Assembly (NCBI RefSeq): GCF_015209595.1
Contig: NZ_JADEYS010000008.1
Span: 124,001 to 188,000, forward strand
DNA from: Pontibacterium sinense
GTDB taxonomy: Bacteria > Pseudomonadota > Gammaproteobacteria > Pseudomonadales > Balneatricaceae
DNA length: 64,000 nt
Reading direction: 5' to 3'
In this document: positions 1-64,000 of the stretch, piece by piece
Layout: each line of letters starts with the position of its first letter
Position numbering within the stretch: position 1 is the stretch's first letter
The notes under the pieces: model-generated
The model's database searches: none
The model's input: only the letters and a program-made list of their open reading frames with translations
Told to the model about the DNA's origin: nothing
Translations under genes and position numbers: made by a program

Positions 1-648
1 GAGAGCCGAGATGCCAACCGCGTGAATGTCCTGATCGCGATCCAGCCAGAACGCATGGGGCAGGGGGTCGTGCCGAGCAAAGAACAGATCCGTGAAGCAA
101 TGGACCAGTTGGTCGCGCAAGGTATGCAGGCGCGTTTGAGTTCAGGTAGTTTGATCGGTGGCTCGTTGTTTGTTGATCTGGTGCCCAATGCGGGTGAGCC
201 GGGGCGGATCAAAGAGCATGGTGAATATCCGTTGCTGCCTACGGCGGAAAACGAATTTAGCCAGATTACCCGGCAGTTGACCTCCATTATGGAGAAGATT
301 CAGGGTTTGCCTATTGAAGAGATAGGTGTGGATCTGAAAAGTGGTCTGAAAAGCCTGCGCTCGGTTATGGGTGATTTGGAAGATGCCAAGCTTGGCGAAA
401 GTGCGGGCGGGGTGTTGGAAAATCTGCAAGATGCCACTGATGGTCTTGACGGGACTGCTGATCAGTTAGAGCGTACGCTGAAGTCTCTGGACCAAACGGT
501 CGCGCCGGATTCTGATCTGAGCCATACCCTGACCAGTGCGTTGGATGATATTTCTGATGCGGCGAAGTCCATGAAGCAGCTTACTGATCAGTTGCAACGT
601 TATCCGGATGCGCTGTTGCGTGGTCGTGATGAAGATAAGGAAGAATGA
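1..648 (+). CDS. pqiB: Intermembrane transport protein PqiB, C-terminal fragment
   Basis: The reading frame is open from base 1, so the start lies outside the window; only the last 215 residues are present, against about 546 in E. coli PqiB. The visible part begins in the final MCE repeat (motif GGSLFVDLVP near residue 53) and continues into a long helical, coiled-coil-like tail rich in leucine heptads. PqiB is an MCE protein anchored in the inner membrane that forms a periplasmic tube for lipid movement to the outer membrane. The stop codon overlaps the start of the following lipoprotein gene, which is the usual pqiB-pqiC arrangement. The GTG at base 22 is an internal codon, not the start. 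Family assignment rests on the domain and the neighbour. Confidence 0.8.
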   Translation, partial: ESRDANRVNVLIAIQPERMGQGVVPSKEQIREAMDQLVAQGMQARLSSGSLIGGSLFVDLVPNAGEPGRIKEHGEYPLLPTAENEFSQITRQLTSIMEKIQGLPIEEIGVDLKSGLKSLRSVMGDLEDAKLGESAGGVLENLQDATDGLDGTADQLERTLKSLDQTVAPDSDLSHTLTSALDDISDAAKSMKQLTDQLQRYPDALLRGRDEDKEE

Positions 649-1238
649 TGATGACCCTACGGACTGCACTGTGTGCCTCGCTGGCCGCTTTTTTGGTTGG
701 ATGTGCGGCTCAGCCTGAGACCCATTACTATGATTTAATGGCCCAGAGTGAGGCATCCGATGCGCGATTAACTGAGTCTGTAACTTTGGGTATTGGGCCG
801 GTCAGCTTGCCGCAGATGCTGGACCGCCCGAATATTGTTGTCCGTAAAGGTGGGACCCAGGTGAATGTGGCCAACTTTCATATCTGGGCTGGAGAATTGG
901 AGCCTGTTTTTACCCGTGTTCTCGCAGAAAATGTGTCTCTGCAGCTGAAACATGATGCGGTCTGGCCATCACCTTGGGATAACCGCTTTCGCCCTGAGTA
1001 TCAGGTGCGTATTTTTGTCGATCGTTTTTCCGGTGAGCTTAAAGGGCCGGTGAGCCTGAGCTTGAGCTGGACGCTGCTGGCCGACTATGGACAACGCGTG
1101 GTGACGACCCAGCGCTATCGTTCGGTGCTTCACAGTGACGGCAGCTATCAGGCATATGTTCAAGCATTGAATGGCTTGCTGGAGGGGTTCTCGGGTGAAC
1201 TTGCGTCTGAGCTGGCGCAGAGTATACCCCAGAAGTAA
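645..1238 (+). CDS. pqiC: PqiC-like outer-membrane lipoprotein (ABC-type transport auxiliary)
   Basis: A 197-residue protein with a lipoprotein signal: charged start, hydrophobic stretch and lipobox LVGC with the lipidated Cys near residue 20. The mature part starts with the typical THYYDL motif and matches the DUF330/ABC-type auxiliary lipoprotein family, to which E. coli PqiC (YmbA) belongs. PqiC sits in the outer membrane and is thought to dock the PqiB tube. The ATG at 645 overlaps the pqiB stop by four bases, so the two are translationally coupled; ATGs at 648 and 651 are possible alternative starts. The gene ends facing radD with only 31 bases between them. Confidence 0.85.
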   Translation: MMMTLRTALCASLAAFLVGCAAQPETHYYDLMAQSEASDARLTESVTLGIGPVSLPQMLDRPNIVVRKGGTQVNVANFHIWAGELEPVFTRVLAENVSLQLKHDAVWPSPWDNRFRPEYQVRIFVDRFSGELKGPVSLSLSWTLLADYGQRVVTTQRYRSVLHSDGSYQAYVQALNGLLEGFSGELASELAQSIPQK

Positions 1239-1269
1239 TTGCCCTTTGATGCGTCAGAGCATGAAGGCG

Positions 1270-3012
1270 TTAACTCAGCTCATTGGCTTTGCGGTAGCGC
1301 CCTTCGTAATCGAATAACTTTTCCTTCACGCGCCAGTGATGACCCGCTTTACGTGCGATGACAAAGTCGGGGGCGCGAAACTGATCTCTGACCGAGAGGA
1401 CGTCGTCCAGTTGTTTAAACTGCCGGGGTTGGGTGGCATCGCCAAAGCGACGGCCAAACAGCAGGTTAAACACTTTGCGCTGTCCTGAATGGTTCAGATC
1501 AAAACTTTCGTGGACCTCGGCCCCCTCTTCATCGTGATAAGTAATCCGCAATTTTCCGTTATGGTCGCATAAAGAGACGCCCGCGCACCGGATGACGAGG
1601 GCATCTTTAAGCTTAAGCGCGTTTTTAAGCATATCGTCCGGATCGATAATCGCTTTTTCGCAGCTGTGGCAGCGCCGGGCTGCGATGTCGTTTTCGGCAT
1701 TGCAGTGTGGACATTCTTTAAAGCGAAAGCGGTAGTCACACTGCTGCTTCCGTCCTTTATCATCCTCTTCATATCCCTGACAGCGACGACCGTAGTGTTC
1801 AAGAATATTGCCCTCGTCATCGGTCTTACCCCAGAAAATATTGGCAAACTCACAGACAGGGCAAAAGACCTGGACGGGTTGGCTATCACTGTGGGGTTTG
1901 CTCGATCCAACTTCCGGATGAAACAAGTCAAAACCGTTGCCGGTGTAATCAACCACTTTGCACTCAGTTTTACCTTCATCCAGTCGCAAGCCACGTCCGA
2001 CGATCTGTTGATACAGGCTGACTGATTGGGTGGGGCGGAGGATAGCGATCAGGTCAACATGAGGGGCGTCAAAACCGGTCGTTAGTACCGCAACATTGAC
2101 CAAAAACTTCAGCTCTCGATTCTTAAACGCCCGGATAAGCTGATCACGCTCAGTCGTGGGTGTCGCACCGGTAATCAGAGCTGTCTGGTTCTGTGGTAGG
2201 TATCCCGTGATCTCTTTGGCATGGTCGACGGTGGCGGCGAAGATCATGGCGCCCTGACGGTCTTGCGCCAGTGCTTCAATTTGTTCGCAGATAGATTGCG
2301 TGACGCGTGGATGACGTACCAGCAGTTCATTTACTTCACGTTCGTTGTATCCTCCCCAGCGTGATGCGTTCAATGTGGAAAAGTCGTATTGAGCGATGGG
2401 CGCATCGGTTAGCTCAGGAGGCGTGAGATATCCTTTGTTGATCATATAGCGCAGGGGCAGTTCGTAGATACAGTGTTCGAACGGTGGGTTATCGCCGCTG
2501 CGCACATAGCCGTGATAGTGATAGCGGTAGATCCACCCCATCCCCAGACGGTAAGGCGTCGCGGTTAACCCCAGTACTTTCAGCCCGGCATTGTGCTTTT
2601 TAAGTTGTTGAATAATCTGGCCATACTGGCTCTCCTCGTCGCCTGAGATGCGGTGACATTCATCGATAATCAACAGGGAATACTGTTCTGCGAAGTCATC
2701 CAGATTACGCGAAACGGATTGTACGCTGGCAAAGGTGACCTGATGTTGGGTGCTTTTTTGTTTGAGCCCTGCGGAGTAAATACTGGCTTTCAGGCCATAC
2801 GCTTCATATTTTGCGTGGTTTTGCTCGACGAGTTCCTTAACGTGGGTAAGCACCAGAATTTTTCGTCGTGCTATGCGCCCCAGTTCCGCGATCACCAGAC
2901 TCTTACCTGCCCCGGTGGGTAGGACGATTACGGCGGCATCGTCGCTTTTGCGAAAGTGGCGTACGGTGGCATCAACTGCATCACGCTGGTAATCACGTAG
3001 TTGAAACGCCAT
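1270..3012 (-). CDS. radD: DNA repair helicase RadD (YejH)
   Basis: A 580-residue superfamily 2 helicase that matches E. coli RadD (about 586 residues) along its whole length from memory. Walker A is PTGAGKS at residues 32-38, the DEAH-type box is DECH at 117-120, motif III is [10 protein letters not shown], and motif VI is [11 protein letters not shown]. The C-terminal third carries a zinc-finger cluster of paired cysteines (CPVC, a CQGY/CDYRF pair, CPHC, CHSC). RadD is a DNA-dependent ATPase that works with SSB and RecA in recombination intermediates and radiation resistance. It is 3 bp from the upstream glycosyltransferase gene on the same strand, so the two are probably co-transcribed. 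Confidence 0.93.
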
Positions 3013-3015
3013 CGG

Positions 3016-4287
3016 TCATTCGGTCTCGTTAGAGTCTGCAGCACTGGTTTTCTGCAAGTCAGCCAGACGGGTTTTTGTCTCTATCCACTGGGACATGAAT
3101 TGTGTACTGCGGTGATGGTGGTGACGTAGCATGGCACCGGTAAAGTTTTGCATGCGGTGGCTGTTGATTGTGTCTCGCAGCAGTTGGATATGCTGAATCA
3201 GCTTTTCAGACAGGGGTTGGCGATCATAAACCTGAGAGATGATTTTATCGCCCATCCGCTGACAGCTGTGCCACAAGTCCTTTTTCTCATAAAGCTCAAC
3301 TGCGGCTTGCGCAAAGTCATGGGCATTGTCTTCTATCAGTCCACCCCATGGGTAGCCACCGCTCATCGCTTCTGCCCCGATAGGGGTGGTGACATTCGGT
3401 GTGCCGTTACACATGGCCTCAACCAGTTTGCCCTTGATACCAGCACCAAAGCGCACAGGGGCAAGCAAAACACGGGCATTGCGTACGACTTCGTTAGCAT
3501 CCTCCGCCCATCCTTTGACCATAAATCCTTCTTTGGGGTTATCTAGCGCGGTGGCTTTGGGAGGTGGATAGGCACCGTATACATGCATCTCAGCATGAGG
3601 GAGTTTCTTGCGAATCTTGGGCCAGATCTGCTGTTTCAGCCAGAGTATGGCATCCCAGTTTGGAGCGTGGCGGAAATTGCCGATACTGACAAAGTGTGAA
3701 CGTTCTTCGAAAGTGGGGCGTGGTTGCTCCAATATCTGCGTATCAAGCATAAAGGGCAAGTGATGCAATAGATCCTGACTGACACCAAATTGGTTGTTGA
3801 GCAGTTGCATCTCATAGTCAGAGATCATCAACGTCAGGTCTGAACGGTATATTGAAGCAACCTCGCGTTGTGCCATCTCGCTGAACAGATCTTCAGGAAC
3901 AAGTGGCCGTTTCTGCTTCAGCGCCTGATGGCGGGCGTTACGTAAAAAGTGCAGATCTTCTGTATCTAAAATACGCACTGCATCCGGGCATTGCTTCTCA
4001 ACTCGCCAGCCAAACTGCTCCTCCATCATAAAGCGGTCAAACAATACAATGTCTGGTTGCAAGTTGGCGACGAAACGATCAAAGGAATCGCAGTTCAGTT
4101 CAATGCTGACACTGCTTACATTTAGCTGGCTGAGGTCTTCCATATGCGTGCTGAGCGCCGCGGGGCTGGCAAAGGTGATCTGCCAATCTTGCGCCTGAAA
4201 GCAGTGTATCAGCTCCATCATATGGGAGCCGGCGGCAGAAGAGCGTGGCTCTGGCCACACGTAACCGATGATCAGCACCTGAGTCAT
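3016..4287 (-). CDS. Glycosyltransferase, GT-B fold (family 1/4 type)
   Basis: A 423-residue protein starting with a Rossmann-like strand (MTQVLIIGYVWPEPRSSAAG) and ending in a typical GT-B donor-binding region: the RFGAGIKGKLVEAM motif and the acidic/proline pattern around GAEAM near residues 280-310. Such enzymes transfer a sugar from a nucleotide donor to a surface polysaccharide, glycolipid or protein; the acceptor cannot be told from sequence. The C-terminal 60 residues are basic and histidine-rich (four consecutive His). It lies directly upstream of radD in one transcription unit, a pairing with no obvious functional logic. No sugar-biosynthesis or export genes are nearby. Confidence 0.78.
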   Translation of the reverse strand: MTQVLIIGYVWPEPRSSAAGSHMMELIHCFQAQDWQITFASPAALSTHMEDLSQLNVSSVSIELNCDSFDRFVANLQPDIVLFDRFMMEEQFGWRVEKQCPDAVRILDTEDLHFLRNARHQALKQKRPLVPEDLFSEMAQREVASIYRSDLTLMISDYEMQLLNNQFGVSQDLLHHLPFMLDTQILEQPRPTFEERSHFVSIGNFRHAPNWDAILWLKQQIWPKIRKKLPHAEMHVYGAYPPPKATALDNPKEGFMVKGWAEDANEVVRNARVLLAPVRFGAGIKGKLVEAMCNGTPNVTTPIGAEAMSGGYPWGGLIEDNAHDFAQAAVELYEKKDLWHSCQRMGDKIISQVYDRQPLSEKLIQHIQLLRDTINSHRMQNFTGAMLRHHHHRSTQFMSQWIETKTRLADLQKTSAADSNETE

Positions 4288-4360
4288 GATGGGAGATATT
4301 CCTATATCGGATACAGCAAGGATAAAGGAAGGATTTTACCGGTCGGAAGGGAAAATAAAA

Positions 4361-4381
4361 AGGCAGCCATATGGGCTGCCT
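4361..4381 (-). terminator. Rho-independent terminator after the DUF5610-like gene
   Basis: Perfect 8-bp stem (AGGCAGCC/GGCTGCCT) with a 5-nt loop; read on the minus strand it is followed by TTTTTATTTT. It ends the transcript of the gene at 4443-5243 and separates it from the glycosyltransferase-radD unit. Confidence 0.82.
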
Positions 4382-4442
4382 AAATTTCGAGGTGACATGT
4401 ACTGCGTTATGAGGACTGTGATTGTGAGTCGATTAAGTCCGA

Positions 4443-5243
4443 TTAGTCATCAAGCAAGCTATAAAGCGTATTACGATTCTGATCCAGCGTATTTTGTTTC
4501 TCTTCGTTGGCTTCCTGATAGCGGATGTCCTGCTCAACCAAACTATCGAGGATCTGTTCTTGCAATGAACCCAACTGGTCGACAAAACTAAGTGCGCCGT
4601 CATGACGTTGCTGGTTCAGCATATTAGCCATCTGCCCCAAACGCTGCCCACCGGAATTATTGCCGTGGTTCTGAACTTCCTGATAGGCGGCGACTGCGGT
4701 GTATTGCTCGCTACGGCTCATATTCAGAGACATAGAGCTGAGTTGAGAACGGTCCATCTCGAACTCGGAGGCTTGCTCAAATGCTGCCTGAACATCACCG
4801 GCAAAGAAGTCATCGGCAATGAGGCTGACATCCTGAATCAGGTTCTGAATGGCTTCCAGCTCATCATCATTCAGGTCACCTTCGATGGAGAATTGGAATT
4901 CGTTGCGTTCGGCTCGACTGACATTGAATGCTGTTGCTGATCCGCCCTGGCCATCGCTGGTGGCGCCTAGGCTTGCTTGCATTGCACTGGCGTGACTGAA
5001 ATTGATGGTGACGCGGTCACCCTCTTTCGTGGTCAGATCCAGCGAGAAGCTTTCAGCTTTGCTATAGCGTTCAGCGGCCGACAGCGACATACCGCCCGGA
5101 GGAGGTGGCGGCAGGTGCACAGAGTTTGCTGATTTCGCTTCATCACGGGAGTCCACTGCACCGGCTGAACCGGAAGCACTCCCTGTTGGCGCACCGAGCC
5201 CGGCGTTGCCAAAAAGGTTCCCATTAAGAATTGATTCAAGCAT
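4443..5243 (-). CDS. DUF5610-like protein of unknown function
   Basis: A 266-residue soluble protein without signal peptide or membrane segment. The N-terminal 55 residues are Gly/Ser/Ala-rich, with a run of five prolines (PPPPPGG) near residue 45. The middle (about 65-150) has a strand-rich block with SLDLTTKEGDRVTINF and FQFSIEGDLNDDELEAIQNL, followed by helices and a Gln/Asn-rich C-terminal part. The pattern resembles the DUF5610 family, recalled from general knowledge and not checked. Function is unknown. The gene is monocistronic: a strong terminator lies downstream, and a 9-bp inverted repeat (5247-5295) lies immediately upstream of its start codon, which may be an operator. Confidence 0.65.
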   Translation of the reverse strand: MLESILNGNLFGNAGLGAPTGSASGSAGAVDSRDEAKSANSVHLPPPPPGGMSLSAAERYSKAESFSLDLTTKEGDRVTINFSHASAMQASLGATSDGQGGSATAFNVSRAERNEFQFSIEGDLNDDELEAIQNLIQDVSLIADDFFAGDVQAAFEQASEFEMDRSQLSSMSLNMSRSEQYTAVAAYQEVQNHGNNSGGQRLGQMANMLNQQRHDGALSFVDQLGSLQEQILDSLVEQDIRYQEANEEKQNTLDQNRNTLYSLLDD

Positions 5244-5246
5244 CTT

Positions 5247-5295
5247 CTTTACCCCAGTTATCTTAGGTTTTAGCTATCGGCTGTATGGGGTAAAG
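5247..5295. promoter_or_regulatory. 9-bp inverted repeat upstream of the DUF5610-like gene
   Basis: CTTTACCCC at 5247-5255 is mirrored exactly by GGGGTAAAG at 5287-5295, with a 31-bp AT-rich spacer. It fills the gap between the divergent side of the gene at 4443-5243 and the end of the HTH gene at 5308. Either a repressor operator or an mRNA leader hairpin is possible; the sequence cannot decide. Confidence 0.35.
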
Positions 5296-5307
5296 GTTGA
5301 GGTTTTT

Positions 5308-5604
5308 TTAAACAGAAATTTCCAACACGGCTTCCAGTCGCGCTAAGTTCTTGTTTATCCAAGATGGATCAATCGGACCCCAGCAATCGATTTGATAATA
5401 ACCCGCATTGTTGCGTCCACCTTCTTGCTGAATAAAGCTGCATTCGATACCGATATCGCCAAGATCTTTCAACGTATCCTGGAGCGTACGGCGAGGCATA
5501 CCGGTCATTTTTTGGAGTGCAGTGACGTTAAGAGGCTCCTGACTGATCAGGTGGCTTAAATAGAGTTTACGAAAAAATGCCCGTTGCTGTTTGCTGACTT
5601 CCAT
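5308..5604 (-). CDS. Small winged-helix DNA-binding protein
   Basis: A 98-residue protein with a predicted winged helix-turn-helix in residues 5-65 (helix pair around PLNVTALQKMTGMPRRTLQD, then a wing with GGRNNAGYYQI). Conserved small proteins of this size occur in Pseudomonas and Vibrio relatives as uncharacterised HTH proteins. No effector domain is present, so it may be a simple repressor or accessory factor. It is transcribed in the same direction as the DUF2058 gene upstream, with 142 bp between, and as the DUF5610-like gene downstream. No target is evident; the 9-bp inverted repeat lying just downstream of it is a possible site. Confidence 0.7.
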   Translation of the reverse strand: MEVSKQQRAFFRKLYLSHLISQEPLNVTALQKMTGMPRRTLQDTLKDLGDIGIECSFIQQEGGRNNAGYYQIDCWGPIDPSWINKNLARLEAVLEISV

Positions 5605-5714
5605 GAGGTTTGGTCTGCCCTAGTTTTATAATCTAAAGTTGAGGAGCAGTGTGCAGCTTAACACTATGGCAACGGCATTGTGCAGGGGGGAAGAGGGGCG
5701 TGAAGGTGAGCAAA

Positions 5715-5736
5715 GGGAAGAGCTGATACTCTTCCC
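5715..5736 (-). terminator. Hairpin downstream of the DUF2058 gene
   Basis: GGGAAGAG and CTCTTCCC form a perfect 8-bp stem with a 6-nt loop, 11 bp past the DUF2058 stop codon. On the minus strand only a short TTT follows, so it is a weak terminator. Confidence 0.5.
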
Positions 5737-5746
5737 TCGGACAGGT

Positions 5747-6298
5747 TTACCACATCAGATCGTCAGGGATCTGGAAGTCCGCGTACGGATCGTCTTCGTC
5801 CGGTGCTTCTTCTGGCTGGATGCGAATCACCAGTTCTGGCATACGCAGTTCGATCTTCTCGGCCATGACATCAGGAATCAGACGGTGGCTGTCTTCCATA
5901 ATGGCAATAGCTAACTGACCACGAATAAGTTGGGCCTGTTGTTCTTCAGTGATGTAGATCTTTTTGATCTTTTTCTCTTCGACAAAGTTATACGGAACGT
6001 CCGCATTCTTTGGTATATCGATGGCGTGTTGCTGAATAATATTGCGCACTTCAGCGGCGGTTGCTTTGAGTTTTCGCTCAGCATCACGTGCTTTATTTAG
6101 CTCAAGATCGCGCATTTGTTTCTCTTTCCGCGCTTGCTCCAGCTGTTCCTGAGTGTTGTCTTTCTCAATCTCAACTCCGGACTTACGCGCCGCTTTTGCC
6201 TTTTTGGCGTTTTTGCGTTTGTCCGTTTTGGCTTGTTTAGCCTTTTTCTGGTCGATCAGTCCGGCTTTTAGCAGCTGATCCTGCATTGATCCCGCCAT
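5747..6298 (-). CDS. DUF2058 protein (YaiL-like)
   Basis: A 183-residue, very charged protein. The first 100 residues are Lys/Arg/Glu/Ala-rich and almost certainly a long helix or coiled coil; the second half is a compact domain with VPYNFVEEKKIKKIYI, followed by an acidic C-terminus (EEAPDEDDPYADF). This matches the YaiL/DUF2058 family, described in older annotations as a polynucleotide-associated protein; the biochemical role is unknown. A start at the internal ATG near 6286 (MQDQLLKAGL) is the form usual in the family, so the first four residues may not be translated. It is a single gene with a possible terminator downstream. Confidence 0.82.
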   Translation of the reverse strand: MAGSMQDQLLKAGLIDQKKAKQAKTDKRKNAKKAKAARKSGVEIEKDNTQEQLEQARKEKQMRDLELNKARDAERKLKATAAEVRNIIQQHAIDIPKNADVPYNFVEEKKIKKIYITEEQQAQLIRGQLAIAIMEDSHRLIPDVMAEKIELRMPELVIRIQPEEAPDEDDPYADFQIPDDLMW

Positions 6299-6392
6299 CG
6301 GTAATTAACTCTTCCAGTTGTTCTGATTTGGCCGAACTATAGCATAAAGCCAAGGTAATCTGAGGAGGCCGTTATCTCTATTCTGGGGTCGC

Positions 6393-7025
6393 TCAAAGAA
6401 ACTGCATCTGCTGGAAGGTTTCAGCTGTCATCATCGCCATCAGTCCACTCAGGAAAATGGCATCTAATATCCCGCCGCCGCCGATAAAAACCGTTCGGTT
6501 ACTCATTTCTTTGAGCTTTTTTAGTTGCAGTAGATGCAGTAAGTCGCCCCCAATAAGGGTTCCCAGTACCGCAGCGGAGTAAGCTAAAACGAGATAGTTG
6601 TTCGGATCAAGAATCAGTGCACCTAACGCTGCAGATATCACTGCACCAAATAGATAGATCACCATGCCGCGCTGGCGGTCCATTCGTGTCATCGGGTATA
6701 CCACAGCGGTAACTAACGCCGTGAGAATGAAGACATGCTGTATTTGTGGTGACTGCTGATTAAAAAAGAACAGCAGGAAAAGCAGTGGAACCACAGAACC
6801 ACCCAGATTCACTCCAAGTTTGATGGGAGGGGTATGTTTGTGTTTGGTTGATTCGAGAGAAAACAACTGCAACCCAAGCAGGCTGCCGAGAGTGGCTAGC
6901 CCCATTCCTACCGCTAGCTCCTGTTGGCCAATCTGTAGTTTGTTTATCACACTGGTTAAACTGCCCAGTTTGAGAAAAATCGCAAAAATTGCCAAGGTTG
7001 CCAGTGCGTTAAAATACCGCGTCAT
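6393..7025 (-). CDS. DUF1614-like integral membrane protein
   Basis: A 210-residue protein with about seven hydrophobic segments. Motifs LGVNLGGSVVPLLF (near residue 70) and FIGGGGILDAIFLSGLMA near the C-terminus match the two signature blocks of the DUF1614 family. The function is unknown; the conserved glycine/aspartate-containing membrane loops suggest a transport or channel-like role, but this is inference. The gene is monocistronic, starts at ATG 7025, and is divergent from the Sel1/SPOR gene at 7173 with about 147 bp of shared upstream sequence. Confidence 0.75.
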   Translation of the reverse strand: MTRYFNALATLAIFAIFLKLGSLTSVINKLQIGQQELAVGMGLATLGSLLGLQLFSLESTKHKHTPPIKLGVNLGGSVVPLLFLLFFFNQQSPQIQHVFILTALVTAVVYPMTRMDRQRGMVIYLFGAVISAALGALILDPNNYLVLAYSAAVLGTLIGGDLLHLLQLKKLKEMSNRTVFIGGGGILDAIFLSGLMAMMTAETFQQMQFL

Positions 7026-7172
7026 AGAGACTCCGCTTTATTCCAAACACTTAAGAAGTATAGCTTTATCTTTCCAGGTGCATCTTTCTCAGCATAGGAG
7101 AGCGGGTATAGGAGTGGTAAAGTAAGTCTTATTCGCCAGTCAGTCTTCAGTCCGTTAGAGGAACAAAAGGGA

Positions 7173-8783
7173 ATGATGTTCAGATCACTTACCCAATCCG
7201 GTTTGCTTGCGTTGGTGTGTAGTGTTTTTTCGGTTCAGGCCGAAAATGCAGTAACCGACAATTGTTTGAGTGCTTATGCCAAGCAGAGCTACAGTGCGGC
7301 TGCCATCGCCTGTCGAATGGAAGCTGAAAGTGGCAGTGCGGAGTCTGCATTTACACTGGCAGTGCTTAATGCAAAGGGACTCGGTATTCCGGTTGATCAT
7401 GGTGAATCTGTGCGCTGGCTCACAGTGGCCGCGGAAGCGGGGCATGATGAGGCGGCATATAATCTCGCAATGGCCTATACCCAAGGTGATGGGATAGCGG
7501 CAGACATGTCACAAGCCGTGACTTGGTTTAAGCGTTCTGCGGGTGCGGGAAATGCAAAAGCGCAACGTGATCTGGCAACTCTCTACGCCAGAGGTTTTGG
7601 CGTAGAGAAGGACTCTATGCAGGCGTTCCTGCTCTATAAAGCGTCGGCGGAGCAAGGGGTTGTCGTCAGTCAGTTAAAAACCGGCCTGATGCTCCTACGG
7701 GGTGAAGGTGTAGAGAAAGATAGTGAAGAAGCGGGTCGGTGGTTAGAAAAAGCCGCAAAGGCGGGAGATGGTATCGCACAGTACACCTTGGGCTTACTAT
7801 TATCTGACAGTCAGCCTGGATCCAGTGCACGCTGGTACCGGAAGGCCGCGGAGCAAGGTAATGGTTATGCGATGCACAACCTGTCTTTGTTTTATTTGCA
7901 TGGTCGGGGGGTGAAGCAAAACTACTCCACCGCCTTAAACTGGGCTGAAAAGAGTATTGCGGCTGGCGTATCCGAGAGCAAAGGGCTGCAACAGCAAATA
8001 TTGCAGCAGATGGGTGATAAACAGCCCGCCGCACATCAATATGTCGTCGTACGTGATCATGCTTGGTTGGACGGTAAACCGAACGAAGATTACCTGATTC
8101 AGATCTCCCGCCAGCCGACAGAAAAAGCTGCGTACGCTTATCTAAAAAAGCATCAGGTAAGCGGCCCTGTCGGTATCTATCGCGAATCCCTGTCAGATCA
8201 AACAAGTTATATCGTCACTTACGGTGACTATCGTGATATCACAGCAGCCAAAGCAGCCATTGGTCGATTGCCTGAAAGTGTGCAGAAGTTTAAACCTTGG
8301 GTGCGCAGTTACGAGAATCTGAAACAAGCAAAGGCTGACAGTCCATCGGCTCAATCGTCGGAACCCGAATCGATTGCATCGGAAAGCCGGAAGGATGAGC
8401 AGGTTGTTGCTAAGTCCCAGACTAAAGAGATCGCTGTTCAGGCTGAGCGGTCTTATGGCCTTAAATCTGCAGCATGGTTGTTGGAAAAACCGAAGAAAGG
8501 TATTGCTGTCCAATTGATGGCGATGCCAAGTAATCGTTTGGGTGACATTCAACGTTATCTGAAACGCCATGGCTTAGAAAAAGACACCGCTTATTATGAA
8601 ACGCAGCGTGACGCCGGGCCTTATATGGTTGTGCTGTTAACACGCGAGTTTCCGACCTCGTCAGAAGCACGTGCTTTCGTTCGCCAGTTACCCGCGAAAG
8701 TACAAGGCGATAAGCCTTGGGTGAGACCGTTTGGCGCTTTGCAGAGCAAGTATCGACCGGTTACACAGCACGTTGCGAAGTAA
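7173..8783 (+). CDS. Secreted Sel1-repeat protein with SPOR-like C-terminal domains
   Basis: A 536-residue protein with a signal peptide (cleavage probably after SVQA, residue 23). Residues 35-270 are about six Sel1-like repeats of 36 residues (consensus A..G...A...L...Y..G.GV..D...A..W...AA..G). The last 250 residues hold two similar blocks, DYLIQISRQPTEKAAYAYL...FKPWVRSY and KGIAVQLMAMPSNRLGDIQRYL...DKPWVRPF, that look like SPOR-type domains, each ending in the same K/DPWVR motif. SPOR domains bind denuded peptidoglycan at division sites; Sel1 repeats are protein-interaction scaffolds. The protein therefore probably acts in the periplasm at the cell wall. The SPOR call is from pattern, not a profile search. 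Confidence 0.72.
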   Translation: MMFRSLTQSGLLALVCSVFSVQAENAVTDNCLSAYAKQSYSAAAIACRMEAESGSAESAFTLAVLNAKGLGIPVDHGESVRWLTVAAEAGHDEAAYNLAMAYTQGDGIAADMSQAVTWFKRSAGAGNAKAQRDLATLYARGFGVEKDSMQAFLLYKASAEQGVVVSQLKTGLMLLRGEGVEKDSEEAGRWLEKAAKAGDGIAQYTLGLLLSDSQPGSSARWYRKAAEQGNGYAMHNLSLFYLHGRGVKQNYSTALNWAEKSIAAGVSESKGLQQQILQQMGDKQPAAHQYVVVRDHAWLDGKPNEDYLIQISRQPTEKAAYAYLKKHQVSGPVGIYRESLSDQTSYIVTYGDYRDITAAKAAIGRLPESVQKFKPWVRSYENLKQAKADSPSAQSSEPESIASESRKDEQVVAKSQTKEIAVQAERSYGLKSAAWLLEKPKKGIAVQLMAMPSNRLGDIQRYLKRHGLEKDTAYYETQRDAGPYMVVLLTREFPTSSEARAFVRQLPAKVQGDKPWVRPFGALQSKYRPVTQHVAK

Positions 8784-8836
8784 TCCAAACTCCAATAGCA
8801 GTATCAGCTAAGCGTACAAAGTCGCATTGAGGAATT

Positions 8837-9820
8837 ATGTCATTGAACCCCCATCCGTTTGAGACCCTGACCCCCAGCTTTATCCTGGATGCGGTGGAAA
8901 GTCATGGGTACTGGAGTGATGGCCGCAGTTTCCCGCTGAACAGTTATGAAAACCGTGTGTATCAGGTGGGAATTGAGGGATCAGAGCCTCTGATTGCCAA
9001 GTTCTACCGGCCGGGGCGTTGGACCGAAGAGCAGATACTGGAAGAACACGAACTCTGTTTTGATCTGGTCGAGCAGGAACTGCCGGTTGTGGCCCCAATG
9101 ATCAAAGACGGTGTCAGTTTGTTTCATTCCGGTGATTTCCGCTTTGCGCTTTATCCGCGTAAAGGCGGACATGCCCCAGAGTTGGATAACCCCGACAATC
9201 TGTTTGTCCTTGGTCGTTTGTTGGGGCGTATGCATTTAGTGGGTGCGGTTAAACCGTTTGAACACCGTCCCCAGGTTGATGTGCAAAGTTACGGTCACGA
9301 GAGTGTGGCGTTTATCAGTGAGCACTTTATCCCAGCAGAGCTGAAACTGTCCTATGACAGCCTGACTCGCGATATTCTGCAACTGATCGAAGAGATCGTG
9401 GCGCGAGTGGGGGATGTGCGTCAGATTCGCGTACATGGTGATTGTCACGGTGGCAATATGCTTTGGCGTGATGATGCGCCGCATTTTGTAGACTTTGATG
9501 ATTCACGTATGGCGCCTGCTATTCAGGATATCTGGATGCTGTTGTCGGGTGGTCGCTCGGAACAGTTGGCCCAGATATCAGAGATTATTGAAGGTTATAA
9601 CGAATTTAACGACTTTCAGCTGAAAGAACTTCAGCTGGTCGAAGTGATGCGTACACTGCGAATGTTGCACTATTCCGCGTGGTTGGCCCGGCGTTGGGAA
9701 GATCCTGCGTTTCCGCATAGTTTTACGTGGTTTAACACCGTGCGCTACTGGAGCGAACATATCCTGGAGTTGCGTGAACAGTTTGCCGCATTGCAGGAGC
9801 CTGGTTTAACGCTGGTTTAG
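8837..9820 (+). CDS. srkA: Stress response serine/threonine protein kinase SrkA (YihE/RdoA)
   Basis: A 327-residue protein close in length to E. coli SrkA (328). It has the aminoglycoside-phosphotransferase-like kinase fold: SYENRVYQVG (glycine-poor loop), the ATP-binding Lys in LIAKFYRPGRW near residue 56, the catalytic loop HGDCHGGNMLW near residue 202, and the metal-binding FVDFDDS. SrkA is a cytoplasmic eukaryote-like kinase that protects against stress-induced death, in E. coli linked to the Cpx response and MazEF. It is a separate unit, with 53 bp after the preceding gene and 84 bp before dnaX. A rho-independent terminator is not visible in the gap to dnaX. Confidence 0.92.
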   Translation: MSLNPHPFETLTPSFILDAVESHGYWSDGRSFPLNSYENRVYQVGIEGSEPLIAKFYRPGRWTEEQILEEHELCFDLVEQELPVVAPMIKDGVSLFHSGDFRFALYPRKGGHAPELDNPDNLFVLGRLLGRMHLVGAVKPFEHRPQVDVQSYGHESVAFISEHFIPAELKLSYDSLTRDILQLIEEIVARVGDVRQIRVHGDCHGGNMLWRDDAPHFVDFDDSRMAPAIQDIWMLLSGGRSEQLAQISEIIEGYNEFNDFQLKELQLVEVMRTLRMLHYSAWLARRWEDPAFPHSFTWFNTVRYWSEHILELREQFAALQEPGLTLV

Positions 9821-9904
9821 ATGGACAACGCTGGCGTAAGCCGGGTCTAAACGGTAGCATAAGCCGCTGATTTTCGATTATTTAATCCCCCGTGATGTGA
9901 GCCG

Positions 9905-11941
9905 ATGAGTTATCAGGTACTAGCCCGTAAATGGCGTCCAAAACGCTTTCAGGAGATGGTTGGACAGGAACATGTCCTCAAGGCGCTGGTGAATGCGCTG
10001 GATGATGATCGGCTGCACCATGCGTACCTGTTTACCGGTACCCGGGGGGTGGGTAAAACTTCCATTGCCCGTCTGTTTGCGAAATCGCTGAACTGCGAAA
10101 CTGGTGTGTCTTCATCCCCATGTGGTGAGTGTTCCGCGTGTCGGGAGATTGCCGAAGGTCGTTTTGTCGATCTGATCGAAGTTGATGCGGCGTCTCGCAC
10201 CAAGGTTGAAGATACCCGTGAGTTACTGGAAAACGTTCAGTACGCACCGACGCATGGCCGTTATAAAGTGTACCTCATCGATGAGGTGCACATGCTCTCC
10301 ACGCACTCCTTCAATGCGTTGTTGAAAACGCTGGAGGAGCCGCCTCCACATGTTAAGTTCCTGCTAGCCACCACGGATCCGCAGAAGTTACCGGTGACAA
10401 TTCTGTCCCGCTGTCTGCAATTTAACCTCAAAAACATGATTCCTGAGCGGATTGTGGATCACCTGAAGTTTGTCTTGGGTGAAGAGGCGGTACCGTACGA
10501 AGAGCCGGCGCTTTGGTTGCTGGCCCGTTCTGCAGATGGTTCCATGCGCGATGCGATGAGTCTGACGGATCAGGCTATCGCATTTGGTGCCGGTGAAATC
10601 AATGAAGCCGATGCCCGTGCGATGCTCGGCACCATCGACCAGCGTTTGGTCTACCGCATGCTGGAATGCCTGGTTGAACAGGACGCACAAGGCTTGTTGG
10701 ACGCGGTGAGGGATCTTGCGCAGTTTTCACCGGATTACAACACCGTACTGGGCGATTTGATCAGCCTGTTACACCGGATTGCGGTGGGTCAGGCCTTGCC
10801 AAGTGCTGTTGATAACAGCATGGGTGACAAGGAACTGGTGCAGGAACTGGCGGGGCGTTTACGCGCTGAAGATCTGCAGCTTTTTTATCAGATTGCATTG
10901 ATGGGGCGTAAAGACCTGCCGTTTGTGCCGGATGCCCGTGAGGGGCTTGAAATGGTGCTGTTGCGCATGCTGGCTTTCCGACCGGCAGGCGCAGCTCCTT
11001 CCGGACCGCCAGCTAAGCTTGATTCTGCTACGTCGGCGACGTTGCCTGCAGAATCGGTTCAGCCTGTTGCTCCCGTGACAGCTGCTCAGCCGCCTTCACC
11101 AATTGCGGCTCCTGCGCCAGCTCCAGCAGTTGAAGCAAAGCCTGAACCTGAACCCATACAGCGGCCGGAGCCAAATGCCCAGCCGCAACCTCAGCCTGTG
11201 CAGCAAGCGCCGGCGCCTCAAGCCCCGGCTCCTGTCATGCCAAATACGGCACCAGACATGGCACCTGCCCCGCCAGTGCACAGCATGGACGATATTCCAC
11301 CGTGGGAAGACGCTGATATTCCTGCGGATGATTATGCGGGTGGTCATCAGGATTTGCCATCAGGTGCGCCGGAGACCCCACCGGGAAAAAAGTCTGAACC
11401 TGAACTGATAGCGGCTCCGCGTGAAGCTGCTTCCGCACCTGTTCCTGCGATTGCTGCTGAAGCGGCACCGAATGTTGTGCAGTCTGCGGCGGAGGTACCT
11501 GCTCAAAACCTGAAAATTGCTCAGGATCTGGGCGACCTGCCCACGCAACTGGTGGATCTTAAAGAAGACCACTGGGCGCGACTAGCAACCAGTATTGGTC
11601 TCGCGGGGATGACCGCCAGTCTGGCGAATAACTTATCGTTGGAACAGGTCAGTGACGCGACGCTGGTTTTCCATTACACGCCTGAACAGAAGACATTGCT
11701 GAATGATGTCCAGCGTAATCGTATTACAGATGCGCTGAATAATTATTTTGCAGTCCTTGTTGAGGTAGAATTTAAGCAGGACACGCAAAGTCGCGAAACT
11801 CCAAGCCTTTACCAGATTCGTAAACGTAAAGAGCGACTGGCGCTGGCGGTTGAATCAATTCAGAACGACGAAACGGTACATCGCCTGCAAGAACACTTCG
11901 ATGCTGAGATAGATCTCGCATCAGTAGAACCGATTGATTGA
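9905..11941 (+). CDS. dnaX: DNA polymerase III subunits tau/gamma
   Basis: A 678-residue clamp-loader subunit. The AAA+ domain (residues 1-240) has Walker A GTRGVGKTS near 45-53, a four-Cys zinc module (CETGVSSSPCGECSAC, about 64-79), Walker B LIDEVHML and sensor SRC. Domain III follows to about 365. Residues 365-540 form a Pro/Ala-rich linker and the last 130 residues are the tau-specific polymerase-binding part. Inside the linker the heptamer A AAA AAG sits in the correct phase at 11386-11392, with a -1-frame TGA at 11395, giving a predicted gamma of 497 residues. dnaX is first in the conserved dnaX-ybaB-recR group; ybaB starts 19 bp downstream. Confidence 0.96.
   Translation: MSYQVLARKWRPKRFQEMVGQEHVLKALVNALDDDRLHHAYLFTGTRGVGKTSIARLFAKSLNCETGVSSSPCGECSACREIAEGRFVDLIEVDAASRTKVEDTRELLENVQYAPTHGRYKVYLIDEVHMLSTHSFNALLKTLEEPPPHVKFLLATTDPQKLPVTILSRCLQFNLKNMIPERIVDHLKFVLGEEAVPYEEPALWLLARSADGSMRDAMSLTDQAIAFGAGEINEADARAMLGTIDQRLVYRMLECLVEQDAQGLLDAVRDLAQFSPDYNTVLGDLISLLHRIAVGQALPSAVDNSMGDKELVQELAGRLRAEDLQLFYQIALMGRKDLPFVPDAREGLEMVLLRMLAFRPAGAAPSGPPAKLDSATSATLPAESVQPVAPVTAAQPPSPIAAPAPAPAVEAKPEPEPIQRPEPNAQPQPQPVQQAPAPQAPAPVMPNTAPDMAPAPPVHSMDDIPPWEDADIPADDYAGGHQDLPSGAPETPPGKKSEPELIAAPREAASAPVPAIAAEAAPNVVQSAAEVPAQNLKIAQDLGDLPTQLVDLKEDHWARLATSIGLAGMTASLANNLSLEQVSDATLVFHYTPEQKTLLNDVQRNRITDALNNYFAVLVEVEFKQDTQSRETPSLYQIRKRKERLALAVESIQNDETVHRLQEHFDAEIDLASVEPID
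11371..11431 (+). promoter_or_regulatory. Programmed -1 ribosomal frameshift signal in dnaX
   Basis: The slippery heptamer A AAA AAG (11386-11392) is in the zero frame as GGA AAA AAG TCT. After a -1 slip the next codons are GTC TGA, so a shortened gamma product would end at 11397. A GGAG Shine-Dalgarno-like motif (11371-11374) lies 11 nt upstream and a 7-bp stem with an 8-nt loop (11410-11431, one G-U pair) lies 17 nt downstream. E. coli dnaX uses the same three-part design; here the spacer to the stem is longer. Confidence 0.75.
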
Positions 11942-11959
11942 ATTTTTGAGGATATCACC

Positions 11960-12286
11960 ATGATGAAAGGTGGAATGGGCAACCTGATGAAACAGGCCCA
12001 GAAGATGCAAGAAAACATGCAGAAAGCACAGGAAGAGATCGCTAAAGCAGAAGTGACTGGCGAATCCGGTGCAGGTCTGGTGAAAATCACTATGAATGGC
12101 CGTCACGACGTGCGTGTTGTTGATCTGGACGAAAGCCTCATGGAAGAAGACAAAGAGATCCTGGAAGATCTGATTGCAGCGGCAGTGAACGATGCTGTAC
12201 GTAAAGTTGAAAGCAATACTCAGGAAAAAATGGCAAAAGTCACCGGTGGTATGCAGATGCCTCCTGGCTTCAACATGCCATTCTGA
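11960..12286 (+). CDS. ybaB: YbaB/EbfC nucleoid-associated protein
   Basis: A 108-residue protein of normal family length. Residues 8-30 are a methionine/glutamine-rich helix ([18 protein letters not shown]), followed by the conserved strand block [24 protein letters not shown] and a C-terminal helix ending in MPPGFNMPF. YbaB dimers bind DNA with pincer-like helices and act as a nucleoid protein with a presumed link to recombination through RecR. It lies between dnaX (19 bp upstream) and recR (3 bp downstream), the order found across gammaproteobacteria. ATG 11963 is an equally possible start. Confidence 0.95.
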
Positions 12287-12289
12287 TCG

Positions 12290-12889
12290 ATGTCGTTCAG
12301 TCCTTTACTGCAACAACTGATTACCGCTCTGCGATGTTTGCCGGGTGTCGGTCCTAAGTCGGCCCAGCGAATGGCATTTCATTTGCTGGAGCGTGATCAG
12401 CAAGGTGCACTGACATTAGCCGGTGCATTGGAACAGGCGATCGACAAAATCGGTCGCTGTGGTAGCTGTCGCACCTTGTCTGAAGTTGAAACTTGTGAGA
12501 TCTGTGCCTCCACCAGTCGGGATAAAGGTATGTTGTGCGTACTTGAATCGCCGGTGGACCTGTTTGCTGTGGAGCAAACGGGCGGTTTTGGCGGTTATTA
12601 CTTCGTACTGGGTGGTCACCTGTCGCCAATCGATGGCATCGGACCGGAAGATCTGGGCATCGATCAGTTGCTAGAGCGCTTACGTGCCGGAGAAGTGCGC
12701 GAGTTGATTCTAGCGACTAACCCGACAGTGGAAGGAGAGGCCACTGCACACTATATCGCTGAACAGGTACGGGACCTTGATATTAAAGTGTCACGTATCG
12801 CCCACGGTGTACCTGTAGGTGGCGAGCTGGAATACGTGGATGGAGGTACGTTGGCGCATGCGCTGGCGGGCCGTCGTTCATTAATCTAA
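12290..12889 (+). CDS. recR: Recombination mediator RecR
   Basis: A 199-residue protein of the usual RecR length. It has an N-terminal helix-hairpin-helix ([20 protein letters not shown], residues 16-35), the C4 zinc finger CGSC...CEIC (about 57-72), and a Toprim domain ([17 protein letters not shown] to [15 protein letters not shown]). RecR forms rings and with RecF/RecO loads RecA on SSB-coated gaps. It starts 3 bp after ybaB and ends 9 bp before rnd, where an AAGGAAG ribosome binding site overlaps the recR stop, so the run dnaX to ycgN could be one long transcription unit. Confidence 0.96.
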
Positions 12890-12898
12890 GGAAGTTGT

Positions 12899-14083
12899 AT
12901 GAGTCAGACCTCTACTGCCTATGATTGGCATAAGCTGGAAGCTGCTGCTGATCAGCCTGTAGTGATCACCGATAACGCGACACTTGCCAAGTGGTGTCAG
13001 CATTGGCAAACCTTGCCAATGGTCGCACTGGATACCGAGTTTCAGCGTGTCGAGACCTTCTACCCGATACCGGGTCTGATTCAGCTGGCCGATGATCAAC
13101 AGTGTTACCTGATTGATCCGCTCAGCGTGACTGATTTTGAGCCGCTGAAAGCACTGTTCCAGAATAAGGATGTGCTGAAAGTGCTGCATGCTGCCTCGGA
13201 GGATCTGGAACTGTTTCAGAACAGCCTGGGCGTGTTACCGGAGCCAGTCTTTGATACCCAGGTTGCGGCTGCATTTCTGAACTGGGGATTCTCCATGGGC
13301 CTGCAGCGTATGTTGCAGGAGATCTTGGGGGTCGAAGTTCAGAAGCATGAAACCACCTCAAACTGGTTACGTCGCCCCCTGAGTGAAAGTCAGGAACGGT
13401 ATGCTGCATTGGATGTGGCTTACCTGCCCGCTATCTGTCAAAAGCAGAAAGACGCACTCGAAGCGCGTGGCATGTTAGAATGGCTGCAGCAGGAAAGCGA
13501 GGCCATGCTGCGGCAGGCGATTGATGAAGATCCAGAGGGAGCTGAGTACTATAAACGCTTCACGCAGATGTGGACGCTACCCGCGCATAAGATCGCCGCT
13601 TTACGGGATCTGACCGCTTGGCGCGAGCAAACCTGCCGTGACCGCGATGTACCCCGCAACCGTATTCTGCGTAATCAGGCGCTGCTGGAAATTGTGAACC
13701 AGTGGCCGCGATCGGTTTATGACCTCTCCCGTGTTGATGATATTAAGCGTGCCATCATTCGTAATGATGGTAAGCAGATACTCAGCTTCCTGCAAAATGC
13801 ACAGCACAGTGCGGAGCAGAGTCCACCTGAACCAATTCTGCGTCCGTTACCGTTTTTCTGGAATAAACCACTGAAAAAGCTGAAAGCGATTGTGCGCGAA
13901 TGTGCCGCCGAGCTGGATGTGGCGCCAGAAATTATGCTGCGTAAAAAAGAACTGGATGCATTGATTCGCTCTGGTCTGGATGATGCGAATTTCAGTATGC
14001 CTGAGAGCATCAGCCCTTGGCGTTGCGATGCAGTGGGTGAAAAATTGCTCGCCGCGCTGAAAGAAATTGGGAAACGAGATTGA
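12899..14083 (+). CDS. rnd: Ribonuclease D
   Basis: A 394-residue 3'-5' exoribonuclease of the DEDDy class. The catalytic motifs are visible: Exo I MVALDTEFQRVETFYP (Asp and Glu, near residue 45), Exo II LKVLHAASEDLELF (about 95-108), Exo III with the tyrosine YAALDVAYLP (about 165-174). An HRDC domain follows at about 210-290 and a second helical region to the end. RNase D trims 3' ends of tRNA precursors and other small RNAs. The stop TGA overlaps the ATG of ycgL by one base, which matches the common rnd-ycgL-ycgN arrangement of Pseudomonas-like bacteria. Confidence 0.95.
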   Translation: MSQTSTAYDWHKLEAAADQPVVITDNATLAKWCQHWQTLPMVALDTEFQRVETFYPIPGLIQLADDQQCYLIDPLSVTDFEPLKALFQNKDVLKVLHAASEDLELFQNSLGVLPEPVFDTQVAAAFLNWGFSMGLQRMLQEILGVEVQKHETTSNWLRRPLSESQERYAALDVAYLPAICQKQKDALEARGMLEWLQQESEAMLRQAIDEDPEGAEYYKRFTQMWTLPAHKIAALRDLTAWREQTCRDRDVPRNRILRNQALLEIVNQWPRSVYDLSRVDDIKRAIIRNDGKQILSFLQNAQHSAEQSPPEPILRPLPFFWNKPLKKLKAIVRECAAELDVAPEIMLRKKELDALIRSGLDDANFSMPESISPWRCDAVGEKLLAALKEIGKRD

Positions 14084-14370
14084 TGAAAATTTGTTCTGTA
14101 TTTAAAAGTTCACGTAAAGACGAAATGTACCTTTATGTGGATAAGCGTGATCAGCTGAAACGTGTACCTGAACCTCTGCTGGAGATGTTTGGTGCCGCTC
14201 TGCACGTCATGGACATGCCTCTGACAGAAAAACGTGAGCTGGCACGTGTTGATACTGCCAAGGTGCTGTCTGAGATTGATGAAAAAGGCTTTTACCTGCA
14301 GATGCCACCACCAAAAGAAGACTATATGCTGGACCTGCATCAGGATCGTCCTGAAACCGGAGTCCGCTAA
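14083..14370 (+). CDS. ycgL: YcgL family protein
   Basis: A 95-residue protein that starts at ATG 14083, one base into the rnd stop (TGATG); the preceding TTG codon is not needed. The family signatures are visible: the start MKICSVFKSSRKDEMYLYVD, the central PEPLLEMFG and the C-terminal GFYLQMPPP. YcgL is a small single-domain protein of unknown biochemical function; in E. coli it was linked to hydrogen peroxide-induced death pathways, which I take as weak evidence. Genomic coupling to rnd and ycgN is conserved. Confidence 0.93.
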   Translation: MKICSVFKSSRKDEMYLYVDKRDQLKRVPEPLLEMFGAALHVMDMPLTEKRELARVDTAKVLSEIDEKGFYLQMPPPKEDYMLDLHQDRPETGVR

Positions 14371-14808
14371 GTGGCACACGAGGTTTTCTGGCGCAGCAAA
14401 TCGCTGGAAGCGATGAATCCACAAGAGTGGGAATCGCTCTGTGATGGTTGCGCATTGTGTTGCCTGCATAAGGTTGAAGATGAAGACACCCGCGAGGTGT
14501 TTTACACCACCGTGGTGTGTCATCTGCTCGACTTTGATAACTGCCGTTGTACCCGCTACGAAGATCGTTGCACCTTAGTCCCTGATTGCGTGAAATTACG
14601 TCCGCAGGATGTGGATGCCTTCCATTGGTTGCCACCCACCTGTGCATATCGATTGGTGCATGAAGGTAAAGACCTGCCAGACTGGCACCCTCTGGTCAGC
14701 GGTCGACAGGAATCTGTGATCGAAGAAAATGCGTCGGTGCTGAGCTTCTATGAAGTGAAAGATAACGAAATCAGCGAAGAAGATTTTGTGGATTACGTGA
14801 TCGAGTAA
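14371..14808 (+). CDS. ycgN: YcgN family cysteine-cluster protein (UPF0260)
   Basis: A 145-residue protein starting with GTG at 14371, immediately after the ycgL stop codon. It carries the YkgJ/YcgN cysteine pattern CDGCALCC (residues 28-35), then a single Cys in VVCHLL and the cluster NCRCTRYEDRCTLVPDC, which would fit a metal or Fe-S site. The enzymatic activity is unknown. It is the last gene of the rnd-ycgL-ycgN unit; the strong bidirectional terminator at 14830 follows 21 bp after the stop. Confidence 0.92.
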   Translation: MAHEVFWRSKSLEAMNPQEWESLCDGCALCCLHKVEDEDTREVFYTTVVCHLLDFDNCRCTRYEDRCTLVPDCVKLRPQDVDAFHWLPPTCAYRLVHEGKDLPDWHPLVSGRQESVIEENASVLSFYEVKDNEISEEDFVDYVIE

Positions 14809-14829
14809 CACAGCGTACTTAGCGTGAAA

Positions 14830-14864
14830 CTAAAAAGCCCCGAACGTGTGTTGGGGCTTTTTAG
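14830..14864. terminator. Strong terminator after ycgN
   Basis: Perfect 12-bp stem (CTAAAAAGCCCC/GGGGCTTTTTAG) with an 11-nt loop and T-runs on both strands. It can end the rnd-ycgL-ycgN transcript and could also stop readthrough coming from the other side. Confidence 0.9.
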
Positions 14865-14875
14865 TATCTGAAAAA

Positions 14876-14936
14876 CTGTAGGTTGGGACGAGTGAAACGA
14901 TTCCCAACATCGAGTCTCTTTGTATGCATCCTACAG
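14876..14936. repeat. Short palindromic element with nested stems
   Basis: CTGTAGG (14876-14882) and CCTACAG (14930-14936) form the outer arms; inside, GTTGGGA (14882-14888) pairs with TCCCAAC (14902-14908). Similar TGTAGGTTGGGA sequences are common dispersed intergenic repeats in proteobacterial genomes, from general knowledge. It lies just after the ycgN terminator in non-coding DNA. Confidence 0.5.
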
Positions 14937-14991
14937 GTCTAATTAACTCACTAGATTCACAGCAGCAATATTGTGATTGTAGCCAGAAGAG

Positions 14992-15720
14992 TTAGCTCAC
15001 CCGCAACAACTGTCCCATCGTCTGTACATCATCCGATGTGCTTTCAGTCCAGGCGCTGATACCCAGCTTTTCCAGCACCTGAAGGCCCTTATCGCTTTCT
15101 GTCATCGACAGCAGTGTCATCGACAAGCGGTCGGCGAGCTCTCGGTGTTGAGGTTTCACCATCATTTGGGCGAATACACGGTTGACCTTACTGCTGCCAA
15201 GCAATGCCAGATTACCCTTTGAGAGTGGATTTAGCTCGTCGTAAAAGCTCTTGCTAAAGAACGCATAGGCGTCGGGATTACCCTGTAAAGCTTTTAAAAC
15301 GTGCATCCAGCCGTTCTTGCCCGTGAGGGTGTCAGGCTTCACCCCTTTCTTTGCCAGCAGACTCATGCCTAGCCGTGTGGCGACAGTATTAGCGCATGTG
15401 ATGACTTCTGCGCCCTGATAACCTTTTAGAGATGCCGAGCTATTGTCTGCGTGGGCAGCAAACACAACCTCTTCGGGTTGGTTTTCGGGGCGACAGATCG
15501 GGATGTAAGCCGCTTTTTTGTTGAGCAGCACTGCTTCTGTCGGAGGTGCAAAAGCGATATCTGCCTGATGCATCCGGCTACGGAAATCTGCCATATCAAA
15601 CGCTGTATCCAACCCGACCGGCTGATCCAGAGTCCGGCTGAGGTAAACAACAAATTCGTACCAGCGTTCAGAGTTGTTGGCCGTATCGGCAGGTGCTACC
15701 AGAAGCTTCAACTTGCTCAC
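14992..15720 (-). CDS. PhnD-like substrate-binding domain protein, apparently not exported
   Basis: A 242-residue protein with the fold of the phosphate/phosphonate (PhnD-type) periplasmic binding family: the first strand KLKLLVAPADTANN, then RTLDQPVGLDTAFDMADF, the ligand-loop region APPTEAVLLNK and GMSLLAKKGV. The GTG at 15720 is preceded by GGAAG nine bases upstream and is preferred over the ATG at 15765, which lacks a ribosome binding site. Neither start gives a signal peptide, so the protein is probably cytoplasmic and not a normal transporter component; no permease genes are adjacent. Some such stand-alone domains act as sensors. Ligand unknown. Confidence 0.65.
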   Translation of the reverse strand: MSKLKLLVAPADTANNSERWYEFVVYLSRTLDQPVGLDTAFDMADFRSRMHQADIAFAPPTEAVLLNKKAAYIPICRPENQPEEVVFAAHADNSSASLKGYQGAEVITCANTVATRLGMSLLAKKGVKPDTLTGKNGWMHVLKALQGNPDAYAFFSKSFYDELNPLSKGNLALLGSSKVNRVFAQMMVKPQHRELADRLSMTLLSMTESDKGLQVLEKLGISAWTESTSDDVQTMGQLLRVS

Positions 15721-15931
15721 GATCTGTCTTCCATGTCCAAAAAAAATGTTGTCAGATCGTACCATTATTCAGTGAGTAGGTTGAGGCTGAATTGAGCCTC
15801 TTTTATAGGCTTCTTGTCTTATAGCAAAAAGACAAAAAATGCTTTGCCGGGGGATACCATGGTTAAAGCTTGGCAGGGGAGATGGCACAATAGAGTTTCT
15901 GTACGTTAATCGCCGGAACCTCGTCACTGAC

Positions 15932-18490
15932 ATGTCTGACCTGCCAATCAATACCGTCCTGCCGGAACTGAAATCTTTGCTCTGTGAGCATCATCAACTG
16001 GTGCTGGAAGCGCCGCCGGGTGCGGGTAAAACAACCGGCGTGCCTTTGGCCCTGTTGGATGAAGTCTGGTTGTCCGGACAGAAGATTATTATGTTGGAAC
16101 CACGTCGCCTGGCAGCACGGGCGGCAGCTGAACGGATGGCTTCGCTGCTAGGTGAAAAGGCGGGCGAAACGGTCGGTTACCGGGTGCGCTTAGACACCAA
16201 GGTGAGCCGTAAAACCCGTATTGAAGTGGTCACCGAAGGGATTCTGACACGCATGTTGCAGAGTGATCCCAGCCTTGAGGGTATCGGGTTGGTGATCTTT
16301 GATGAGTTCCACGAACGCAGTCTGGACGCTGATCTGGCATTAGCGTTGACGATACAGGGGCGGATGCTGTTTCGAGATGATGAACCGCTGAAATTGCTGG
16401 TGATGTCCGCGACACTGGATGGGGGAGCGGTAGCAGAACTGCTGGATGATGCGCCGATTTTACGCAGTGAAGGGCGTGCCTATCCGGTCACGGTACACTA
16501 TGGGGATGCGGCGGGCTTAGATCGGGCGATCGAACCGGTGGCGGCTGCCACCGTGATGGATGCGCTGATCAGTGATGAGGGCAGTGTTTTAGTGTTTCTG
16601 CCAGGACAGCGTGAGATCAACCGAACCTATAAACTCCTGACCGAAAAACTCACCTCCCGGACTGATTTGTCTCACGTTATCGTCACACCGTTGTACGGCG
16701 ATCTGACGTTACAGGAGCAGCGCAAGGCGATTGAACCCTCACCCGCAGGCCAGCGTAAAGTGGTATTGGCGACAGCGATCGCGGAAACCAGTTTGACCAT
16801 TGAAGGTGTAAGGGTCGTCGTCGACGCAGGCTTGAGTCGCGAGGCGATCTTTGATCCCGCAACCGGCATGTCTAGATTACAAACCCGACGTTTATCGCGT
16901 GCTGCCAGCGTGCAGCGTGCGGGACGCGCCGGGCGTATGGAGCCGGGTGTCTGTTATCGCCTCTGGTCGGAAACACAACAAGCACAGCTGGCGCCGTTTA
17001 CGGCCCCTGAAATTACCCAAGCTGATCTCACGCCGCTCGTCTTGCAATTGATCCGCTGGGGAGTGGATGATCCGGCTGAGTTGAGCTGGTTAGATCTGCC
17101 GCCGCCAGCGCTTTATCAACAGGCTCTGGATCTGTTGTTACGTCTTGATGCAGTGGAGGTGAGTAGTGATAGTTACCGACTGACGGCTCATGGCGAACTG
17201 ATGGCACAGTTACCCACGCATCCCCGTTTGGCCCATATGCTGCTGCTGGGAATTCGTTACGGTCTGACAGACCAGGCCTGTCATCTGGCGGCCTTGCTCT
17301 CGGATCGTGATCCGTTAAAACGGCGTGATACGGATATCGCTGAACGACTCGCCTGGTTGCGCGGCGATCTTAAGGCTGAGCGCCACACTCAGGGTGCGTT
17401 GCACCGCATGCGTCAGGTAAGTAAACAGTTTAAGCGTCAATGCGGCCTGTTAGAAAGCGAGGTGGACAATGCTGTCTCTGATCCAGCAAACAGTCGCTGG
17501 ACCGGGTTTCTGATCGCCGGGGCCTATCCGGATCGTATCGCGTGTCAGCGAAGTAAAGGCGGGGCGGATTACCGGATGAGTAACGGGCGTGCGGCGCGCT
17601 TGCCGGAAGGGGATCATCACAATGCTGAATGGTTGGCGTTGGCTCAGGTGGGCGGGCGAAGCGGTGATCATACGGATCGCATCTTCCTTTCAGCGGTGCT
17701 GGAACCCGATCTGTTTGATGGACCGTTGGCAGATATGGTGTCGTCGTTCGAAGAGGTGACCTGGAGCAAACAGCAGGACCGTTTGACGGCGGAGCTTCAG
17801 CGCCGGGTGGGCAAGTTAGTATTGAGTCGTGCGCCGCTAAAAGATATTTCCGACGAAGCCAAGTCAGCTGCGTTGTTGGGTGTGGTTCGTAAACGCGGGT
17901 TAAATATTCTGCCGTGGACACCGGCGCTGCGCAGCTGGCAAACACGGGTGCAATTTCTGCACAGTAGCTTTGCTGAGGTGAATGGAGGCGCGTCGACAGA
18001 GAATCACTGGCCGGATCTATCTGATAAACACCTGTTGGACTCCGTTGACCAATGGCTGGCACCGTATCTGTCCGGGATCAGTCACATTAACCACTTCGCC
18101 AACCTCGATCTGCGTAATATTCTGCTGGCACTGTTGCCCTGGCCCTTACCGCAACAGCTCGACGAGTTGGCACCTGAGCGCTTTACCGTGCCCACGGGCT
18201 CGAACATCAAGATTGATTACAGCGAAACGCCACCGGTGCTGGCGGTGCGGATGCAGGAGATGTTTGGTTGTTTGGATACCCCCCGTATCGGAAACGCTAC
18301 ACCCTTAAAACTGCATCTGCTTTCACCTGCGATGCGCCCGTTGCAGGTGACGCAGGATCTGGCCGGTTTCTGGAAAAATAGCTATCCGGAGGTTCAGAAA
18401 GAGATGAAAGGCCGCTATCCAAAGCATCGCTGGCCGGATGATCCGGCAAATGCTGAACCCAGCCGCCGCTCGATTAAGCCCAAAAAGTAG
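15932..18490 (+). CDS. hrpB: ATP-dependent helicase HrpB
   Basis: An 852-residue DEAH/RHA-type helicase. Walker A is EAPPGAGKTT near residue 27, the DEAH-type box is FDEFHERS, motif III is VMSATLDG, and motif VI is QRAGRAGRMEPG. The C-terminal HrpB-specific region follows to the end (ending basic, KRRSIKPKK type). HrpB is common in proteobacteria and its substrate is not well defined (RNA helicase family). The ATG at 15932 is preferred; the longer frame from 15839 would add 31 residues with no similarity to the family. It is monocistronic with a strong terminator downstream. Confidence 0.93.
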   Translation: MSDLPINTVLPELKSLLCEHHQLVLEAPPGAGKTTGVPLALLDEVWLSGQKIIMLEPRRLAARAAAERMASLLGEKAGETVGYRVRLDTKVSRKTRIEVVTEGILTRMLQSDPSLEGIGLVIFDEFHERSLDADLALALTIQGRMLFRDDEPLKLLVMSATLDGGAVAELLDDAPILRSEGRAYPVTVHYGDAAGLDRAIEPVAAATVMDALISDEGSVLVFLPGQREINRTYKLLTEKLTSRTDLSHVIVTPLYGDLTLQEQRKAIEPSPAGQRKVVLATAIAETSLTIEGVRVVVDAGLSREAIFDPATGMSRLQTRRLSRAASVQRAGRAGRMEPGVCYRLWSETQQAQLAPFTAPEITQADLTPLVLQLIRWGVDDPAELSWLDLPPPALYQQALDLLLRLDAVEVSSDSYRLTAHGELMAQLPTHPRLAHMLLLGIRYGLTDQACHLAALLSDRDPLKRRDTDIAERLAWLRGDLKAERHTQGALHRMRQVSKQFKRQCGLLESEVDNAVSDPANSRWTGFLIAGAYPDRIACQRSKGGADYRMSNGRAARLPEGDHHNAEWLALAQVGGRSGDHTDRIFLSAVLEPDLFDGPLADMVSSFEEVTWSKQQDRLTAELQRRVGKLVLSRAPLKDISDEAKSAALLGVVRKRGLNILPWTPALRSWQTRVQFLHSSFAEVNGGASTENHWPDLSDKHLLDSVDQWLAPYLSGISHINHFANLDLRNILLALLPWPLPQQLDELAPERFTVPTGSNIKIDYSETPPVLAVRMQEMFGCLDTPRIGNATPLKLHLLSPAMRPLQVTQDLAGFWKNSYPEVQKEMKGRYPKHRWPDDPANAEPSRRSIKPKK

Positions 18491-18513
18491 CACCACCTTC
18501 CTTCAGATAAGCA

Positions 18514-18553
18514 GCAAACAGGTACGGATAAACTTACCTGTTTGCTTGGTTTT
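18514..18553 (+). terminator. Rho-independent terminator after hrpB
   Basis: GCAAACAGGTA (18514-18524) and TACCTGTTTGC (18535-18545) form a perfect 11-bp stem with a 10-nt loop, followed by TTGGTTTTT. Confidence 0.9.
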
Positions 18554-18768
18554 TCTATTTCCTTGTTTTTAAATGATTTTTGTAGGCTTAGGCCGCTAGT
18601 TATTTGAAATATTCTGTAAGTTAGTCCTTTAGATTATTGCTCTTACGTCGATACAAGGTTCTATCAGCCACCATTCTGAAGTGGCGCTTCTGATGCCTGG
18701 ACTTTAATAGCCAGCATCAAAAGACGACGAATCCGGAGTAAGTACCATCCAACGATGGGGATAAACAG

Positions 18769-21294
18769 ATGGGACAGGACCAGATGCACGCTAATCTCGA
18801 AGTTTATAAGTACATGTTCGATGCCATGAGTAGATCGCAGGCAATAATCGAATTTGAGTTGGATGGCACCGTCATCTCGGCCAATGACAATTTCCTCAAT
18901 GCTATGGGGTACTCCGCAGAGGAAGTGATCGGACAGCATCACAAGATGTTTGTTGATCCTGCCTATCAAGCAAGCGCTGAATATCGAGACTTCTGGGATA
19001 AGCTGGGACGCGGCGAGTTTGATTCCGGTGAGTATAAGCGCTTTGGCAAAGGAGGTAAGGAGGTCTGGATTCAGGCGACTTACAATCCGATTGTGGATGA
19101 ATCCGGCAAACTAATAAAAGTAGTTAAGTTTGCCTCTGATGTGACGGCAGAAAAACTGCAGTACGCTAATTTTTCTGGTCAGCTGGATGCGATCAGCAAG
19201 TCTCAGGCGGTGATCGAGTTTAATCTCGATGGAACCATCATCACGGCGAACGACAATTTCCTTAATACGGTCGGCTACACCCTGAGTGAAATACAAGGCC
19301 AGCATCACAGCCTGTTTGTTGAGCCTGAGTATCGTCACAGTTCCGAATATCGTCTGTTCTGGGAGCGTCTGGCGCGTGGAGAATATGATGCGGGAGAATA
19401 TAAACGCATCGGTAAAAGTGGAAAAGAAATTTGGATTCAGGCCTCCTACAACCCCATTCTGGATATGAATGGGCAGCCTTTTAAGGTCGTGAAGTACGCC
19501 AGCGATGTGACAGCAGCTAAGCAACAAACTGCTGACTTTACAGGACAGATCGATGCCATCAGCAAGTCTCAGGCGGTGATCGAATTTGATCTCGATGGTT
19601 ATATTCTCAACGCGAATGAGAACTTTCTGACCACCATGGGTTACAACCTGAGTGAGGTGAAAGGTCAGCATCACAGCATGTTTGTATGCCCTACTGATAA
19701 ACACTCTCCTGAGTACCGCGTCTTCTGGGAAAAATTAGGCCGGGGAGAATATGATTCCGGGGTGTACAAGCGGCAGGGACGTGGTGGTAAAGAGGTCTGG
19801 ATTCAGGCGTCCTATAATCCGATTCTGGATATGAACGGTAAGCCATTCAAGGTGGTGAAATACGCCAGCGATGTAACTGAATCAAAGCTGAGAAATGCAG
19901 ATTTCTCGGGGCAAATTAAAGCAATAGCAAAATCTCAGGCTGTTATCGAATTCAGTTTGGACGGGACTATTCTTAATGCCAATGAAAACTTCCTTGCGGC
20001 TGTGGGTTATACACTGGATGAGGTAAAAGGTCGCCATCACAACATCTTTGTGGAACACCAGTACAGATCCAGCCCGGAGTACCGTCAATTTTGGGAGAAA
20101 CTCAATCGTGGCGAATACGATGCGGGTGAGTACAAGCGTCTGGGGAAAGGGGGTAAGGAGATCTGGATTCAGGCGTCTTACAATCCGATCCTGGATCTGA
20201 ATGGCAAGCCTTTCAAAGTGGTGAAATATGCCACGGATGTTACGGGCCGTAAGCAAGCGGTTGCGCAGATCAAAGAGATTCTATTGGCGATGTCTGAGGG
20301 CGACCTGACATCGGCTATTGACGGCGAGTTGGACGGTGAGTTTAACGTGTTGGGTGAAGCGATGAACTCGCTGATCGACAAGCTGAACACGCTGGTTATG
20401 GAAATTCGTCAGGCATCGAACAGCGTGTTCTCCGCATCCCAGGAGATTGCGCAGGGCAACAATGATCTAAGCCATCGCACAGAAGATCAGGCCGCGAGTC
20501 TGGAAGAAACTGCATCGGCGATGGAAGAGCTGACGGCCACGGTGAAGCAGAACGCAGACAATGCCAGCGATGTGGCGTCCCGCGCAGCAGAAGCGATGGA
20601 GAAAGCCAGTAACGGCGGTGAAGTGGTTGATAGTGCGGTGACGGCCATGGATGCGATCAATAAATCGAGCAAGAAGATCGCAGACATTATTGGCGTGATT
20701 GATGAGATCTCTTTCCAGACCAATATCCTGGCGCTGAATGCCGCAGTAGAAGCTGCGCGTGCCGGTGAACAGGGACGTGGTTTTGCGGTGGTTGCGGCGG
20801 AGGTTCGTAATCTGGCGCAACGCAGTGCCAGTGCGGCGAAAGAGATTAAAGGGCTGATTAGCGAGAGTCTGGAAGCGGTCAGCACCGGAACTAACTTGGT
20901 GAGTGCCACCGGTACAACCTTCGGAGAGTTAGTTGCATCCGTTCAGGATGTGGTGACGATGATTGCGGAGATCGATACCGCAAGCAAAGAGCAGTCGGTT
21001 GGCATCAGTGAAGTGTGCCGTGCGGTGACTCAGATGGAAGAAGGGACACAGCAGAATGCCGCGTTAGTTGAGCAGGCATCTGCGTCCAGTACCGCAATGG
21101 AGCAGCAGGCACAAACCCTGTTGCAACAAGTTGGATTCTTTAACGTGAGTGGGGACGAGTCTGCATTTCGGGCCCCTGCATCACGTCATTCGGGTACATC
21201 GCAGCGTCAGCGCACGGATCACTCTGACTCCCGCCGCCGTGCGCCACTGCGACAGGCTGCACCTGAAGCCGAGGATATGTGGGAGTCATTCTGA
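18769..21294 (+). CDS. Soluble methyl-accepting chemotaxis protein with four tandem PAS domains
   Basis: An 841-residue receptor with no signal peptide or membrane segment. Residues 14-500 are four PAS units repeating every 122 residues exactly (conserved [10 protein letters not shown] at residues 21, 143, 265 and 387; each ends with KVVK.A.DVT). A short linker (about 502-560) leads into the MCP signalling domain, whose hairpin tip reads [20 protein letters not shown]. The C-terminus MWESF fits the xWxxF tether bound by CheR/CheB. This architecture resembles BdlA/Aer-like sensors that read redox state or oxygen through PAS-bound haem or flavin. No che genes are nearby, so it plugs into a chemotaxis pathway elsewhere. 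Confidence 0.88.
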
Positions 21295-21336
21295 TTTTCA
21301 GGCTTGAGTGATCGACTTAAAATAGCCTGCTAGCGT

Positions 21337-21397
21337 AACGGATTCTGGATGTGCTTAACTGTAAGCGGTTGAAGCACAATCAGAATCCGTTTTTTTA
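21337..21397 (+). terminator. Rho-independent terminator after the chemoreceptor
   Basis: AACGGATTCTG (21337-21347) pairs with CAGAATCCGTT (21381-21391), and inside it TGTGCTT pairs with AAGCACA, giving a long stem followed by a run of seven Ts. It separates the receptor from dctB. Confidence 0.92.
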
Positions 21398-21434
21398 TGC
21401 CTGTACATTTACCTGACACTGCGTTGACGAGGGT

Positions 21435-23579
21435 GTGTTGAAATCATTTCGTAGCCTGCTATTTACCCTGATCCTCTGCTTGTCACTGCTACTGACCTGG
21501 TGGGTTCAGCACCAAGCCTATGACTGGTCGATGACGCGTCTGAAGGAGCAGGGGGAGGATCGCCTGCTCAATACGATTATTGGCTTACGTACTGCAATCG
21601 ATAGTTACAAATATCTGCCGTTTCTGATCTCCCAGAACAAAGATGTGCAGGAACTGCTGCTCTATCCGGTGTTGGATAAGGGGGCGGAGGTCAGTCGTTT
21701 TCTGGAACAGATGAATCTGGTATCCGGTGCTACAGCACTGCTGGTGCTGGATCTGGATGGCCGGGCGTTGTCCTACAGTCGCTGGCGCGAAGAACAATCC
21801 TTTTTTCTGAAATCCCACGCGAATACCCCGTATTTCACGCAAGCCAGAAACGGTGAGCAGGGAGTTTATGTCGACAGCACCGTAGACGGGAAAGCGACAT
21901 CAATCTACCTCTCGGCACCGATCTACGATGCCAACCGTTTTATGGGGGTTGCCGTCGTACGTATCGATCTCAGTCAGCTGCAGGATAAGTTAAACCAGCT
22001 GGAAGAGTTCCTGTTGTTCACTGACAACGGCCGTGTGCTATTGGCCAGTGAGGTAGACTGGCGGGGCCAGAGGTTGCCTGAATTGATACGCAGCAGTGAC
22101 CAGCGGTTGCTATCAGATGGCAGTGAGCTTGCATTGAAAAACCTCAGTAGCGGTGAGCGGGTGCTATTTCAGGCGGTCGCGTTGCCTGATCTGGGATGGC
22201 AGGTCGCGGTCACCAGTAATATCTATCCGGTGTTGAGTACTCGTAATACGGCTGCTTTTATCAGTTTGGGCGGGTGTTTAGCACTGGGGCTGCTCTTGCT
22301 GTATATCCGGGAACGCCATCTGAAGAATATCTCCCGGCAAGAAACCCGTGATGCGCTGGAAAGCAGCGAGCGGCAGCAGAGGGATATTATCAACAATGCC
22401 CATGTGGGCATGATCGCTCTGAATACGCAGGGTAGCATCCGGTTTATTAATCCCATGGCGAGCCAGCAGTTTGGGGTGGGGAGCGAAAGGATACTCGGGT
22501 ATGCCGTGCAGGAGCTTATTGCAGGTGATGACGAGAGTTTTGGTCCCTTGCAGCGAACGTTATCGCGATTGGGCAGCAGTGGTTTTGCGCCATTAACGGC
22601 TCACGAAGCGGTGGGAAAACGCTCAGATGGCAGCCAGTTCCCGATGTTGATCTCGGTGAAACAGATGGTGGCGCAAGCAGATATGCTGTACTTGGTGACC
22701 GTGATCGATATTACCAAACGTAAGCGGCTGGAGGCGGCGTTACAGCGGGCGAATGATCAGCTGGAACATAAGGTGCTGGAGCGTACACAGGCGTTGCAGG
22801 AAGCACAGACTGAGCTGGTGCAAGCGGAGAAGATGGCGGCATTAGGGCGTATGTCTTCCGCGGTTGTACATGAGCTCAATCAGCCACTCACCGCGATGCG
22901 GACCTATCTGGCAATCTGCCGTCACCTGTTGAACGATGACAACTCGATGTTGGCTGAAAATCTGACCCTGATTGATGATCTGACTCAGCGTATGGCGCTG
23001 ATCACCCAGCAGCTGAAAACCTTTGCCTTCAAAAAACCGGATGCACTGGTGCCGGTGAAACCGGTCAATGCACTGGATCAGTCGCTGGTACTTTTCCGCG
23101 ACAGGATCAGCCAGGATGGTATCCAACTGGTGGTTGAAAGCCGTGATCCAACACTGGAGATCCTGGGCGACAATGCGCGATTGGAGCAGGTGTTTGTTAA
23201 CCTGATTAAGAACGCCTGCGATGCGATGAAAGGTTTGGATACGGATAAAGCACTAGCCATCAGGATTGCAGCTGATCCCCAATATCCAGAGGCTCAGGTC
23301 CGTATATCGGTATCGGACAGCGGCGGGGGGATCGACCCTGTAAACCTTAAGCACCTGTTTGATCCATTCTTCACCACCAAGTCGATCGGTGATGGCTTAG
23401 GATTAGGCTTATCCATTGTCAGCTCCATTGTGCAGGACCTTAATGGTCAGATCAGTGCTGAAAACCGGGTTGAAGGTGGGGCCTGCTTTACCGTTATACT
23501 GCCGCGCTATGTCTGCGCTCAAAGCGTCGAGAGCAGCAATGATGACACTCTAAATCCAGATCACCCGGAGAACTCCTGA
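21435..23579 (+). CDS. dctB: Sensor histidine kinase of the DctB family
   Basis: A 714-residue membrane kinase. Membrane segments lie at residues 6-26 and about 275-297, bracketing a periplasmic sensor domain of about 250 residues of the DctB double-PDC/Cache type. A cytoplasmic PAS (about 310-440) and coiled coil precede the HisKA box AALGRMSSAVVHELNQPLT with phosphorylated His479, then the ATPase motifs VFVNLIKNACDAM, DSGGGI and GLGLGLSIV. DctB senses C4-dicarboxylates and phosphorylates DctD. The frame starts with GTG 21435; TTG 21438 is possible. The stop overlaps dctD by one base (TGATG), so the pair is coupled. Linkage to a TRAP transporter fits the role; the true ligand here may differ. 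Confidence 0.87.
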   Translation: MLKSFRSLLFTLILCLSLLLTWWVQHQAYDWSMTRLKEQGEDRLLNTIIGLRTAIDSYKYLPFLISQNKDVQELLLYPVLDKGAEVSRFLEQMNLVSGATALLVLDLDGRALSYSRWREEQSFFLKSHANTPYFTQARNGEQGVYVDSTVDGKATSIYLSAPIYDANRFMGVAVVRIDLSQLQDKLNQLEEFLLFTDNGRVLLASEVDWRGQRLPELIRSSDQRLLSDGSELALKNLSSGERVLFQAVALPDLGWQVAVTSNIYPVLSTRNTAAFISLGGCLALGLLLLYIRERHLKNISRQETRDALESSERQQRDIINNAHVGMIALNTQGSIRFINPMASQQFGVGSERILGYAVQELIAGDDESFGPLQRTLSRLGSSGFAPLTAHEAVGKRSDGSQFPMLISVKQMVAQADMLYLVTVIDITKRKRLEAALQRANDQLEHKVLERTQALQEAQTELVQAEKMAALGRMSSAVVHELNQPLTAMRTYLAICRHLLNDDNSMLAENLTLIDDLTQRMALITQQLKTFAFKKPDALVPVKPVNALDQSLVLFRDRISQDGIQLVVESRDPTLEILGDNARLEQVFVNLIKNACDAMKGLDTDKALAIRIAADPQYPEAQVRISVSDSGGGIDPVNLKHLFDPFFTTKSIGDGLGLGLSIVSSIVQDLNGQISAENRVEGGACFTVILPRYVCAQSVESSNDDTLNPDHPENS

Positions 23580-24943
23580 TGCGCGGCACTGTAATGCTAA
23601 TCGACGATGAAGCGATGATCCGCCAGTCCACTGAGCAGTGGCTGAAGATTGCCGGGTTTGAGGTGCAGAGTTTTGAACATGCAGAAGCCGGGTTGGCTGC
23701 GCTGGATGATCAGTTCCCCGGCATTATCGTCTCCGATGTTAAAATGCCCGGCATGGACGGGTTGGCATTGATGGCTGAGGCGCAGCGGCGTATTCCCGAA
23801 CTGCCGGTGATCCTGATTACCGGTCACGGTGATGTGGATATGGCGATCAAAGCGATGCGCGAAGGGGCGTATGACTTTATCGAAAAACCCTTTGTGCCTG
23901 AGCGCTTGGTGGAGACGATCCACCGCGCCTGTGAAAAACGCCAGCTGATGGTGGAAAACCTGCGTTTACAGCAGAACCTGTCTTCCCAGTCGGGTTTGGA
24001 TGCAAAGCTGATTGGTATCTCACCCTCGATCCAGCGTCTTAAACGGGAGTTGCTGAAGTGTGCCGAACTGGACACCAACGTGATCATCTATGGCGAAACT
24101 GGCACGGGTAAAGAGCTGGTGGCGCAGTGTCTGCATGAGTTCAGCGGACGTGCGGCGCACAACTTCGTTCCGCTTAATTGTGGTGCTATTCCTGAAGCCC
24201 TGATTGAAAGTGAGCTCTTCGGGCATGAAGCGGGAGCGTTCACCAGTGCAGATAAGCAGCGGGTGGGTAAGTTTGAGTATGCCGATGGCGGTACGTTATT
24301 TCTTGATGAGATCGAGAGCATGCCCGCTAACCTGCAGATCAAATTATTGCGCGCATTGCAGGAAGGTGTGATTGAACGCCTGGGGTCCAATCAGCCGATG
24401 TCGGTGGATCTGCGTATCGTTGCGGCGTCTAAGGCGGATCTGCGCAGTGATGATCAGTTCCGTCAGGATCTTTACTATCGGCTGAACGTCACTCAACTGC
24501 ATATACCGCCGCTGCGTGAACGTATTGAAGATGTCCCTCTGTTGTTTGCCCATTATGCCCGACAGGCTGCGGGACAGCATCAGCGGGAGCTACGTCGCAC
24601 CACTGCACAAGATATTCAGAACCTGCAGCAATACAACTGGCCGGGCAATGTGCGTGAATTGAAGAATATCGCTGTGCGGTATGCGCTGGATGGCTCATTG
24701 GCGGTAGCGGATGTGCTCTATCCACAAGAACCGATGATGTCGGTTGAACCGGAGGAGAGTACGTTATCGCTGGCCGCTCAGGTGGCGAACTTTGAGAGTA
24801 AAGTGCTGGGCCGTTCCCTGTCCCGCCATCAGGGCAATATCAAAGCGGTTCTGGATGAGCTGGATCTGCCGCGCCGTACGCTTAATCAAAAGATGGCGAA
24901 ATACGGATTGAACCGCAGTGATTTTTTACCGGAAAGTGAATGA
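23579..24943 (+). CDS. dctD: Sigma-54-dependent response regulator of the DctD family
   Basis: A 454-residue NtrC-type regulator. The receiver (1-120) has the phosphorylated Asp53 in VSDVKMP. The AAA+ domain has Walker A GETGTGKE, Walker B LFLDEIES and the sigma-54-contact loop at residues 219-224, which reads GAFTSA instead of the usual GAFTGA. A Fis-type helix-turn-helix closes the protein (LSRHQGNIKAVLDELDLPRR). Phosphorylated DctD binds enhancer palindromes and opens sigma-54 promoters. Downstream, before the TAXI transporter gene, there are two matching palindromes and a textbook -24/-12 promoter, so that operon is its likely target. It is translationally coupled to dctB. Confidence 0.9.
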   Translation: MRGTVMLIDDEAMIRQSTEQWLKIAGFEVQSFEHAEAGLAALDDQFPGIIVSDVKMPGMDGLALMAEAQRRIPELPVILITGHGDVDMAIKAMREGAYDFIEKPFVPERLVETIHRACEKRQLMVENLRLQQNLSSQSGLDAKLIGISPSIQRLKRELLKCAELDTNVIIYGETGTGKELVAQCLHEFSGRAAHNFVPLNCGAIPEALIESELFGHEAGAFTSADKQRVGKFEYADGGTLFLDEIESMPANLQIKLLRALQEGVIERLGSNQPMSVDLRIVAASKADLRSDDQFRQDLYYRLNVTQLHIPPLRERIEDVPLLFAHYARQAAGQHQRELRRTTAQDIQNLQQYNWPGNVRELKNIAVRYALDGSLAVADVLYPQEPMMSVEPEESTLSLAAQVANFESKVLGRSLSRHQGNIKAVLDELDLPRRTLNQKMAKYGLNRSDFLPESE

Positions 24944-25094
24944 GCAAAAATTTGCCTATCTGACCGGATAACTCTGATCTGGTTGTTTAATACCCACCTG
25001 TTGAGCGGATTTTAGCTGTGGATGTGTCTCTACGACATGTTTCGTCGGCAATCCCATACCGTCTTCACCATGAATTCACACTTCCGGGTTACGG

Positions 25095-25114
25095 ATAAGC
25101 AAAATATTGCTTAT
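25095..25114. promoter_or_regulatory. Upstream activator palindrome 1, probable DctD enhancer site
   Basis: ATAAGCAA and TTGCTTAT form 8-bp arms around a 4-bp centre. The same arms occur in the second site, inverted at the centre, 33 bp away (three helical turns). The pair sits about 130-85 bp upstream of the -24 element, as expected for an NtrC-type enhancer. Confidence 0.72.
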
Positions 25115-25124
25115 GGTTAAGTAC

Positions 25125-25150
25125 GCGATAAGCAATATTTTGCTTATCGC
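25125..25150. promoter_or_regulatory. Upstream activator palindrome 2, probable DctD enhancer site
   Basis: Arms GCGATAAGCAA and TTGCTTATCGC are perfect 11-bp inverted repeats around a TATT centre. It shares the ATAAGCAA/TTGCTTAT core with site 1, and lies 70 bp upstream of the sigma-54 -24 element. Confidence 0.75.
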
Positions 25151-25218
25151 ACTATGACAGGGATGTGGTGTGATAAATAAAATTCATAAAAATCAATGGG
25201 ATATGGTTTTTGTTGAAG

Positions 25219-25235
25219 TTGGCCCCCTCCTTGCA
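25219..25235 (+). promoter_or_regulatory. Sigma-54 (-24/-12) promoter of the TAXI/TRAP operon
   Basis: The sequence TTGGCCCCCTCCTTGCA has GG (25221-25222) and GC (25233-25234) ten bases apart, the diagnostic RpoN spacing, with TGGC and TTGCA elements. Transcription would start near 25246, giving a leader of about 45 nt before the gene at 25292. Confidence 0.85.
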
Positions 25236-25291
25236 ATATCTAAATCACTCTTGTTCGAAATAACAATAACCACCAATTTAAGGGTATTGAG

Positions 25292-26320
25292 ATGAAAACC
25301 AGCAAACGCACTTTTCTGAAAGGTCTGGGGATTACACTGGCGATCAGCGCCGCAATGGGCACAGCCGGACTGGCGCAGGCTGCTGAAAAGCGCGCCTACA
25401 TTCTGGCAACGGCATCTACGGGCGGTACTTATTATCCGGTCGGTGTTGCACTGGCCACGCTGACAAAAGTTAAGCTGGAGCCAAAACACAAGTTGTCTCT
25501 GTCTGCGATCAACTCCGCCGGTTCCGGTGAAAACGTTAAGTTGTTGCGTGAAAATGAAGCGCAGTTTGCCATCATGCAAGGTTTGTATGGCGCATGGGCG
25601 TGGAGCGGTGAAGGCCCGGTGAAATCATCCGGTCCGCAGAAACAACTGCGTTCAGTGTCGATGTTGTGGCAGAACGTTGAACAGTTTGTCGTTAAATCAA
25701 AATACGCTAAATCCGGTACCATCGAAGATCTGAAAGCGTTTGGTGATACCAAGTTCTCCATCGGTAAGAAAAACTCCGGCACAGAAGGTTCCGGTCGCCA
25801 GATTCTGAGTGGTGTAGGGATTGATGCAAACAGTTTTGACCTGGCTTACATGGGTTATGGTGCCAGCGCGGATGCCCTGCAGAACGGCACCATCAATGGT
25901 ATGAATATCCCAGCGGGTGTGCCTACCAGTGCTATTACACGTGCTTACGCTGCATTGGGTAGCGATATGACGGTATTGGACTTCACTGATGAGCAGATCA
26001 AAGAAGCGAACGGTAAATACAATCTGTGGACCCGTTTCGTGATTCCGGCAAACACGTATCCGGGACAGACTAAAGATATCAACACTATGGCACAGCCGAA
26101 CTTCCTGGCAGTTCGTGATGATATTTCTGATGACGATGTCTACATGATCACTAAAACGATCTATGAAAACCTGCCTTTCCTGAATGGTATCCATAAGGCG
26201 ACTAAAGCCATGGCGCTGGAAAAAGCGATCGCGGGTCTGCCTGTGCCGCTGCATCCGGGTGCTGCGCGTTTCTACAAAGAGATGGGATTGGATATTCCTG
26301 CTCACCTGACCGCCAACTAA
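25292..26320 (+). CDS. TAXI-family TRAP transporter substrate-binding protein
   Basis: A 342-residue exported protein. The signal peptide ends near AQA at residue 30, and the mature protein begins with the TAXI-type motif ILATASTGGTYYPVG. Further family blocks are LSAINSAGSGENVKLL, FAIMQGLYGAWAWSGEG and the SIGKKNSGTEGSG loop. TAXI binding proteins deliver small organic acids (C4-dicarboxylates, glutamate and others) to TRAP permeases driven by sodium or proton gradients. The next gene is the fused permease, 73 bp downstream. Expression is predicted to need DctD and sigma-54, which suggests a dicarboxylate-type substrate; the actual ligand is not known. Confidence 0.9.
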   Translation: MKTSKRTFLKGLGITLAISAAMGTAGLAQAAEKRAYILATASTGGTYYPVGVALATLTKVKLEPKHKLSLSAINSAGSGENVKLLRENEAQFAIMQGLYGAWAWSGEGPVKSSGPQKQLRSVSMLWQNVEQFVVKSKYAKSGTIEDLKAFGDTKFSIGKKNSGTEGSGRQILSGVGIDANSFDLAYMGYGASADALQNGTINGMNIPAGVPTSAITRAYAALGSDMTVLDFTDEQIKEANGKYNLWTRFVIPANTYPGQTKDINTMAQPNFLAVRDDISDDDVYMITKTIYENLPFLNGIHKATKAMALEKAIAGLPVPLHPGAARFYKEMGLDIPAHLTAN

Positions 26321-26393
26321 GGTTGTCATCGGTGCGGGAGGCTATCAGGCTTCCCGCTCTATCCCTCGCTACGCGCAATTTCTGGACAATATC

Positions 26394-28532
26394 ATGAGTT
26401 CCGATACCCCTGTTACCGATCAGGACACAGCTGAGAAGCTGAAAAGCATGGAGCTAACGCAGCGCCCTGATGATTCTTTTGCCGGTCGCTTTATCTACTG
26501 GGCAGGTGTGGCCTTCGCACTGGCTCATATCTATTTCAATACATTAGGCACGCTGTCTGAGCTGTGGGTATCCGCTATCCACTTTGCCGGGTTTGCGCTG
26601 ATCTGCGGCCTGATGGTGCCGATGGTTCGGTGTAAAACTGAATCCGGACGTCGCCTGACCTTACTGCTTGATCTGCTGATCGGGGTCGCAGCGATATTCT
26701 GTACGCTCTACCTGATGGGGTTTGAGGATGCGCTGTACGAGCGCGGGGTAAAATTTGCTGAAGCAGACTGGGTGTTCTCAGTGTGTGCAATCTTCATCAC
26801 TCTGGAGATGGCGCGCCGGACAACGGGCTGGTTTATTCCAAGCATGATTATTGTGGCGCTCACCTATGTATTCTGGTGGGGGCAGTACGTGGACGGTGTG
26901 TTTGGTTTCCCCGGCTTGAGTCTGGAAACCCTGCTGTACCGCAGTTATTTCTCGTCTGAGGGGATGTTCGGCCAGATTGCCCGTATCTCCTGGACGTATG
27001 TGTTTATGTTTATTCTTTTTGGTGCCTTTCTGGTGAAATCGGGTGCCGGAGATTTCATTATCGAACTGTCCCGCTGTGCGGCGGGTCGCTTTGTGGGTGG
27101 GCCTGGGTTTGTTGCGGTCCTCGGTTCCGGCCTGATGGGATCGGTATCCGGTTCTTCTGTCGCGAATACCGTATCAACCGGTGTTATCACTATTCCCCTG
27201 ATGCGACGTGCGGGTTTCCCGGCAAAGTTTGCGGCAGGTGTTGAGGCTGCGGCTTCAACTGGCGGTCAGCTGATGCCGCCTGTGATGGGGGCCGGGGCCT
27301 TCATTATGGCGTCTTACACCCAGATTCCTTACGTCGATATCATCGCCATTGCCGCCTTACCCGCATTACTATATTTCCTGTCCGTCGGTTTCTTTGTGCG
27401 TGTTGAGGCGATGCGTAGCCATGCCCATGCGGTTGAAAGTGATACCCGTCCGGTGGGTGAGGTGTTTAAGGATGGCTGGCATTATCTGCTACCGCTGGTG
27501 GTACTGGTGGCGTTGCTGATCTACGGTTTTACACCGACCTATGCCGCAGGTTTCTCAATCATTTCGGTGGTAGCGGCCTCTTGGTTATCGAAGCACCCAA
27601 TGGGTTTTAAAGACATTTTGGATGCGCTGGCTCAGGGCTCCAAAAATATGGCGACAACGGCGATGTTGCTGATCTCGGTTGGACTGGTGGTCAATGTCGT
27701 GGCCATGACGGGTATTGGTAATACCTTCTCGTTGATGGTGACCGATTGGGCCGGTGGCAGTTTGCTGATTACCATTGTATTGGTGGCGTTGGCGTCGTTG
27801 ATTCTGGGCATGGGATTACCGGTCACCGCGTCTTACATTGTTTTAGCAACTTTGTCGGCACCTGCGTTATACAGCCTGATCGCTGAAAGTCAGCTACTGG
27901 ATATGATGGTGTCTGGCACTTTGCCTGAAGCTGCGCGCACTATCTTCCTGTTGGTGGATATGGAAAAAGCCGCGTTGCTGGCTTCACCGATGAGTGAGGT
28001 GGATGCACAGCAGTTGTTGTCGCTGGTGCCGGGAGACTTTAGAAACCAACTGTTGGAACAGGCGCTTGATCCATCTGCGCTGGCGATGGCGCTGTTGTCT
28101 GCTCATATGATCATCTTCTGGTTATCGCAGGACAGTAACGTCACTCCGCCTGTTTGCCTGACCGCATTTGCTGCGGCCGCGATCGCTAAAACGCCGCCGA
28201 TGGCCACGGGTTTTATGGCGTGGAAAGTGGCAAAAGGGCTCTATATTGTGCCGCTGTTGTTTGCCTATACCGCCTTTATTGGTGGCAGCTGGGAGGAAGT
28301 GTTAAGCATTTTTGCCTTTGCGTGCGTAGGCATTTATGCGCTGGTGGGCTTTATGGAAGGGTTTCTTGAGAGTCGACTAAATCTGTTGCTACGTCTGATC
28401 TGTGGTGTACTGGGTGTGGTGCTGCTTTGGCCGCACGGTGTATTGCTACTCAATCTGGTCGCTGCTGCTGCGTTTGTTGGTATCTTTATCTACAGTCGCA
28501 AGCAGGTGGTTCCTGAAGCTCAGACCGCTTAA
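26394..28532 (+). CDS. TRAP transporter fused permease (4TM/12TM, DctQM-type)
   Basis: A 712-residue integral membrane protein. The N-terminal quarter (about residues 30-150) contains four membrane segments corresponding to the small DctQ subunit; the remainder is the DctM-like ion-transporter part with the conserved GSGLMGSVSGSSVANTVSTG (about 240-260) and GGQLMPPVMGAGAFIMA blocks, and a second pseudo-repeat with DSNVTPPVCLTAFAAAAIA. TAXI transporters commonly have this fusion. It pairs with the binding protein upstream and is followed by a terminator, so it ends the operon core. Confidence 0.92.
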   Translation: MSSDTPVTDQDTAEKLKSMELTQRPDDSFAGRFIYWAGVAFALAHIYFNTLGTLSELWVSAIHFAGFALICGLMVPMVRCKTESGRRLTLLLDLLIGVAAIFCTLYLMGFEDALYERGVKFAEADWVFSVCAIFITLEMARRTTGWFIPSMIIVALTYVFWWGQYVDGVFGFPGLSLETLLYRSYFSSEGMFGQIARISWTYVFMFILFGAFLVKSGAGDFIIELSRCAAGRFVGGPGFVAVLGSGLMGSVSGSSVANTVSTGVITIPLMRRAGFPAKFAAGVEAAASTGGQLMPPVMGAGAFIMASYTQIPYVDIIAIAALPALLYFLSVGFFVRVEAMRSHAHAVESDTRPVGEVFKDGWHYLLPLVVLVALLIYGFTPTYAAGFSIISVVAASWLSKHPMGFKDILDALAQGSKNMATTAMLLISVGLVVNVVAMTGIGNTFSLMVTDWAGGSLLITIVLVALASLILGMGLPVTASYIVLATLSAPALYSLIAESQLLDMMVSGTLPEAARTIFLLVDMEKAALLASPMSEVDAQQLLSLVPGDFRNQLLEQALDPSALAMALLSAHMIIFWLSQDSNVTPPVCLTAFAAAAIAKTPPMATGFMAWKVAKGLYIVPLLFAYTAFIGGSWEEVLSIFAFACVGIYALVGFMEGFLESRLNLLLRLICGVLGVVLLWPHGVLLLNLVAAAAFVGIFIYSRKQVVPEAQTA

Positions 28533-28550
28533 CTTGCTGTAGAACCGCAG

Positions 28551-28587
28551 AGGGCTTGAGATCGGGTTATGGGTCTCAGGCCCTTTT
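28551..28587 (+). terminator. Terminator after the TRAP permease
   Basis: AGGGCTTGAGA (28551-28561) pairs with TCTCAGGCCCT (28574-28584) through 11 positions with one T-G pair, followed by TTTT. It is 18 bp past the permease stop, so the ferredoxin-like gene downstream may have its own promoter or depend on readthrough. Confidence 0.78.
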
Positions 28588-28683
28588 CCATTTGTGCCAT
28601 AGAGGAAAGGCTGTCTTTCCTTTCCTGTTTTTCCTGCCTTGGTTACTCTTGCCTGCCCAGACGAATCGATTTCAGAGAGCATC

Positions 28684-28911
28684 ATGACAACCTCATCCCC
28701 CGAAACAGCCGTGAACAAAGCCCCCATCGATAAAGCCGTATGTATTTGCAAAAAAGTACGTACCAACGAGTTCATGGCGAAAATCACTGAACACAAAGCG
28801 TTCACAGTCGATGAGGCACGGGACGTGACCGGTGCGAATACGGGGTGTGGTGCATGTTACGAAACAGTTGAAATGCTGGTGGCAAAAGCTAAAGCGCAAT
28901 CGATCGCTTAG
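28684..28911 (+). CDS. BFD-like [2Fe-2S]-binding protein
   Basis: A 75-residue protein whose four cysteines have the bacterioferritin-associated ferredoxin spacing: Cys20-x-Cys22 and Cys55-x-x-Cys58 (CICKKV and GCGACYETVE). The ATG at 28684 is chosen because an AGAGAG sequence precedes it and the longer frame from 28639 adds only a non-conserved stretch. BFD proteins carry electrons to mobilise iron from bacterioferritin, but Fer2_BFD modules also occur in oxidoreductases. There is no bacterioferritin gene in this window, so the partner is unknown. A T-poor imperfect hairpin lies between this gene and the diguanylate cyclase. Confidence 0.8.
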   Translation: MTTSSPETAVNKAPIDKAVCICKKVRTNEFMAKITEHKAFTVDEARDVTGANTGCGACYETVEMLVAKAKAQSIA

Positions 28912-28928
28912 TAAAACTCCGGCTTTGC

Positions 28929-28963
28929 CCTGATGTTATCCCGGCATCGAAACGTCAGGGAAG
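28929..28963. terminator. Hairpin downstream of the BFD-like gene
   Basis: CCCTGATGTT pairs with AACGTCAGGG (10 positions, one T-G). No T-tract follows, so termination is uncertain. A second perfect hairpin, CTGAGCAGC/GCTGCTCAG with a 6-nt loop at 28974-28997, lies next to the end of the diguanylate cyclase gene. Confidence 0.4.
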
Positions 28964-29000
28964 GGAGGACGACCTGAGCAGCGGCAATGCTGCTCAGCTG

Positions 29001-30002
29001 TTATTGCTCAACGCGTGTACAGTCCTTACCGCTGCGTTTGGCTTCGTACAGGGCGTTATCTGCCCGAGCCAGTAATGTACGTGGATCATCGCCGGTTTTG
29101 TATTCGGTGATTCCCACGCAGGCTGTAACATTCACGATCGTGTGCTCATCAGCTGGCACATTGTGATTGCGCAGATTATCACGAATACGATTCGCGAGAA
29201 TGATTGCTCCGTCACAGTCAGTGGATGGTAACAGGATGGCGAACTCTTCACCGCCGTATCGGTAGGCTGAATCATTTGTACGCAACCCTGCTTTGATTAG
29301 CGTGCCAAATGTTTCCAACACAAGGTCCCCCACCATATGCCCGTATGTGTCATTCACCCGTTTGAAGTCATCCAGATCCAAAAAGCAGAGTGAAAGGGCA
29401 TGGTTGTATCGGCGTGAGCTTTCGATCGCCAGATCGAGTTGTTGATAGAAACAGCGTGAATTGCTCAGGCCTGTGAGTGCATCCGTGATACTTAGCTCAC
29501 GGTAAGTCCGTTCGCGTTCTATCAGTTCAAATTCAGCTTTCTTACGGGCACTGATGTTGCTTAAGGTTTCGATCGCGCCGATAACGTTGCCATTATTGTC
29601 CTTCAGACTGGCTGCGGTGAAATGCAACCACTCGCCGTTGGCACCGCATTCGGGAAAAAAATCTTCGGCTTCATACGCATCAGGTATCAGCTCAGAGGTG
29701 CGGTACTTGTCCTGGTAATAGTGCTGAACATCAGCATCATGGCCTCCATCCAGAATAAGGTCTGCGAGGCATGGGCGGGGGGATTGATAGAAAGGTTTCC
29801 ATTGATCAGAGGTGCCAACCATCTCTTCTCTGCTTAACCCCGACAGTGCTTCAATTGCACTGTTCCAATGTAGAATAACGTGGTTGTTATCTATCACAAA
29901 CGTGGGTAATGCGATCCTATCGAAGACTTGTAACATCAATGATGGGTCTGACTTGCTTTCCTGATCCTTGGAGAGCGCTCCGTTAAATTCGGTTGTTGCC
30001 AT
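29001..30002 (-). CDS. Diguanylate cyclase with N-terminal PAS domain
   Basis: A 333-residue soluble enzyme that makes c-di-GMP from two GTP. The N-terminal PAS (about residues 25-150: LPTFVIDNNHVILHWNSAIE) precedes a GGDEF domain with the active-site motif YGGEEF, the LTGLSNSRCFYQQL start and the FLDLDDFKRVNDTYGH block. An inhibitory site RTND sits five residues before GGEEF, so product inhibition is expected. The ATG at 30002 is preferred over the longer frame starting with TTG at 30080; neither has a strong ribosome binding site. No membrane segment. The sensed signal is unknown; PAS domains of this kind often bind small ligands or haem. Confidence 0.9.
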   Translation of the reverse strand: MATTEFNGALSKDQESKSDPSLMLQVFDRIALPTFVIDNNHVILHWNSAIEALSGLSREEMVGTSDQWKPFYQSPRPCLADLILDGGHDADVQHYYQDKYRTSELIPDAYEAEDFFPECGANGEWLHFTAASLKDNNGNVIGAIETLSNISARKKAEFELIERERTYRELSITDALTGLSNSRCFYQQLDLAIESSRRYNHALSLCFLDLDDFKRVNDTYGHMVGDLVLETFGTLIKAGLRTNDSAYRYGGEEFAILLPSTDCDGAIILANRIRDNLRNHNVPADEHTIVNVTACVGITEYKTGDDPRTLLARADNALYEAKRSGKDCTRVEQ

Positions 30003-30147
30003 AACAGCGCTATAACTCTTTGTAGCGGGAAATATCCCGTAGTGACTCTCTAAGTTAATCGAAGCCTGCAGAAACAACAAGTGGCCGTCATACTACTGTC
30101 TAGTATTGAACGGCCACTTAAATGACTATCCGCGACAGGTCACGTGT

Positions 30148-30402
30148 TCAGACTTTGTGAGAGGCGACAAAGTGTTCCAGCACTTGTTTCAGGACTGCAC
30201 AGTGAGCTTTGTCGCCGCTGGCTTCTGCTTTTTCGATGTCATCCATGATGATCTTACGAATTTTCTGTTCGCCATCGTGGGTGATCAGGTAATTCCCCAG
30301 CGCAGCTGCAACAATCGGTTCTACATGTTCGTGTTCGGCAATTGCTTCTACTTCGCCCGGTTCCAGACCGCATAGGTCCAGACATTCTTTGTAGGTCAAC
30401 AT
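30148..30402 (-). CDS. Small conserved helical protein of unknown function
   Basis: An 84-residue acidic protein with predicted helices throughout and no signal peptide. It begins MLTYKECLDLCGLEPGEV, and the ATG at 30402 has AGGGG 13 bases upstream; the ATG at 30411 would have it only 4 bases away. The two Cys near residues 8 and 12 and the two His near 23 and 26 are the only obvious ligand-type residues. I do not recognise the family with confidence; similar short proteins are present in marine gammaproteobacteria by general impression. It follows the diguanylate cyclase in the direction away from it, on the same strand. Confidence 0.6.
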   Translation of the reverse strand: MLTYKECLDLCGLEPGEVEAIAEHEHVEPIVAAALGNYLITHDGEQKIRKIIMDDIEKAEASGDKAHCAVLKQVLEHFVASHKV

Positions 30403-30411
30403 AGTGAACAT

Positions 30412-30834
30412 CCCCTGTAATTGAGTGATTAAGGATTACAGCTTTGAGATGGCCTTCATCTTCAGTCTAGTGTGTCTGCTGTCGTAAAGACTTCATCCAG
30501 ATCAATAAATTGGAGGATATCTGAAGGATATTTATACAGCTGTTTTTTCGAGCTTGAAGTGCTGTGTCGCGGATCAGTGACAACCTAACCTGTTGATTTA
30601 TATGTAAAGTAGGGTTTATTAGTTTTTTGTGTCTCCGATTGGAGACGGTTTGTGTGCTTATTTCAGATGTACACTCACAGAAGGAGAGTTTTTGAGTATT
30701 GGTGTGTTTTTAAGGTTTTGATATAAAAGGTTTTTTTTAAGTTGGTCTTTGGCTTGCTTTAGTACAGTCCATTACATGACAGGAACATCTGACTGCGACG
30801 ATGTCCGGCGTCACCGTTAAATGGAGGAGCTACG
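30412..30834. other. Intergenic region with a possible sigma-54 promoter
   Basis: No coding frame longer than a few dozen codons is supported here. The stretch is unusually T-rich in 30600-30745. It contains a small GTCTCC/GGAGAC hairpin at 30630-30645 and a candidate RpoN-type promoter at 30744-30757 upstream of the small ORF at 30835. The left part (30412-30520) is likely the promoter region of the minus-strand gene 30148-30402. Confidence 0.5.
30744..30757 (+). promoter_or_regulatory. Candidate sigma-54 promoter upstream of the 27-residue ORF
   Basis: GG at 30744-30745 and GC at 30756-30757 are ten bases apart within TTGGTCTTTGGCTTGCTTTA; the -12 TTGC is perfect, but the -24 element is TGGTCT rather than TGGCAC. 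A start near 30769 would give a leader of about 65 nt. No enhancer palindrome was found. Confidence 0.35.
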
Positions 30835-30918
30835 ATGCTAACTGAGTACTTTGTAAAACACTTTATAACGTTGTTTGTAATTGCTGAATCTTTAGCGCTG
30901 TACTTTTTCCTCGTCTGA
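30835..30918 (+). CDS. Predicted 27-residue single-span membrane protein
   Basis: ATG at 30835 follows GGAGG (30823-30827) with a 7-nt spacer, an ideal ribosome binding site. The 27 codons encode a short N-terminal part with one Glu and one Lys/His, then a hydrophobic stretch of about 16 residues rich in Phe, Leu, Val, Ile (internal ITLFVIAESLALYFFLV), ending TGA at 30918. A terminator-type hairpin starts 10 bp after the stop, so the gene has its own control signals. It is too short for routine gene callers. I do not recognise a family; small proteins of this size often bind and tune a membrane enzyme or transporter. Real translation is inferred, not shown. Confidence 0.62.
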   Translation: MLTEYFVKHFITLFVIAESLALYFFLV

Positions 30919-30927
30919 CTAATTTGG

Positions 30928-30957
30928 AAACTTATCTGGAGTTTGGATAAGTTTTCA
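30928..30957 (+). terminator. Terminator-like hairpin after the 27-residue ORF
   Basis: AAACTTATC (30928-30936) pairs with GATAAGTTT (30946-30954) with a 9-nt loop. The T-tract is short (TTTTC), so efficiency is uncertain, but the position 10 bp after the stop is telling. Confidence 0.6.
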
Positions 30958-31733
30958 CAGAATAAGACTGGCCTTGTTGCTGTGCTGGAAGGGGCAGCAA
31001 CGCGGTGGCATCTACAGGAAGTAGGTCACCACTGGCTATCGGATGCAGGTGGCGGCCTGGTAGTCGTCCGGTATGTTGAATCGAACAGGAGGCACAGTCT
31101 TCCCTTCCACTTAATGACCTTCATTAAATGCCAGTCTAAGCATTGTTAGTTCTTTCCCTCCTCGTATTCTTATCAATTCTGGTACTTTGGTTTTAGGCGT
31201 TAGCGTCATTGGTATGCTGTACCGCAATATTTGAGGCCCTATTTCAGCGGTATTCTATAAACGGGTATAGGTTCATAGAAGGGTGTGGTCTGACTCGTAT
31301 ATCCTTTTTCTTGTTCGCGATAGATCTTGAGCTGAGACGGCGTCATATCTGAAATATTCTTACTAGTTATAAGCTTATCTTTTGTTTTGTGTTCGTCAGA
31401 TCTTTGAATATGGCCTGAAAATGCATCATTCTTAAGCTTATAAGACTTTAGGATAGCAATACTCCAAATGGATAATGGGGTTTTATCGCATTGCACAAGA
31501 CATCGCTCTTGGATTGGGTATAATCGGCGGCAAAAGAAAAGCACCGCGGATTATAACTGTAATAAAGCTGTGGTTATTCCAGCGCAGTTAGCGAGTGCTT
31601 CGCGAGGGATCTCCGGAAATATCAGCGGGTTAACTCTGATCGACCATCAGGCCTAGCCAGCGAATGCAGCCACAAGCTCTGTTTCCGGTGTCATCTCACC
31701 TACCATTATTTACTATTGAATGGCGAAGTTGTT
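30958..31733. other. Gene-poor stretch before mqo
   Basis: I see no supported gene. A 68-codon plus-strand frame (30943-31149) and a 101-codon minus-strand frame (31239-31544, GTG start) lack ribosome binding sites and recognisable motifs. A perfect -10 box TATAAT at 31519-31524 lies about 210 bp upstream of the mqo start and may be its promoter, but no well-spaced -35 was found. Base composition is slightly lower in GC than the flanks. Confidence 0.4.
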
Positions 31734-33221
31734 ATGACCACAAAAGCAGTTGATGTGTTGCTCGTTGGGGCGGGCGCGATGAGCACAACCCTGGGGATGT
31801 TGCTCAAGCAGTTAGACCCATCTATGAAGATTTGCATGGTTGAACGTCTTGATCATGTTGCACACGAAAGTACCGATGCGATGAACAATGCCGGTACCGG
31901 GCACGCAGCCTATTGTGAGCTTAATTACACGCCCAAAAAAGCCGGTGGCGGTGTAGATCCTTCCAAAGCGTTTGCAATCAATGAAGCCTTTGAGGTGAGT
32001 CTGCAGTTTTGGTCTTACCTCGTAAATGCTAAAGCATTGCCGAACCCATCCAAGTTTATCAGTAATGTCCCACACCAGAGTTTTGTCTGGGGTGAAGAGA
32101 ACGTACAGTTTTTGCGCAGCCGTTATGAAACGCTGAGCAGCACCCAGCAGTTTGCTCAGATGGAATATTCTGAAGACCATGATGTATTGCGTGAGTGGAT
32201 GCCTCTGGTGATGAAGAATCGCTCAGCGGATGAGAAGGTTGCAGGTACGCGTGTTCGTCACGGTGCTGATGTGAACTTCGGGTCTCTGGCACGACACATG
32301 GTTGAATATCTGGATCATCAGGGTGACTTCGAACTGTTGTTGAGCCGTTCGGTTGAAGAGCTGACTCAAGGTAATGACAAGCGTTGGACTGTCGAACTGA
32401 AGAACGAGCAGTCCGGTGCGAAAGAAACAATCGATGCGGGTTTTGTATTCCTGGGCGCAGGTGGTGGTGCACTGCCGCTGTTGCAGAAATCAGGTATCGA
32501 AGAAGGCAAAGGATACGGCGGCTTCCCAGTCAGCGGTATGTGGCTGGTTTGCAAGAATCAGGACGTTGTTGAACAGCATAACGCGAAGGTTTATGGCTTG
32601 GCCCCGATTGGCGCGCCTCCGATGTCAGTTCCGCATCTGGATACTCGCGTTATTGATGGCAAAAAAGCCCTGCTGTTTGGCCCATTTGCCGGATTTACGA
32701 CTAAGTTCCTGAAGCAGGGATCTGTGTTTGATATGTTCAAGAGTATCAAACCGGGTAACCTGAAGCCGATGTTAACTGTCGGTGCGAAAAGTATGGATCT
32801 GACCCGCTACCTGATTAGCGAAGTGATGCAGACGCATGACTCTCGTTGTGATGCGTTGCGTTTCTTCTTCCCTGAAGCGAAGAATGAAGACTGGGAGTTG
32901 TCCTATGCCGGACAGCGCGTACAGATCATCAAAAATGACCCTGAGAAGGGTGGCAAGCTGGAATTTGGTACTGAAGTGATCTCTTCTGCAGACGGTTCTC
33001 TGGCCGCTCTGTTGGGGGCATCACCGGGTGCGTCTACTGCGGTGCCAACGATGATTGAAGTGGTTGAGAACTGCTTTAGCGAGAAGATGAACTCTGCTGA
33101 ATGGCAGCAGAAGATCAAGGAGATGGTTCCTTCTTATAAGGAGTCTCTCATTGAAGACGGAGAGCTACTGAAATCCGTACGTCAGAACACTCTGACAACC
33201 CTGGGTCTGGGTAACATCTGA
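31734..33221 (+). CDS. mqo: Malate:quinone oxidoreductase
   Basis: A 495-residue FAD enzyme of normal family length. The dinucleotide-binding loop VLLVGAGAMSTTLGMLL opens the protein, followed by the MQO-specific ERLDHVAHESTDAMNNAGTGHAAYCELNYTP region, written here only in part. Mqo is a peripheral inner-membrane enzyme that oxidises malate to oxaloacetate and reduces quinone, serving the TCA cycle. The ATG at 31734 is chosen over 31716 because the MTTKAVDVLLVGAG start is usual. It ties in with the dicarboxylate uptake systems in this window. A terminator lies 24 bp downstream. Confidence 0.94.
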   Translation: MTTKAVDVLLVGAGAMSTTLGMLLKQLDPSMKICMVERLDHVAHESTDAMNNAGTGHAAYCELNYTPKKAGGGVDPSKAFAINEAFEVSLQFWSYLVNAKALPNPSKFISNVPHQSFVWGEENVQFLRSRYETLSSTQQFAQMEYSEDHDVLREWMPLVMKNRSADEKVAGTRVRHGADVNFGSLARHMVEYLDHQGDFELLLSRSVEELTQGNDKRWTVELKNEQSGAKETIDAGFVFLGAGGGALPLLQKSGIEEGKGYGGFPVSGMWLVCKNQDVVEQHNAKVYGLAPIGAPPMSVPHLDTRVIDGKKALLFGPFAGFTTKFLKQGSVFDMFKSIKPGNLKPMLTVGAKSMDLTRYLISEVMQTHDSRCDALRFFFPEAKNEDWELSYAGQRVQIIKNDPEKGGKLEFGTEVISSADGSLAALLGASPGASTAVPTMIEVVENCFSEKMNSAEWQQKIKEMVPSYKESLIEDGELLKSVRQNTLTTLGLGNI

Positions 33222-33244
33222 TCCAGTCGATACTAGCAGGTTTG

Positions 33245-33270
33245 AAGCCGGCCTTAGGTCGGCTTTTTTT
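33245..33270 (+). terminator. Rho-independent terminator after mqo
   Basis: AAGCCGGCC and GGTCGGCTT pair over nine positions (one G-T) with a TTA loop, followed by a run of Ts to 33270. Confidence 0.88.
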
Positions 33271-33354
33271 ATGCCTGCGCCGCCAAGAATATTGAACAAT
33301 CCTGCATATACTGTAGATAGATTTCGGTCATTCTCTGATTCTCAGGAGTTTGCA

Positions 33355-33708
33355 ATGAGTGAAGACTTAAAGCAAAACCTGTCCAGAAGCAGTATTTGGA
33401 TGCGTTTACTCTATATGTTGCTGTTCACAGTTTTCTACAGTCTGGCGGAAGTGGTGCTTGTGGCGGTAGTGACTTTTCAATTTTTGATTACGCTGTTCAC
33501 CGGTACCCCCAACGGGCGTTTATTGAAGTTTGGTAAAAGCCTGAGTACCTATGTGTATCAGGTGCTGCGATACCTCACATTCAACAGCGAAGTGCGACCC
33601 TTTCCCTTTGGGGATTGGCCTGAATCATCCCTGAGTCATAAAAAATCCAGCCGTATGGCAAATGGGGAAGAGAGCTGGACGACTAAACCCAAGCCGTCGG
33701 ACGACTGA
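33355..33708 (+). CDS. DUF4389 family membrane protein
   Basis: A 117-residue protein. ATG 33355 has CAGGAG six bases upstream; the frame is open further upstream to 33271 but without support. After a polar start there are two closely packed hydrophobic segments (LLYMLLFTVFYSLAEVVLVA and FQFLITLFTG, about residues 17-60), then SLSTYVYQVLRYLTFNSEVRPFPF, the signature block of DUF4389, and a charged tail. Function unknown. It is a single gene between mqo and the peroxidase gene. Confidence 0.82.
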   Translation: MSEDLKQNLSRSSIWMRLLYMLLFTVFYSLAEVVLVAVVTFQFLITLFTGTPNGRLLKFGKSLSTYVYQVLRYLTFNSEVRPFPFGDWPESSLSHKKSSRMANGEESWTTKPKPSDD

Positions 33709-33744
33709 CGGAATTGACCTGTTCTCCTTGACTCACAAGTCCCC

Positions 33745-33785
33745 CTGACCGAAATCAATATTTTAAGTATGCCTTTATGTATAAT
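33745..33785 (+). promoter_or_regulatory. Possible ANR/FNR-controlled promoter of the peroxidase gene
   Basis: CTGAC-CGAA-ATCAA at 33745-33758 matches TTGAT-N4-ATCAA perfectly on the right half and at three of five positions on the left. A perfect -10 TATAAT lies at 33780-33785, placing the box centre about 41 bp before the expected start, the class II FNR position. Di-haem peroxidases are often ANR-regulated. Confidence 0.5.
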
Positions 33786-33832
33786 TGCGAATAAAAGTAA
33801 TTATCAGTTGGGTTTTTGTTAAGGGGCTGTGG

Positions 33833-35002
33833 GTGTCTAAATCAATTCGGCGTATCTCGGGTGTCAGTTTGGCACTGCTTTTAAGCGGATGTGTAAGTAA
33901 TAACGGTGCCAATGAATCGGCGGTCAATCAGGAAGCGTTAAAAGCAACCTTGGGCCAGCAGCTATATTTTGATACCAATCTGTCGCAAAACCGAACTCAG
34001 TCCTGTGCAACGTGCCACGCGCCAGAGAGCGGCTTTGTTGATCCACGTGATAACGGTGTGCAAGGTGCTGTGTCGCTTGGTGATGATGGCCATTCGCTCG
34101 GAGATCGTAACGCGCCAACGGCAGCCTATGCGATGTTCAGTCCAAAGTTCCAGCTGACAGTAGACGGGAAGTACATGGGTGGTCAGTTCCATGATGGTCG
34201 TGAAAATAGCCTGGCCGGTCAGGCCGGTGGGCCACCAACGAACCCTGTTGAAATGGGGATGCCATCTAAGGCGGCGACCGCAGATCGATTACAGGAAAAC
34301 AAACATTACGTCGCCAGTTTTAAGGCGATATACGGTGCTGAAGTGTTCGCCGATGCCAACAAGGCCTACGCGGCGATGGCGGATAGCATTGCCGCCTTTG
34401 AGCGCACCGAATTGTTTGCGCCTTTCGACTCTAAATACGATCGTTTCCTGCGTGGTGATTACCAGCTGAGTAAACAGGAAGATCTGGGACGCACGTTATT
34501 CTTCTCCCAGCAGTTCACCAACTGTAACCAGTGCCATCAACTGCAAAGCTCGCAGCGCCACCCTAAAGAGACCTTTACCAATTACGAATACCACAATATT
34601 GGGGTTCCGGTGAATGCTGAGGCACGCGAAAAAAATGGAGTGGCCGAAAACCATGTTGACCGTGGATTGCTGGATAATCCTCAGGTAAACGATGTGACAC
34701 AGGCTGGTAAGTTTAAAGTGCCTACGTTGCGTAATATCGCAGTAACCGGCCCTTATATGCATAACGGAGTATTCCAGGATCTGCGTACCGTGGTGCTGTT
34801 CTACGACAAGTACAACAGCCGCAGCGCCAAGCGCCAGGTTAACCCTGAAACCGGGGAGCAGTGGGGATCACCTGAGGTAGCGGAAAATATCTCACTGAAG
34901 GAACTGGAAAGTGGGCCTGCGCTGAAAGAGAAGCGGGTGGATGCGTTGGTGGCCTTTATGAAAACGCTGACCGATCAGCGCTATGAGCATCTTTTGAAGT
35001 AA
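33833..35002 (+). CDS. Di-haem cytochrome c peroxidase (MauG/CcpA family lipoprotein)
   Basis: A 389-residue protein starting with GTG 33833 (AAGGGG upstream). The N-terminus is a lipoprotein signal with lipobox LLLSGC near residue 20. Two haem-binding sites, CATCH and CNQCH, mark the two domains of the family, and the family motif VPTLRNIAVTGPYMHNGVF is near the C-terminus. Such enzymes reduce hydrogen peroxide in the periplasm with electrons from cytochrome c, or modify amino acids as in MauG. The longer frame from 33785 has no ribosome binding site. A possible ANR/FNR promoter lies upstream and a strong hairpin downstream. Confidence 0.88.
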   Translation: MSKSIRRISGVSLALLLSGCVSNNGANESAVNQEALKATLGQQLYFDTNLSQNRTQSCATCHAPESGFVDPRDNGVQGAVSLGDDGHSLGDRNAPTAAYAMFSPKFQLTVDGKYMGGQFHDGRENSLAGQAGGPPTNPVEMGMPSKAATADRLQENKHYVASFKAIYGAEVFADANKAYAAMADSIAAFERTELFAPFDSKYDRFLRGDYQLSKQEDLGRTLFFSQQFTNCNQCHQLQSSQRHPKETFTNYEYHNIGVPVNAEAREKNGVAENHVDRGLLDNPQVNDVTQAGKFKVPTLRNIAVTGPYMHNGVFQDLRTVVLFYDKYNSRSAKRQVNPETGEQWGSPEVAENISLKELESGPALKEKRVDALVAFMKTLTDQRYEHLLK

Positions 35003-35048
35003 GCATTGCTTACGCGCCTCGTTCTACCAGAGTGGTGCACACAAAGCA

Positions 35049-35098
35049 GGTTCTTTGGGGCATGCTGAAGGATCGATCCTCAAAGAACCCTTTGTTTT
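35049..35098 (+). terminator. Terminator after the peroxidase gene
   Basis: GGTTCTTTG (35049-35057) pairs with CAAAGAACC (35081-35089) over nine bases; the loop contains a nested AGGATCGATCCT palindrome. The sequence CTTTGTTTT follows. Confidence 0.82.
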
Positions 35099-35479
35099 AC
35101 CTTCCTCGCTTTTCGCCCTGATGAGCGCTATCACCCAGACGGGTATTCTGATGACGTGTTCAATAAAGTCGCACGTCCGTTAATGCAGTGAAGACCGCAA
35201 TCAATCAGATTTAAGTCGCTTCTGTCCGGGGTAAAACTGATGCTGAAAAGAGGTCGGCATACCATGACCACCCGTAATCACTGTGCCGAATCACATACTG
35301 TGCATCGCCAGTGCGTTGATCACGATGACAAAGTAGGTACTTATACGCCTTTCATTGGTCGATCAGATGAGGGCGCAGACGCCGCTGAAACAAGGGAACC
35401 TTGCTACTTCGTCAACGGCACTGCGGGTGACAGCCGAAGCTGAACGCCTTCGTGTGAAAGAAGGCGATGGAGACATGGA
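35099..35479. other. Non-coding stretch between peroxidase and hydrolase genes
   Basis: I find no supported gene. A 67-codon plus-strand frame at 35240-35443 has no ribosome binding site and no recognised motif. A 7-bp hairpin (CGCCTTC/GAAGGCG, 35445-35466) lies 13 bp past the stop of the minus-strand hydrolase gene and may help end its transcript, though it has no T-run. Confidence 0.5.
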
Positions 35480-36223
35480 TCAGTCGATAAAGGCAACGGC
35501 CTGCTGAGTATCCCAGACGGCGTTGGCGATCATGTTGTAGTTGGTGAGGGCAGCCTGATAGGCCTCTTCGCCCGGTGCGCCTACGGCATCTTTCACAACC
35601 ACTACATTAAAGCCTTGTTCGGTCAGTTCCCGCATGTGGGAGTCTGTACACAGGTTTGCCGCAAAACCTCCCAGAAGAACGGTCTGAATACCGCGCTTAC
35701 GCAGCTGTAGCACCAGATCATTGGAATCAGGACCGTAGACCTTGTGCGGTGACGTGATGACTGTTTTACCATCTTCAATATATTGCTTCAGAGGCGGGTA
35801 GAAATCGGCACCACTGTCCTTGAAGTTGGCATACGTGGTTGGGCCATCAACGCGGAACATATCGATCTTGTTCATCAATCCCTGAACCGGACCACGGTCA
35901 TGCCAGTGCTTATCATGTTCGTAGTAACTGTGAGGGCTGACAAACAGCTGCATGTCAGCGGACTTTGCTGCTTTCATCAGGCTGGCGATATTCTCATTGG
36001 TATTCAGGCGGGTAACGTTGTCTTTCACCAGACCCCAAGCTGCGCCTTTTTCACTCATAAAATCATTTTGTGGATCAGTGATCAGCACTGCAGTGGTCGA
36101 AGGGTTTGGCATAAATGCCGGGGCATCGTCAGCCTGTGTCACTTCGACATTGGCTAAGGCAGCGGTGAGCGCCACGGCAGTGGACAGCTTGCGCAGTGAG
36201 GACTTAGTTTTTCGAGTTTTCAT
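35480..36223 (-). CDS. Secreted isochorismatase-fold cysteine hydrolase
   Basis: A 247-residue protein with a basic N-terminus and signal peptide (TAVALTAALANVEVTQA, cleavage near residue 32). The isochorismatase-like fold follows with the catalytic triad candidates: Asp in VLITDPQNDF (about residue 50), Lys in SPHKVYGPDS and Cys in GGFAANLCTDSH (about 190). The family hydrolyses amides, nicotinamide, N-carbamoyl compounds or isochorismate; the usual members are cytoplasmic, so export to the periplasm is unusual. It is transcribed in the same direction as the porin and tct genes. Substrate unknown. Confidence 0.85.
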   Translation of the reverse strand: MKTRKTKSSLRKLSTAVALTAALANVEVTQADDAPAFMPNPSTTAVLITDPQNDFMSEKGAAWGLVKDNVTRLNTNENIASLMKAAKSADMQLFVSPHSYYEHDKHWHDRGPVQGLMNKIDMFRVDGPTTYANFKDSGADFYPPLKQYIEDGKTVITSPHKVYGPDSNDLVLQLRKRGIQTVLLGGFAANLCTDSHMRELTEQGFNVVVVKDAVGAPGEEAYQAALTNYNMIANAVWDTQQAVAFID

Positions 36224-36306
36224 GTAAACACTCCCATTGATATTAGCGGCGCCTGTTGAGCGCGTTTAATCTTGATTTCGAGTGATGACATGATTGCGTA
36301 GAGAAC

Positions 36307-36348
36307 TATCTATAAACAAATTTTAAATATAAATTTCATTTATAGATA
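36307..36348. promoter_or_regulatory. 10-bp inverted repeat upstream of the secreted hydrolase
   Basis: TATCTATAAA (36307-36316) and TTTATAGATA (36339-36348) are exact inverted copies with a 22-bp AT-rich spacer. A second perfect palindrome, GTGTCGACAC, lies at 36428-36437. Both are in the promoter region of the hydrolase gene starting at 36223. Confidence 0.4.
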
Positions 36349-36460
36349 TTTTAAATAAAACTATATTTAACTGATAAAAAACAATAAGTTATGGTTTGTT
36401 TTTGGGTTTGTGTAGCGCGGCGGTATGGTGTCGACACTATAGAACTTGATATCTGATTGA

Positions 36461-36488
36461 ACAAAAAAGACCGGGTGATAAAACCCGG
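36461..36488 (-). terminator. Rho-independent terminator after the porin
   Basis: On the minus strand a CCGGGT/ACCCGG hairpin (36471-36488) is followed by TCTTTTTTGTT. It lies 116 bp past the porin stop. Confidence 0.8.
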
Positions 36489-36603
36489 CCAAAACTAAGA
36501 AAGCACTGAGACGCGCCGGAACTCCAATCCGACAATTTCAGGAAACCCTAAGTATCTGCCCTGAAGGGGGAGGGAGATACTCAGGGTTATGCGACCAAGC
36601 GAC

Positions 36604-37554
36604 TCAGAACTTGATGCGCATACCCGCCAGATAACCGAGGTCTGAATTTGGCTCATCGGTATCGGCGATTTCGGCAAACAGGCTGACATTTTTCTGTGTT
36701 GGGAACTTATATTCCACATTGGTATACCACTCGGTAGTGTCCGTGCTGCCTTCATCTGATTTCACTACGCCAATCGCCATTTTAGTGGTGGGTGACAGTT
36801 TGAATTTTGCAGCCAGGTTAGAGACATCTTTGTCACCTGCGCCGGTATCCGTGGTGCTGTAATCCGCTGCCAGAGCGGCAAAACCAAAGTTGTAGGCTGC
36901 GCTGATGCCCCACGTGTTCTGGTCTTCGGCCCCTGCTGTATTAGCATTGTAGGTTTGATAGGCTGCGGCCAGTTCTACACCGGCTAACTGGGTTGCTACG
37001 AACAGGTCGAAGGCTTCCCCGGATCCATTGGCGGAGGATTCTGCACCAATCAGAGCAGAAGCGATAACGGTTACGTTATCGAAGCTGGCATCCAGACGAA
37101 TCACATCATCGCCTTTGTCGGCAACCTGTTCAAAACGGTCCTGTGCGGTGTGGGTTTCCAGAGCCGCTTCAACACCAAACTCGTCACCGGCCAGGTTCTG
37201 GCGACCAATGGCGACCGCAGCCGTGCCGAAATCCAGTCCGACATACGCTTCTTCCAGCTTGGCGCTTTCCTTGCTGGAATCGTTACCTTCACCATCGAAG
37301 CTGTAATCCAGCTGGCCGAAGGCTTTCAGGTCATCATTCAGGGTATACACAATGGAGTTTTTCAGCTCCAGATCGTCAAACTCAACATCCAGTTCTTTAT
37401 CTGCACCGGCTTTCTGACGCAGTTGGATCTGCCAGTCACCCTTCAGTTTGTAGCTCAGACCGTTGCCTTCATAGATGGTGGCTGCTTGTGCCATGCTTAC
37501 TGTTGTCAGTCCAAGAGCAGCAACTACAATTTTCTTTGCGATCATTTTTTTCAT
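36604..37554 (-). CDS. Gram-negative porin (outer-membrane beta-barrel)
   Basis: A 316-residue protein with a clear signal peptide (KKIVVAALGLTTVSMAQA, cleavage near residue 24). Alternating hydrophobic/polar strands fill the mature part, with the general-porin blocks YVGLDFGTAAVAIGRQ and a C-terminal strand ending in Phe (YLAGMRIKF) that the BAM complex recognises. The protein is acidic with a cluster of Asp/Glu in loops. It lies 260 bp downstream of tctA on the same strand with a possible attenuator between, so it may supply the outer-membrane pore for the tct substrate. Selectivity cannot be read from sequence. Confidence 0.9.
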   Translation of the reverse strand: MKKMIAKKIVVAALGLTTVSMAQAATIYEGNGLSYKLKGDWQIQLRQKAGADKELDVEFDDLELKNSIVYTLNDDLKAFGQLDYSFDGEGNDSSKESAKLEEAYVGLDFGTAAVAIGRQNLAGDEFGVEAALETHTAQDRFEQVADKGDDVIRLDASFDNVTVIASALIGAESSANGSGEAFDLFVATQLAGVELAAAYQTYNANTAGAEDQNTWGISAAYNFGFAALAADYSTTDTGAGDKDVSNLAAKFKLSPTTKMAIGVVKSDEGSTDTTEWYTNVEYKFPTQKNVSLFAEIADTDEPNSDLGYLAGMRIKF

Positions 37555-37624
37555 TATTTACTACCTGTTATTTTTATTTGAAAACTCAGTCGGGAGACCT
37601 GCTTTCAATTTTTAAAGACAAAAG

Positions 37625-37675
37625 CTCCCCTCAGTGCTGAAAAGGCAGCACCCAATCTGATGAGAAGTCGGGGAG
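37625..37675 (-). terminator. Possible terminator or attenuator between tctA and the porin
   Basis: CTCCCC (37625-37630) pairs with GGGGAG (37670-37675), and inside it GTGCTG pairs with CAGCAC. Read on the minus strand the stem is followed by CTTTTGTCTTT. It could end the tct transcript or trim readthrough into the porin gene. Confidence 0.45.
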
Positions 37676-37814
37676 TTCAACGCTGGGATTGATGTGTCTG
37701 ACCGTCGTGATTCTCTGGTGGCAGGCCCCTCTCAAGTTGGAGTTAACTGAACGTCTTTTGTAGTGTTCAGGCTCGGATCGAGCGGATTCCGGCCCAGGTT
37801 TTTAGATGTTGGGC

Positions 37815-39374
37815 TTAGCCTTCACCTTCACTGATGGCCGCTTCAGCGCCGCGATCAGTTGCCTGACCCTTGTTTGCGCGACGCTTGTTCACAAGCTCCA
37901 GCAGCGGTGGGATGCAGAGCACAACAATGGCAACGACCACAATGCCGAGGGTCAGCGGGCGGTCCCACAGGAAGTCGAAGCTACCGTCCGAGATCACCAG
38001 CGCACGGGCCAGGTTGTTTTCCATGATGCCGCCTAAGATGAAGCCCAGTAGCATTGGAGCCATCGGGAACTCCAGCAGCTTCAGTGCAATCGCAATGACG
38101 GTAATGATTGCCATCATGTGAATATCAAAGCTGTTGAAGCTGACCAGATACACGCCGGTGATGGAGAAAAACAGAATCAGCGGAATCAGAATCGGGCGTG
38201 GGATCACCAACAAGCGCGAGATGTATGGGATCAGCGGCAAGTTAAGGATCAGCAACACCAGGTTGCCGAAATACATGGAGATGATCACCGACCAGAACAC
38301 ATCGGGGTTATCGACAAACAGGCGCGGACCGGGCTGAATACCGTAAGCGATCAGTGCACCCAGCATGATGGCGGTGGTACCGGAACCTGGAATACCCAAC
38401 GTCAGCAGCGGTACAAAAGAACCGGTGGACGCTGCGTTATTGGCGGATTCCGGCGCGGCCAGCCCCCGTAGCGCGCCTTTACCAAACTTCAGCTTCTCTT
38501 TAGCTGAGGCGAGGTTGCGTTCCAGACCATAGGCCAGAAATGAGGCGATAGTTGCGCCGGCACCCGGCAGTACACCCACCAGGAAACCAAATACTGAAGA
38601 GCGTCCTACAGTCGGCGCGATATGTTTTACCTCTTCCCGGCTCAGCTTCATGCTGCCCAAAGAGGCCATATCCATCTGTTCGTCTTTTTCCTTGTGTTGG
38701 CCTTTTAATACCGTCATGACCACTTCGGTGAGGGCGAAGGTTGCCATCGCCAGTAACAGGAAGCTAATGCCGTCAATCAAGTCGATGTTGCCAAAGGTAA
38801 AGCGCGGCGTGCCGGACGTTGTATCGGTACCCACGGTGGCAATCATAAGGCCGAATACGGTCATGATCAGCGCTTTGATCACCTGACCTTTTCCTGAGAA
38901 TGCTGCTACAGCGGTCAGGCCGAGAATCATCAGAGCAAAGTAGTCGCTGGACTGGAAACTCAGTGAGACCGATGCCAGTGCAGGGGCGGCGAACAGCAGA
39001 ATAATTGCGCCGATGGTGCCGCCGGTGAAGGAGGAGTAAGCGGCCAGTGCCAGTGCTTTACCGGCTTGCTTCTGCTGGGCCAGTGGATACCCGTCAAATG
39101 ACGTCACCACGGTGCTTGCACAGCCTGGTGCGTTGATCAGGATTGAGGAGGTGGAGCCGCCAAATACTGCGCCGTAATAGACGCCGGCCATCAAAATAAT
39201 GCCGGAAGAGGGATCCAGTCCGTAGGTGATCGGGATCATTAACGCCACGGCGGAGATTGGACCCAGCCCCGGCAACATGCCGATGAAGGTGCCAGCAAAA
39301 CAACCGACGACCACCATCATCAGATTAAAGGGCATAACCGCGGTAGATAGCCCGGTGAAGATACCGTCTAACAT
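37815..39374 (-). CDS. tctA: Tripartite tricarboxylate transporter permease TctA
   Basis: A 519-residue integral membrane protein with about 12 membrane segments. The family blocks PLTYGLDP-type (here ALMIPITYGLDPSSGIILM), the GGSTSSILINAPG motif near residue 80 and GIPGSGTTAIMLGAL in the second half are present. The ATG at 39374 has GGAGG about 9 bases upstream; the longer frame to 39410 is not supported. TctA is the large permease of the tripartite tricarboxylate transporters, which take up citrate-like acids with sodium. Its start is 4 bp from the tctB stop. Confidence 0.92.
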   Translation of the reverse strand: MLDGIFTGLSTAVMPFNLMMVVVGCFAGTFIGMLPGLGPISAVALMIPITYGLDPSSGIILMAGVYYGAVFGGSTSSILINAPGCASTVVTSFDGYPLAQQKQAGKALALAAYSSFTGGTIGAIILLFAAPALASVSLSFQSSDYFALMILGLTAVAAFSGKGQVIKALIMTVFGLMIATVGTDTTSGTPRFTFGNIDLIDGISFLLLAMATFALTEVVMTVLKGQHKEKDEQMDMASLGSMKLSREEVKHIAPTVGRSSVFGFLVGVLPGAGATIASFLAYGLERNLASAKEKLKFGKGALRGLAAPESANNAASTGSFVPLLTLGIPGSGTTAIMLGALIAYGIQPGPRLFVDNPDVFWSVIISMYFGNLVLLILNLPLIPYISRLLVIPRPILIPLILFFSITGVYLVSFNSFDIHMMAIITVIAIALKLLEFPMAPMLLGFILGGIMENNLARALVISDGSFDFLWDRPLTLGIVVVAIVVLCIPPLLELVNKRRANKGQATDRGAEAAISEGEG

Positions 39375-39378
39375 CGCC

Positions 39379-39852
39379 TCAGCCTCCAAACAGTTGATTA
39401 AACAGCGCACCCGGCGCCAGATAGATATCCAGCAACTGCGTCAGAATCAGCCAGATACCCGCAGAAAATGGAACGGAAGCCAGCAGCAAGGTTTTGATAC
39501 GGCGCTCACCTAGCAGCCAGAATCCACCGATCAGGAAGAACAGGGTTGCCAGCAGAAAACCGACCCACTGCAGGGCAAACGCAAACAGCACCACCTGCGC
39601 CAGCAGTTTGGCAACCAGCGCAAAGTCATAACCGTGTAGTTTCAGCGTGCTGCCTTCACCCCGTTCGGCTGTCAGCAACAGGGCGATGGATAACCCGCCA
39701 CACAGCAGGGCCAGTGCATTGGGGACCGTCTGCGCGTGGAACGGCTCAAATTCATCGCCGGGTAACAGGGGAATCTGACCGGCGTAGACACCGTAAGCGA
39801 CAGATAGCAGCAGGAAAATGAGGCCGCCGATATGGTCTTTACAGATATTCAT
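39379..39852 (-). CDS. tctB: Tripartite tricarboxylate transporter small permease TctB
   Basis: A 157-residue membrane protein with four hydrophobic segments, matching the TctB family: start NICKDHIGGLIFLLLSVAYG, central helix around LALLCGGLSIALLLT and C-terminal LLASVPFSAGIWLILTQLLDIYLAPG. TctB pairs with TctA to form the membrane part of the transporter. It lies between tctC (114 bp upstream) and tctA (4 bp downstream) on the same strand. As usual for TctB, sequence conservation is low and its identity rests on topology and context. Confidence 0.9.
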   Translation of the reverse strand: MNICKDHIGGLIFLLLSVAYGVYAGQIPLLPGDEFEPFHAQTVPNALALLCGGLSIALLLTAERGEGSTLKLHGYDFALVAKLLAQVVLFAFALQWVGFLLATLFFLIGGFWLLGERRIKTLLLASVPFSAGIWLILTQLLDIYLAPGALFNQLFGG

Positions 39853-39966
39853 GGAACACTCCCGAGGCTCTATACATCAGCCTTGGCTTAAAAAGCTCCG
39901 GCGAGCCCGCGACAGAAGACAGAGCGGGTACCGGAGGGAAGAGAAAACGCAATAGCGTCGATGTGT

Positions 39967-40956
39967 TTACTTCAGGAAGCCCAGCTCACGCATCAGTGCG
40001 CCGACTTCGGTTTCCTGCTGTTCGAGGAAGCTGACAAACTCTGCATCCGGTTTGAAGATCTCAGTCCAGCCGTTACGTGAGCGTACGGACTCCCACTCAT
40101 CGGTTGCGTACATCTTCTTCAAAACCTCGACGTATTCGGCCTTGTCGGCATCAGAAACACCCGGAGCGGCAAAGAAACCACGCCAGTTGACGAAGGTTGC
40201 GTCGTAGCCAAGCTCTTTCAGCGTAGGTACTTCAGGAGCCGCATCGGAACGGTTGTTACCGGTCATAACCAAAATGCGCACTTCGCCTGCCTCTGCCAGT
40301 GCCAGCGCTTCGCTGAAGCCGGTGGAAAGCAGCTCGGTTTCACCTGAAAGCAGGCCCGCCATCGCTTCGCCGCCTGCATCGTAAGCCACGTAGCGCACCT
40401 GACGCGGATTGCCGCCTGCGGCTTTGAAGGCCATGGCGGCGACCAGGTGATCCATGCTGCCACGGGCGGAACCGCCGGAGATTTTGACTTTGCGTGGGTT
40501 CTCACGGTAATCCGCAACCACTTGCTCAAAGCTGGTGTAGGGCGAGTCTTTCTTAACAACAAACGCGCCAAAATCACCAATGGTTGCTGCAATCGGTGTC
40601 AGATCACGGAACGACTGTGGGAATACCTTAGACAGAGAGCGGATCACGATCGGGGTAGAGTTCACCATGAGCGTGTCTTTTTTCTGCGCCGCCGTTTCGA
40701 TCAGATGGGCAATCGCTTTGCCGCCACCACCACCGGACATGTTTTCGTAAGAGACGGTGTCGACCAGACCGGATTTGGACAGGGCTTCGCCGGTACCACG
40801 GGCTGTGCCGTCCCAGCCACCCCCTGCGCCGCCGGGGATCAGAAAGTGAACACTGTCCATCGCTGATGCGCTGAACGAAGCGCCTGCGGTCAGGCAGGTG
40901 GTCAGTACGGCAGCGATCAAAGTTGAACGTTTACGGAACTGGGGTTTGTTAAACAT
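39967..40956 (-). CDS. tctC: Tripartite tricarboxylate transporter substrate-binding protein TctC
   Basis: A 329-residue exported protein. The signal peptide ends near SFSASA (residue 32), and the mature protein begins with VHFLIPGGAGGGWDGTARG, the TctC ligand-loop motif. Later blocks are GGSARGSMDHLVAAMAFKAAGG, RYVAYDAGGEAMAGLLSG and the KELGYDATFVNWRGFFAAPG region. It binds a carboxylic acid in the periplasm and delivers it to TctAB. It is the first gene of the tctCBA unit and faces a CitA/CitB-type two-component system, the usual tct arrangement. Ligand may be citrate or a related acid; not determined. Confidence 0.93.
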   Translation of the reverse strand: MFNKPQFRKRSTLIAAVLTTCLTAGASFSASAMDSVHFLIPGGAGGGWDGTARGTGEALSKSGLVDTVSYENMSGGGGGKAIAHLIETAAQKKDTLMVNSTPIVIRSLSKVFPQSFRDLTPIAATIGDFGAFVVKKDSPYTSFEQVVADYRENPRKVKISGGSARGSMDHLVAAMAFKAAGGNPRQVRYVAYDAGGEAMAGLLSGETELLSTGFSEALALAEAGEVRILVMTGNNRSDAAPEVPTLKELGYDATFVNWRGFFAAPGVSDADKAEYVEVLKKMYATDEWESVRSRNGWTEIFKPDAEFVSFLEQQETEVGALMRELGFLK

Positions 40957-41012
40957 GGGACACAGACCTCGTTGTTGTTTTTGTGTATGCCCCTAAGTTA
41001 GATCTGCGTGAT

Positions 41013-41063
41013 TTTTTAAAACAGCTTGTGGTCTTAATGGCTTTTTAAAACCTAAAAGCCATT
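41013..41063. promoter_or_regulatory. Direct and inverted repeats between tctC and the kinase gene
   Basis: TTTTTAAAAC occurs twice (41013-41022 and 41042-41051, spacing 29 bp). The second copy overlaps an exact 10-bp inverted repeat, AATGGCTTTT (41036-41045) and AAAAGCCATT (41054-41063). They lie 57-107 bp from the tctC start and are the best candidates for binding sites of the response regulator at 42799. Confidence 0.55.
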
Positions 41064-41140
41064 TTGTTCATATTGTTTACGGGTGTTTGAAAAGCGAATT
41101 GGCTAAGCTCAGACATATATAACGCGGCAAACTAACAAGC

Positions 41141-42772
41141 ATGACAATACTCAATCGCTTAAAACTCAAAAGCCGGATGATTCTGATTCTGGGACTGATG
41201 GCACTGGTACAGACGGGCCTTATTGGCCTCTTTGCACTGCATTACCTGCAGCAGTCCCTTGATGAGCAGATCGGTCAGCGGGCATTACATGTGGCGAAAA
41301 CCATCGCCGCCATGCCGTCTGTCGTTGAAGCAGTAGAGGGTGGTGATATCCGCTATCTGCAGCCGATCAGTTTGCTGCTGGCAGAAAAGACGCAGGCACG
41401 TTTTGTGGTGATCGGCAATATCAATGGGATCCGTTTAGCCCACCCTAATCCGTACAAAATCGGTCAGTCGATGGCGGATGATGAGGGGGACGACAGTGCC
41501 GAAGCGTTGGTGCACGGTAAGGGATATATCTCCAAGGCCCTAGGCAGTCTCGGTTGGTCGATGCGCGGTAAAGCGCCGATCTACAGTGAGGACGGTCATA
41601 AAGTGGTCGGGGTCATTTCGGTGGGGTATGACCTCAATCGGGTCGCGGAGATTATCCAGCGTTATCGTCTGACGCTGATCTTAGTGATTATCGGGTCGTT
41701 TGTACTGAGTGCCTTGATTGCGGTGTGGTTTGCCAATCACTTTAAACAGGCGATTTTTGGTCTGGAACCGGAGCAGATCGCGCGCTTATTTGAAGAACAA
41801 AAGGCCACTCTGGGTTCGGTGCGTGAAGGCATTATTGCGATCAATGCGGAGGGTAAGGTTACCACCTTTAATCCAGCGGCCGTTGAAACGCTGGGCTTAC
41901 CAGAAGGTACCCAGCTTAGCGGTAAAAATATCAAGGATGTGATCCCTGACAGTTCGTTGCTGGAGGTATTAAAAAGCGGGATACCGCAGTATGACCGCGA
42001 GCTGTGGCTGAATGACCATACCTTTGTCGCCAACCGGTTGCCGATGAAGCAGGGCGATAAAATCACCGGTGTGGTGTCCAGCTTCCGGCGCAAAGATGAG
42101 CTGGATCAGGTCAGTAAAAAGCTTACTCGTATTCAGCAGTATGCCGACACATTGCGCAGTCAGGCGCATGAATATTCCAACAAACTACATACTATTGCCG
42201 GACTGATTCAGATCGGGGCGAACGATGAAGCGCTGGCGCTGATCGGACAGGAGAGCCGCAGCCATCAGAAACTGATCCGCTTGTTACTGGATGCGGTGCC
42301 TGATCCGATTTTAGCTGGCTGTTTGTTGGGCAAGTACAACCGCGCCCGTGAACTGGGGCTGCGTCTGAAAATCGATCCTGAAAGCCGCATGACCGAGCTG
42401 CCGGATCACCTGCCACGGGAACAGTTGGTCAGTATCCTTGGCAACCTGATCGATAATGCTCTGGAAGCCACACTGCACAGTGACAAGGCGGCGGGGGAGG
42501 TGACGTTATCCATGAGTGATTTCGGCAATGATCTGATCTTTGAGATTGAGGATCAGGGACCGGGCATCGACGAAGCCGAGCAACTGAGAATCTTTGAAAA
42601 AGGGGTCAGCAGCAAAGCCAAAGAAGGGCGTGGAATCGGCCTGCATCTGGTCAAAAACTTACTGGATAACTTGGGAGGCACGGTCACTGTGGAACCCGCC
42701 TCTCAGCTTGGCAGTCGATTTATCGTATATATACCGAAGCAAAGGGAGCAACGCTCTGTTCAGGCGGAATAA
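41141..42772 (+). CDS. Sensor histidine kinase of the CitA/DcuS family
   Basis: A 543-residue membrane kinase. Two membrane segments (residues 14-34 and about 176-198) frame a periplasmic PAS-like domain of about 140 residues with PISLLLAEKTQARFVVIG and GKAPIYSEDGHKVVGVISVG, the CitA/DcuS ligand-binding type. A cytoplasmic PAS (about 225-320) precedes the SPOB-type dimerisation helix with the phosphorylated His in SQAHEYSNKLHTIAGL and the ATPase blocks GNLIDNALEA and DQGPGI. These kinases sense citrate or C4-dicarboxylates. It is divergent from tctCBA and followed by its regulator at 42799, so it should control tct expression. Confidence 0.9.
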   Translation: MTILNRLKLKSRMILILGLMALVQTGLIGLFALHYLQQSLDEQIGQRALHVAKTIAAMPSVVEAVEGGDIRYLQPISLLLAEKTQARFVVIGNINGIRLAHPNPYKIGQSMADDEGDDSAEALVHGKGYISKALGSLGWSMRGKAPIYSEDGHKVVGVISVGYDLNRVAEIIQRYRLTLILVIIGSFVLSALIAVWFANHFKQAIFGLEPEQIARLFEEQKATLGSVREGIIAINAEGKVTTFNPAAVETLGLPEGTQLSGKNIKDVIPDSSLLEVLKSGIPQYDRELWLNDHTFVANRLPMKQGDKITGVVSSFRRKDELDQVSKKLTRIQQYADTLRSQAHEYSNKLHTIAGLIQIGANDEALALIGQESRSHQKLIRLLLDAVPDPILAGCLLGKYNRARELGLRLKIDPESRMTELPDHLPREQLVSILGNLIDNALEATLHSDKAAGEVTLSMSDFGNDLIFEIEDQGPGIDEAEQLRIFEKGVSSKAKEGRGIGLHLVKNLLDNLGGTVTVEPASQLGSRFIVYIPKQREQRSVQAE

Positions 42773-42798
42773 AACCTGAAGACGGAGCGATAAAAATA

Positions 42799-43497
42799 AT
42801 GAATCCTATTCGAGTAGTTATTGCAGAAGATGATCATCAGATCGCAGAGATCCAGCGGCGGTTTCTGGACCGCATCGATGGGTTTGAGCTGGTGGGCGTG
42901 GCCCACGGTTTAGAAGAGGCGGAAGATCTGGTCGATGTATTACAGCCGGAACTACTGTTGTTAGATATACAGTTTCCGACCGGCACCGGACTGGAGCTGT
43001 TACGGACTATGCGCTCGCGTAACAGTGAAACCGATGTGATCCTGATTACCGCAGCTAAAGAGGTAGAAACCCTGCAGGCAGCATTACGTGGCGGGGTGTT
43101 CGATTACATTCTGAAGCCGTTGGTGTTTGAGCGGTTACAGGAAACCCTGCAAAACTTTGGTAGCCACCGGGCCAAGTTACAGGCGATGCAGTCGATAGCT
43201 CAGAGCGATGTCGATACCATCCTGCCGCGTGGCGGTTCAGCGGCTGTGGGTACGTTGCCCCCACAAGAGCAGCGCCTGCCAAAAGGGATTGATGCGCTCA
43301 CATTGGAGAAGATCCGTCAGGTGTTCAGCGCTCAGGCACAGGCCTTGAATGCTGAGGAGATGGGAGAGCTGATCGGGGCCAGCCGCACCACTGCAAGGCG
43401 GTATCTCGAGTACATGGTCAGTACCAATGAGTTGGCGGCAGAGGTGAGTTACGGCAGTGTAGGACGCCCGGAGCGCCGCTATAAGCAAGCGGCGTAA
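42799..43497 (+). CDS. CitB/DcuR-type response regulator
   Basis: A 232-residue regulator. The receiver domain holds the phosphorylated Asp56 in LLLLDIQFP with acidic AEDDHQIAE at residues 9-17 and Lys near 107 in YILKPL. The C-terminal part after residue 150 has a winged or HTH-type DNA-binding domain (MGELIGASRTTARRYLEYM). This is the pattern of CitB/DcuR and TctD-like relatives. It follows the kinase gene by 26 bp and would bind the intergenic repeats before tctC. Direct promoter binding is inferred. Confidence 0.9.
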   Translation: MNPIRVVIAEDDHQIAEIQRRFLDRIDGFELVGVAHGLEEAEDLVDVLQPELLLLDIQFPTGTGLELLRTMRSRNSETDVILITAAKEVETLQAALRGGVFDYILKPLVFERLQETLQNFGSHRAKLQAMQSIAQSDVDTILPRGGSAAVGTLPPQEQRLPKGIDALTLEKIRQVFSAQAQALNAEEMGELIGASRTTARRYLEYMVSTNELAAEVSYGSVGRPERRYKQAA

Positions 43498-43519
43498 GCG
43501 CCGATCATTAAGCGTGGTG

Positions 43520-43915
43520 TTAGTCTTTCATTTGAATAGCGCCGTCAGCTTCGCGCCAGGCACCAAAACCGCCGTGGATATGTTTCACCTTGCTCAACCC
43601 CATCTCAACGATGGCGCGTCCTGCCAGTGCTGAGCGCAGTCCACCGGCGCAGAACAGCACAAATGTCAGGTCTTTCTGGAAAATCCCCTTCGCATAGGGG
43701 CTTTCAGGGTCTATCCAAAACTCCAGCATGCCACGAGGGCAGTGATACGCACCGGGAATCCGGCCTTCACGATCCAGTTCCCGAATATCGCGGATATCCA
43801 CAAACTGAACACCCTCCTGTTTATAGAGATCCAGTGCTTCGCAGACGGTGATCTCGTCCACAATTTGATTGGCTTCTTCAACCAGCTGATAGATACCTTT
43901 AGTGATGTTGCTCAT
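43520..43915 (-). CDS. Rhodanese-like domain protein
   Basis: A 131-residue single-domain rhodanese. The motifs FVDIRDIRELDREGRIPGAY (about 37-56) and the active-site loop FCAGGLRSALAG (Cys near residue 91) are present, followed by the typical C-terminal GGFGAW. Active-site Cys is retained, so sulfurtransferase activity is possible; in many such proteins the real substrate is unknown. It starts directly beside the MFS gene at 43916 on the same strand and is likely part of its operon, controlled by the divergent AraC regulator at 45183. Confidence 0.88.
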   Translation of the reverse strand: MSNITKGIYQLVEEANQIVDEITVCEALDLYKQEGVQFVDIRDIRELDREGRIPGAYHCPRGMLEFWIDPESPYAKGIFQKDLTFVLFCAGGLRSALAGRAIVEMGLSKVKHIHGGFGAWREADGAIQMKD

Positions 43916-45121
43916 TTAGGTGGTTCCTTTCAGAGTTGTCGATTGAGTGCAGTGGTTGTTTGTTGTTTTAGACAGCTGCATCGCCCAGAGCAGAGCAATA
44001 ATGCCTGCCGTCATCACCAGCAGTGTCATGAGCAGGCCGCTGTAATAGTTACCATTCATCTCCGCCAGATAACCCACAATCGCGGGTGCGATCATTTGGG
44101 CCAGGCCGTAACTAAAGGTCAGGCGGCTCATCGGGCGGGATGGGTTGTGAGGATAGAGCCGTCCCACCATAGAGAGCGTCATGCTGACGATACCGATAAA
44201 GCTGCCGCCATAAATCACGGCGCTGAGTAGAGTGACAGACAGCTCCTGACTGATCATCAGCAGCAAAATGCTCAGGCTGTTGAGCACATAGGCAAGAAAC
44301 AGTGCCAGCCATTGACCGTAGACACGGGCAAAACGGTCCCATAAGCCACAGGCCGGAGCGCAGGCCAGCCCCACCACCAGCCAGATCAACCAGCCCTGAC
44401 CGCGTAACGTGTCCGAGGATTCAGCGATGGCGACCAGAAATGTTGCGGTGATCACGTACCCGACGCCAGCACAGAAGTAGGCGGTTTGCAGCACGGGCAT
44501 AAACAGGCCGGAGACGGAGTGTGCGGACGTGTTGGTCGCCGGTCGGATTGAATCTTCTGCCTGATCCGGAAACCAGCGCCAGACGGGGAGGGTAAGTACC
44601 AAACCCACCGATCCGTAGATCAGCCATTGTTGGTCCCAGCTGAAATGGTCTTTGATCAGTTCAGCCAGCAAAGCGGTGATCACAATGCCAAGGCCTAAAC
44701 CGGAGAAAAAGATCCCCAGCTCAGCCTGATGTTTGTGTTTCATCAACCAGTGCATCAGCAACCCGGCACCCAGCAAAACACCCGCCGAGCTGCTAAGGCC
44801 AGAGATAAAGCGCAGCAGATACCAGATGATTTCGTTCTGCGTAAACGCCATCAGCAGGGTAGTGATAACCGCGCCACACAGACCACTGCGAAACAGAATC
44901 TGTTTCAGCTTGAGACTGCTGATAAACGAGATCAGCAGGGCGCCGCTGAGATAACCCGCATAGTTGGCTGCAGCCAGATAGCCTGCAACGGACTCACTTA
45001 GATCGATCTCTTCCATCATTTCAGGAATCATCGGCGTATAGGCAAAACGGGCGATGCCGATGGTAATAATCATGCCAAGGACGCTGGTGATCAGCATCCT
45101 GGCTTTGCTAAGGGTAGGCAT
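43916..45121 (-). CDS. YbfB/YjiJ family MFS transporter
   Basis: A 401-residue protein with 12 predicted membrane segments. ATG 45121 has GGAG eight bases upstream; the TTG before it is not used. The start GIARFAYTPMIPEMMEEIDL followed by the AANYAGYLSGALL block is the YbfB/YjiJ signature, which marks a little-studied group of major facilitator carriers. Substrate unknown. It overlaps in operon fashion with a rhodanese gene downstream. A second member of the same family lies at 61780-63015, again beside a divergent regulator. Confidence 0.88.
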   Translation of the reverse strand: MPTLSKARMLITSVLGMIITIGIARFAYTPMIPEMMEEIDLSESVAGYLAAANYAGYLSGALLISFISSLKLKQILFRSGLCGAVITTLLMAFTQNEIIWYLLRFISGLSSSAGVLLGAGLLMHWLMKHKHQAELGIFFSGLGLGIVITALLAELIKDHFSWDQQWLIYGSVGLVLTLPVWRWFPDQAEDSIRPATNTSAHSVSGLFMPVLQTAYFCAGVGYVITATFLVAIAESSDTLRGQGWLIWLVVGLACAPACGLWDRFARVYGQWLALFLAYVLNSLSILLLMISQELSVTLLSAVIYGGSFIGIVSMTLSMVGRLYPHNPSRPMSRLTFSYGLAQMIAPAIVGYLAEMNGNYYSGLLMTLLVMTAGIIALLWAMQLSKTTNNHCTQSTTLKGTT

Positions 45122-45182
45122 CAATTTAACTCCGTGACTGTTCTTCTGACACAGTAGCGGATACGCTTGTGGCTATCTTTAT

Positions 45183-46040
45183 ATGAAAAGACAATTTGTA
45201 TATATAGTCAGCCAAGTTATGAATGCACCTGATAACGAACTCAATCTTTTGACCATGCAGCAGTTGCCACGCGAAGTGTTTGTGCGGCAGGAAGAGATGC
45301 CTGCCCGGCACTTTTTTCCGGCCCATACGCACGAGTGGCACCAACTGCTATATGCCATCTCCGGTGTTTTAGTGGTGACACTGGAGGGTGAGCGCTACTT
45401 TATTCCACCGGAACAAGCGATCTGGTTACCTGCGGGGTGCCAGCACAGTGTCTATACGGAATTTGGGGCTGACCTGAAGAGTCTCTACGTTGACCGCAAC
45501 TATCGGGGGCTGGATACGCCAGACAGTGTTGAACGTTCCCAGAAAAGCACTGTATTACATATCACGCCGCTGATGCGGGAACTGATCAAAGAGGCGGCCG
45601 GTTTTGCCGTGGAGTATTCCTTGGAAGGGTACGAAAACGATTTGATTCAGTTATTGCTGCAAACCTTGTCCCGCTTGCGTCGTGAAGAGGGTTATCTGCC
45701 CTGGCCGACCGAAAAGGATCTGTTTCAGTTGTGTAACCGGCTTTATGAGCAGCCCGATGACACCTCGTCTACCGCAGTGCTTGCTCAATCGGTGTCTATG
45801 TCTCAGCGCACGCTGGACCGTAAGTTCCGCAAGGAAACCGGGATGTCACTTAAGCATTGGCGCTTGCAGTTAAAGATGTTGAAAGCGATTGAGCTGTTGA
45901 ATACGGGGCAGAGCATTACCAGTATTGCACTGGATCTGGGGTATAGCTCCCCCTCTCCGTTTATCTATATGTTCCGCGAACGGACCGGTATCAGCCCGGT
46001 CCAGTATCGAAAACAGCAGGAAACGGGTGTGTCGTCTTAA
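45183..46040 (+). CDS. AraC family transcriptional regulator, divergent to the MFS gene
   Basis: A 285-residue protein with an N-terminal cupin (residues 35-130: HTHEWHQLLYAISGVLVVTL and PAGCQHSVY) and a C-terminal double HTH of the AraC type (SMSQRTLDRKFRKETGMSLK and SITSIALDLGYSSPSPFIYM). Cupin-AraC proteins bind small ligands and activate a neighbouring operon; the divergent MFS-rhodanese unit is the likely target. The ATG at 45183 and that at 45219 are both plausible starts; neither has a strong ribosome binding site. Confidence 0.86.
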   Translation: MKRQFVYIVSQVMNAPDNELNLLTMQQLPREVFVRQEEMPARHFFPAHTHEWHQLLYAISGVLVVTLEGERYFIPPEQAIWLPAGCQHSVYTEFGADLKSLYVDRNYRGLDTPDSVERSQKSTVLHITPLMRELIKEAAGFAVEYSLEGYENDLIQLLLQTLSRLRREEGYLPWPTEKDLFQLCNRLYEQPDDTSSTAVLAQSVSMSQRTLDRKFRKETGMSLKHWRLQLKMLKAIELLNTGQSITSIALDLGYSSPSPFIYMFRERTGISPVQYRKQQETGVSS

Positions 46041-46684
46041 GGTGTGACTGACGAGAGTATCCATTCCAGCCGCTCTGCCACATAGCTCTCCATCATTGCT
46101 ACCGGGCTGAGATTAAACATCCGCATACGACCCGTATGGGCCAGCATAAGCAAGCCTGTGGCATGGGCGAAAATCTCTGCGGTGATCCGTGTGGCTTTGG
46201 CCTGATCAATGCCCAGTGCAACAGCGGTATCGGTAATCGCTGATAAGGCCGCTGTTAGTTGATCGTTTAATGGCTGGTTACGATCTTTACCCACACCTTT
46301 GGGCGTCATTCCGCCACGGAACAGATAAAAGCCCAGATCCAGGTCTTTTGGATTCAGATGATAAAACTCAAAAAATCCCATGGCGGCAGCGCTGAAGCGG
46401 TCTGACGGCGAGCTGGCTTTATGCTGTGCCCGATCCATATGTGTTTGCAGCCGGACAAGAGATTCTTCCAGCAACGTAGCGTACACCGCTTCTTTTGATG
46501 CAAAGTGAAAATACAATGCTGCCGGTGTGTAGCCAGCTTCCTGCGCAATAGCCCGCAAGCTGGCACCTTCAAGACCTTCCTGAGCAAATATCTTGCGTGC
46601 AGCCGCCAGTATCATCTCCCGCTTCATATCTTTCACCGCCTGCTTTCGGGCGCTATTGCGGGAGGTTTTTGTACTGTCGGTCAT
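46037..46684 (-). CDS. TetR family transcriptional regulator
   Basis: A 215-residue repressor-type protein. Residues 24-70 are the TetR HTH (ILAAARKIFAQEGLEGASLR and IAQEAGYTPAALYFHFASKE). The C-terminal ligand domain is variable, with no recognised ligand. It is divergent to the flavoprotein gene at 46772 with 87 bp between, in which an AT-rich inverted repeat (TTTAAC/GTTAAA core) lies. It overlaps the 3' end of the AraC gene by four bases on the opposite strand. It probably represses itself and the divergent gene. Confidence 0.88.
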   Translation of the reverse strand: MTDSTKTSRNSARKQAVKDMKREMILAAARKIFAQEGLEGASLRAIAQEAGYTPAALYFHFASKEAVYATLLEESLVRLQTHMDRAQHKASSPSDRFSAAAMGFFEFYHLNPKDLDLGFYLFRGGMTPKGVGKDRNQPLNDQLTAALSAITDTAVALGIDQAKATRITAEIFAHATGLLMLAHTGRMRMFNLSPVAMMESYVAERLEWILSSVTP

Positions 46685-46715
46685 GGTCGGGCTCTATCAG
46701 TTTGTTGTATTGATT

Positions 46716-46741
46716 AAAAATTTTAACACTGTTAAATTTTT
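46716..46741. promoter_or_regulatory. Possible TetR operator
   Basis: TTTAAC (46722-46727) and GTTAAA (46731-46736) are inverted around ACT, extended imperfectly by A/T runs on both sides. It lies between the divergent TetR gene and the flavoprotein gene. Confidence 0.45.
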
Positions 46742-46771
46742 GTTGAAAGAGCACTAATTTATCAGGGTGAC

Positions 46772-48307
46772 ATGACGATGTTGATGACAGCAGATGACTA
46801 CCGGGAATCGCTTCGCCGCTACAATCCTCGGGTGTTTGTGAACGGTTTACAGGTGACCAGTGTGGTGGACGAACCGCTGCTTTCACCGGGTATCAACGGT
46901 GTGGGGGTGACCTACGATTTTGCCCATCAGGATAAATACCGTGACTGGCTGACCGCGACACAAAGCACCTCAGGGCAGTTGGTAAACCGGATGCTACATA
47001 TCAACGAAAGCAGCGACGATCTGCTGAAAAAGTTGGAAGCCGTGCGTGCGGTCTGTGCTGAATCAGGCTGTGCGCAACGTTACCTGAGTCATGATGCGTT
47101 GAATGGGTTGTATCAGGCGACACAGCAGACCGATGCGAATCACGGTACGGATTATCACAGCCGTTTCCTTGAGTATCTGCATCGGGTACAGGATGAGGAT
47201 CTGACCTTGGGTGTGGCGATGACCGATGCGAAAGGGGATCGCTCCAAACGCCCCGGCCTGCAAAGCAACCTTGATGTCTATGTACACATCAAAGAGCGCC
47301 GCCCGGATGGCATTGTGATTCGTGGTACCAAAGCGATCGTCACCGGCGCGCCTTATATGCATGAGTTTCTGGTGATGCCGTGTCGTACCCATACCCCAGA
47401 GGATGCGGATTTTGCGGTGGCCTGTGCGGTGCCGGTGGATGCTGAGGGTGTGACCATCGTTGCTAAACCTGCGGGTCGACCGGGCGAAGCCGCGGCTAAG
47501 TTCTCAGCCAAATACGGTCAGTCCACGGGGGTGGTGATCTTTGATGATGTGTTTGTACCGCATAAGCATGTGTTTCTGGCCGGAGAGACCGAAGAGGGCG
47601 GTTTTCTCACCACATCCTATGCCAACCACCATCGGCACTCCTGCATCGGAGCGCGGGCTGGATTTGGCGACCTGCTGATTGGTGCAGGGGCGCTAATGAC
47701 CGAGGCCAATGGCCTTGATCCTGATAAACATGGTCATATCCGTGATGCGATGGTCGAGCTGATCACTATTACCGAAAGTTTCTATGCCTGTGGAATCGCT
47801 GCATCGGTCTACCCCACGCATGACCCCTCAGGCGTTATGATGCCTAACCCGGTCTATGCCAACATCGGAAAATTACTGCTGGCGACCAAAATCTACGATA
47901 TGCACCGTGTGGCGCATTATGTCTCGGGTGGTTTAGTGGTCGCGCTACCGGGGCCGGATGAAGATCATAATCCGGAAACGCAGGTTGATCTGTTGGATGT
48001 GTTAGGGGCGAATCCCAATGTTCCGGCAGCAGAGCGGGTGGAAGTCTCACGCTTTATCGAAGACCTTACCGCGTCTCATCAGGGGGGATGGTACTCGATG
48101 ATCTCTTTGCATGGTGGTGGTTCACCGGAAGCGATGAAACGGGAGATCTGGCGTAACTATCCGGTGATGGAAAAAACCGAGCTGGTGGAACGTTTGCTGG
48201 ATCGTGGTGTTTTGGATAACGGTCAGAAGGTGTCTAAGCAACCGGGACGTTGCTGTGCCAAAGGGTGTGAACCCCCTGAGGCGATAGGCGGAAGTGAATC
48301 AGAGTGA
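46772..48307 (+). CDS. AbfD/HpaB-like FAD enzyme lacking two Fe-S ligands
   Basis: A 511-residue protein similar over its length to 4-hydroxybutyryl-CoA dehydratase (AbfD, Clostridium) and to 4-hydroxyphenylacetate 3-monooxygenase (HpaB). The N-terminus MLMTADDYRESLRRYNPR (from 46778) and the middle block AMTDAKGDRS match the AbfD family. From memory, the AbfD cluster ligands are Cys99, Cys103, His292 and Cys299; here the equivalents are Cys100, Tyr104, His287 and Ala294, so two ligands are missing. A [4Fe-4S] dehydratase is therefore unlikely and a flavin-only reaction (monooxygenase or acyl-CoA dehydrogenation type) is more probable. The C-terminus bears CCAKGC. A TetR gene is divergent. 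Substrate unknown. Confidence 0.78.
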   Translation: MTMLMTADDYRESLRRYNPRVFVNGLQVTSVVDEPLLSPGINGVGVTYDFAHQDKYRDWLTATQSTSGQLVNRMLHINESSDDLLKKLEAVRAVCAESGCAQRYLSHDALNGLYQATQQTDANHGTDYHSRFLEYLHRVQDEDLTLGVAMTDAKGDRSKRPGLQSNLDVYVHIKERRPDGIVIRGTKAIVTGAPYMHEFLVMPCRTHTPEDADFAVACAVPVDAEGVTIVAKPAGRPGEAAAKFSAKYGQSTGVVIFDDVFVPHKHVFLAGETEEGGFLTTSYANHHRHSCIGARAGFGDLLIGAGALMTEANGLDPDKHGHIRDAMVELITITESFYACGIAASVYPTHDPSGVMMPNPVYANIGKLLLATKIYDMHRVAHYVSGGLVVALPGPDEDHNPETQVDLLDVLGANPNVPAAERVEVSRFIEDLTASHQGGWYSMISLHGGGSPEAMKREIWRNYPVMEKTELVERLLDRGVLDNGQKVSKQPGRCCAKGCEPPEAIGGSESE

Positions 48308-48374
48308 TGAAACAATGAAAGCGCTGGTCAGCATGTCTGCCAGCGCTCATATCACAGAGGACTACTACGGATGA

Positions 48375-48806
48375 TCAGCGCAGATCGTCGATGGAATAAC
48401 CTTCCAATGCGTAGGCGGGCAGATCTGTTTCAGCTGGCACCGGTGTAGACTTGCCGTTGTCGTCGATGGCGACAAACTTAAAGGTCGCTTCTGTCACTTT
48501 CTCGCGGTGACCGATACGGCCGCGGCGTACCCAGGCTTCTACATGTACGTTGATTGAGGTGCGACCCACTGACTCTATATCGGTATACACCCCCAGAATA
48601 TCACCCACTTTAACCGGGCGAATGAAGCTCATAGTATCCAGCGATACGGTAACAACACGGCACTGGGCGCGCTGACCGGCACAGATACCGGCGGCCATAT
48701 CCATTTGTGACAACACCCAGCCACCAAAAATATCCCCTGCCGGGTTGGTATCCGCGGGCATCGCGATCGTGCGGGTCGTCAGTCGACCTCTAGTCGTTTC
48801 TGTCAT
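48375..48806 (-). CDS. yciA: YciA-like acyl-CoA thioesterase
   Basis: A 143-residue hotdog-fold enzyme. The catalytic block NPAGDIFGGWVLSQMDMAAG (residues 21-40) and the strand VTVSLDTMSFIRPVKVGD fit YciA, which hydrolyses many acyl-CoA esters as a hexamer. The gene starts at ATG 48806 and is monocistronic. It lies near the AbfD-like gene, which is converging with it; a link through acyl-CoA metabolism is possible but not shown. Confidence 0.9.
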   Translation of the reverse strand: MTETTRGRLTTRTIAMPADTNPAGDIFGGWVLSQMDMAAGICAGQRAQCRVVTVSLDTMSFIRPVKVGDILGVYTDIESVGRTSINVHVEAWVRRGRIGHREKVTEATFKFVAIDDNGKSTPVPAETDLPAYALEGYSIDDLR

Positions 48807-48915
48807 AGCAATCGGCCTTGCTTGTTTTATTGGTTGTTAGTTATACAACGCATTATTCCACTTTAGTTGTAGGGGTGGGAAGGGCTAAGGCTGAAAGCGG
48901 TTGTTGTTCTTGTGG

Positions 48916-49521
48916 CTAAATGATCTTCAAGTAGACGTGGTGATACGCGATATCTGCCGCCACATACATCAGCAAGAGCGCCATACAGAGGTTCAGAACC
49001 CGAAAATAGATCGGGTGAGAGATCAGCTTACCCAAACGTGCCCCCATCAGGAGATAACTACCGGGGGCTCCAAATGCCAGTACACCTAACAGCAGGGTCC
49101 AGAATAAGATCGCGCTGCCGGTAATCCCCGCGGCGGGAAACTGCACGGTGACAATCGGCAAAATGACAATCAGGGATTTAGGATTCAGTAACTGCATTAG
49201 CAGGCCGGATCTGAAACTGAGTGTGACTGAAGACTGCTGATTTTGATCGCTCACGATCACACTGGCGTGTGCGACTTTGTATGCCAGGTAGGTGATATAC
49301 ACTGCGCCTACACAGCTGATGATCAGTTGTAACGCGGGTGTCACTATCCATGCGCCGGTATACCCTAATATCAGGAACATCGAAAACATAGCGCAGCCAA
49401 CACCCAGACAAAAGAGCCAGTGTGTGGAGCTCTGGCCGTTCAATCCAGCATTCAGACTGAGCAGATTAACGGGGCCGGGGGTGTACATAATGCCAAGCGC
49501 GAACGCGAGTATTTCAACCAT
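48916..49521 (-). CDS. LysE/RhtB family amino acid exporter
   Basis: A 201-residue membrane protein with about six hydrophobic segments. The N-terminal GIMYTPGPVNLLSLNAGL is the LysE/RhtB signature (PGP motif), and the LNPKSLIVILPIVTVQF block after residue 110 fits the family. These proteins export amino acids such as threonine, homoserine or leucine. The AraC regulator 52 bp upstream on the same strand may control it. Substrate unknown. Confidence 0.87.
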   Translation of the reverse strand: MVEILAFALGIMYTPGPVNLLSLNAGLNGQSSTHWLFCLGVGCAMFSMFLILGYTGAWIVTPALQLIISCVGAVYITYLAYKVAHASVIVSDQNQQSSVTLSFRSGLLMQLLNPKSLIVILPIVTVQFPAAGITGSAILFWTLLLGVLAFGAPGSYLLMGARLGKLISHPIYFRVLNLCMALLLMYVAADIAYHHVYLKII

Positions 49522-49573
49522 AGTGAAACCCTGAAGGTAGGAACAGAATTTGGGTAAAGGCAGATGTCAGGTT

Positions 49574-50404
49574 CTAGCGGTTTAGAACGTGCTGCTGATA
49601 CTGATGGGGGGTCATACCGTAGATCGGTTTAAAGCGCCGATTAAAATGGCTGAGATCGGTAAATCCATACTCAAATACCACATCGTCTACAGCGCGTCCG
49701 GCTTCCAGCGCTTCACGGGCGCGGTTGATTCGACAGTTCAGAATGTATTGGTGGGGTGTAATTCCAAACTGTTGGCGGAACATCCGCAGAAAGTGATATT
49801 TCGAAAGGTTGGCGTGCTGACTGATCGTGTCCAGCGACATATCTTCCAACAGGTGCGCATGGATATACTCGCGCGCGGTCTGCAGCAGGCGATCAACCTT
49901 CCGTTCGACCCTGTTTGGCGAATACTTACCGTAACGCTGCGCGATCCGTGCAGCCAGCTGATACAGCTCATGCTCCAGAAAAACCGTATTTTCAGTTTTC
50001 TGTTCAATTAAGTGCGCCATCGTGCTGATGCACTGACGTATGTGTGTATCGTTAAGAAGGTTTTCCGCGATCTGAAAATCACGGCTTTGTTCAACGCCCG
50101 CACTGGCTAACATCGGTTCCAAAAGTGTGGGATGGATATAGAGCATGCGGTAACGCAACGTATCATCCACACCTGAATGCCCGTCGTGAACGTCATCGGG
50201 GTTAAAAATGATGATATTGCCGGGCAGGCTGCGATGGAATTCGCCGCCGCAAAAGAAGTCCTGACGCCCGGCTAAGGTTAAACCAAACGAATACTCCTCA
50301 TGGGCGTGTTTGCCGTAGGCGAAATCATTCATTTGGGCGCGCAGCAGTGTCACCTGATCCAGATGTTGGCTTTTAGCGAATTGAAACTGGTTCTCTTGAT
50401 TCAT
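49574..50404 (-). CDS. AraC family transcriptional regulator, beside the LysE exporter
   Basis: A 276-residue cupin-AraC protein: N-terminal cupin with KHAHEEYSFGLTLAGRQDFF and NIIIFNPDDVHDGHSG, and a C-terminal AraC domain (MSLDTISQHANLSKYHFLRM and VDDVVFEYGFTDLSHFNRRF). It belongs to the group that is often found next to LysE exporters and is proposed to respond to amino acids. It is transcribed in the same direction as the exporter gene with 52 bp between them. Confidence 0.87.
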   Translation of the reverse strand: MNQENQFQFAKSQHLDQVTLLRAQMNDFAYGKHAHEEYSFGLTLAGRQDFFCGGEFHRSLPGNIIIFNPDDVHDGHSGVDDTLRYRMLYIHPTLLEPMLASAGVEQSRDFQIAENLLNDTHIRQCISTMAHLIEQKTENTVFLEHELYQLAARIAQRYGKYSPNRVERKVDRLLQTAREYIHAHLLEDMSLDTISQHANLSKYHFLRMFRQQFGITPHQYILNCRINRAREALEAGRAVDDVVFEYGFTDLSHFNRRFKPIYGMTPHQYQQHVLNR

Positions 50405-50570
50405 GGGTGTCCACTGCCGTTAACTCATCATACGTTGTCTTGAGCTGCAGGAACCAGTTTAGAAGTGTGGGGGTGGTGTCCGCTAGGATGAAATTGCGGA
50501 GTTATGCGAATGGGGGAATTTAGCGGCAGTGTGAGAATGGGTTGAGAGGCGGGATATGGAGATCAGGGTG

Positions 50571-50600
50571 CATTAACGCCACGCAATCGCAGCGTTAATG
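50571..50600. repeat. 9-bp inverted repeat between rnr and the AraC gene
   Basis: CATTAACGC (50571-50579) pairs with GCGTTAATG (50592-50600) around a 12-nt loop. No T-run follows on either strand. It lies next to the 14-bp tandem repeat. Confidence 0.45.
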
Positions 50601-50602
50601 TA

Positions 50603-50658
50603 CCCATAGAACCTATAAGTTCGAACCTATACTTTCGAACTTATGATGTCGAACTTAT
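50603..50658 (-). repeat. Four tandem 14-bp repeats at the rnr stop codon
   Basis: On the minus strand the units read ATAAGTTCGACATC, ATAAGTTCGAAAGT, ATAGGTTCGAACTT and ATAGGTTCTATGGG, running straight on from each other for 56 bp. The TAA stop of rnr (50655-50657) is inside the first unit. The middle two units also form an 11-bp inverted repeat (ATAAGTTCGAA/TTCGAACTTAT). Confidence 0.85.
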
Positions 50659-52985
50659 GACTTCTTACGGTTCTTGTAGAATTTCTTCTTACGCGGTTTT
50701 GGACGGTCAGCCTGATCGAGGAATTCAAAGTCGATCTTACGCTGGTCCATATCCACCTTCACTACACGAATCTCAACGGTGTCGCCCAAACCATAACTGG
50801 TGTGGGTTTTATCGCCCACCAAACGCTGTTTGGCTTCGTCAAAGTGATAGAAATCGCTTTTCAGACCAGAGACATGAATCATGCCTTCGACCTGAATGTC
50901 TTCGATCTCGATAAACAGACCAAAGCTGGCGACGCTGCTGATGATGCCGGTAAAGGTATCACCGATGAAATCCTGCATGTATTCGCACTTCAGCCACGCT
51001 TCTACGTCCCAGCTGGCTTTATCTGCACGGCGGGATGCGTCAGAACAGTGTTCCGCCAGCATCAGCATCGCCTGCATGTCGTACGGATAGCTCTTCGTAG
51101 GCTCAAGCAGTGGGGCATTCTTGATACGGTTAACCGGATCAGTGCCTTTGCCTGTAATACGTTTCAGCGCGCGACGGAATGCACCGCCACTCTCGTTACG
51201 ACGGATCACGGAGCGAATCGCACGGTGGACCAGCAGATCCGGGTAACGGCGAATCGGTGACGTGAAATGTGCGTAAGCGGCGTATGCCAGACCGAAGTGA
51301 CCCAGGTTGTCCGGGCTGTATTCCGCCTGACTCAAAGAACGCAGCATCATGGTACGGATGATATGCGCATCAGGGCGGTCACCCAGAGTGCTCAGCAGCT
51401 TGTCGTAATCGGTCGGGGTGGGTTTGTCCCCGCCGCCCAGATTCAAGCCGCGTTCACCCAGAAATGCGCGCAGGTTTTTGAGTTTCTTCTCCAGTGGACC
51501 ATCATGGACACGGTACAACGCCGGGATCTGAAGCTGTTCCAAAAAGCCTGCTGTCGCCACGTTGGCACACAGCATGAACTCTTCGATCATCTTGTGGGCA
51601 TCGTTGCGGACAACCGGAACGATCTGCTCGATCTTCCGGTTTTCGTTGAACTGGAACTGCACTTCGCGGGTTTCAAAATCGATAGAACCGCGTTTTGTGC
51701 GGGCCTTACGCAGCGCGCCGTACAGGTTATGCAGTTCATACAGATGCGGCACAACCGTGTTGTGTTTACGGCTGACCTCTTTACCCACACCGGAGTTCGC
51801 ATCCGCGATCAGCGCACCAACCTGCGTGTAGGTCAGACGGGCGTGGGAGTGGATGACCGCTTCAGAGAAGGTGAAGTCGGTCATCTTACCGGCGGTGTTG
51901 ATGGTCATTTCACACACCATCACCAGACGATCCACGTGTGGGTTCAGTGAGCACAGTCCGTTGGACAGGGCTTCCGGCAGCATCGGTACAACATGGCCAG
52001 GGAAATACACGGAGGTACCACGCTCGCGCGCTTCCTGATCCAGTGCACTGTCCGGTTTTACGTAGTGAGATACGTCTGCAATGGCAACAAACAGCTTCCA
52101 GCCACCTTTGCTCTTCTCGCAGTACACCGCATCATCAAAGTCGCGGGCATCTTCACCATCGATAGTGACAAACGGCAGCGTACGCAGGTCAGCACGGTGC
52201 GCCTTGTCAGCTTCAGCCACTTCGCTGCCCATCTGATCAGCCGCTTGAATTGCGTCCTGTGGCCAGCGGTGTGGAATATCGTGACTACGAATCGCCACAT
52301 CAATTTCCATACCCGGTGACATTGAGTCGCCTAGTACTTCGATCACGCGCCCCGTTGCGTTGTATCGGTTGCACGGCTGTTCAAGGATCTCAATGGAGAT
52401 GTACTGACCCAGTTCTGCGCCCGCCAGATCATCTTCATCAATATCGATTTCGTTGGTGATGCGGCGGTTTTCCGGTTCAAGGAAAAATACACCGTCTTCG
52501 TCCTTCGCCAAACGCCCAACCAGTTCGGTGGTGTTACGTTCGAGGACTTTGACGATTTTGCCTTCTTTACGGCCGCGACGGTCAACACCGCTGATACGGA
52601 CCTGCACCCGGTCACCGTCAAAAACGGATTCCATCTGGGTATTAAACAGGAACAGATCATCGCCACCGGCATCATTGGACAGGAAACCAAAGCCATCAGG
52701 GTGACCGATCACGGTGCCGCTGATCAGCTCTTCTTCACGCAGCAGGCTGTAACCGCGACGTGGGTTGAACACCACCTGACCGTCACGCTCCATTGCGCGC
52801 AACCGGCGGCGCAGTGCTTCCTGCTCTTCGTCGAGGAACAGCTCCATCTCATCCGCCAGTTCCTGACGGTTAAGCGGTGCTTTCTGTTTGCCCAGCAGAT
52901 TCATGATGAAGTCACGATCAGGAATCGGGTGGCTGTATTTCTCTTTGTCTGAGGATTTAATCGCCCCAGATGAATGCTTACTCAT
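50655..52985 (-). CDS. rnr: Ribonuclease R
   Basis: A 776-residue 3'-5' exoribonuclease. An N-terminal HTH and two cold-shock domains precede the RNB catalytic domain, whose metal ligands lie in TIDGEDARDFDDAVY (about residues 273-287), then PVVRNDAHKMIEEFMLCANV and HFTSPIRRYPDL. A C-terminal S1 domain (VEAWLKCEYMQDFIGDTFTG onwards) and a basic tail (PKPRKKKFYKNRKKS) complete it. RNase R degrades structured RNA and is induced in cold and stationary phase. The gene is monocistronic here; its stop codon lies in a 14-bp tandem repeat. Confidence 0.95.
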   Translation of the reverse strand: MSKHSSGAIKSSDKEKYSHPIPDRDFIMNLLGKQKAPLNRQELADEMELFLDEEQEALRRRLRAMERDGQVVFNPRRGYSLLREEELISGTVIGHPDGFGFLSNDAGGDDLFLFNTQMESVFDGDRVQVRISGVDRRGRKEGKIVKVLERNTTELVGRLAKDEDGVFFLEPENRRITNEIDIDEDDLAGAELGQYISIEILEQPCNRYNATGRVIEVLGDSMSPGMEIDVAIRSHDIPHRWPQDAIQAADQMGSEVAEADKAHRADLRTLPFVTIDGEDARDFDDAVYCEKSKGGWKLFVAIADVSHYVKPDSALDQEARERGTSVYFPGHVVPMLPEALSNGLCSLNPHVDRLVMVCEMTINTAGKMTDFTFSEAVIHSHARLTYTQVGALIADANSGVGKEVSRKHNTVVPHLYELHNLYGALRKARTKRGSIDFETREVQFQFNENRKIEQIVPVVRNDAHKMIEEFMLCANVATAGFLEQLQIPALYRVHDGPLEKKLKNLRAFLGERGLNLGGGDKPTPTDYDKLLSTLGDRPDAHIIRTMMLRSLSQAEYSPDNLGHFGLAYAAYAHFTSPIRRYPDLLVHRAIRSVIRRNESGGAFRRALKRITGKGTDPVNRIKNAPLLEPTKSYPYDMQAMLMLAEHCSDASRRADKASWDVEAWLKCEYMQDFIGDTFTGIISSVASFGLFIEIEDIQVEGMIHVSGLKSDFYHFDEAKQRLVGDKTHTSYGLGDTVEIRVVKVDMDQRKIDFEFLDQADRPKPRKKKFYKNRKKS

Positions 52986-53607
52986 TATCTCTTCTCAAAA
53001 AAGCCGCAAACGGTGCGTACAGTGCGTAATGAAATGAGGTGTCGATACAGATCAGATAAAACGCGGCAGCGATGCTGGCTGGTGTCTCTCACTTTCAGTG
53101 AGGACGTAAATTCGGCAGACACTCCAGCGGGGATAACGCTGAATGTCGATGATTCATGTTGGGCCTTCAATCTAAGGTCAATCCAAACATGTGTATGCTT
53201 AACGACGCTTAATCCGAGTATAGATCGTTATACTCAAAAGCTTACTTACAGGTATAAGTGTCGGTATGTCTATCGCTTCAACGAAGCACTTTCGGATATA
53301 GATGCTAACTGTCCTGAAATTATGATGCACGTATGTTGCAAAGATCTTTAAGCGCGGGAAATAAGACTGGAATTTAAAACTGAGGGACGGGAATACTTTA
53401 AGTAGTTCAACGACTTGCTGAGATTTTAAAAAATAGAATTGTTTCTCGATGAGAGCAATGTACAGGATGGTGGTTACTTGTCAACCAGTTTGTGCAGTGC
53501 AGGCATACAGAGCGCGTGCGTGCAGGGACTGAAAACACGGGCATGTGAAGGATAGAAAATCACCTTTTCGATGCCCTGATGCATACTGTTTGAGATACAG
53601 ACTGTGG
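52986..53607. other. 622-bp region upstream of rnr and downstream of the MocR gene
   Basis: No supported gene. The frame at 52974-53351 (125 codons, plus strand) overlaps the rnr start antisense and lacks recognisable motifs. In 53073-53128 complementary pieces (GTGTCT/AGACAC, CTGG/CCAG and CTCAC/GTGAG) could fold into a branched structure in the rnr leader on the minus strand. No tRNA is visible, though a tRNA near rnr is common elsewhere. Confidence 0.45.
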
Positions 53608-54966
53608 TTATTTCACATCACAGGCGTGAGCGTCGATCAGCTGTTTGACCGTTTTCAGCGCGGACGCCAATGTTTCAAGATCAACCGATCCCAGCGCCAG
53701 ACGTATCGCATGAGGTATATGCTCCGTGGTGGCAAAGGGTTCTGCCGTTGAGACGGAGATCTTAGCGTGCATCAATGCCATAACCAGTTGGTCTGCCCGC
53801 ACCTCTTCTGGCAGTGGAAGCCAGAGGAAATAGGATGCAGGATGACTGATAAATTCCAGCCCGTTGAGAATCTCTCTGGCCATCGATTGCCTGATCATGG
53901 CGTCCTGACGCTTTTCTGCCTCTAAACGCATGACTGTCCCGTCTTCAATCCAGCCGCAGGCCATGGCAGTCATCAGGCCGGGCGTGTTCCACGTGGTTGC
54001 TCGGATCGTGCGCTCAATCAGTGGAACCCAGTGTGTCGGGGCCGCAACAAATCCCACCCGCAGCCCAGTTGCGATGCTCTTGGATAACCCGGATACGTAC
54101 ACGGTAATATCGGGTGCCAATGCTGCAATCGGACCCGGTGGGTTTTCCGCATGAAAGGCATACGCCGCGTCTTCGATGATCAGTAACTCGTATCTGCGTG
54201 CGATTGAGATCAGTCTCTCGCGTTGCGCCAAATCCATTACCCAGCCCATTGGGTTATGCAGTGTGGGCATGGTGTACACCGCCCGCACACGCCGTTGCTG
54301 ACATAGCTGCTCTAGTGCATCCAGATCAGGGCCTTGAGCTGACAGCGCAATCGGAGCCAGTTCCAAGCGATGAACCTCGGCCAGAACCTTAAAACCCGGA
54401 TAGATCAGCGCATCAGTTGCGACGACATCACCGGGATTGAGCAGCGCCATTACGGTGGTGGCCAGCCCGTGCTGCGCGCCGCCGACAATCAGAATCTGAT
54501 CTGCGCCGACGTTAAGTCCCCGATGCTTCAGGTGATCTGAAACCGTGGCACGTTCATGCCTGCGGCCCGCATGAGGTTGGTAGTGCAGTAAGGCTTCCAG
54601 GTCGCCTGCGGAAGCCAGCTGTCGCAGCGCGTGGCGCAATAGGTCTGTTTGGCCGGGTATAGAGGGCGAGTTGAAATTAAGATCGATCATCCCCTCTGCC
54701 ATCGCAGGTTGGTCGATGCCATGAGCGGGGGAAAGGGCGGTTTCTCTGACAAAGGTGCCACGGCCGGCTTCACCGCTGACTAACCCCATGCTTTCCAGCT
54801 CGGCATACACGCGAGATGCGGTCACCAGTGCGATCCCGTGCTCGGTGGCCAGTTTACGATGGGTGGGCAGTTGCGTGCCGGGTGGCAGGTGGCCTGATCG
54901 GATATCAGTCGCGAACGTATCTACCAAGTGTTTATAGCGGGCGCGGGCCATCTGGATTGTATCCAT
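53608..54966 (-). CDS. MocR-type GntR regulator with aminotransferase domain
   Basis: A 452-residue protein. Residues 8-75 are a GntR winged helix (TFATDIRSGHLPPGTQLPTH) and residues 90-450 are a fold-type I aminotransferase domain with the PLP-binding Lys in YVSGLSKSIATGLRVGF. MocR proteins sense PLP-linked metabolites (pyridoxine, GABA, taurine and others). The start codon lies inside a 24-bp palindrome, which suggests autoregulation. The divergent gene at 55042 encodes a DJ-1-family protein, the likely target. A possible ligand cannot be given. Confidence 0.92.
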   Translation of the reverse strand: MDTIQMARARYKHLVDTFATDIRSGHLPPGTQLPTHRKLATEHGIALVTASRVYAELESMGLVSGEAGRGTFVRETALSPAHGIDQPAMAEGMIDLNFNSPSIPGQTDLLRHALRQLASAGDLEALLHYQPHAGRRHERATVSDHLKHRGLNVGADQILIVGGAQHGLATTVMALLNPGDVVATDALIYPGFKVLAEVHRLELAPIALSAQGPDLDALEQLCQQRRVRAVYTMPTLHNPMGWVMDLAQRERLISIARRYELLIIEDAAYAFHAENPPGPIAALAPDITVYVSGLSKSIATGLRVGFVAAPTHWVPLIERTIRATTWNTPGLMTAMACGWIEDGTVMRLEAEKRQDAMIRQSMAREILNGLEFISHPASYFLWLPLPEEVRADQLVMALMHAKISVSTAEPFATTEHIPHAIRLALGSVDLETLASALKTVKQLIDAHACDVK

Positions 54967-54987
54967 GACAATAATTTTATTGTCATG
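54964..54987. promoter_or_regulatory. Near-perfect palindrome over the MocR start codon
   Basis: CATGACAATAA and TTATTGTCATG are 11-bp inverted arms around TT. The first CAT is the start codon (minus strand) of the MocR gene. Binding here would block translation start and the divergent promoter. Confidence 0.6.
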
Positions 54988-55041
54988 ATTCTGGGGAATA
55001 GAATGCGGTGAATCAACCCTATTTCACGAGGTAACCGTGCC

Positions 55042-55653
55042 ATGCATATCGCGATTCTGACCTTCGACGGCTTTAATGAACTGGATTCCCTCATCGCACT
55101 GGGCATCCTGAACCGCATCAAAAAACCGGATTGGCGTGTGTCTATTGCCAGCCCCACACCGCAGGTTCAATCGATGAACGGCGTAACGCTTGAGCGCCAG
55201 ATCCCGCTGAGTGACGCCAATCATGCAGATGCCGTGATTATTGGCAGCGGTATGAAAACGCGGGATGTGGTGGCTGACGAATCTTTGATGGCTCAGCTGA
55301 ACCTTGATCCGTCCCGACAACTGCTCGGTGCGCAATGCTCTGGCACGCTGCTATTAGCCAAGCTAGGGCTGCTCAACGACGTACCTGCCTGCACCGACCT
55401 GACAACCAAACCCTGGGTTCAGGAAACAGGGGTTGAGGTGTTAAATCAGGCGTTCTTTGCAAACGGTAATGTCGCCACTGCCGGTGGCTGTCTTGCGTCT
55501 CAGTATCTGGCGGTGTGGATGATTGCACGGTTGGAAGGTGTTGAGGCCGCGAAAGAGGCGATGCATTACGTAGCGCCGGTGGGAGAGAAAGAGGATTACG
55601 TCGCGCGAGCGATGAAACATATCTCGCCGTTTCTGCCCTCTGAGTCAGTTTAA
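55042..55653 (+). CDS. DJ-1/PfpI family protein
   Basis: A 203-residue protein with the DJ-1/PfpI fold: N-terminal strand HIAILTFDGFNELDSLIALG with an acidic residue near 13-18, and the nucleophile elbow LLGAQCSGTLLLA (Cys near residue 99). Later GGCLASQYLAVWMIARLEGV matches the family. Such proteins may be glyoxalase/deglycase-like, amidase or isonitrile hydratase types; the activity here is unknown. It is divergent to the MocR gene with 75 bp between, the likely controlling pair. Confidence 0.87.
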   Translation: MHIAILTFDGFNELDSLIALGILNRIKKPDWRVSIASPTPQVQSMNGVTLERQIPLSDANHADAVIIGSGMKTRDVVADESLMAQLNLDPSRQLLGAQCSGTLLLAKLGLLNDVPACTDLTTKPWVQETGVEVLNQAFFANGNVATAGGCLASQYLAVWMIARLEGVEAAKEAMHYVAPVGEKEDYVARAMKHISPFLPSESV

Positions 55654-55866
55654 GTCGGGTCTCAATTCATTGTTCATTATCAGCCATATCTAAAAACTGA
55701 TTCGTCTCTTTTCACGATTATCGATCTTTAGGTTGAATGTTATTTTGAACACATTCGGTTGAACGCGCAGTGGCCTCGCGCGCGTGGCGGTGTTAATCGG
55801 GTGTTGTTCAACCTATGTTGTTGTCAGGCGTTGTTGTCACGCTTTTGTGGATAAAGAGATCAGATC

Positions 55867-56679
55867 ATGCAAAAAACAATTTTAGTCACAGGATCAACTG
55901 ACGGTATTGGCTTTGCGACCGCCCAAAAGTTGGTTGGACTGGGCCATCATGTTCTGCTTCATGGACGGAATCCCGTGAAGCTGGCGGATGTTACTCGTAT
56001 GTTATCCCAGCAGTCCGGCGAAGGACGTGTTGAAAGCTATGTGGCGGATCTGTCGATCATGGGTGATGTTGAAGCATTGGCGAATGCGATCACTGCCGGG
56101 CATAGCCAGCTGGATGTTCTGATCAATAATGCCGGGATACTCGGAGCCAACGATCCGATGACACGTGACGGACTTGATGTACGCTTTGCTGTGAATACAC
56201 TCGCGCCCTATTTACTGACCCATCGACTTTTACCGTTACTTGGCACTTCTGGACGGGTCGTGAACTTGTCTTCGGCCGCACAGTCGCCAGTTGATCTCAA
56301 TGCACTGTCGGGTGAGGTTGGCCTGTCGGAAGATTTCTCAGCGTATGCGCAAAGCAAACTGGCACTAACCATGTGGTCTCGCAACATGGCGCTGTCACTT
56401 AAAGACCAGGGACCGGTGATTGTTGCGGTTAATCCCGGTTCGATGCTGGGCAGTAAAATGGTGAAAGAAGGTTTTGGTGTCGCGGGTGGGGATATTAGCA
56501 TTGGCGCAGATATATTAATCCGTGCTGCGCTCTCTGATGATTTTTCTGCCGCGTCGGGTCAATATTTTGATAACGATTTGGGGCAATTTTCATCACCCCA
56601 TGCTGATGCGTTAGATCCACACAAATCCGCCGACGTTGTGCGGGTTATCGAATCACTTCTGGATAGTGTGGTCTCTTGA
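55867..56679 (+). CDS. Short-chain dehydrogenase/reductase
   Basis: A 270-residue SDR. The cofactor-binding loop TGSTDGIGFATA is at residues 7-18, NNAG is at about 86, and the catalytic Tyr/Lys pair YAQSK is near residue 160. The enzyme reduces or oxidises a carbonyl/alcohol with NAD(P); the substrate is not known. The upstream 213 bp hold no recognised site apart from a loose GGTTGAAC/GTTCAACC pair. The neighbours are a DJ-1 protein upstream and a LysR gene converging on it downstream. Confidence 0.88.
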   Translation: MQKTILVTGSTDGIGFATAQKLVGLGHHVLLHGRNPVKLADVTRMLSQQSGEGRVESYVADLSIMGDVEALANAITAGHSQLDVLINNAGILGANDPMTRDGLDVRFAVNTLAPYLLTHRLLPLLGTSGRVVNLSSAAQSPVDLNALSGEVGLSEDFSAYAQSKLALTMWSRNMALSLKDQGPVIVAVNPGSMLGSKMVKEGFGVAGGDISIGADILIRAALSDDFSAASGQYFDNDLGQFSSPHADALDPHKSADVVRVIESLLDSVVS

Positions 56680-56687
56680 ACGGGGAG

Positions 56688-57602
56688 TCACGTCGATGGC
56701 TCATGTTGAGTCTGGTCCCAATAGGGCATTTCGCCATAGCGCTCTGCAAAGAAGTCGATAAACGCTCTGACTTTGGGGGCCAGTAGTCGGGAGCTGGGAT
56801 ACACCGCCCAGAGCGCGGTATCCGAGACAAGCGGGTAGTCCGGCAGTATCTGAACCAGCTCACCGCGATGAAGGTGGAGGTACGCATTCCAGGTGGAGCA
56901 GATCGTAATGCCCAAACCGGCGACACAGGCATCGCGAATGGCTTCACCGTTGTCGGTACGAAATGTGCCTTTGGCTTTAATTGTCTGAACGCCTTCTGGT
57001 GTATCAAACCCCCAGGAATCTAAACCTATGAGTGTAATGCACTGATGGTTACGCAGATCTAGTGGGGTTTGGGGTTCACCGTACTGTGCGAGATACTCCG
57101 GAGAGGCGCAGAGGATACGTTTATCTGAGGCCAGCTTACGGGCAATCAGGCTGGAATCCTTTAATCCGGCATCCCGAACGGCTACATCAAAGCCGCCCTC
57201 GACCAGATCCACCATGGTATCCGTTAATCTAAGATCTAATCCCAGCTGCGGATAGCATGCTCTGAACTCCTTCATTGCAGGCATCAGGTGCATCCGGCCA
57301 AATGAGGCGGGGGCGGTAATGCGTAGCGTACCCGTGGGGGCTTCTTCTCCTGCACCCACTGATGCTCGAGCCGCTTCTATGCTGGAAAGCACTTCTACGG
57401 CATGGGGCAGAAACGCCTCTCCCTCTTCAGTTAGCGAAACTTTTCGGGTTGTACGGTGCAGCAGGCGCACTCCCAGTCCCTGTTCCAGTTTGCTGATATG
57501 CGCACTGGCTACCGCCGGAGACAGGCCCAGTTCACGTCCTGCGAGACTGATGTTGTGGGTCGCGGCCAGTCGTACAAAGAGTTTGAGATGTTCAATATCC
57601 AT
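56688..57602 (-). CDS. LysR family transcriptional regulator, divergent to the quinone oxidoreductase
   Basis: A 304-residue LysR protein. The N-terminal wHTH (LKLFVRLAATHNISLAGREL, residues 5-24) and the linker helix are followed by the effector domain ending in FAERYGEMPYW. It belongs to the CrgA-like group by impression. It is divergent to the zinc-type or quinone oxidoreductase gene at 57712 with 109 bp between, where LysR boxes (T-N11-A) should be; no clear box is claimed. It converges with the SDR gene (8 bp apart). Confidence 0.88.
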   Translation of the reverse strand: MDIEHLKLFVRLAATHNISLAGRELGLSPAVASAHISKLEQGLGVRLLHRTTRKVSLTEEGEAFLPHAVEVLSSIEAARASVGAGEEAPTGTLRITAPASFGRMHLMPAMKEFRACYPQLGLDLRLTDTMVDLVEGGFDVAVRDAGLKDSSLIARKLASDKRILCASPEYLAQYGEPQTPLDLRNHQCITLIGLDSWGFDTPEGVQTIKAKGTFRTDNGEAIRDACVAGLGITICSTWNAYLHLHRGELVQILPDYPLVSDTALWAVYPSSRLLAPKVRAFIDFFAERYGEMPYWDQTQHEPST

Positions 57603-57711
57603 CTTATATTTTCAATAAAATCTATAAACTGAATGTAGTTGTCGACTGATTATCATCATAGGCAATCATAAATACAATGAATCCATTGCAAATATACAGA
57701 GGCATAGACGA

Positions 57712-58698
57712 ATGAAAGCAATGGTAATCCGGGAATTTGGTGGCCCAGAACTCTTTGAGTCCGCTGAGCTGCCCAAGCCGGAGATTAAGCCCGGTCATGT
57801 GCGGGTACGTATTGCCGCAACCAGCGTAAATACTGTCGATACTATGATTCGTGAACTGGGCGAGGCTTTGCCGATTGCGCCTGCGCTACCCGCTGTTTTA
57901 GGTATGGACTTCGCAGGAACCATCGACGCGGTGGGTGAAGGTGTCACTGCATATGCCATTGGTGATGAAGTCTACGGTTGTGCTGGTGGGCTAGGCGAGC
58001 TGCAAGGCACTCTGGCCGAATACATGCTGGCGGACGAGCGTCTGATCGCCCGTAAACCCAAAAATCTGTCGATGGCAGAAGCTGCAGCGCTACCTCTGGT
58101 GGGCATCACGGCCTATGAAGGGTTGATGCGTGCAGGTATCAAGCAGGGGCAGCAGGTGCTTGTTCATGGCGGTTCTGGTGGGGTGGGTCATGTTGCATTG
58201 CAGTTGGCGGCATACTTTGGCGCTGATGTTTATTCAACCGGTGGTGGCGACAAGCAACTGGCGTTGATCGAAGAGCTGGGTGGGAAAGGGATCAACTACA
58301 CAACGGAAACCGTGGCGGATTACGTGTCCCAACATACGGGCGGTGCTGGTTTCGACATCGTCTTTGATTCTGTGGGTGGCGCAAATATGGCGAACTCTTT
58401 TGAAGCCGCTGCTTTAAACGGTCAGGTGGCATCAACCGTGGCAATGGTTGAGCTGGATCTGTCGGTCGCACACTTCAAAGGCCTATCACTGCATGTGGTC
58501 TTTATGCTGCTACCGATGATCCACAATCAGGGACGTGAAGCCCATGCGCAGATTCTTAGTGCGTTAACTGAGATCGTAGAAGCGGGTGGATTACGTCCGA
58601 TACTGGATGAGCAGCGCTTTACGCTTGAACAGGTCGGAGATGCGCATGCCCGTCTGACAAGTGGGCAGGCGATGGGTAAGGTTGTTGTGACGGTCTAA
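57712..58698 (+). CDS. Quinone oxidoreductase-like MDR family enzyme
   Basis: A 328-residue medium-chain reductase without the zinc-binding cysteines of true alcohol dehydrogenases. The cofactor loop VHGGSGGVGHVALQLAAYFG (near residue 148) and the start REFGGPELFESAELPKPEIK fit the zeta-crystallin/quinone oxidoreductase branch, which uses NADPH. It likely reduces quinones or activated alkenes for detoxification, and is probably controlled by the divergent LysR gene. The region after its stop is the duplicated gene tail at 58709. Confidence 0.9.
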   Translation: MKAMVIREFGGPELFESAELPKPEIKPGHVRVRIAATSVNTVDTMIRELGEALPIAPALPAVLGMDFAGTIDAVGEGVTAYAIGDEVYGCAGGLGELQGTLAEYMLADERLIARKPKNLSMAEAAALPLVGITAYEGLMRAGIKQGQQVLVHGGSGGVGHVALQLAAYFGADVYSTGGGDKQLALIEELGGKGINYTTETVADYVSQHTGGAGFDIVFDSVGGANMANSFEAAALNGQVASTVAMVELDLSVAHFKGLSLHVVFMLLPMIHNQGREAHAQILSALTEIVEAGGLRPILDEQRFTLEQVGDAHARLTSGQAMGKVVVTV

Positions 58699-58708
58699 GT
58701 TCAATAAC

Positions 58709-58855
58709 GGTAGGGCAGCTTTGTCGTCATTGCAGGTGATTAAGCTGCTGGCACTCTGAAGGGATGCCCTGGAATGACTTTCCGAATCGTTGTACAGCTA
58801 CTAGCCTCGCTGAGGATTCTCATCAAAACTGACTGACGTAATCAATAAGATAAAT
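58709..58855 (-). pseudogene. Remnant of a second copy of the 58939-59532 gene
   Basis: This stretch matches 58874-59010 (the 3' end of the next gene plus its trailing hairpin) with scattered changes. On the minus strand it still reads LLI-T-S-V-SFDENPQRG followed by two stop codons, against the intact gene's LLIVSGSFDENAQRGWRR. Only the last 20 or so codons survive. The trailing hairpin is also duplicated (GTAGGGCAG ... TGCCCT), so a tandem gene copy was lost by deletion. Confidence 0.68.
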
Positions 58856-58873
58856 TCGGCGCAATGAGCTACC

Positions 58874-58920
58874 TGTAGGGCAGTTTTTAAGCTGCCGGCA
58901 CCCTAAAGGGGTGCCCTACA
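58874..58920. terminator. Palindromic hairpin at the end of the membrane protein gene
   Basis: TGTAGGGCA (58874-58882) and TGCCCTACA (58912-58920) form a perfect 9-bp outer stem. Alternative inner pairings GGCAG/CTGCC and GGCACCC/GGGTGCC are mutually exclusive with parts of it. A degenerate copy lies at 58709-58772. It may be a transcription or mRNA-end signal, or a REP-like element. Confidence 0.6.
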
Positions 58921-58938
58921 ACTCCATTCCGGATCGTT

Positions 58939-59532
58939 CTAGCGCCTCCAACCTCTCTGTGCATTTTCATCAAAGCTACCTGACACAATCAACAAAATAG
59001 CGACAGTACAAAACCCGACAAAGAGATACAGTCGAATGTTGGTATCGAACTCTGACGGCAGCCCAAAGAACACGACAAACGCCAATAACACTGCGCCGAT
59101 CAAGCCGGTACTCGTCTCCTCTGCTTGATCACATAGGAGGGAGATCGTGCCGATCAGAATGATGATGGATGTGATCAGCAGGTAATATGCTGCGGATGGA
59201 TTCAGCCAGACTTTATTTTTCGACCAAAACGCTACGACCTCATTCCAAACGCCATCAAAGCCAACCAGTCCACTGACCAACAGAATCAACTTGAATAGTA
59301 ATAACAGCACAACACTGGTCTTCAAATAGATAGAGCAGAACCCATTGATGCTGCGGTCGAGGATGTCGGAATAGCGCTGATTGTGTCCACCAATGATGAC
59401 CATCATCAATCCGACAGATCCGGTGATAAAGCAAAATGTGCTTGATGACAGGGTTTGTAACAACAGCTCGAACAGCAGTGAGTCGTTGTGACGGATCAAC
59501 TGTACAAAAAGAACAAGCGGGTTCTGATCCAT
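58939..59532 (-). CDS. Integral membrane protein of unknown function
   Basis: A 197-residue protein with four clear hydrophobic segments (about residues 30-50, 68-92, 115-138 and 148-192 in two spans). It starts MDQNPLVLFVQLIRHNDSLL and ends SFDENAQRGWRR; there is no signal peptide or recognised motif. I do not recognise the family. A decayed second copy of its 3' end is found at 58709-58855, so the gene or its locus has been duplicated. Codon use appears somewhat AT-richer than the neighbours. Confidence 0.65.
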   Translation of the reverse strand: MDQNPLVLFVQLIRHNDSLLFELLLQTLSSSTFCFITGSVGLMMVIIGGHNQRYSDILDRSINGFCSIYLKTSVVLLLLFKLILLVSGLVGFDGVWNEVVAFWSKNKVWLNPSAAYYLLITSIIILIGTISLLCDQAEETSTGLIGAVLLAFVVFFGLPSEFDTNIRLYLFVGFCTVAILLIVSGSFDENAQRGWRR

Positions 59533-59699
59533 TACCGATATATCTCCAGCGTCATCATACTCAGTCTGAATATCTCATATTTTTCAGCCTGTTGGGTTGT
59601 TAATCCCATGGGAGATGGGTTCAGACAGGTAAAGTCCTCGTTGACAAACAACAGTCGAATCAACGTGAATAACATAGATTTTCTGTATATCGTACAACC

Positions 59700-59713
59700 A
59701 GAACGTCTGTTCT
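59700..59713. promoter_or_regulatory. Possible operator of the yefM-like gene
   Basis: AGAAC (59700-59704) and GTTCT (59709-59713) are perfect 5-bp arms around GTCT, 43 bp before the antitoxin start. Phd/YefM antitoxins bind palindromes in their own promoter; this is a candidate. Confidence 0.4.
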
Positions 59714-59756
59714 AGACTTGTTCAATAATATGCACAGGGCTCAACGAGGGAAACAT

Positions 59757-59993
59757 ATGCGAATCGTATCCTTTACCGAAGCGCGGAACGGGCTGAAGGC
59801 AGTGCTAGATGATGTAGTGAGCGATGCAGACTGCACGGTCATCACTCGCAGGGATGCAGAAGATGCTGTGGTGATGTCTTTGGATCACTACAACAGCTTG
59901 ATGGAAACGGTGCATCTGCTCAAATCACCGACCAACGCTACCCATCTCAATCGGTCTATCGAACAATATAAAAATGCTCAGGTGAAGGAGTAA
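59757..59993 (+). CDS. yefM: YefM/Phd family antitoxin
   Basis: A 78-residue protein that starts at ATG 59757 with CGAGGG upstream (the frame opens earlier, at 59718, without support). Residues 1-55 match YefM: MRIVSFTEARNGLKAVLDDV and VITRRDAEDAVVMSLDHYNS. The last part (LLKSPTNATHLNRSIEQYKN) is the toxin-binding region. YefM normally neutralises the YoeB mRNase encoded immediately downstream. Here the downstream toxin is degenerate (60008), so the antitoxin is an orphan. Confidence 0.85.
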   Translation: MRIVSFTEARNGLKAVLDDVVSDADCTVITRRDAEDAVVMSLDHYNSLMETVHLLKSPTNATHLNRSIEQYKNAQVKE

Positions 59994-60007
59994 GCGATTT
60001 TAGATGA

Positions 60008-60118
60008 ACAGGCTTCAGGTCTCGCCGTATGGATAATACTCACCGTCTGGTGTACGGAGCAGATACAGGTACATCGCGGATATATTTTGTCGGTATCACT
60101 ATTGAGTTTGAAAGCGGC
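60008..60118 (+). pseudogene. Decayed YoeB-type toxin
   Basis: In the frame that starts with ACA at 60008 the translation reads TGFRSRRMDNTHRLVYGADT, close to the C-terminal YoeB motif SGFWSRRITEEHRLVYAV (from memory). It follows an in-frame TGA at 60005-60007. The first 50 or so residues of a normal YoeB are missing: only ILDEQ-like codons remain between the antitoxin stop and this block, in another frame. The frame continues without further resemblance to about 60200. An active toxin cannot be made. Confidence 0.65.
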
Positions 60119-60252
60119 GAGGAATTGTTGGCGAAGGGTAGCTCGCTACGTAGCAGGATAAGGATGCAATGCGCGATGCGATTGCACCCGATGTGCTGAA
60201 AACTCAGCTTTTCACCCGCGTTATGATATGAGTGGCGGGATAAGAGGTTACC

Positions 60253-60510
60253 TCAGATAAATATCTCTTCACCCCGATGATCAATAAACAGTTTGGCTCT
60301 CTTATGCGTGAGCTGCACACAGGTCTCTTCGGCCGTCACGGTATCGACGAGGGAGAAACTGCGTGTTTGATCTTTCTTCGTGATACTCCCGCGCAATCGA
60401 TAGCGATTGCCATCCTGCTCTGGCGTGGCTGTGATCGTAAAGCCCTTGTAGCGAACAGCGCCTTCCGGCAAGGGAGCGAAAAGAGATTTCAGGGTGGTGA
60501 ATAAGCCCAT
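60253..60510 (-). CDS. HlyU family protein
   Basis: An 85-residue protein with ATG 60510 and GAGG eight to nine bases upstream; the longer frame to 60540 is rejected. The start MGLFTTLKSLFAPLPEG and the block YKGFTITATPEQDGNRYRLR match the HlyU family. HlyU was named as a transcription activator of hemolysin in Vibrio, but most relatives are uncharacterised. It is a single gene between the toxin wreck and the nitronate monooxygenase gene. Confidence 0.83.
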   Translation of the reverse strand: MGLFTTLKSLFAPLPEGAVRYKGFTITATPEQDGNRYRLRGSITKKDQTRSFSLVDTVTAEETCVQLTHKRAKLFIDHRGEEIFI

Positions 60511-60727
60511 GGCTAGACTCCTCATTTTTTTTGATTTCATACTAGAAGCCGCAATAGGCTGAAGGGAAGGGGAGCACTACCAAAGCAGGTTGGTTTTTGA
60601 GCAATTGGGTACTTAGGTCCTATTAGGATGGGCTTGGGTTGTCATGAAGGCTTTAGGCAGGGGGCGTATGAAGCTTGAGTGGAGAACATCAAACAGGCTC
60701 CGGCCCCATGTATCCACCCCCAATGCA

Positions 60728-61774
60728 TCACTCTGTGTTTTGTACACCCATCAGATGCTGTGTAAGCGCACGTGCTGAGATTTCTTTACACCCGGTTACG
60801 TTCTGTCCGGCCCATAAAGGTGAAAAATCACTACTGCCCTGGCTCTCCGCTTTTGCGCGCAAGGGCGCTACGGCTGCGGTCGCTAATGGGAATTTTGGAG
60901 CGTAATCACTGATCGGACCTTGTTCACGCATTAAACGATTCACGATGCCACGTGCCGGGCGTCCAGAATAAACATTGGTTAATGCCGTCAGGCGTGCGTC
61001 ATCACTTTTTAGTGCGTCCCGATGTAACTTGCTGGTCTTCGCTTCCGGGCACAGCATATAGGCCGTACCGATTTGTACGCCAGAGGCGCCCAGTGCCATC
61101 GCGGCTTTAATTCCTTGTGCATCCGCAATTCCGCCAGCTGCGATAACCGGTACCTTAACGGCGTTGACGATTTGTGGCAGCAGCGTAAATGTTCCCATTT
61201 GCGTATTCAGGTCGTCTGTAAGAAACATCCCCCGGTGGCCGCCTGCCTCTACGCCTTGGGCAATGATCGCATCCACACCCTGTGCTTCGAGCCAGATAGC
61301 CTCCTCTACCGTTGTCGCCGAGGAGATGATTTTTGCCCCACTGGAGCGGACCTTGTCTAGCAAGTCCGAGGACGGCAACCCAAAATGAAAGCTCACTACC
61401 GCGGGTTTGAATTCGCAGACAATATCAGCGGCTTCCCGATCGAATGGCTTCCGCGTGGGGCCAGAAGGGATCAGATCGGCATCAACACTGAGCTCACCGT
61501 AGTAACCGCTGAGTTTCCCTTTCCATGTGATGGCCTCCACTTCATTTACTACGGGTGGAGTATGGCAAAAGAAATTCACATTAAAGGGCTGGGTTGTATG
61601 CGCTTTGATATGCCTTAATTCGCTCCGAAGGGTGTCAGTATCAAGCATTGCACACGGCAGAGAACCTAAGCCTCCTGCATTTGATACAGCGATGGTCAGA
61701 GCACTGTCTTGTACACCTGCCATCGGTGCTTGAATGATGGGATATTCGATATCAAATAGCGCTTGTATGGTCAT
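60728..61774 (-). CDS. Nitronate monooxygenase
   Basis: A 348-residue FMN enzyme with a TIM-barrel. The motifs YPIIQAPMAGVQDSALTIAV at the start, the catalytic His block IAQGVEAGGHRGMF and the flavin loop VIAAGGIADAQGIKAAMALG with GASGVQIGTAY are those of class I nitronate monooxygenase. It oxidises toxic nitronates such as propionate 3-nitronate. ATG 61774 is preferred to the GTG at 61777. It starts 5 bp past the MFS gene stop and is part of the same operon. Confidence 0.91.
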   Translation of the reverse strand: MTIQALFDIEYPIIQAPMAGVQDSALTIAVSNAGGLGSLPCAMLDTDTLRSELRHIKAHTTQPFNVNFFCHTPPVVNEVEAITWKGKLSGYYGELSVDADLIPSGPTRKPFDREAADIVCEFKPAVVSFHFGLPSSDLLDKVRSSGAKIISSATTVEEAIWLEAQGVDAIIAQGVEAGGHRGMFLTDDLNTQMGTFTLLPQIVNAVKVPVIAAGGIADAQGIKAAMALGASGVQIGTAYMLCPEAKTSKLHRDALKSDDARLTALTNVYSGRPARGIVNRLMREQGPISDYAPKFPLATAAVAPLRAKAESQGSSDFSPLWAGQNVTGCKEISARALTQHLMGVQNTE

Positions 61775-61779
61775 CACGT

Positions 61780-63015
61780 TTAAACCTTAGTGTTGAGTGG
61801 TTCTTGGGCTTTCTGGCCGTGCTTTTTCTTCACGTCACTAAAAAGCCATGCTGTTGTTGCGGCTAATAGGCAGGCGGAAATGGCGTGTGCCCAGTCCAGT
61901 GCATCCCAGCCCATGAACTTATTCTCGCCAATTATCCAAATCAATACAGGGCCTGCTATTTGTCCAACGGCAAAGCCTGCGGTCATTCTTGAAAGCAGTT
62001 TGGTGGGGTTATCCGGCATCTGCTCTCTGGCAAGCTGTAAACCGGCCATTGTCGCCACCATGAATGTACCGCCAACAAGGATAGCAGCGATGACCAGCGC
62101 CCAGAGTTCTGTATGAAATAGAAGTAATAACGGAGCCAGGGCCATAATACCTTGCACACTGGCCCATACGGCTCTGCGCGACCATGACGCCAAACAGACC
62201 GCAGCGGTTAAGACTGATAAGCCTGCGGCCAGACCAAAAAGAGGCCAGGTGAGTCCAAAAATTAAAGGATCAGGCACGAGCTGTTTAGCCAATGTGGGTA
62301 GATACGTAGCCGGGATAATGTACCCGAACCCCATTACGCCGTAGCAAACAATTAAAGCAGTGTGTCCCTTTAAAGACGTTGCTTGCGCCTTGGGCAGGGT
62401 ACTTGCCACCACTCGTGATTGAGAGGAGGAATAGGCTGGCATGCTGCGCTGGACAAAGATCGCTCCGACGAGCGCAATAAAACCGAGTTCTACCCAGATG
62501 GCCTGCGCCGTTTGATAGCCCCCAAGCCAGGCAATTGTGCCCGCTATGGCAATGCCGCAACCAACCCCGGTGTAGATTCGTCCACTTTGAGAAAGCGTTT
62601 TCATCTGTTCAAGCAACTGAAGGCAACAGCTACTCGCGCACACCAGAACCCACGCGCTACATGTGCCCGCGGCAAACCGAAGCAGTAACCCATACAGGTG
62701 AACATCGTGCGTTGCCCATGCTGCACCGAATGTGACTAAGGCGACCCCCAGCAGGCCAAGGTGCAGTCCCCGTTGTGGGTTTGCGCTAAACCATGAGGCT
62801 GTCAGAGCACCCACAAGATACCCGACATAATTTGCAGCCGCCCACTCCGTCCCGGAAACGGCATCAATCGTGCCGTCCCTCAGCATAAGAGGCATCAATG
62901 GCGTGAAGGCAAACCGACCAATCCCCATCGCAATCGCGAGCGCAACGATACCCGCGATGATAATCTGGCGTGCATGCTTCGTATGATCGGGTTGTGTGGA
63001 GATAGTGGCATTCAT
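61780..63015 (-). CDS. YbfB/YjiJ family MFS transporter (second member)
   Basis: A 411-residue protein with 12 membrane segments and the family signature AMGIGRFAFTPLMPLMLRD and AANYVGYLVGALTA. It resembles the carrier at 43916-45121, so the window holds two paralogues. Here it is in an operon with nitronate monooxygenase and beside a divergent LysR gene at 63081, with 65 bp between. It may handle a nitro compound or its product, but that is inference from context. Confidence 0.87.
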   Translation of the reverse strand: MNATISTQPDHTKHARQIIIAGIVALAIAMGIGRFAFTPLMPLMLRDGTIDAVSGTEWAAANYVGYLVGALTASWFSANPQRGLHLGLLGVALVTFGAAWATHDVHLYGLLLRFAAGTCSAWVLVCASSCCLQLLEQMKTLSQSGRIYTGVGCGIAIAGTIAWLGGYQTAQAIWVELGFIALVGAIFVQRSMPAYSSSQSRVVASTLPKAQATSLKGHTALIVCYGVMGFGYIIPATYLPTLAKQLVPDPLIFGLTWPLFGLAAGLSVLTAAVCLASWSRRAVWASVQGIMALAPLLLLFHTELWALVIAAILVGGTFMVATMAGLQLAREQMPDNPTKLLSRMTAGFAVGQIAGPVLIWIIGENKFMGWDALDWAHAISACLLAATTAWLFSDVKKKHGQKAQEPLNTKV

Positions 63016-63080
63016 GGAGCCATTATGACGATCACATGATATGCTCGAATAGTGAATTATTAGAGCGGACCATTCACAAA

Positions 63081-63947
63081 ATGAGAAAGTTAAGCCTTGA
63101 TGATCTCCATATCTTTCGTTGCGTCGCCCTTGAAGGGGGCATCCTACGCGCGGCCAATAAGCTCAACCGAGTGCCTTCCAACGTTACCAAGCGCATCAAA
63201 CAGTTTGAGGAGCGGCTTGGGGTTAAGCTATTAAGCCGGCAGGGGCGTGGAATCGTACTCACGGATGAGGGCCGGACATTGCTTGGGCATGCTGAACGCC
63301 TGCTTAGAATGGCGGACGAGATAGAGCAGGAAGTTTGCAATGGTGCTGTTCGTGGTGTGCTTCGCCTCGGATCACTTGAAAGTGCTGCCAGCGTGAAACT
63401 GCCCCCGTTTCTTTCCCAGTACCATAAAGGGTTCCCGGAAACGACAATCGAGCTTCAAACCGGCACGACCGGTGCATTGCTGCGTTTGGTGGACAGTTAC
63501 GAAATTGAGGCTGCTTTTGTCTCAGAGCCTTTTGAGCAGGGAAACCTATCGTCAATCAAGGTCTTTGAGGAGGAGCTTGTCCTAATTACGCCGCAAGGCA
63601 CGCCAGCCATTCACGATGCTGCGGACCTTGGCAAGCATACGGTTGTGGCATTTCCTCATGGCTGTTCTTATCGACGTCGCCTGATTGAATGGCTATCCGA
63701 GGCGGGCGTATCTCCTGAACGCTTTCTGGATTTGGGGTCTTATCACGCCATCGTTGCCTGTGTCACCGCGGGTACCGGGGTTGCCATCGTGCCAACGGGG
63801 GTACTTGATAATGCAGTATCCGGGAGTCTGGTGGAGCGTAATACTCTGCCAGAATTGCTCAAAGTGAATCACACACACTTAGTCTGGCAGGGGGAGCAAA
63901 GTCCCCAGCTAAAAGCCTTGATCGATCTGTTGCCTGTTTTACATTGA
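63081..63947 (+). CDS. LysR family transcriptional regulator, divergent to the MFS-nitronate operon
   Basis: A 288-residue LysR regulator. The N-terminal wHTH reads LHIFRCVALEGGILRAANKL and is followed by VTKRIKQFEERLGVKLL; the effector domain fills the rest, ending PQLKALIDLLPVLH. The ATG at 63081 gives the usual LysR start MRKLSLDDLHIF; the frame is open from 63036 without support. It is divergent to the MFS and nitronate monooxygenase genes and is their likely regulator. The ligand is not known. The gene ends 53 bp before the window end and nothing further is seen. Confidence 0.88.
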   Translation: MRKLSLDDLHIFRCVALEGGILRAANKLNRVPSNVTKRIKQFEERLGVKLLSRQGRGIVLTDEGRTLLGHAERLLRMADEIEQEVCNGAVRGVLRLGSLESAASVKLPPFLSQYHKGFPETTIELQTGTTGALLRLVDSYEIEAAFVSEPFEQGNLSSIKVFEEELVLITPQGTPAIHDAADLGKHTVVAFPHGCSYRRRLIEWLSEAGVSPERFLDLGSYHAIVACVTAGTGVAIVPTGVLDNAVSGSLVERNTLPELLKVNHTHLVWQGEQSPQLKALIDLLPVLH

Positions 63948-64000
63948 TCCACTTGAGCCTATGCATATGATGGTCTCGAGTGCGTCTGACATGGACGGCT

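Follow-up and report, generated by a model that had tools for sequence, protein, structure and literature searches.

Small RNAs with a dual function, among them SgrS/SgrT, VcdRP and AzuCR, are accompanied by a small protein, and a set of small single-span proteins, such as MgrB, AcrZ, CydX and KdpF, act as regulators in the membrane. In Enterobacteriaceae, GlmY is activated by QseF (GlrR) from a sigma54 promoter, and at the E. coli sigma54 promoters of glmY and rpoE the QseF sites take the form TGTN12ACA or TGTCN10GACA and are aided by IHF (PMC6075780, PMC8745638). The locus described here lies upstream of mqo in a 64-kb stretch of DNA, the whole of which we call the window, and its predicted control resembles that of GlmY and GlmZ (Rfam RF00128 and RF00083) in the presence of TGTC-N10-GACA-type UASs, an IHF-like site and a -24/-12 promoter. 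It differs from them in having a short open reading frame, ORF27, and in its place upstream of mqo, whereas the position before the putative glrK gene of its own genome is occupied by an EF-hand-like ORF; the Rfam scan, RF00128 included, returned no match in the window, and RF00083 matched none of the four genomes that carry the locus at E ≤ 1. Membership in the GlmY/GlmZ family was rejected because there is no covariance-model match and the locus is not directly upstream of its own glr/qse kinase gene. The locus is most likely parallel to enterobacterial GlmY in its control and, by the tests made, not homologous to it. With the dual-function sRNAs it shares a short conserved ORF and a conserved RNA domain in an apparent single transcript, but the RNA is compact and has a candidate pseudoknot, and no U-tract terminator was found for it; with the small single-span regulators ORF27 shares its size and its one hydrophobic span, but it has no sequence family match. 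Our preferred reading, to which we assign a probability of about 0.58, is that a single GlrR/sigma54-driven transcript would both encode a membrane peptide and carry a structured RNA, and would belong to the GlrR regulon as a dual-function RNA. We infer translation, the shared transcript and the binding of GlrR from the sequences compared. Literature searched by titles and abstract openings, with subscription papers mostly beyond reach, gave no account of the ORF27/RNA locus.

ORF27 (MLTEYFVKHFITLFVIAESLALYFFLV, plus strand, 30835-30918) opens at an ATG at 30835 and runs for 27 codons to a TGA ending at 30918, with a GGAGG Shine-Dalgarno sequence (plus strand, 30823-30827) 7 nt before the start, exactly as the original prediction had it. 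That prediction also held that such signals around so short a frame were unlikely by chance, and on this point a comparison with random sequences is suggestive, not decisive: of the 11 frames in the 64-kb window that begin with ATG, span 20-40 codons and have GGAG or GAGG upstream, only ORF27 contains a strongly hydrophobic 17-mer, and size-matched first-order Markov sequences hold a mean of 29 such frames, 0.2 of them hydrophobic (maximum 2 hydrophobic in 60). The check that it had proposed, a search of relatives for conserved amino acids near mqo, found ORF27 kept, with the frame disrupted in none of the four carriers found. These are the window genome (G000), Pontibacterium granulatum (G002), an uncultured Marinobacterium (G003) and an Oceanospirillaceae MAG (G004); both the position upstream of mqo and the 27-codon length are thus kept in four of the five Pontibacterium-group genomes. 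The fifth, G001, has mqo in a different setting, with an unconvincing ORF27 protein match (E 0.73) and no RNA match. A DNA search over 57 genomes recovered part of the region in G004 (86% identity) and G002 (77%, 148 nt downstream of ORF27), and the counterparts upstream of mqo in G004, G002 and G003 (MLTEYFVKHFITLFVIAESLAVYFFLV, MLAEYLIKHFIPLFIVAEFVLLYQLLV and MVTEFLLRNFILMFLLVEYLVFYLLLS, 27 codons each) share 96, 59 and 37% identity with the window. Within the frame, the window and G004 differ at four bases, three of the changes being silent and one a Leu/Val exchange. When the columns of the ORF27 alignment were shuffled 20,000 times, the protein score was never reached, the identity count was reached 61 times, and every row was free of stops in 616 cases. 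That ORF27 is a real short gene, shared by a few marine bacteria of one group, is well supported by these comparisons. The original prediction had called it a membrane-protein gene: the comparison across carriers bears out the gene, while its membrane nature is predicted on hydrophobicity only, and the product is probably a single-span membrane peptide. No family was found for it in Pfam, NCBIfam or PHROGs, and no solved relative.

A stem-loop does begin 6 nt past the ORF27 stop (30925-30957, plus strand; -13.5 kcal/mol, z -4.8), but we reject the earlier reading of it as a terminator, because it is A/U-rich and has no U-tract, is absent from the terminator scan and is poorly conserved, and because a conserved structured RNA lies beyond it. 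The hairpin is retained in G004, is impossible in G002, where only 14 nt separate the stop from the RNA, and was not seen in G003, where the spacer is different and 114 nt long; it is thus not seen in two of the four carriers. The region was also said to lack other genes. Indeed, a gap of 1.3 kb extends from the 87-aa gene (whose start codon ends at 30411) to the mqo ATG (31734), but the gap is not empty, because the conserved structured RNA follows the hairpin.

The structured RNA (146 nt, plus strand, 30964-31109) starts 45 nt past the ORF27 stop in the window. It consists of a closing stem P1 (30964-30970/31095-31101), the hairpins HP1 (30976-30982/30995-31001), HP2 (31005-31015/31021-31029, with AGG in the loop) and HP3 (31037-31049/31056-31059 and 31065-31073), and the conserved sequence GAACAGGA (31083-31090), all on the plus strand, and it includes long invariant stretches. 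In the window its fold beats 198 of 200 shuffles (z -3.2). In the four-row alignment 91.4% of cells are paired, both sides change in 10 of 29 pairs, and the covariation score is 0.443, a value that none of 500 shuffles attains (0.210 in shuffles), while slid controls give 0.02-0.14, figures to be read in the light of a small alignment, a structure partly drawn from that same alignment, and kinship, which inflates such counts. P1, which stands outside the covariation count, has seven of seven standard pairs in each of the four genomes, with one G-U in G002 (strands AAGACUG/CAGUCUU, GAGACUG/CAGUCUC, GGGGCUG/CAGCCUC and GAGGCUG/CAGCCUC). The HP1 loop (GGAAGGGG, plus strand, 30987-30994) and the sequence directly after P1 (CCCTTCCA, plus strand, 31102-31109) are candidate strands of a pseudoknot: GGAAGGG in the loop is complementary to CCCUUCC (31102-31108), which lies directly 3' of P1, or one base later in G002 and G003 (the extra base lengthens the stem in G003), and the two would form 7 bp. 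Because both strands are invariant in the four carriers, this pairing is without support from covariation, and we consider it a good guess.

The Rfam scan of the window found no family at threshold and none credible at E ≤ 5. A hairpin followed by ATTTT comes after the structured RNA in G004, and by eye no U-tract terminator follows it in the folds of the window, G002 and G003. Pairing of the RNA with the 5' regions of glmS in four genomes and of mqo in the window is not clearly better than that of shuffles (55-126 of 200 as good for glmS, 24 of 200 for mqo), both duplex tests being computed without accessibility. An RNA that titrates CsrA/RsmA was considered and rejected: there are 4-6 GGA motifs per RNA in the four genomes, and 106-873 of 2000 shuffles contain at least as many.

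The RNA model matched four of 116 family genomes at E ≤ 1e-30 and 11 others at 0.008-0.97, the four carriers scoring 122-165 bits, as expected because the model was built from them, and the next genome 21.8 bits. The protein profile of ORF27 gave a similar picture over the 116 family genomes, with four at E ≤ 2e-12 and 21 others at 0.02-0.93, and by model and profile alike the window genome has one copy. A DNA query with the G002 version found 30 of the 116 at E ≤ 0.1; in G000, G002, G003 and G004 the locus is among the matches. In 390 genomes of the order, a sample without the other carriers, the exact pattern matched once, in the window genome itself; the exact-pattern scan of genome_contigs returned 20 stretches, of which three score as the RNA (L099, L100 and L103, the same three relatives), and the remainder reach at most 16.3 bits, with a single viral stretch that has no score. 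Nine loci from the DNA query (L009-L011, L021, L023-L025, L028 and L029) share the short motif I(S/T)LFIVPK(F/Y), which was set aside as part of an unrelated longer protein. Outside the group, neither ORF27 nor the RNA was convincingly found in the 116 family genomes or in the genome_contigs scan. Annotation easily overlooks genes of 27 codons, and RNA libraries easily overlook structured RNAs that are confined to one genus; both are present at this locus, each backed by its own evidence.

Upstream of ORF27, the four-genome alignment contains conserved islands that coincide with UAS1, TAA-N4-TTGATT, UAS2 and the -24/-12 region. UAS1 (TGTCGCGGATCAGTGACA, plus strand, 30565-30582) is a palindrome of the GlrR/QseF type, kept in all four carriers (in G003 a half-site carries one change), and it is the sole exact TGTC-N10-GACA in the window, where 25 sites lie within one mismatch of that pattern versus 25.7 expected by chance. 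UAS2 (TGTCTCCGATTGGAGACG, plus strand, 30630-30647) follows 65-67 bp after UAS1 in all four. Between them is TAACCTGTTGATT (plus strand, 30586-30598), of the form YAA-N4-YTGATW and at offset 21 in every carrier, which by the IHF consensus we take to be an IHF-like site. The element TGGTCT-TTGGC-TTGCT (plus strand, 30743-30758), located 113-125 bp downstream from the start of UAS2 in the four carriers, is presumably a -24/-12 promoter, judged by the sigma54 consensus. This element is good in G002 (TGGCAC-N5-TTGC) and G003 (TGGCAC-N5-TTGT); the TGGTCT of the window and G004 is a weak match, with three mismatches to TGGCAC in the window. Hence paired TGTC-N10-GACA-type UASs stand upstream of a -24/-12 element in all four carriers at equal spacing, that of the window being weak. 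UAS2 is also the single terminator-like site of the terminator scan, a reading that we do not favour because its partner palindrome, the spacing and the promoter are all conserved.

Which activator might act here? The window genome has 21 places that match the sigma54-activator domain at E ≤ 1e-20. For the activator on contig G000:C8 the best NCBIfam model is GlrR, at 682.8 bits (next model 436.9), below the curated cut-off of 763, and the gene order there is histidine kinase, a 164-aa protein with a lipobox (by eye) and the regulator, that is, kinase-lipoprotein-regulator. The lipoprotein has no Pfam family, and PF13942 is below cut-off in all four genomes. Three features stand upstream of this operon: an EF-hand-like ORF of 98 aa (motif by eye), a promoter of the form TGGCAC-N5-TTGA, and a pair of palindromes spaced 66 bp, with the -24 element 124 bp after UAS2. 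The spacing of the UASs and the -24 element at the ORF27 locus is thus that of the genome's own putative glrK-lipoprotein-glrR operon; the exception is the IHF-like site, which by the same rule is not present between the operon's palindromes. No copy of the structured RNA was found beside the operon (best 5.6 bits). A sigma54 activator within the window (23579-24943) adjoins a TAXI-TRAP-type transporter (names by eye), and before the transporter operon there is a -24/-12-like site at 25220; we do not favour this activator because the stretch upstream of that operon has no TGTC-N10-GACA within one mismatch. Other activators of the genome, which we presume from their C-termini to be CbrB-like and LuxO-like, were rejected because their sites differ.

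The pattern of this cassette hits exactly two places in the window genome in both of its versions, the glr operon and the ORF27 locus. Over the five group genomes the stricter version gives 11 rows versus 2 in a reversed control, and the looser one 17 versus 8, with 2 versus 2 in the window genome. Over the 116 family genomes there is no enrichment (30 rows versus 32 in the reversed control, by hand count), so that by itself the pattern says little and the case depends on position. From the 30 family-wide rows 17 places were read, namely 16 loci and the window, and L158 was scored additionally; the rows left out are L130-L135, L138-L140, L142, L143 and L154, the last being the other strand of L148. 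A -24 element of TGGCA or TGGTCT lies 94-125 bp after UAS2 in 12 of 15 scored cassettes, which were chosen from those read as intergenic, plus L158; L141 and L146 have TGGCA with TCGC replacing TTGC, and no -24 element is at that distance in L159, or in L162 and L166, which came from the looser pattern. The genes downstream of cassettes are, by eye, EF-hand-like in L136, L137, L145, L146, L147, L149 and at the second L151 cassette, and elsewhere acyltransferase-like (L141, L150), an 84-aa protein (L151) and ORF27. At the head of the glr-type operon of the window genome is a small EF-hand-like protein whose start resembles a signal peptide (L129, 6021-6317, minus strand), and similar proteins head similar cassettes elsewhere in the family (L136, L137, L145, L146, L149). 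Enterobacteria have glmY in this place, and the arrangement hints that calcium may be a component of the signal.

Under our preferred reading, the locus would be one transcription unit of about 350 nt; ORF27 and the RNA are taken as a unit because G002 has only 14 nt between the stop and the RNA. An envelope problem would be sensed by the GlrK-lipoprotein-GlrR system, and phosphorylated GlrR at the UASs, with the DNA bent by IHF, would open the sigma54 promoter. The transcript would be translated and the peptide inserted in the inner membrane, where it may bind and tune a membrane partner via the conserved E4, E18 and Y23, while the pseudoknotted 3' part might protect the transcript or be released as a regulatory RNA. 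Several observations weigh against this reading: the GlrR score under its cut-off, the lipoprotein without a Pfam family and PF13942 below cut-off, the three mismatches in the -24/-12 element of the window, the cassette pattern that shows no family-wide enrichment, the cassettes of L159, L162 and L166 that lack a -24 element at the expected distance, the want of a clear terminator after the RNA and of covariation in the pseudoknot, and a Shine-Dalgarno sequence that is largely paired in whole-transcript nested folds (mean unpaired 0.17-0.36). The known outputs of the predicted regulator in E. coli, glmY and rpoE, govern envelope homeostasis. A stronger version, in which the locus is a new class of pseudoknotted regulatory RNA with its own membrane peptide, taking in this marine lineage the place of enterobacterial GlmY as sigma54/GlrR output, is possible but tentative; if it is true, RNA and peptide would both act on the envelope, each at its own level, from a single transcript. 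If our preferred reading is right, the GlrR system adopts unrelated RNA outputs in different lineages, and the locus offers a compact test case for how work is divided between a peptide and an RNA that share a transcript.

The evidence can also be read with the peptide as the only part that matters, a small membrane regulator induced by GlrR and comparable to MgrB, AcrZ and CydX, and the RNA as a 3' UTR stability element without targets. The strong coding signature of ORF27, the position of the RNA downstream of it in all four carriers and the pairing with glmS and mqo 5' regions, no better than that of shuffles, would all fit, but the RNA is more elaborate than 3' stabilisers usually are and contains long invariant stretches, and we consider this explanation unlikely. 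The RNA could instead control translation of the peptide, with CCCUUCC switching between the HP1 loop and the ORF27 Shine-Dalgarno sequence. In whole-transcript nested folds of the window and G004, part of CCCUUCC finds its best partner in the Shine-Dalgarno sequence (0.43-0.60); CCCUUCC pairs elsewhere in G002 and G003, however, and any Shine-Dalgarno sequence fits C-rich strands, which makes such a switch quite improbable.

Slightly more doubtful again is a type I toxin, with ORF27 as the small hydrophobic toxin and the RNA as its control element. Size and hydrophobicity would suit a toxin, but the conserved RNA shares the strand of ORF27 and lies downstream of it, not antisense, the locus is single-copy in its own genome by model and profile, and the hydrophobic span includes a conserved Glu. 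Finally, ORF27 might be a chance open frame beside a conserved RNA, as its shortness and its want of a known family or solved relative would allow. This we find scarcely credible, given that length, frame and residues are kept in three relatives down to 37% identity and that shuffled columns so rarely reach its identity count and never its protein score.

Other features near these loci were also observed. A conserved 26-aa hydrophobic ORF, MEHISY(V/L)P(M/L)YLAA(L/F)GGFV(I/V)G(V/F)(V/A)VARA, occurs in L162 (1393-1473, plus strand; G002:C2) and L166 (1611-1691, minus strand; G003:C17); in both, its end adjoins a pair of TGTCTCC..GGAGACA palindromes, and the G003 copy lies beside pspBC-like genes (by eye). 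The 87-aa protein gene (30148-30411, minus strand) is conserved in synteny (84-87 aa, G003 included) and has no Pfam and no significant NCBIfam match. Between this gene and UAS1, the 13-mer CCAGATCAATAAA (30497-30509) is identical in the four carriers amid diverged sequence. The 5' leader of mqo (31445-31733), which has a promoter-like TTGGATTGGGTATAAT and no Rfam match, is a candidate leader regulator of mqo; about 290 nt are strongly conserved in the five group genomes at 84% mean column identity, including G001 despite its different upstream neighbourhood.
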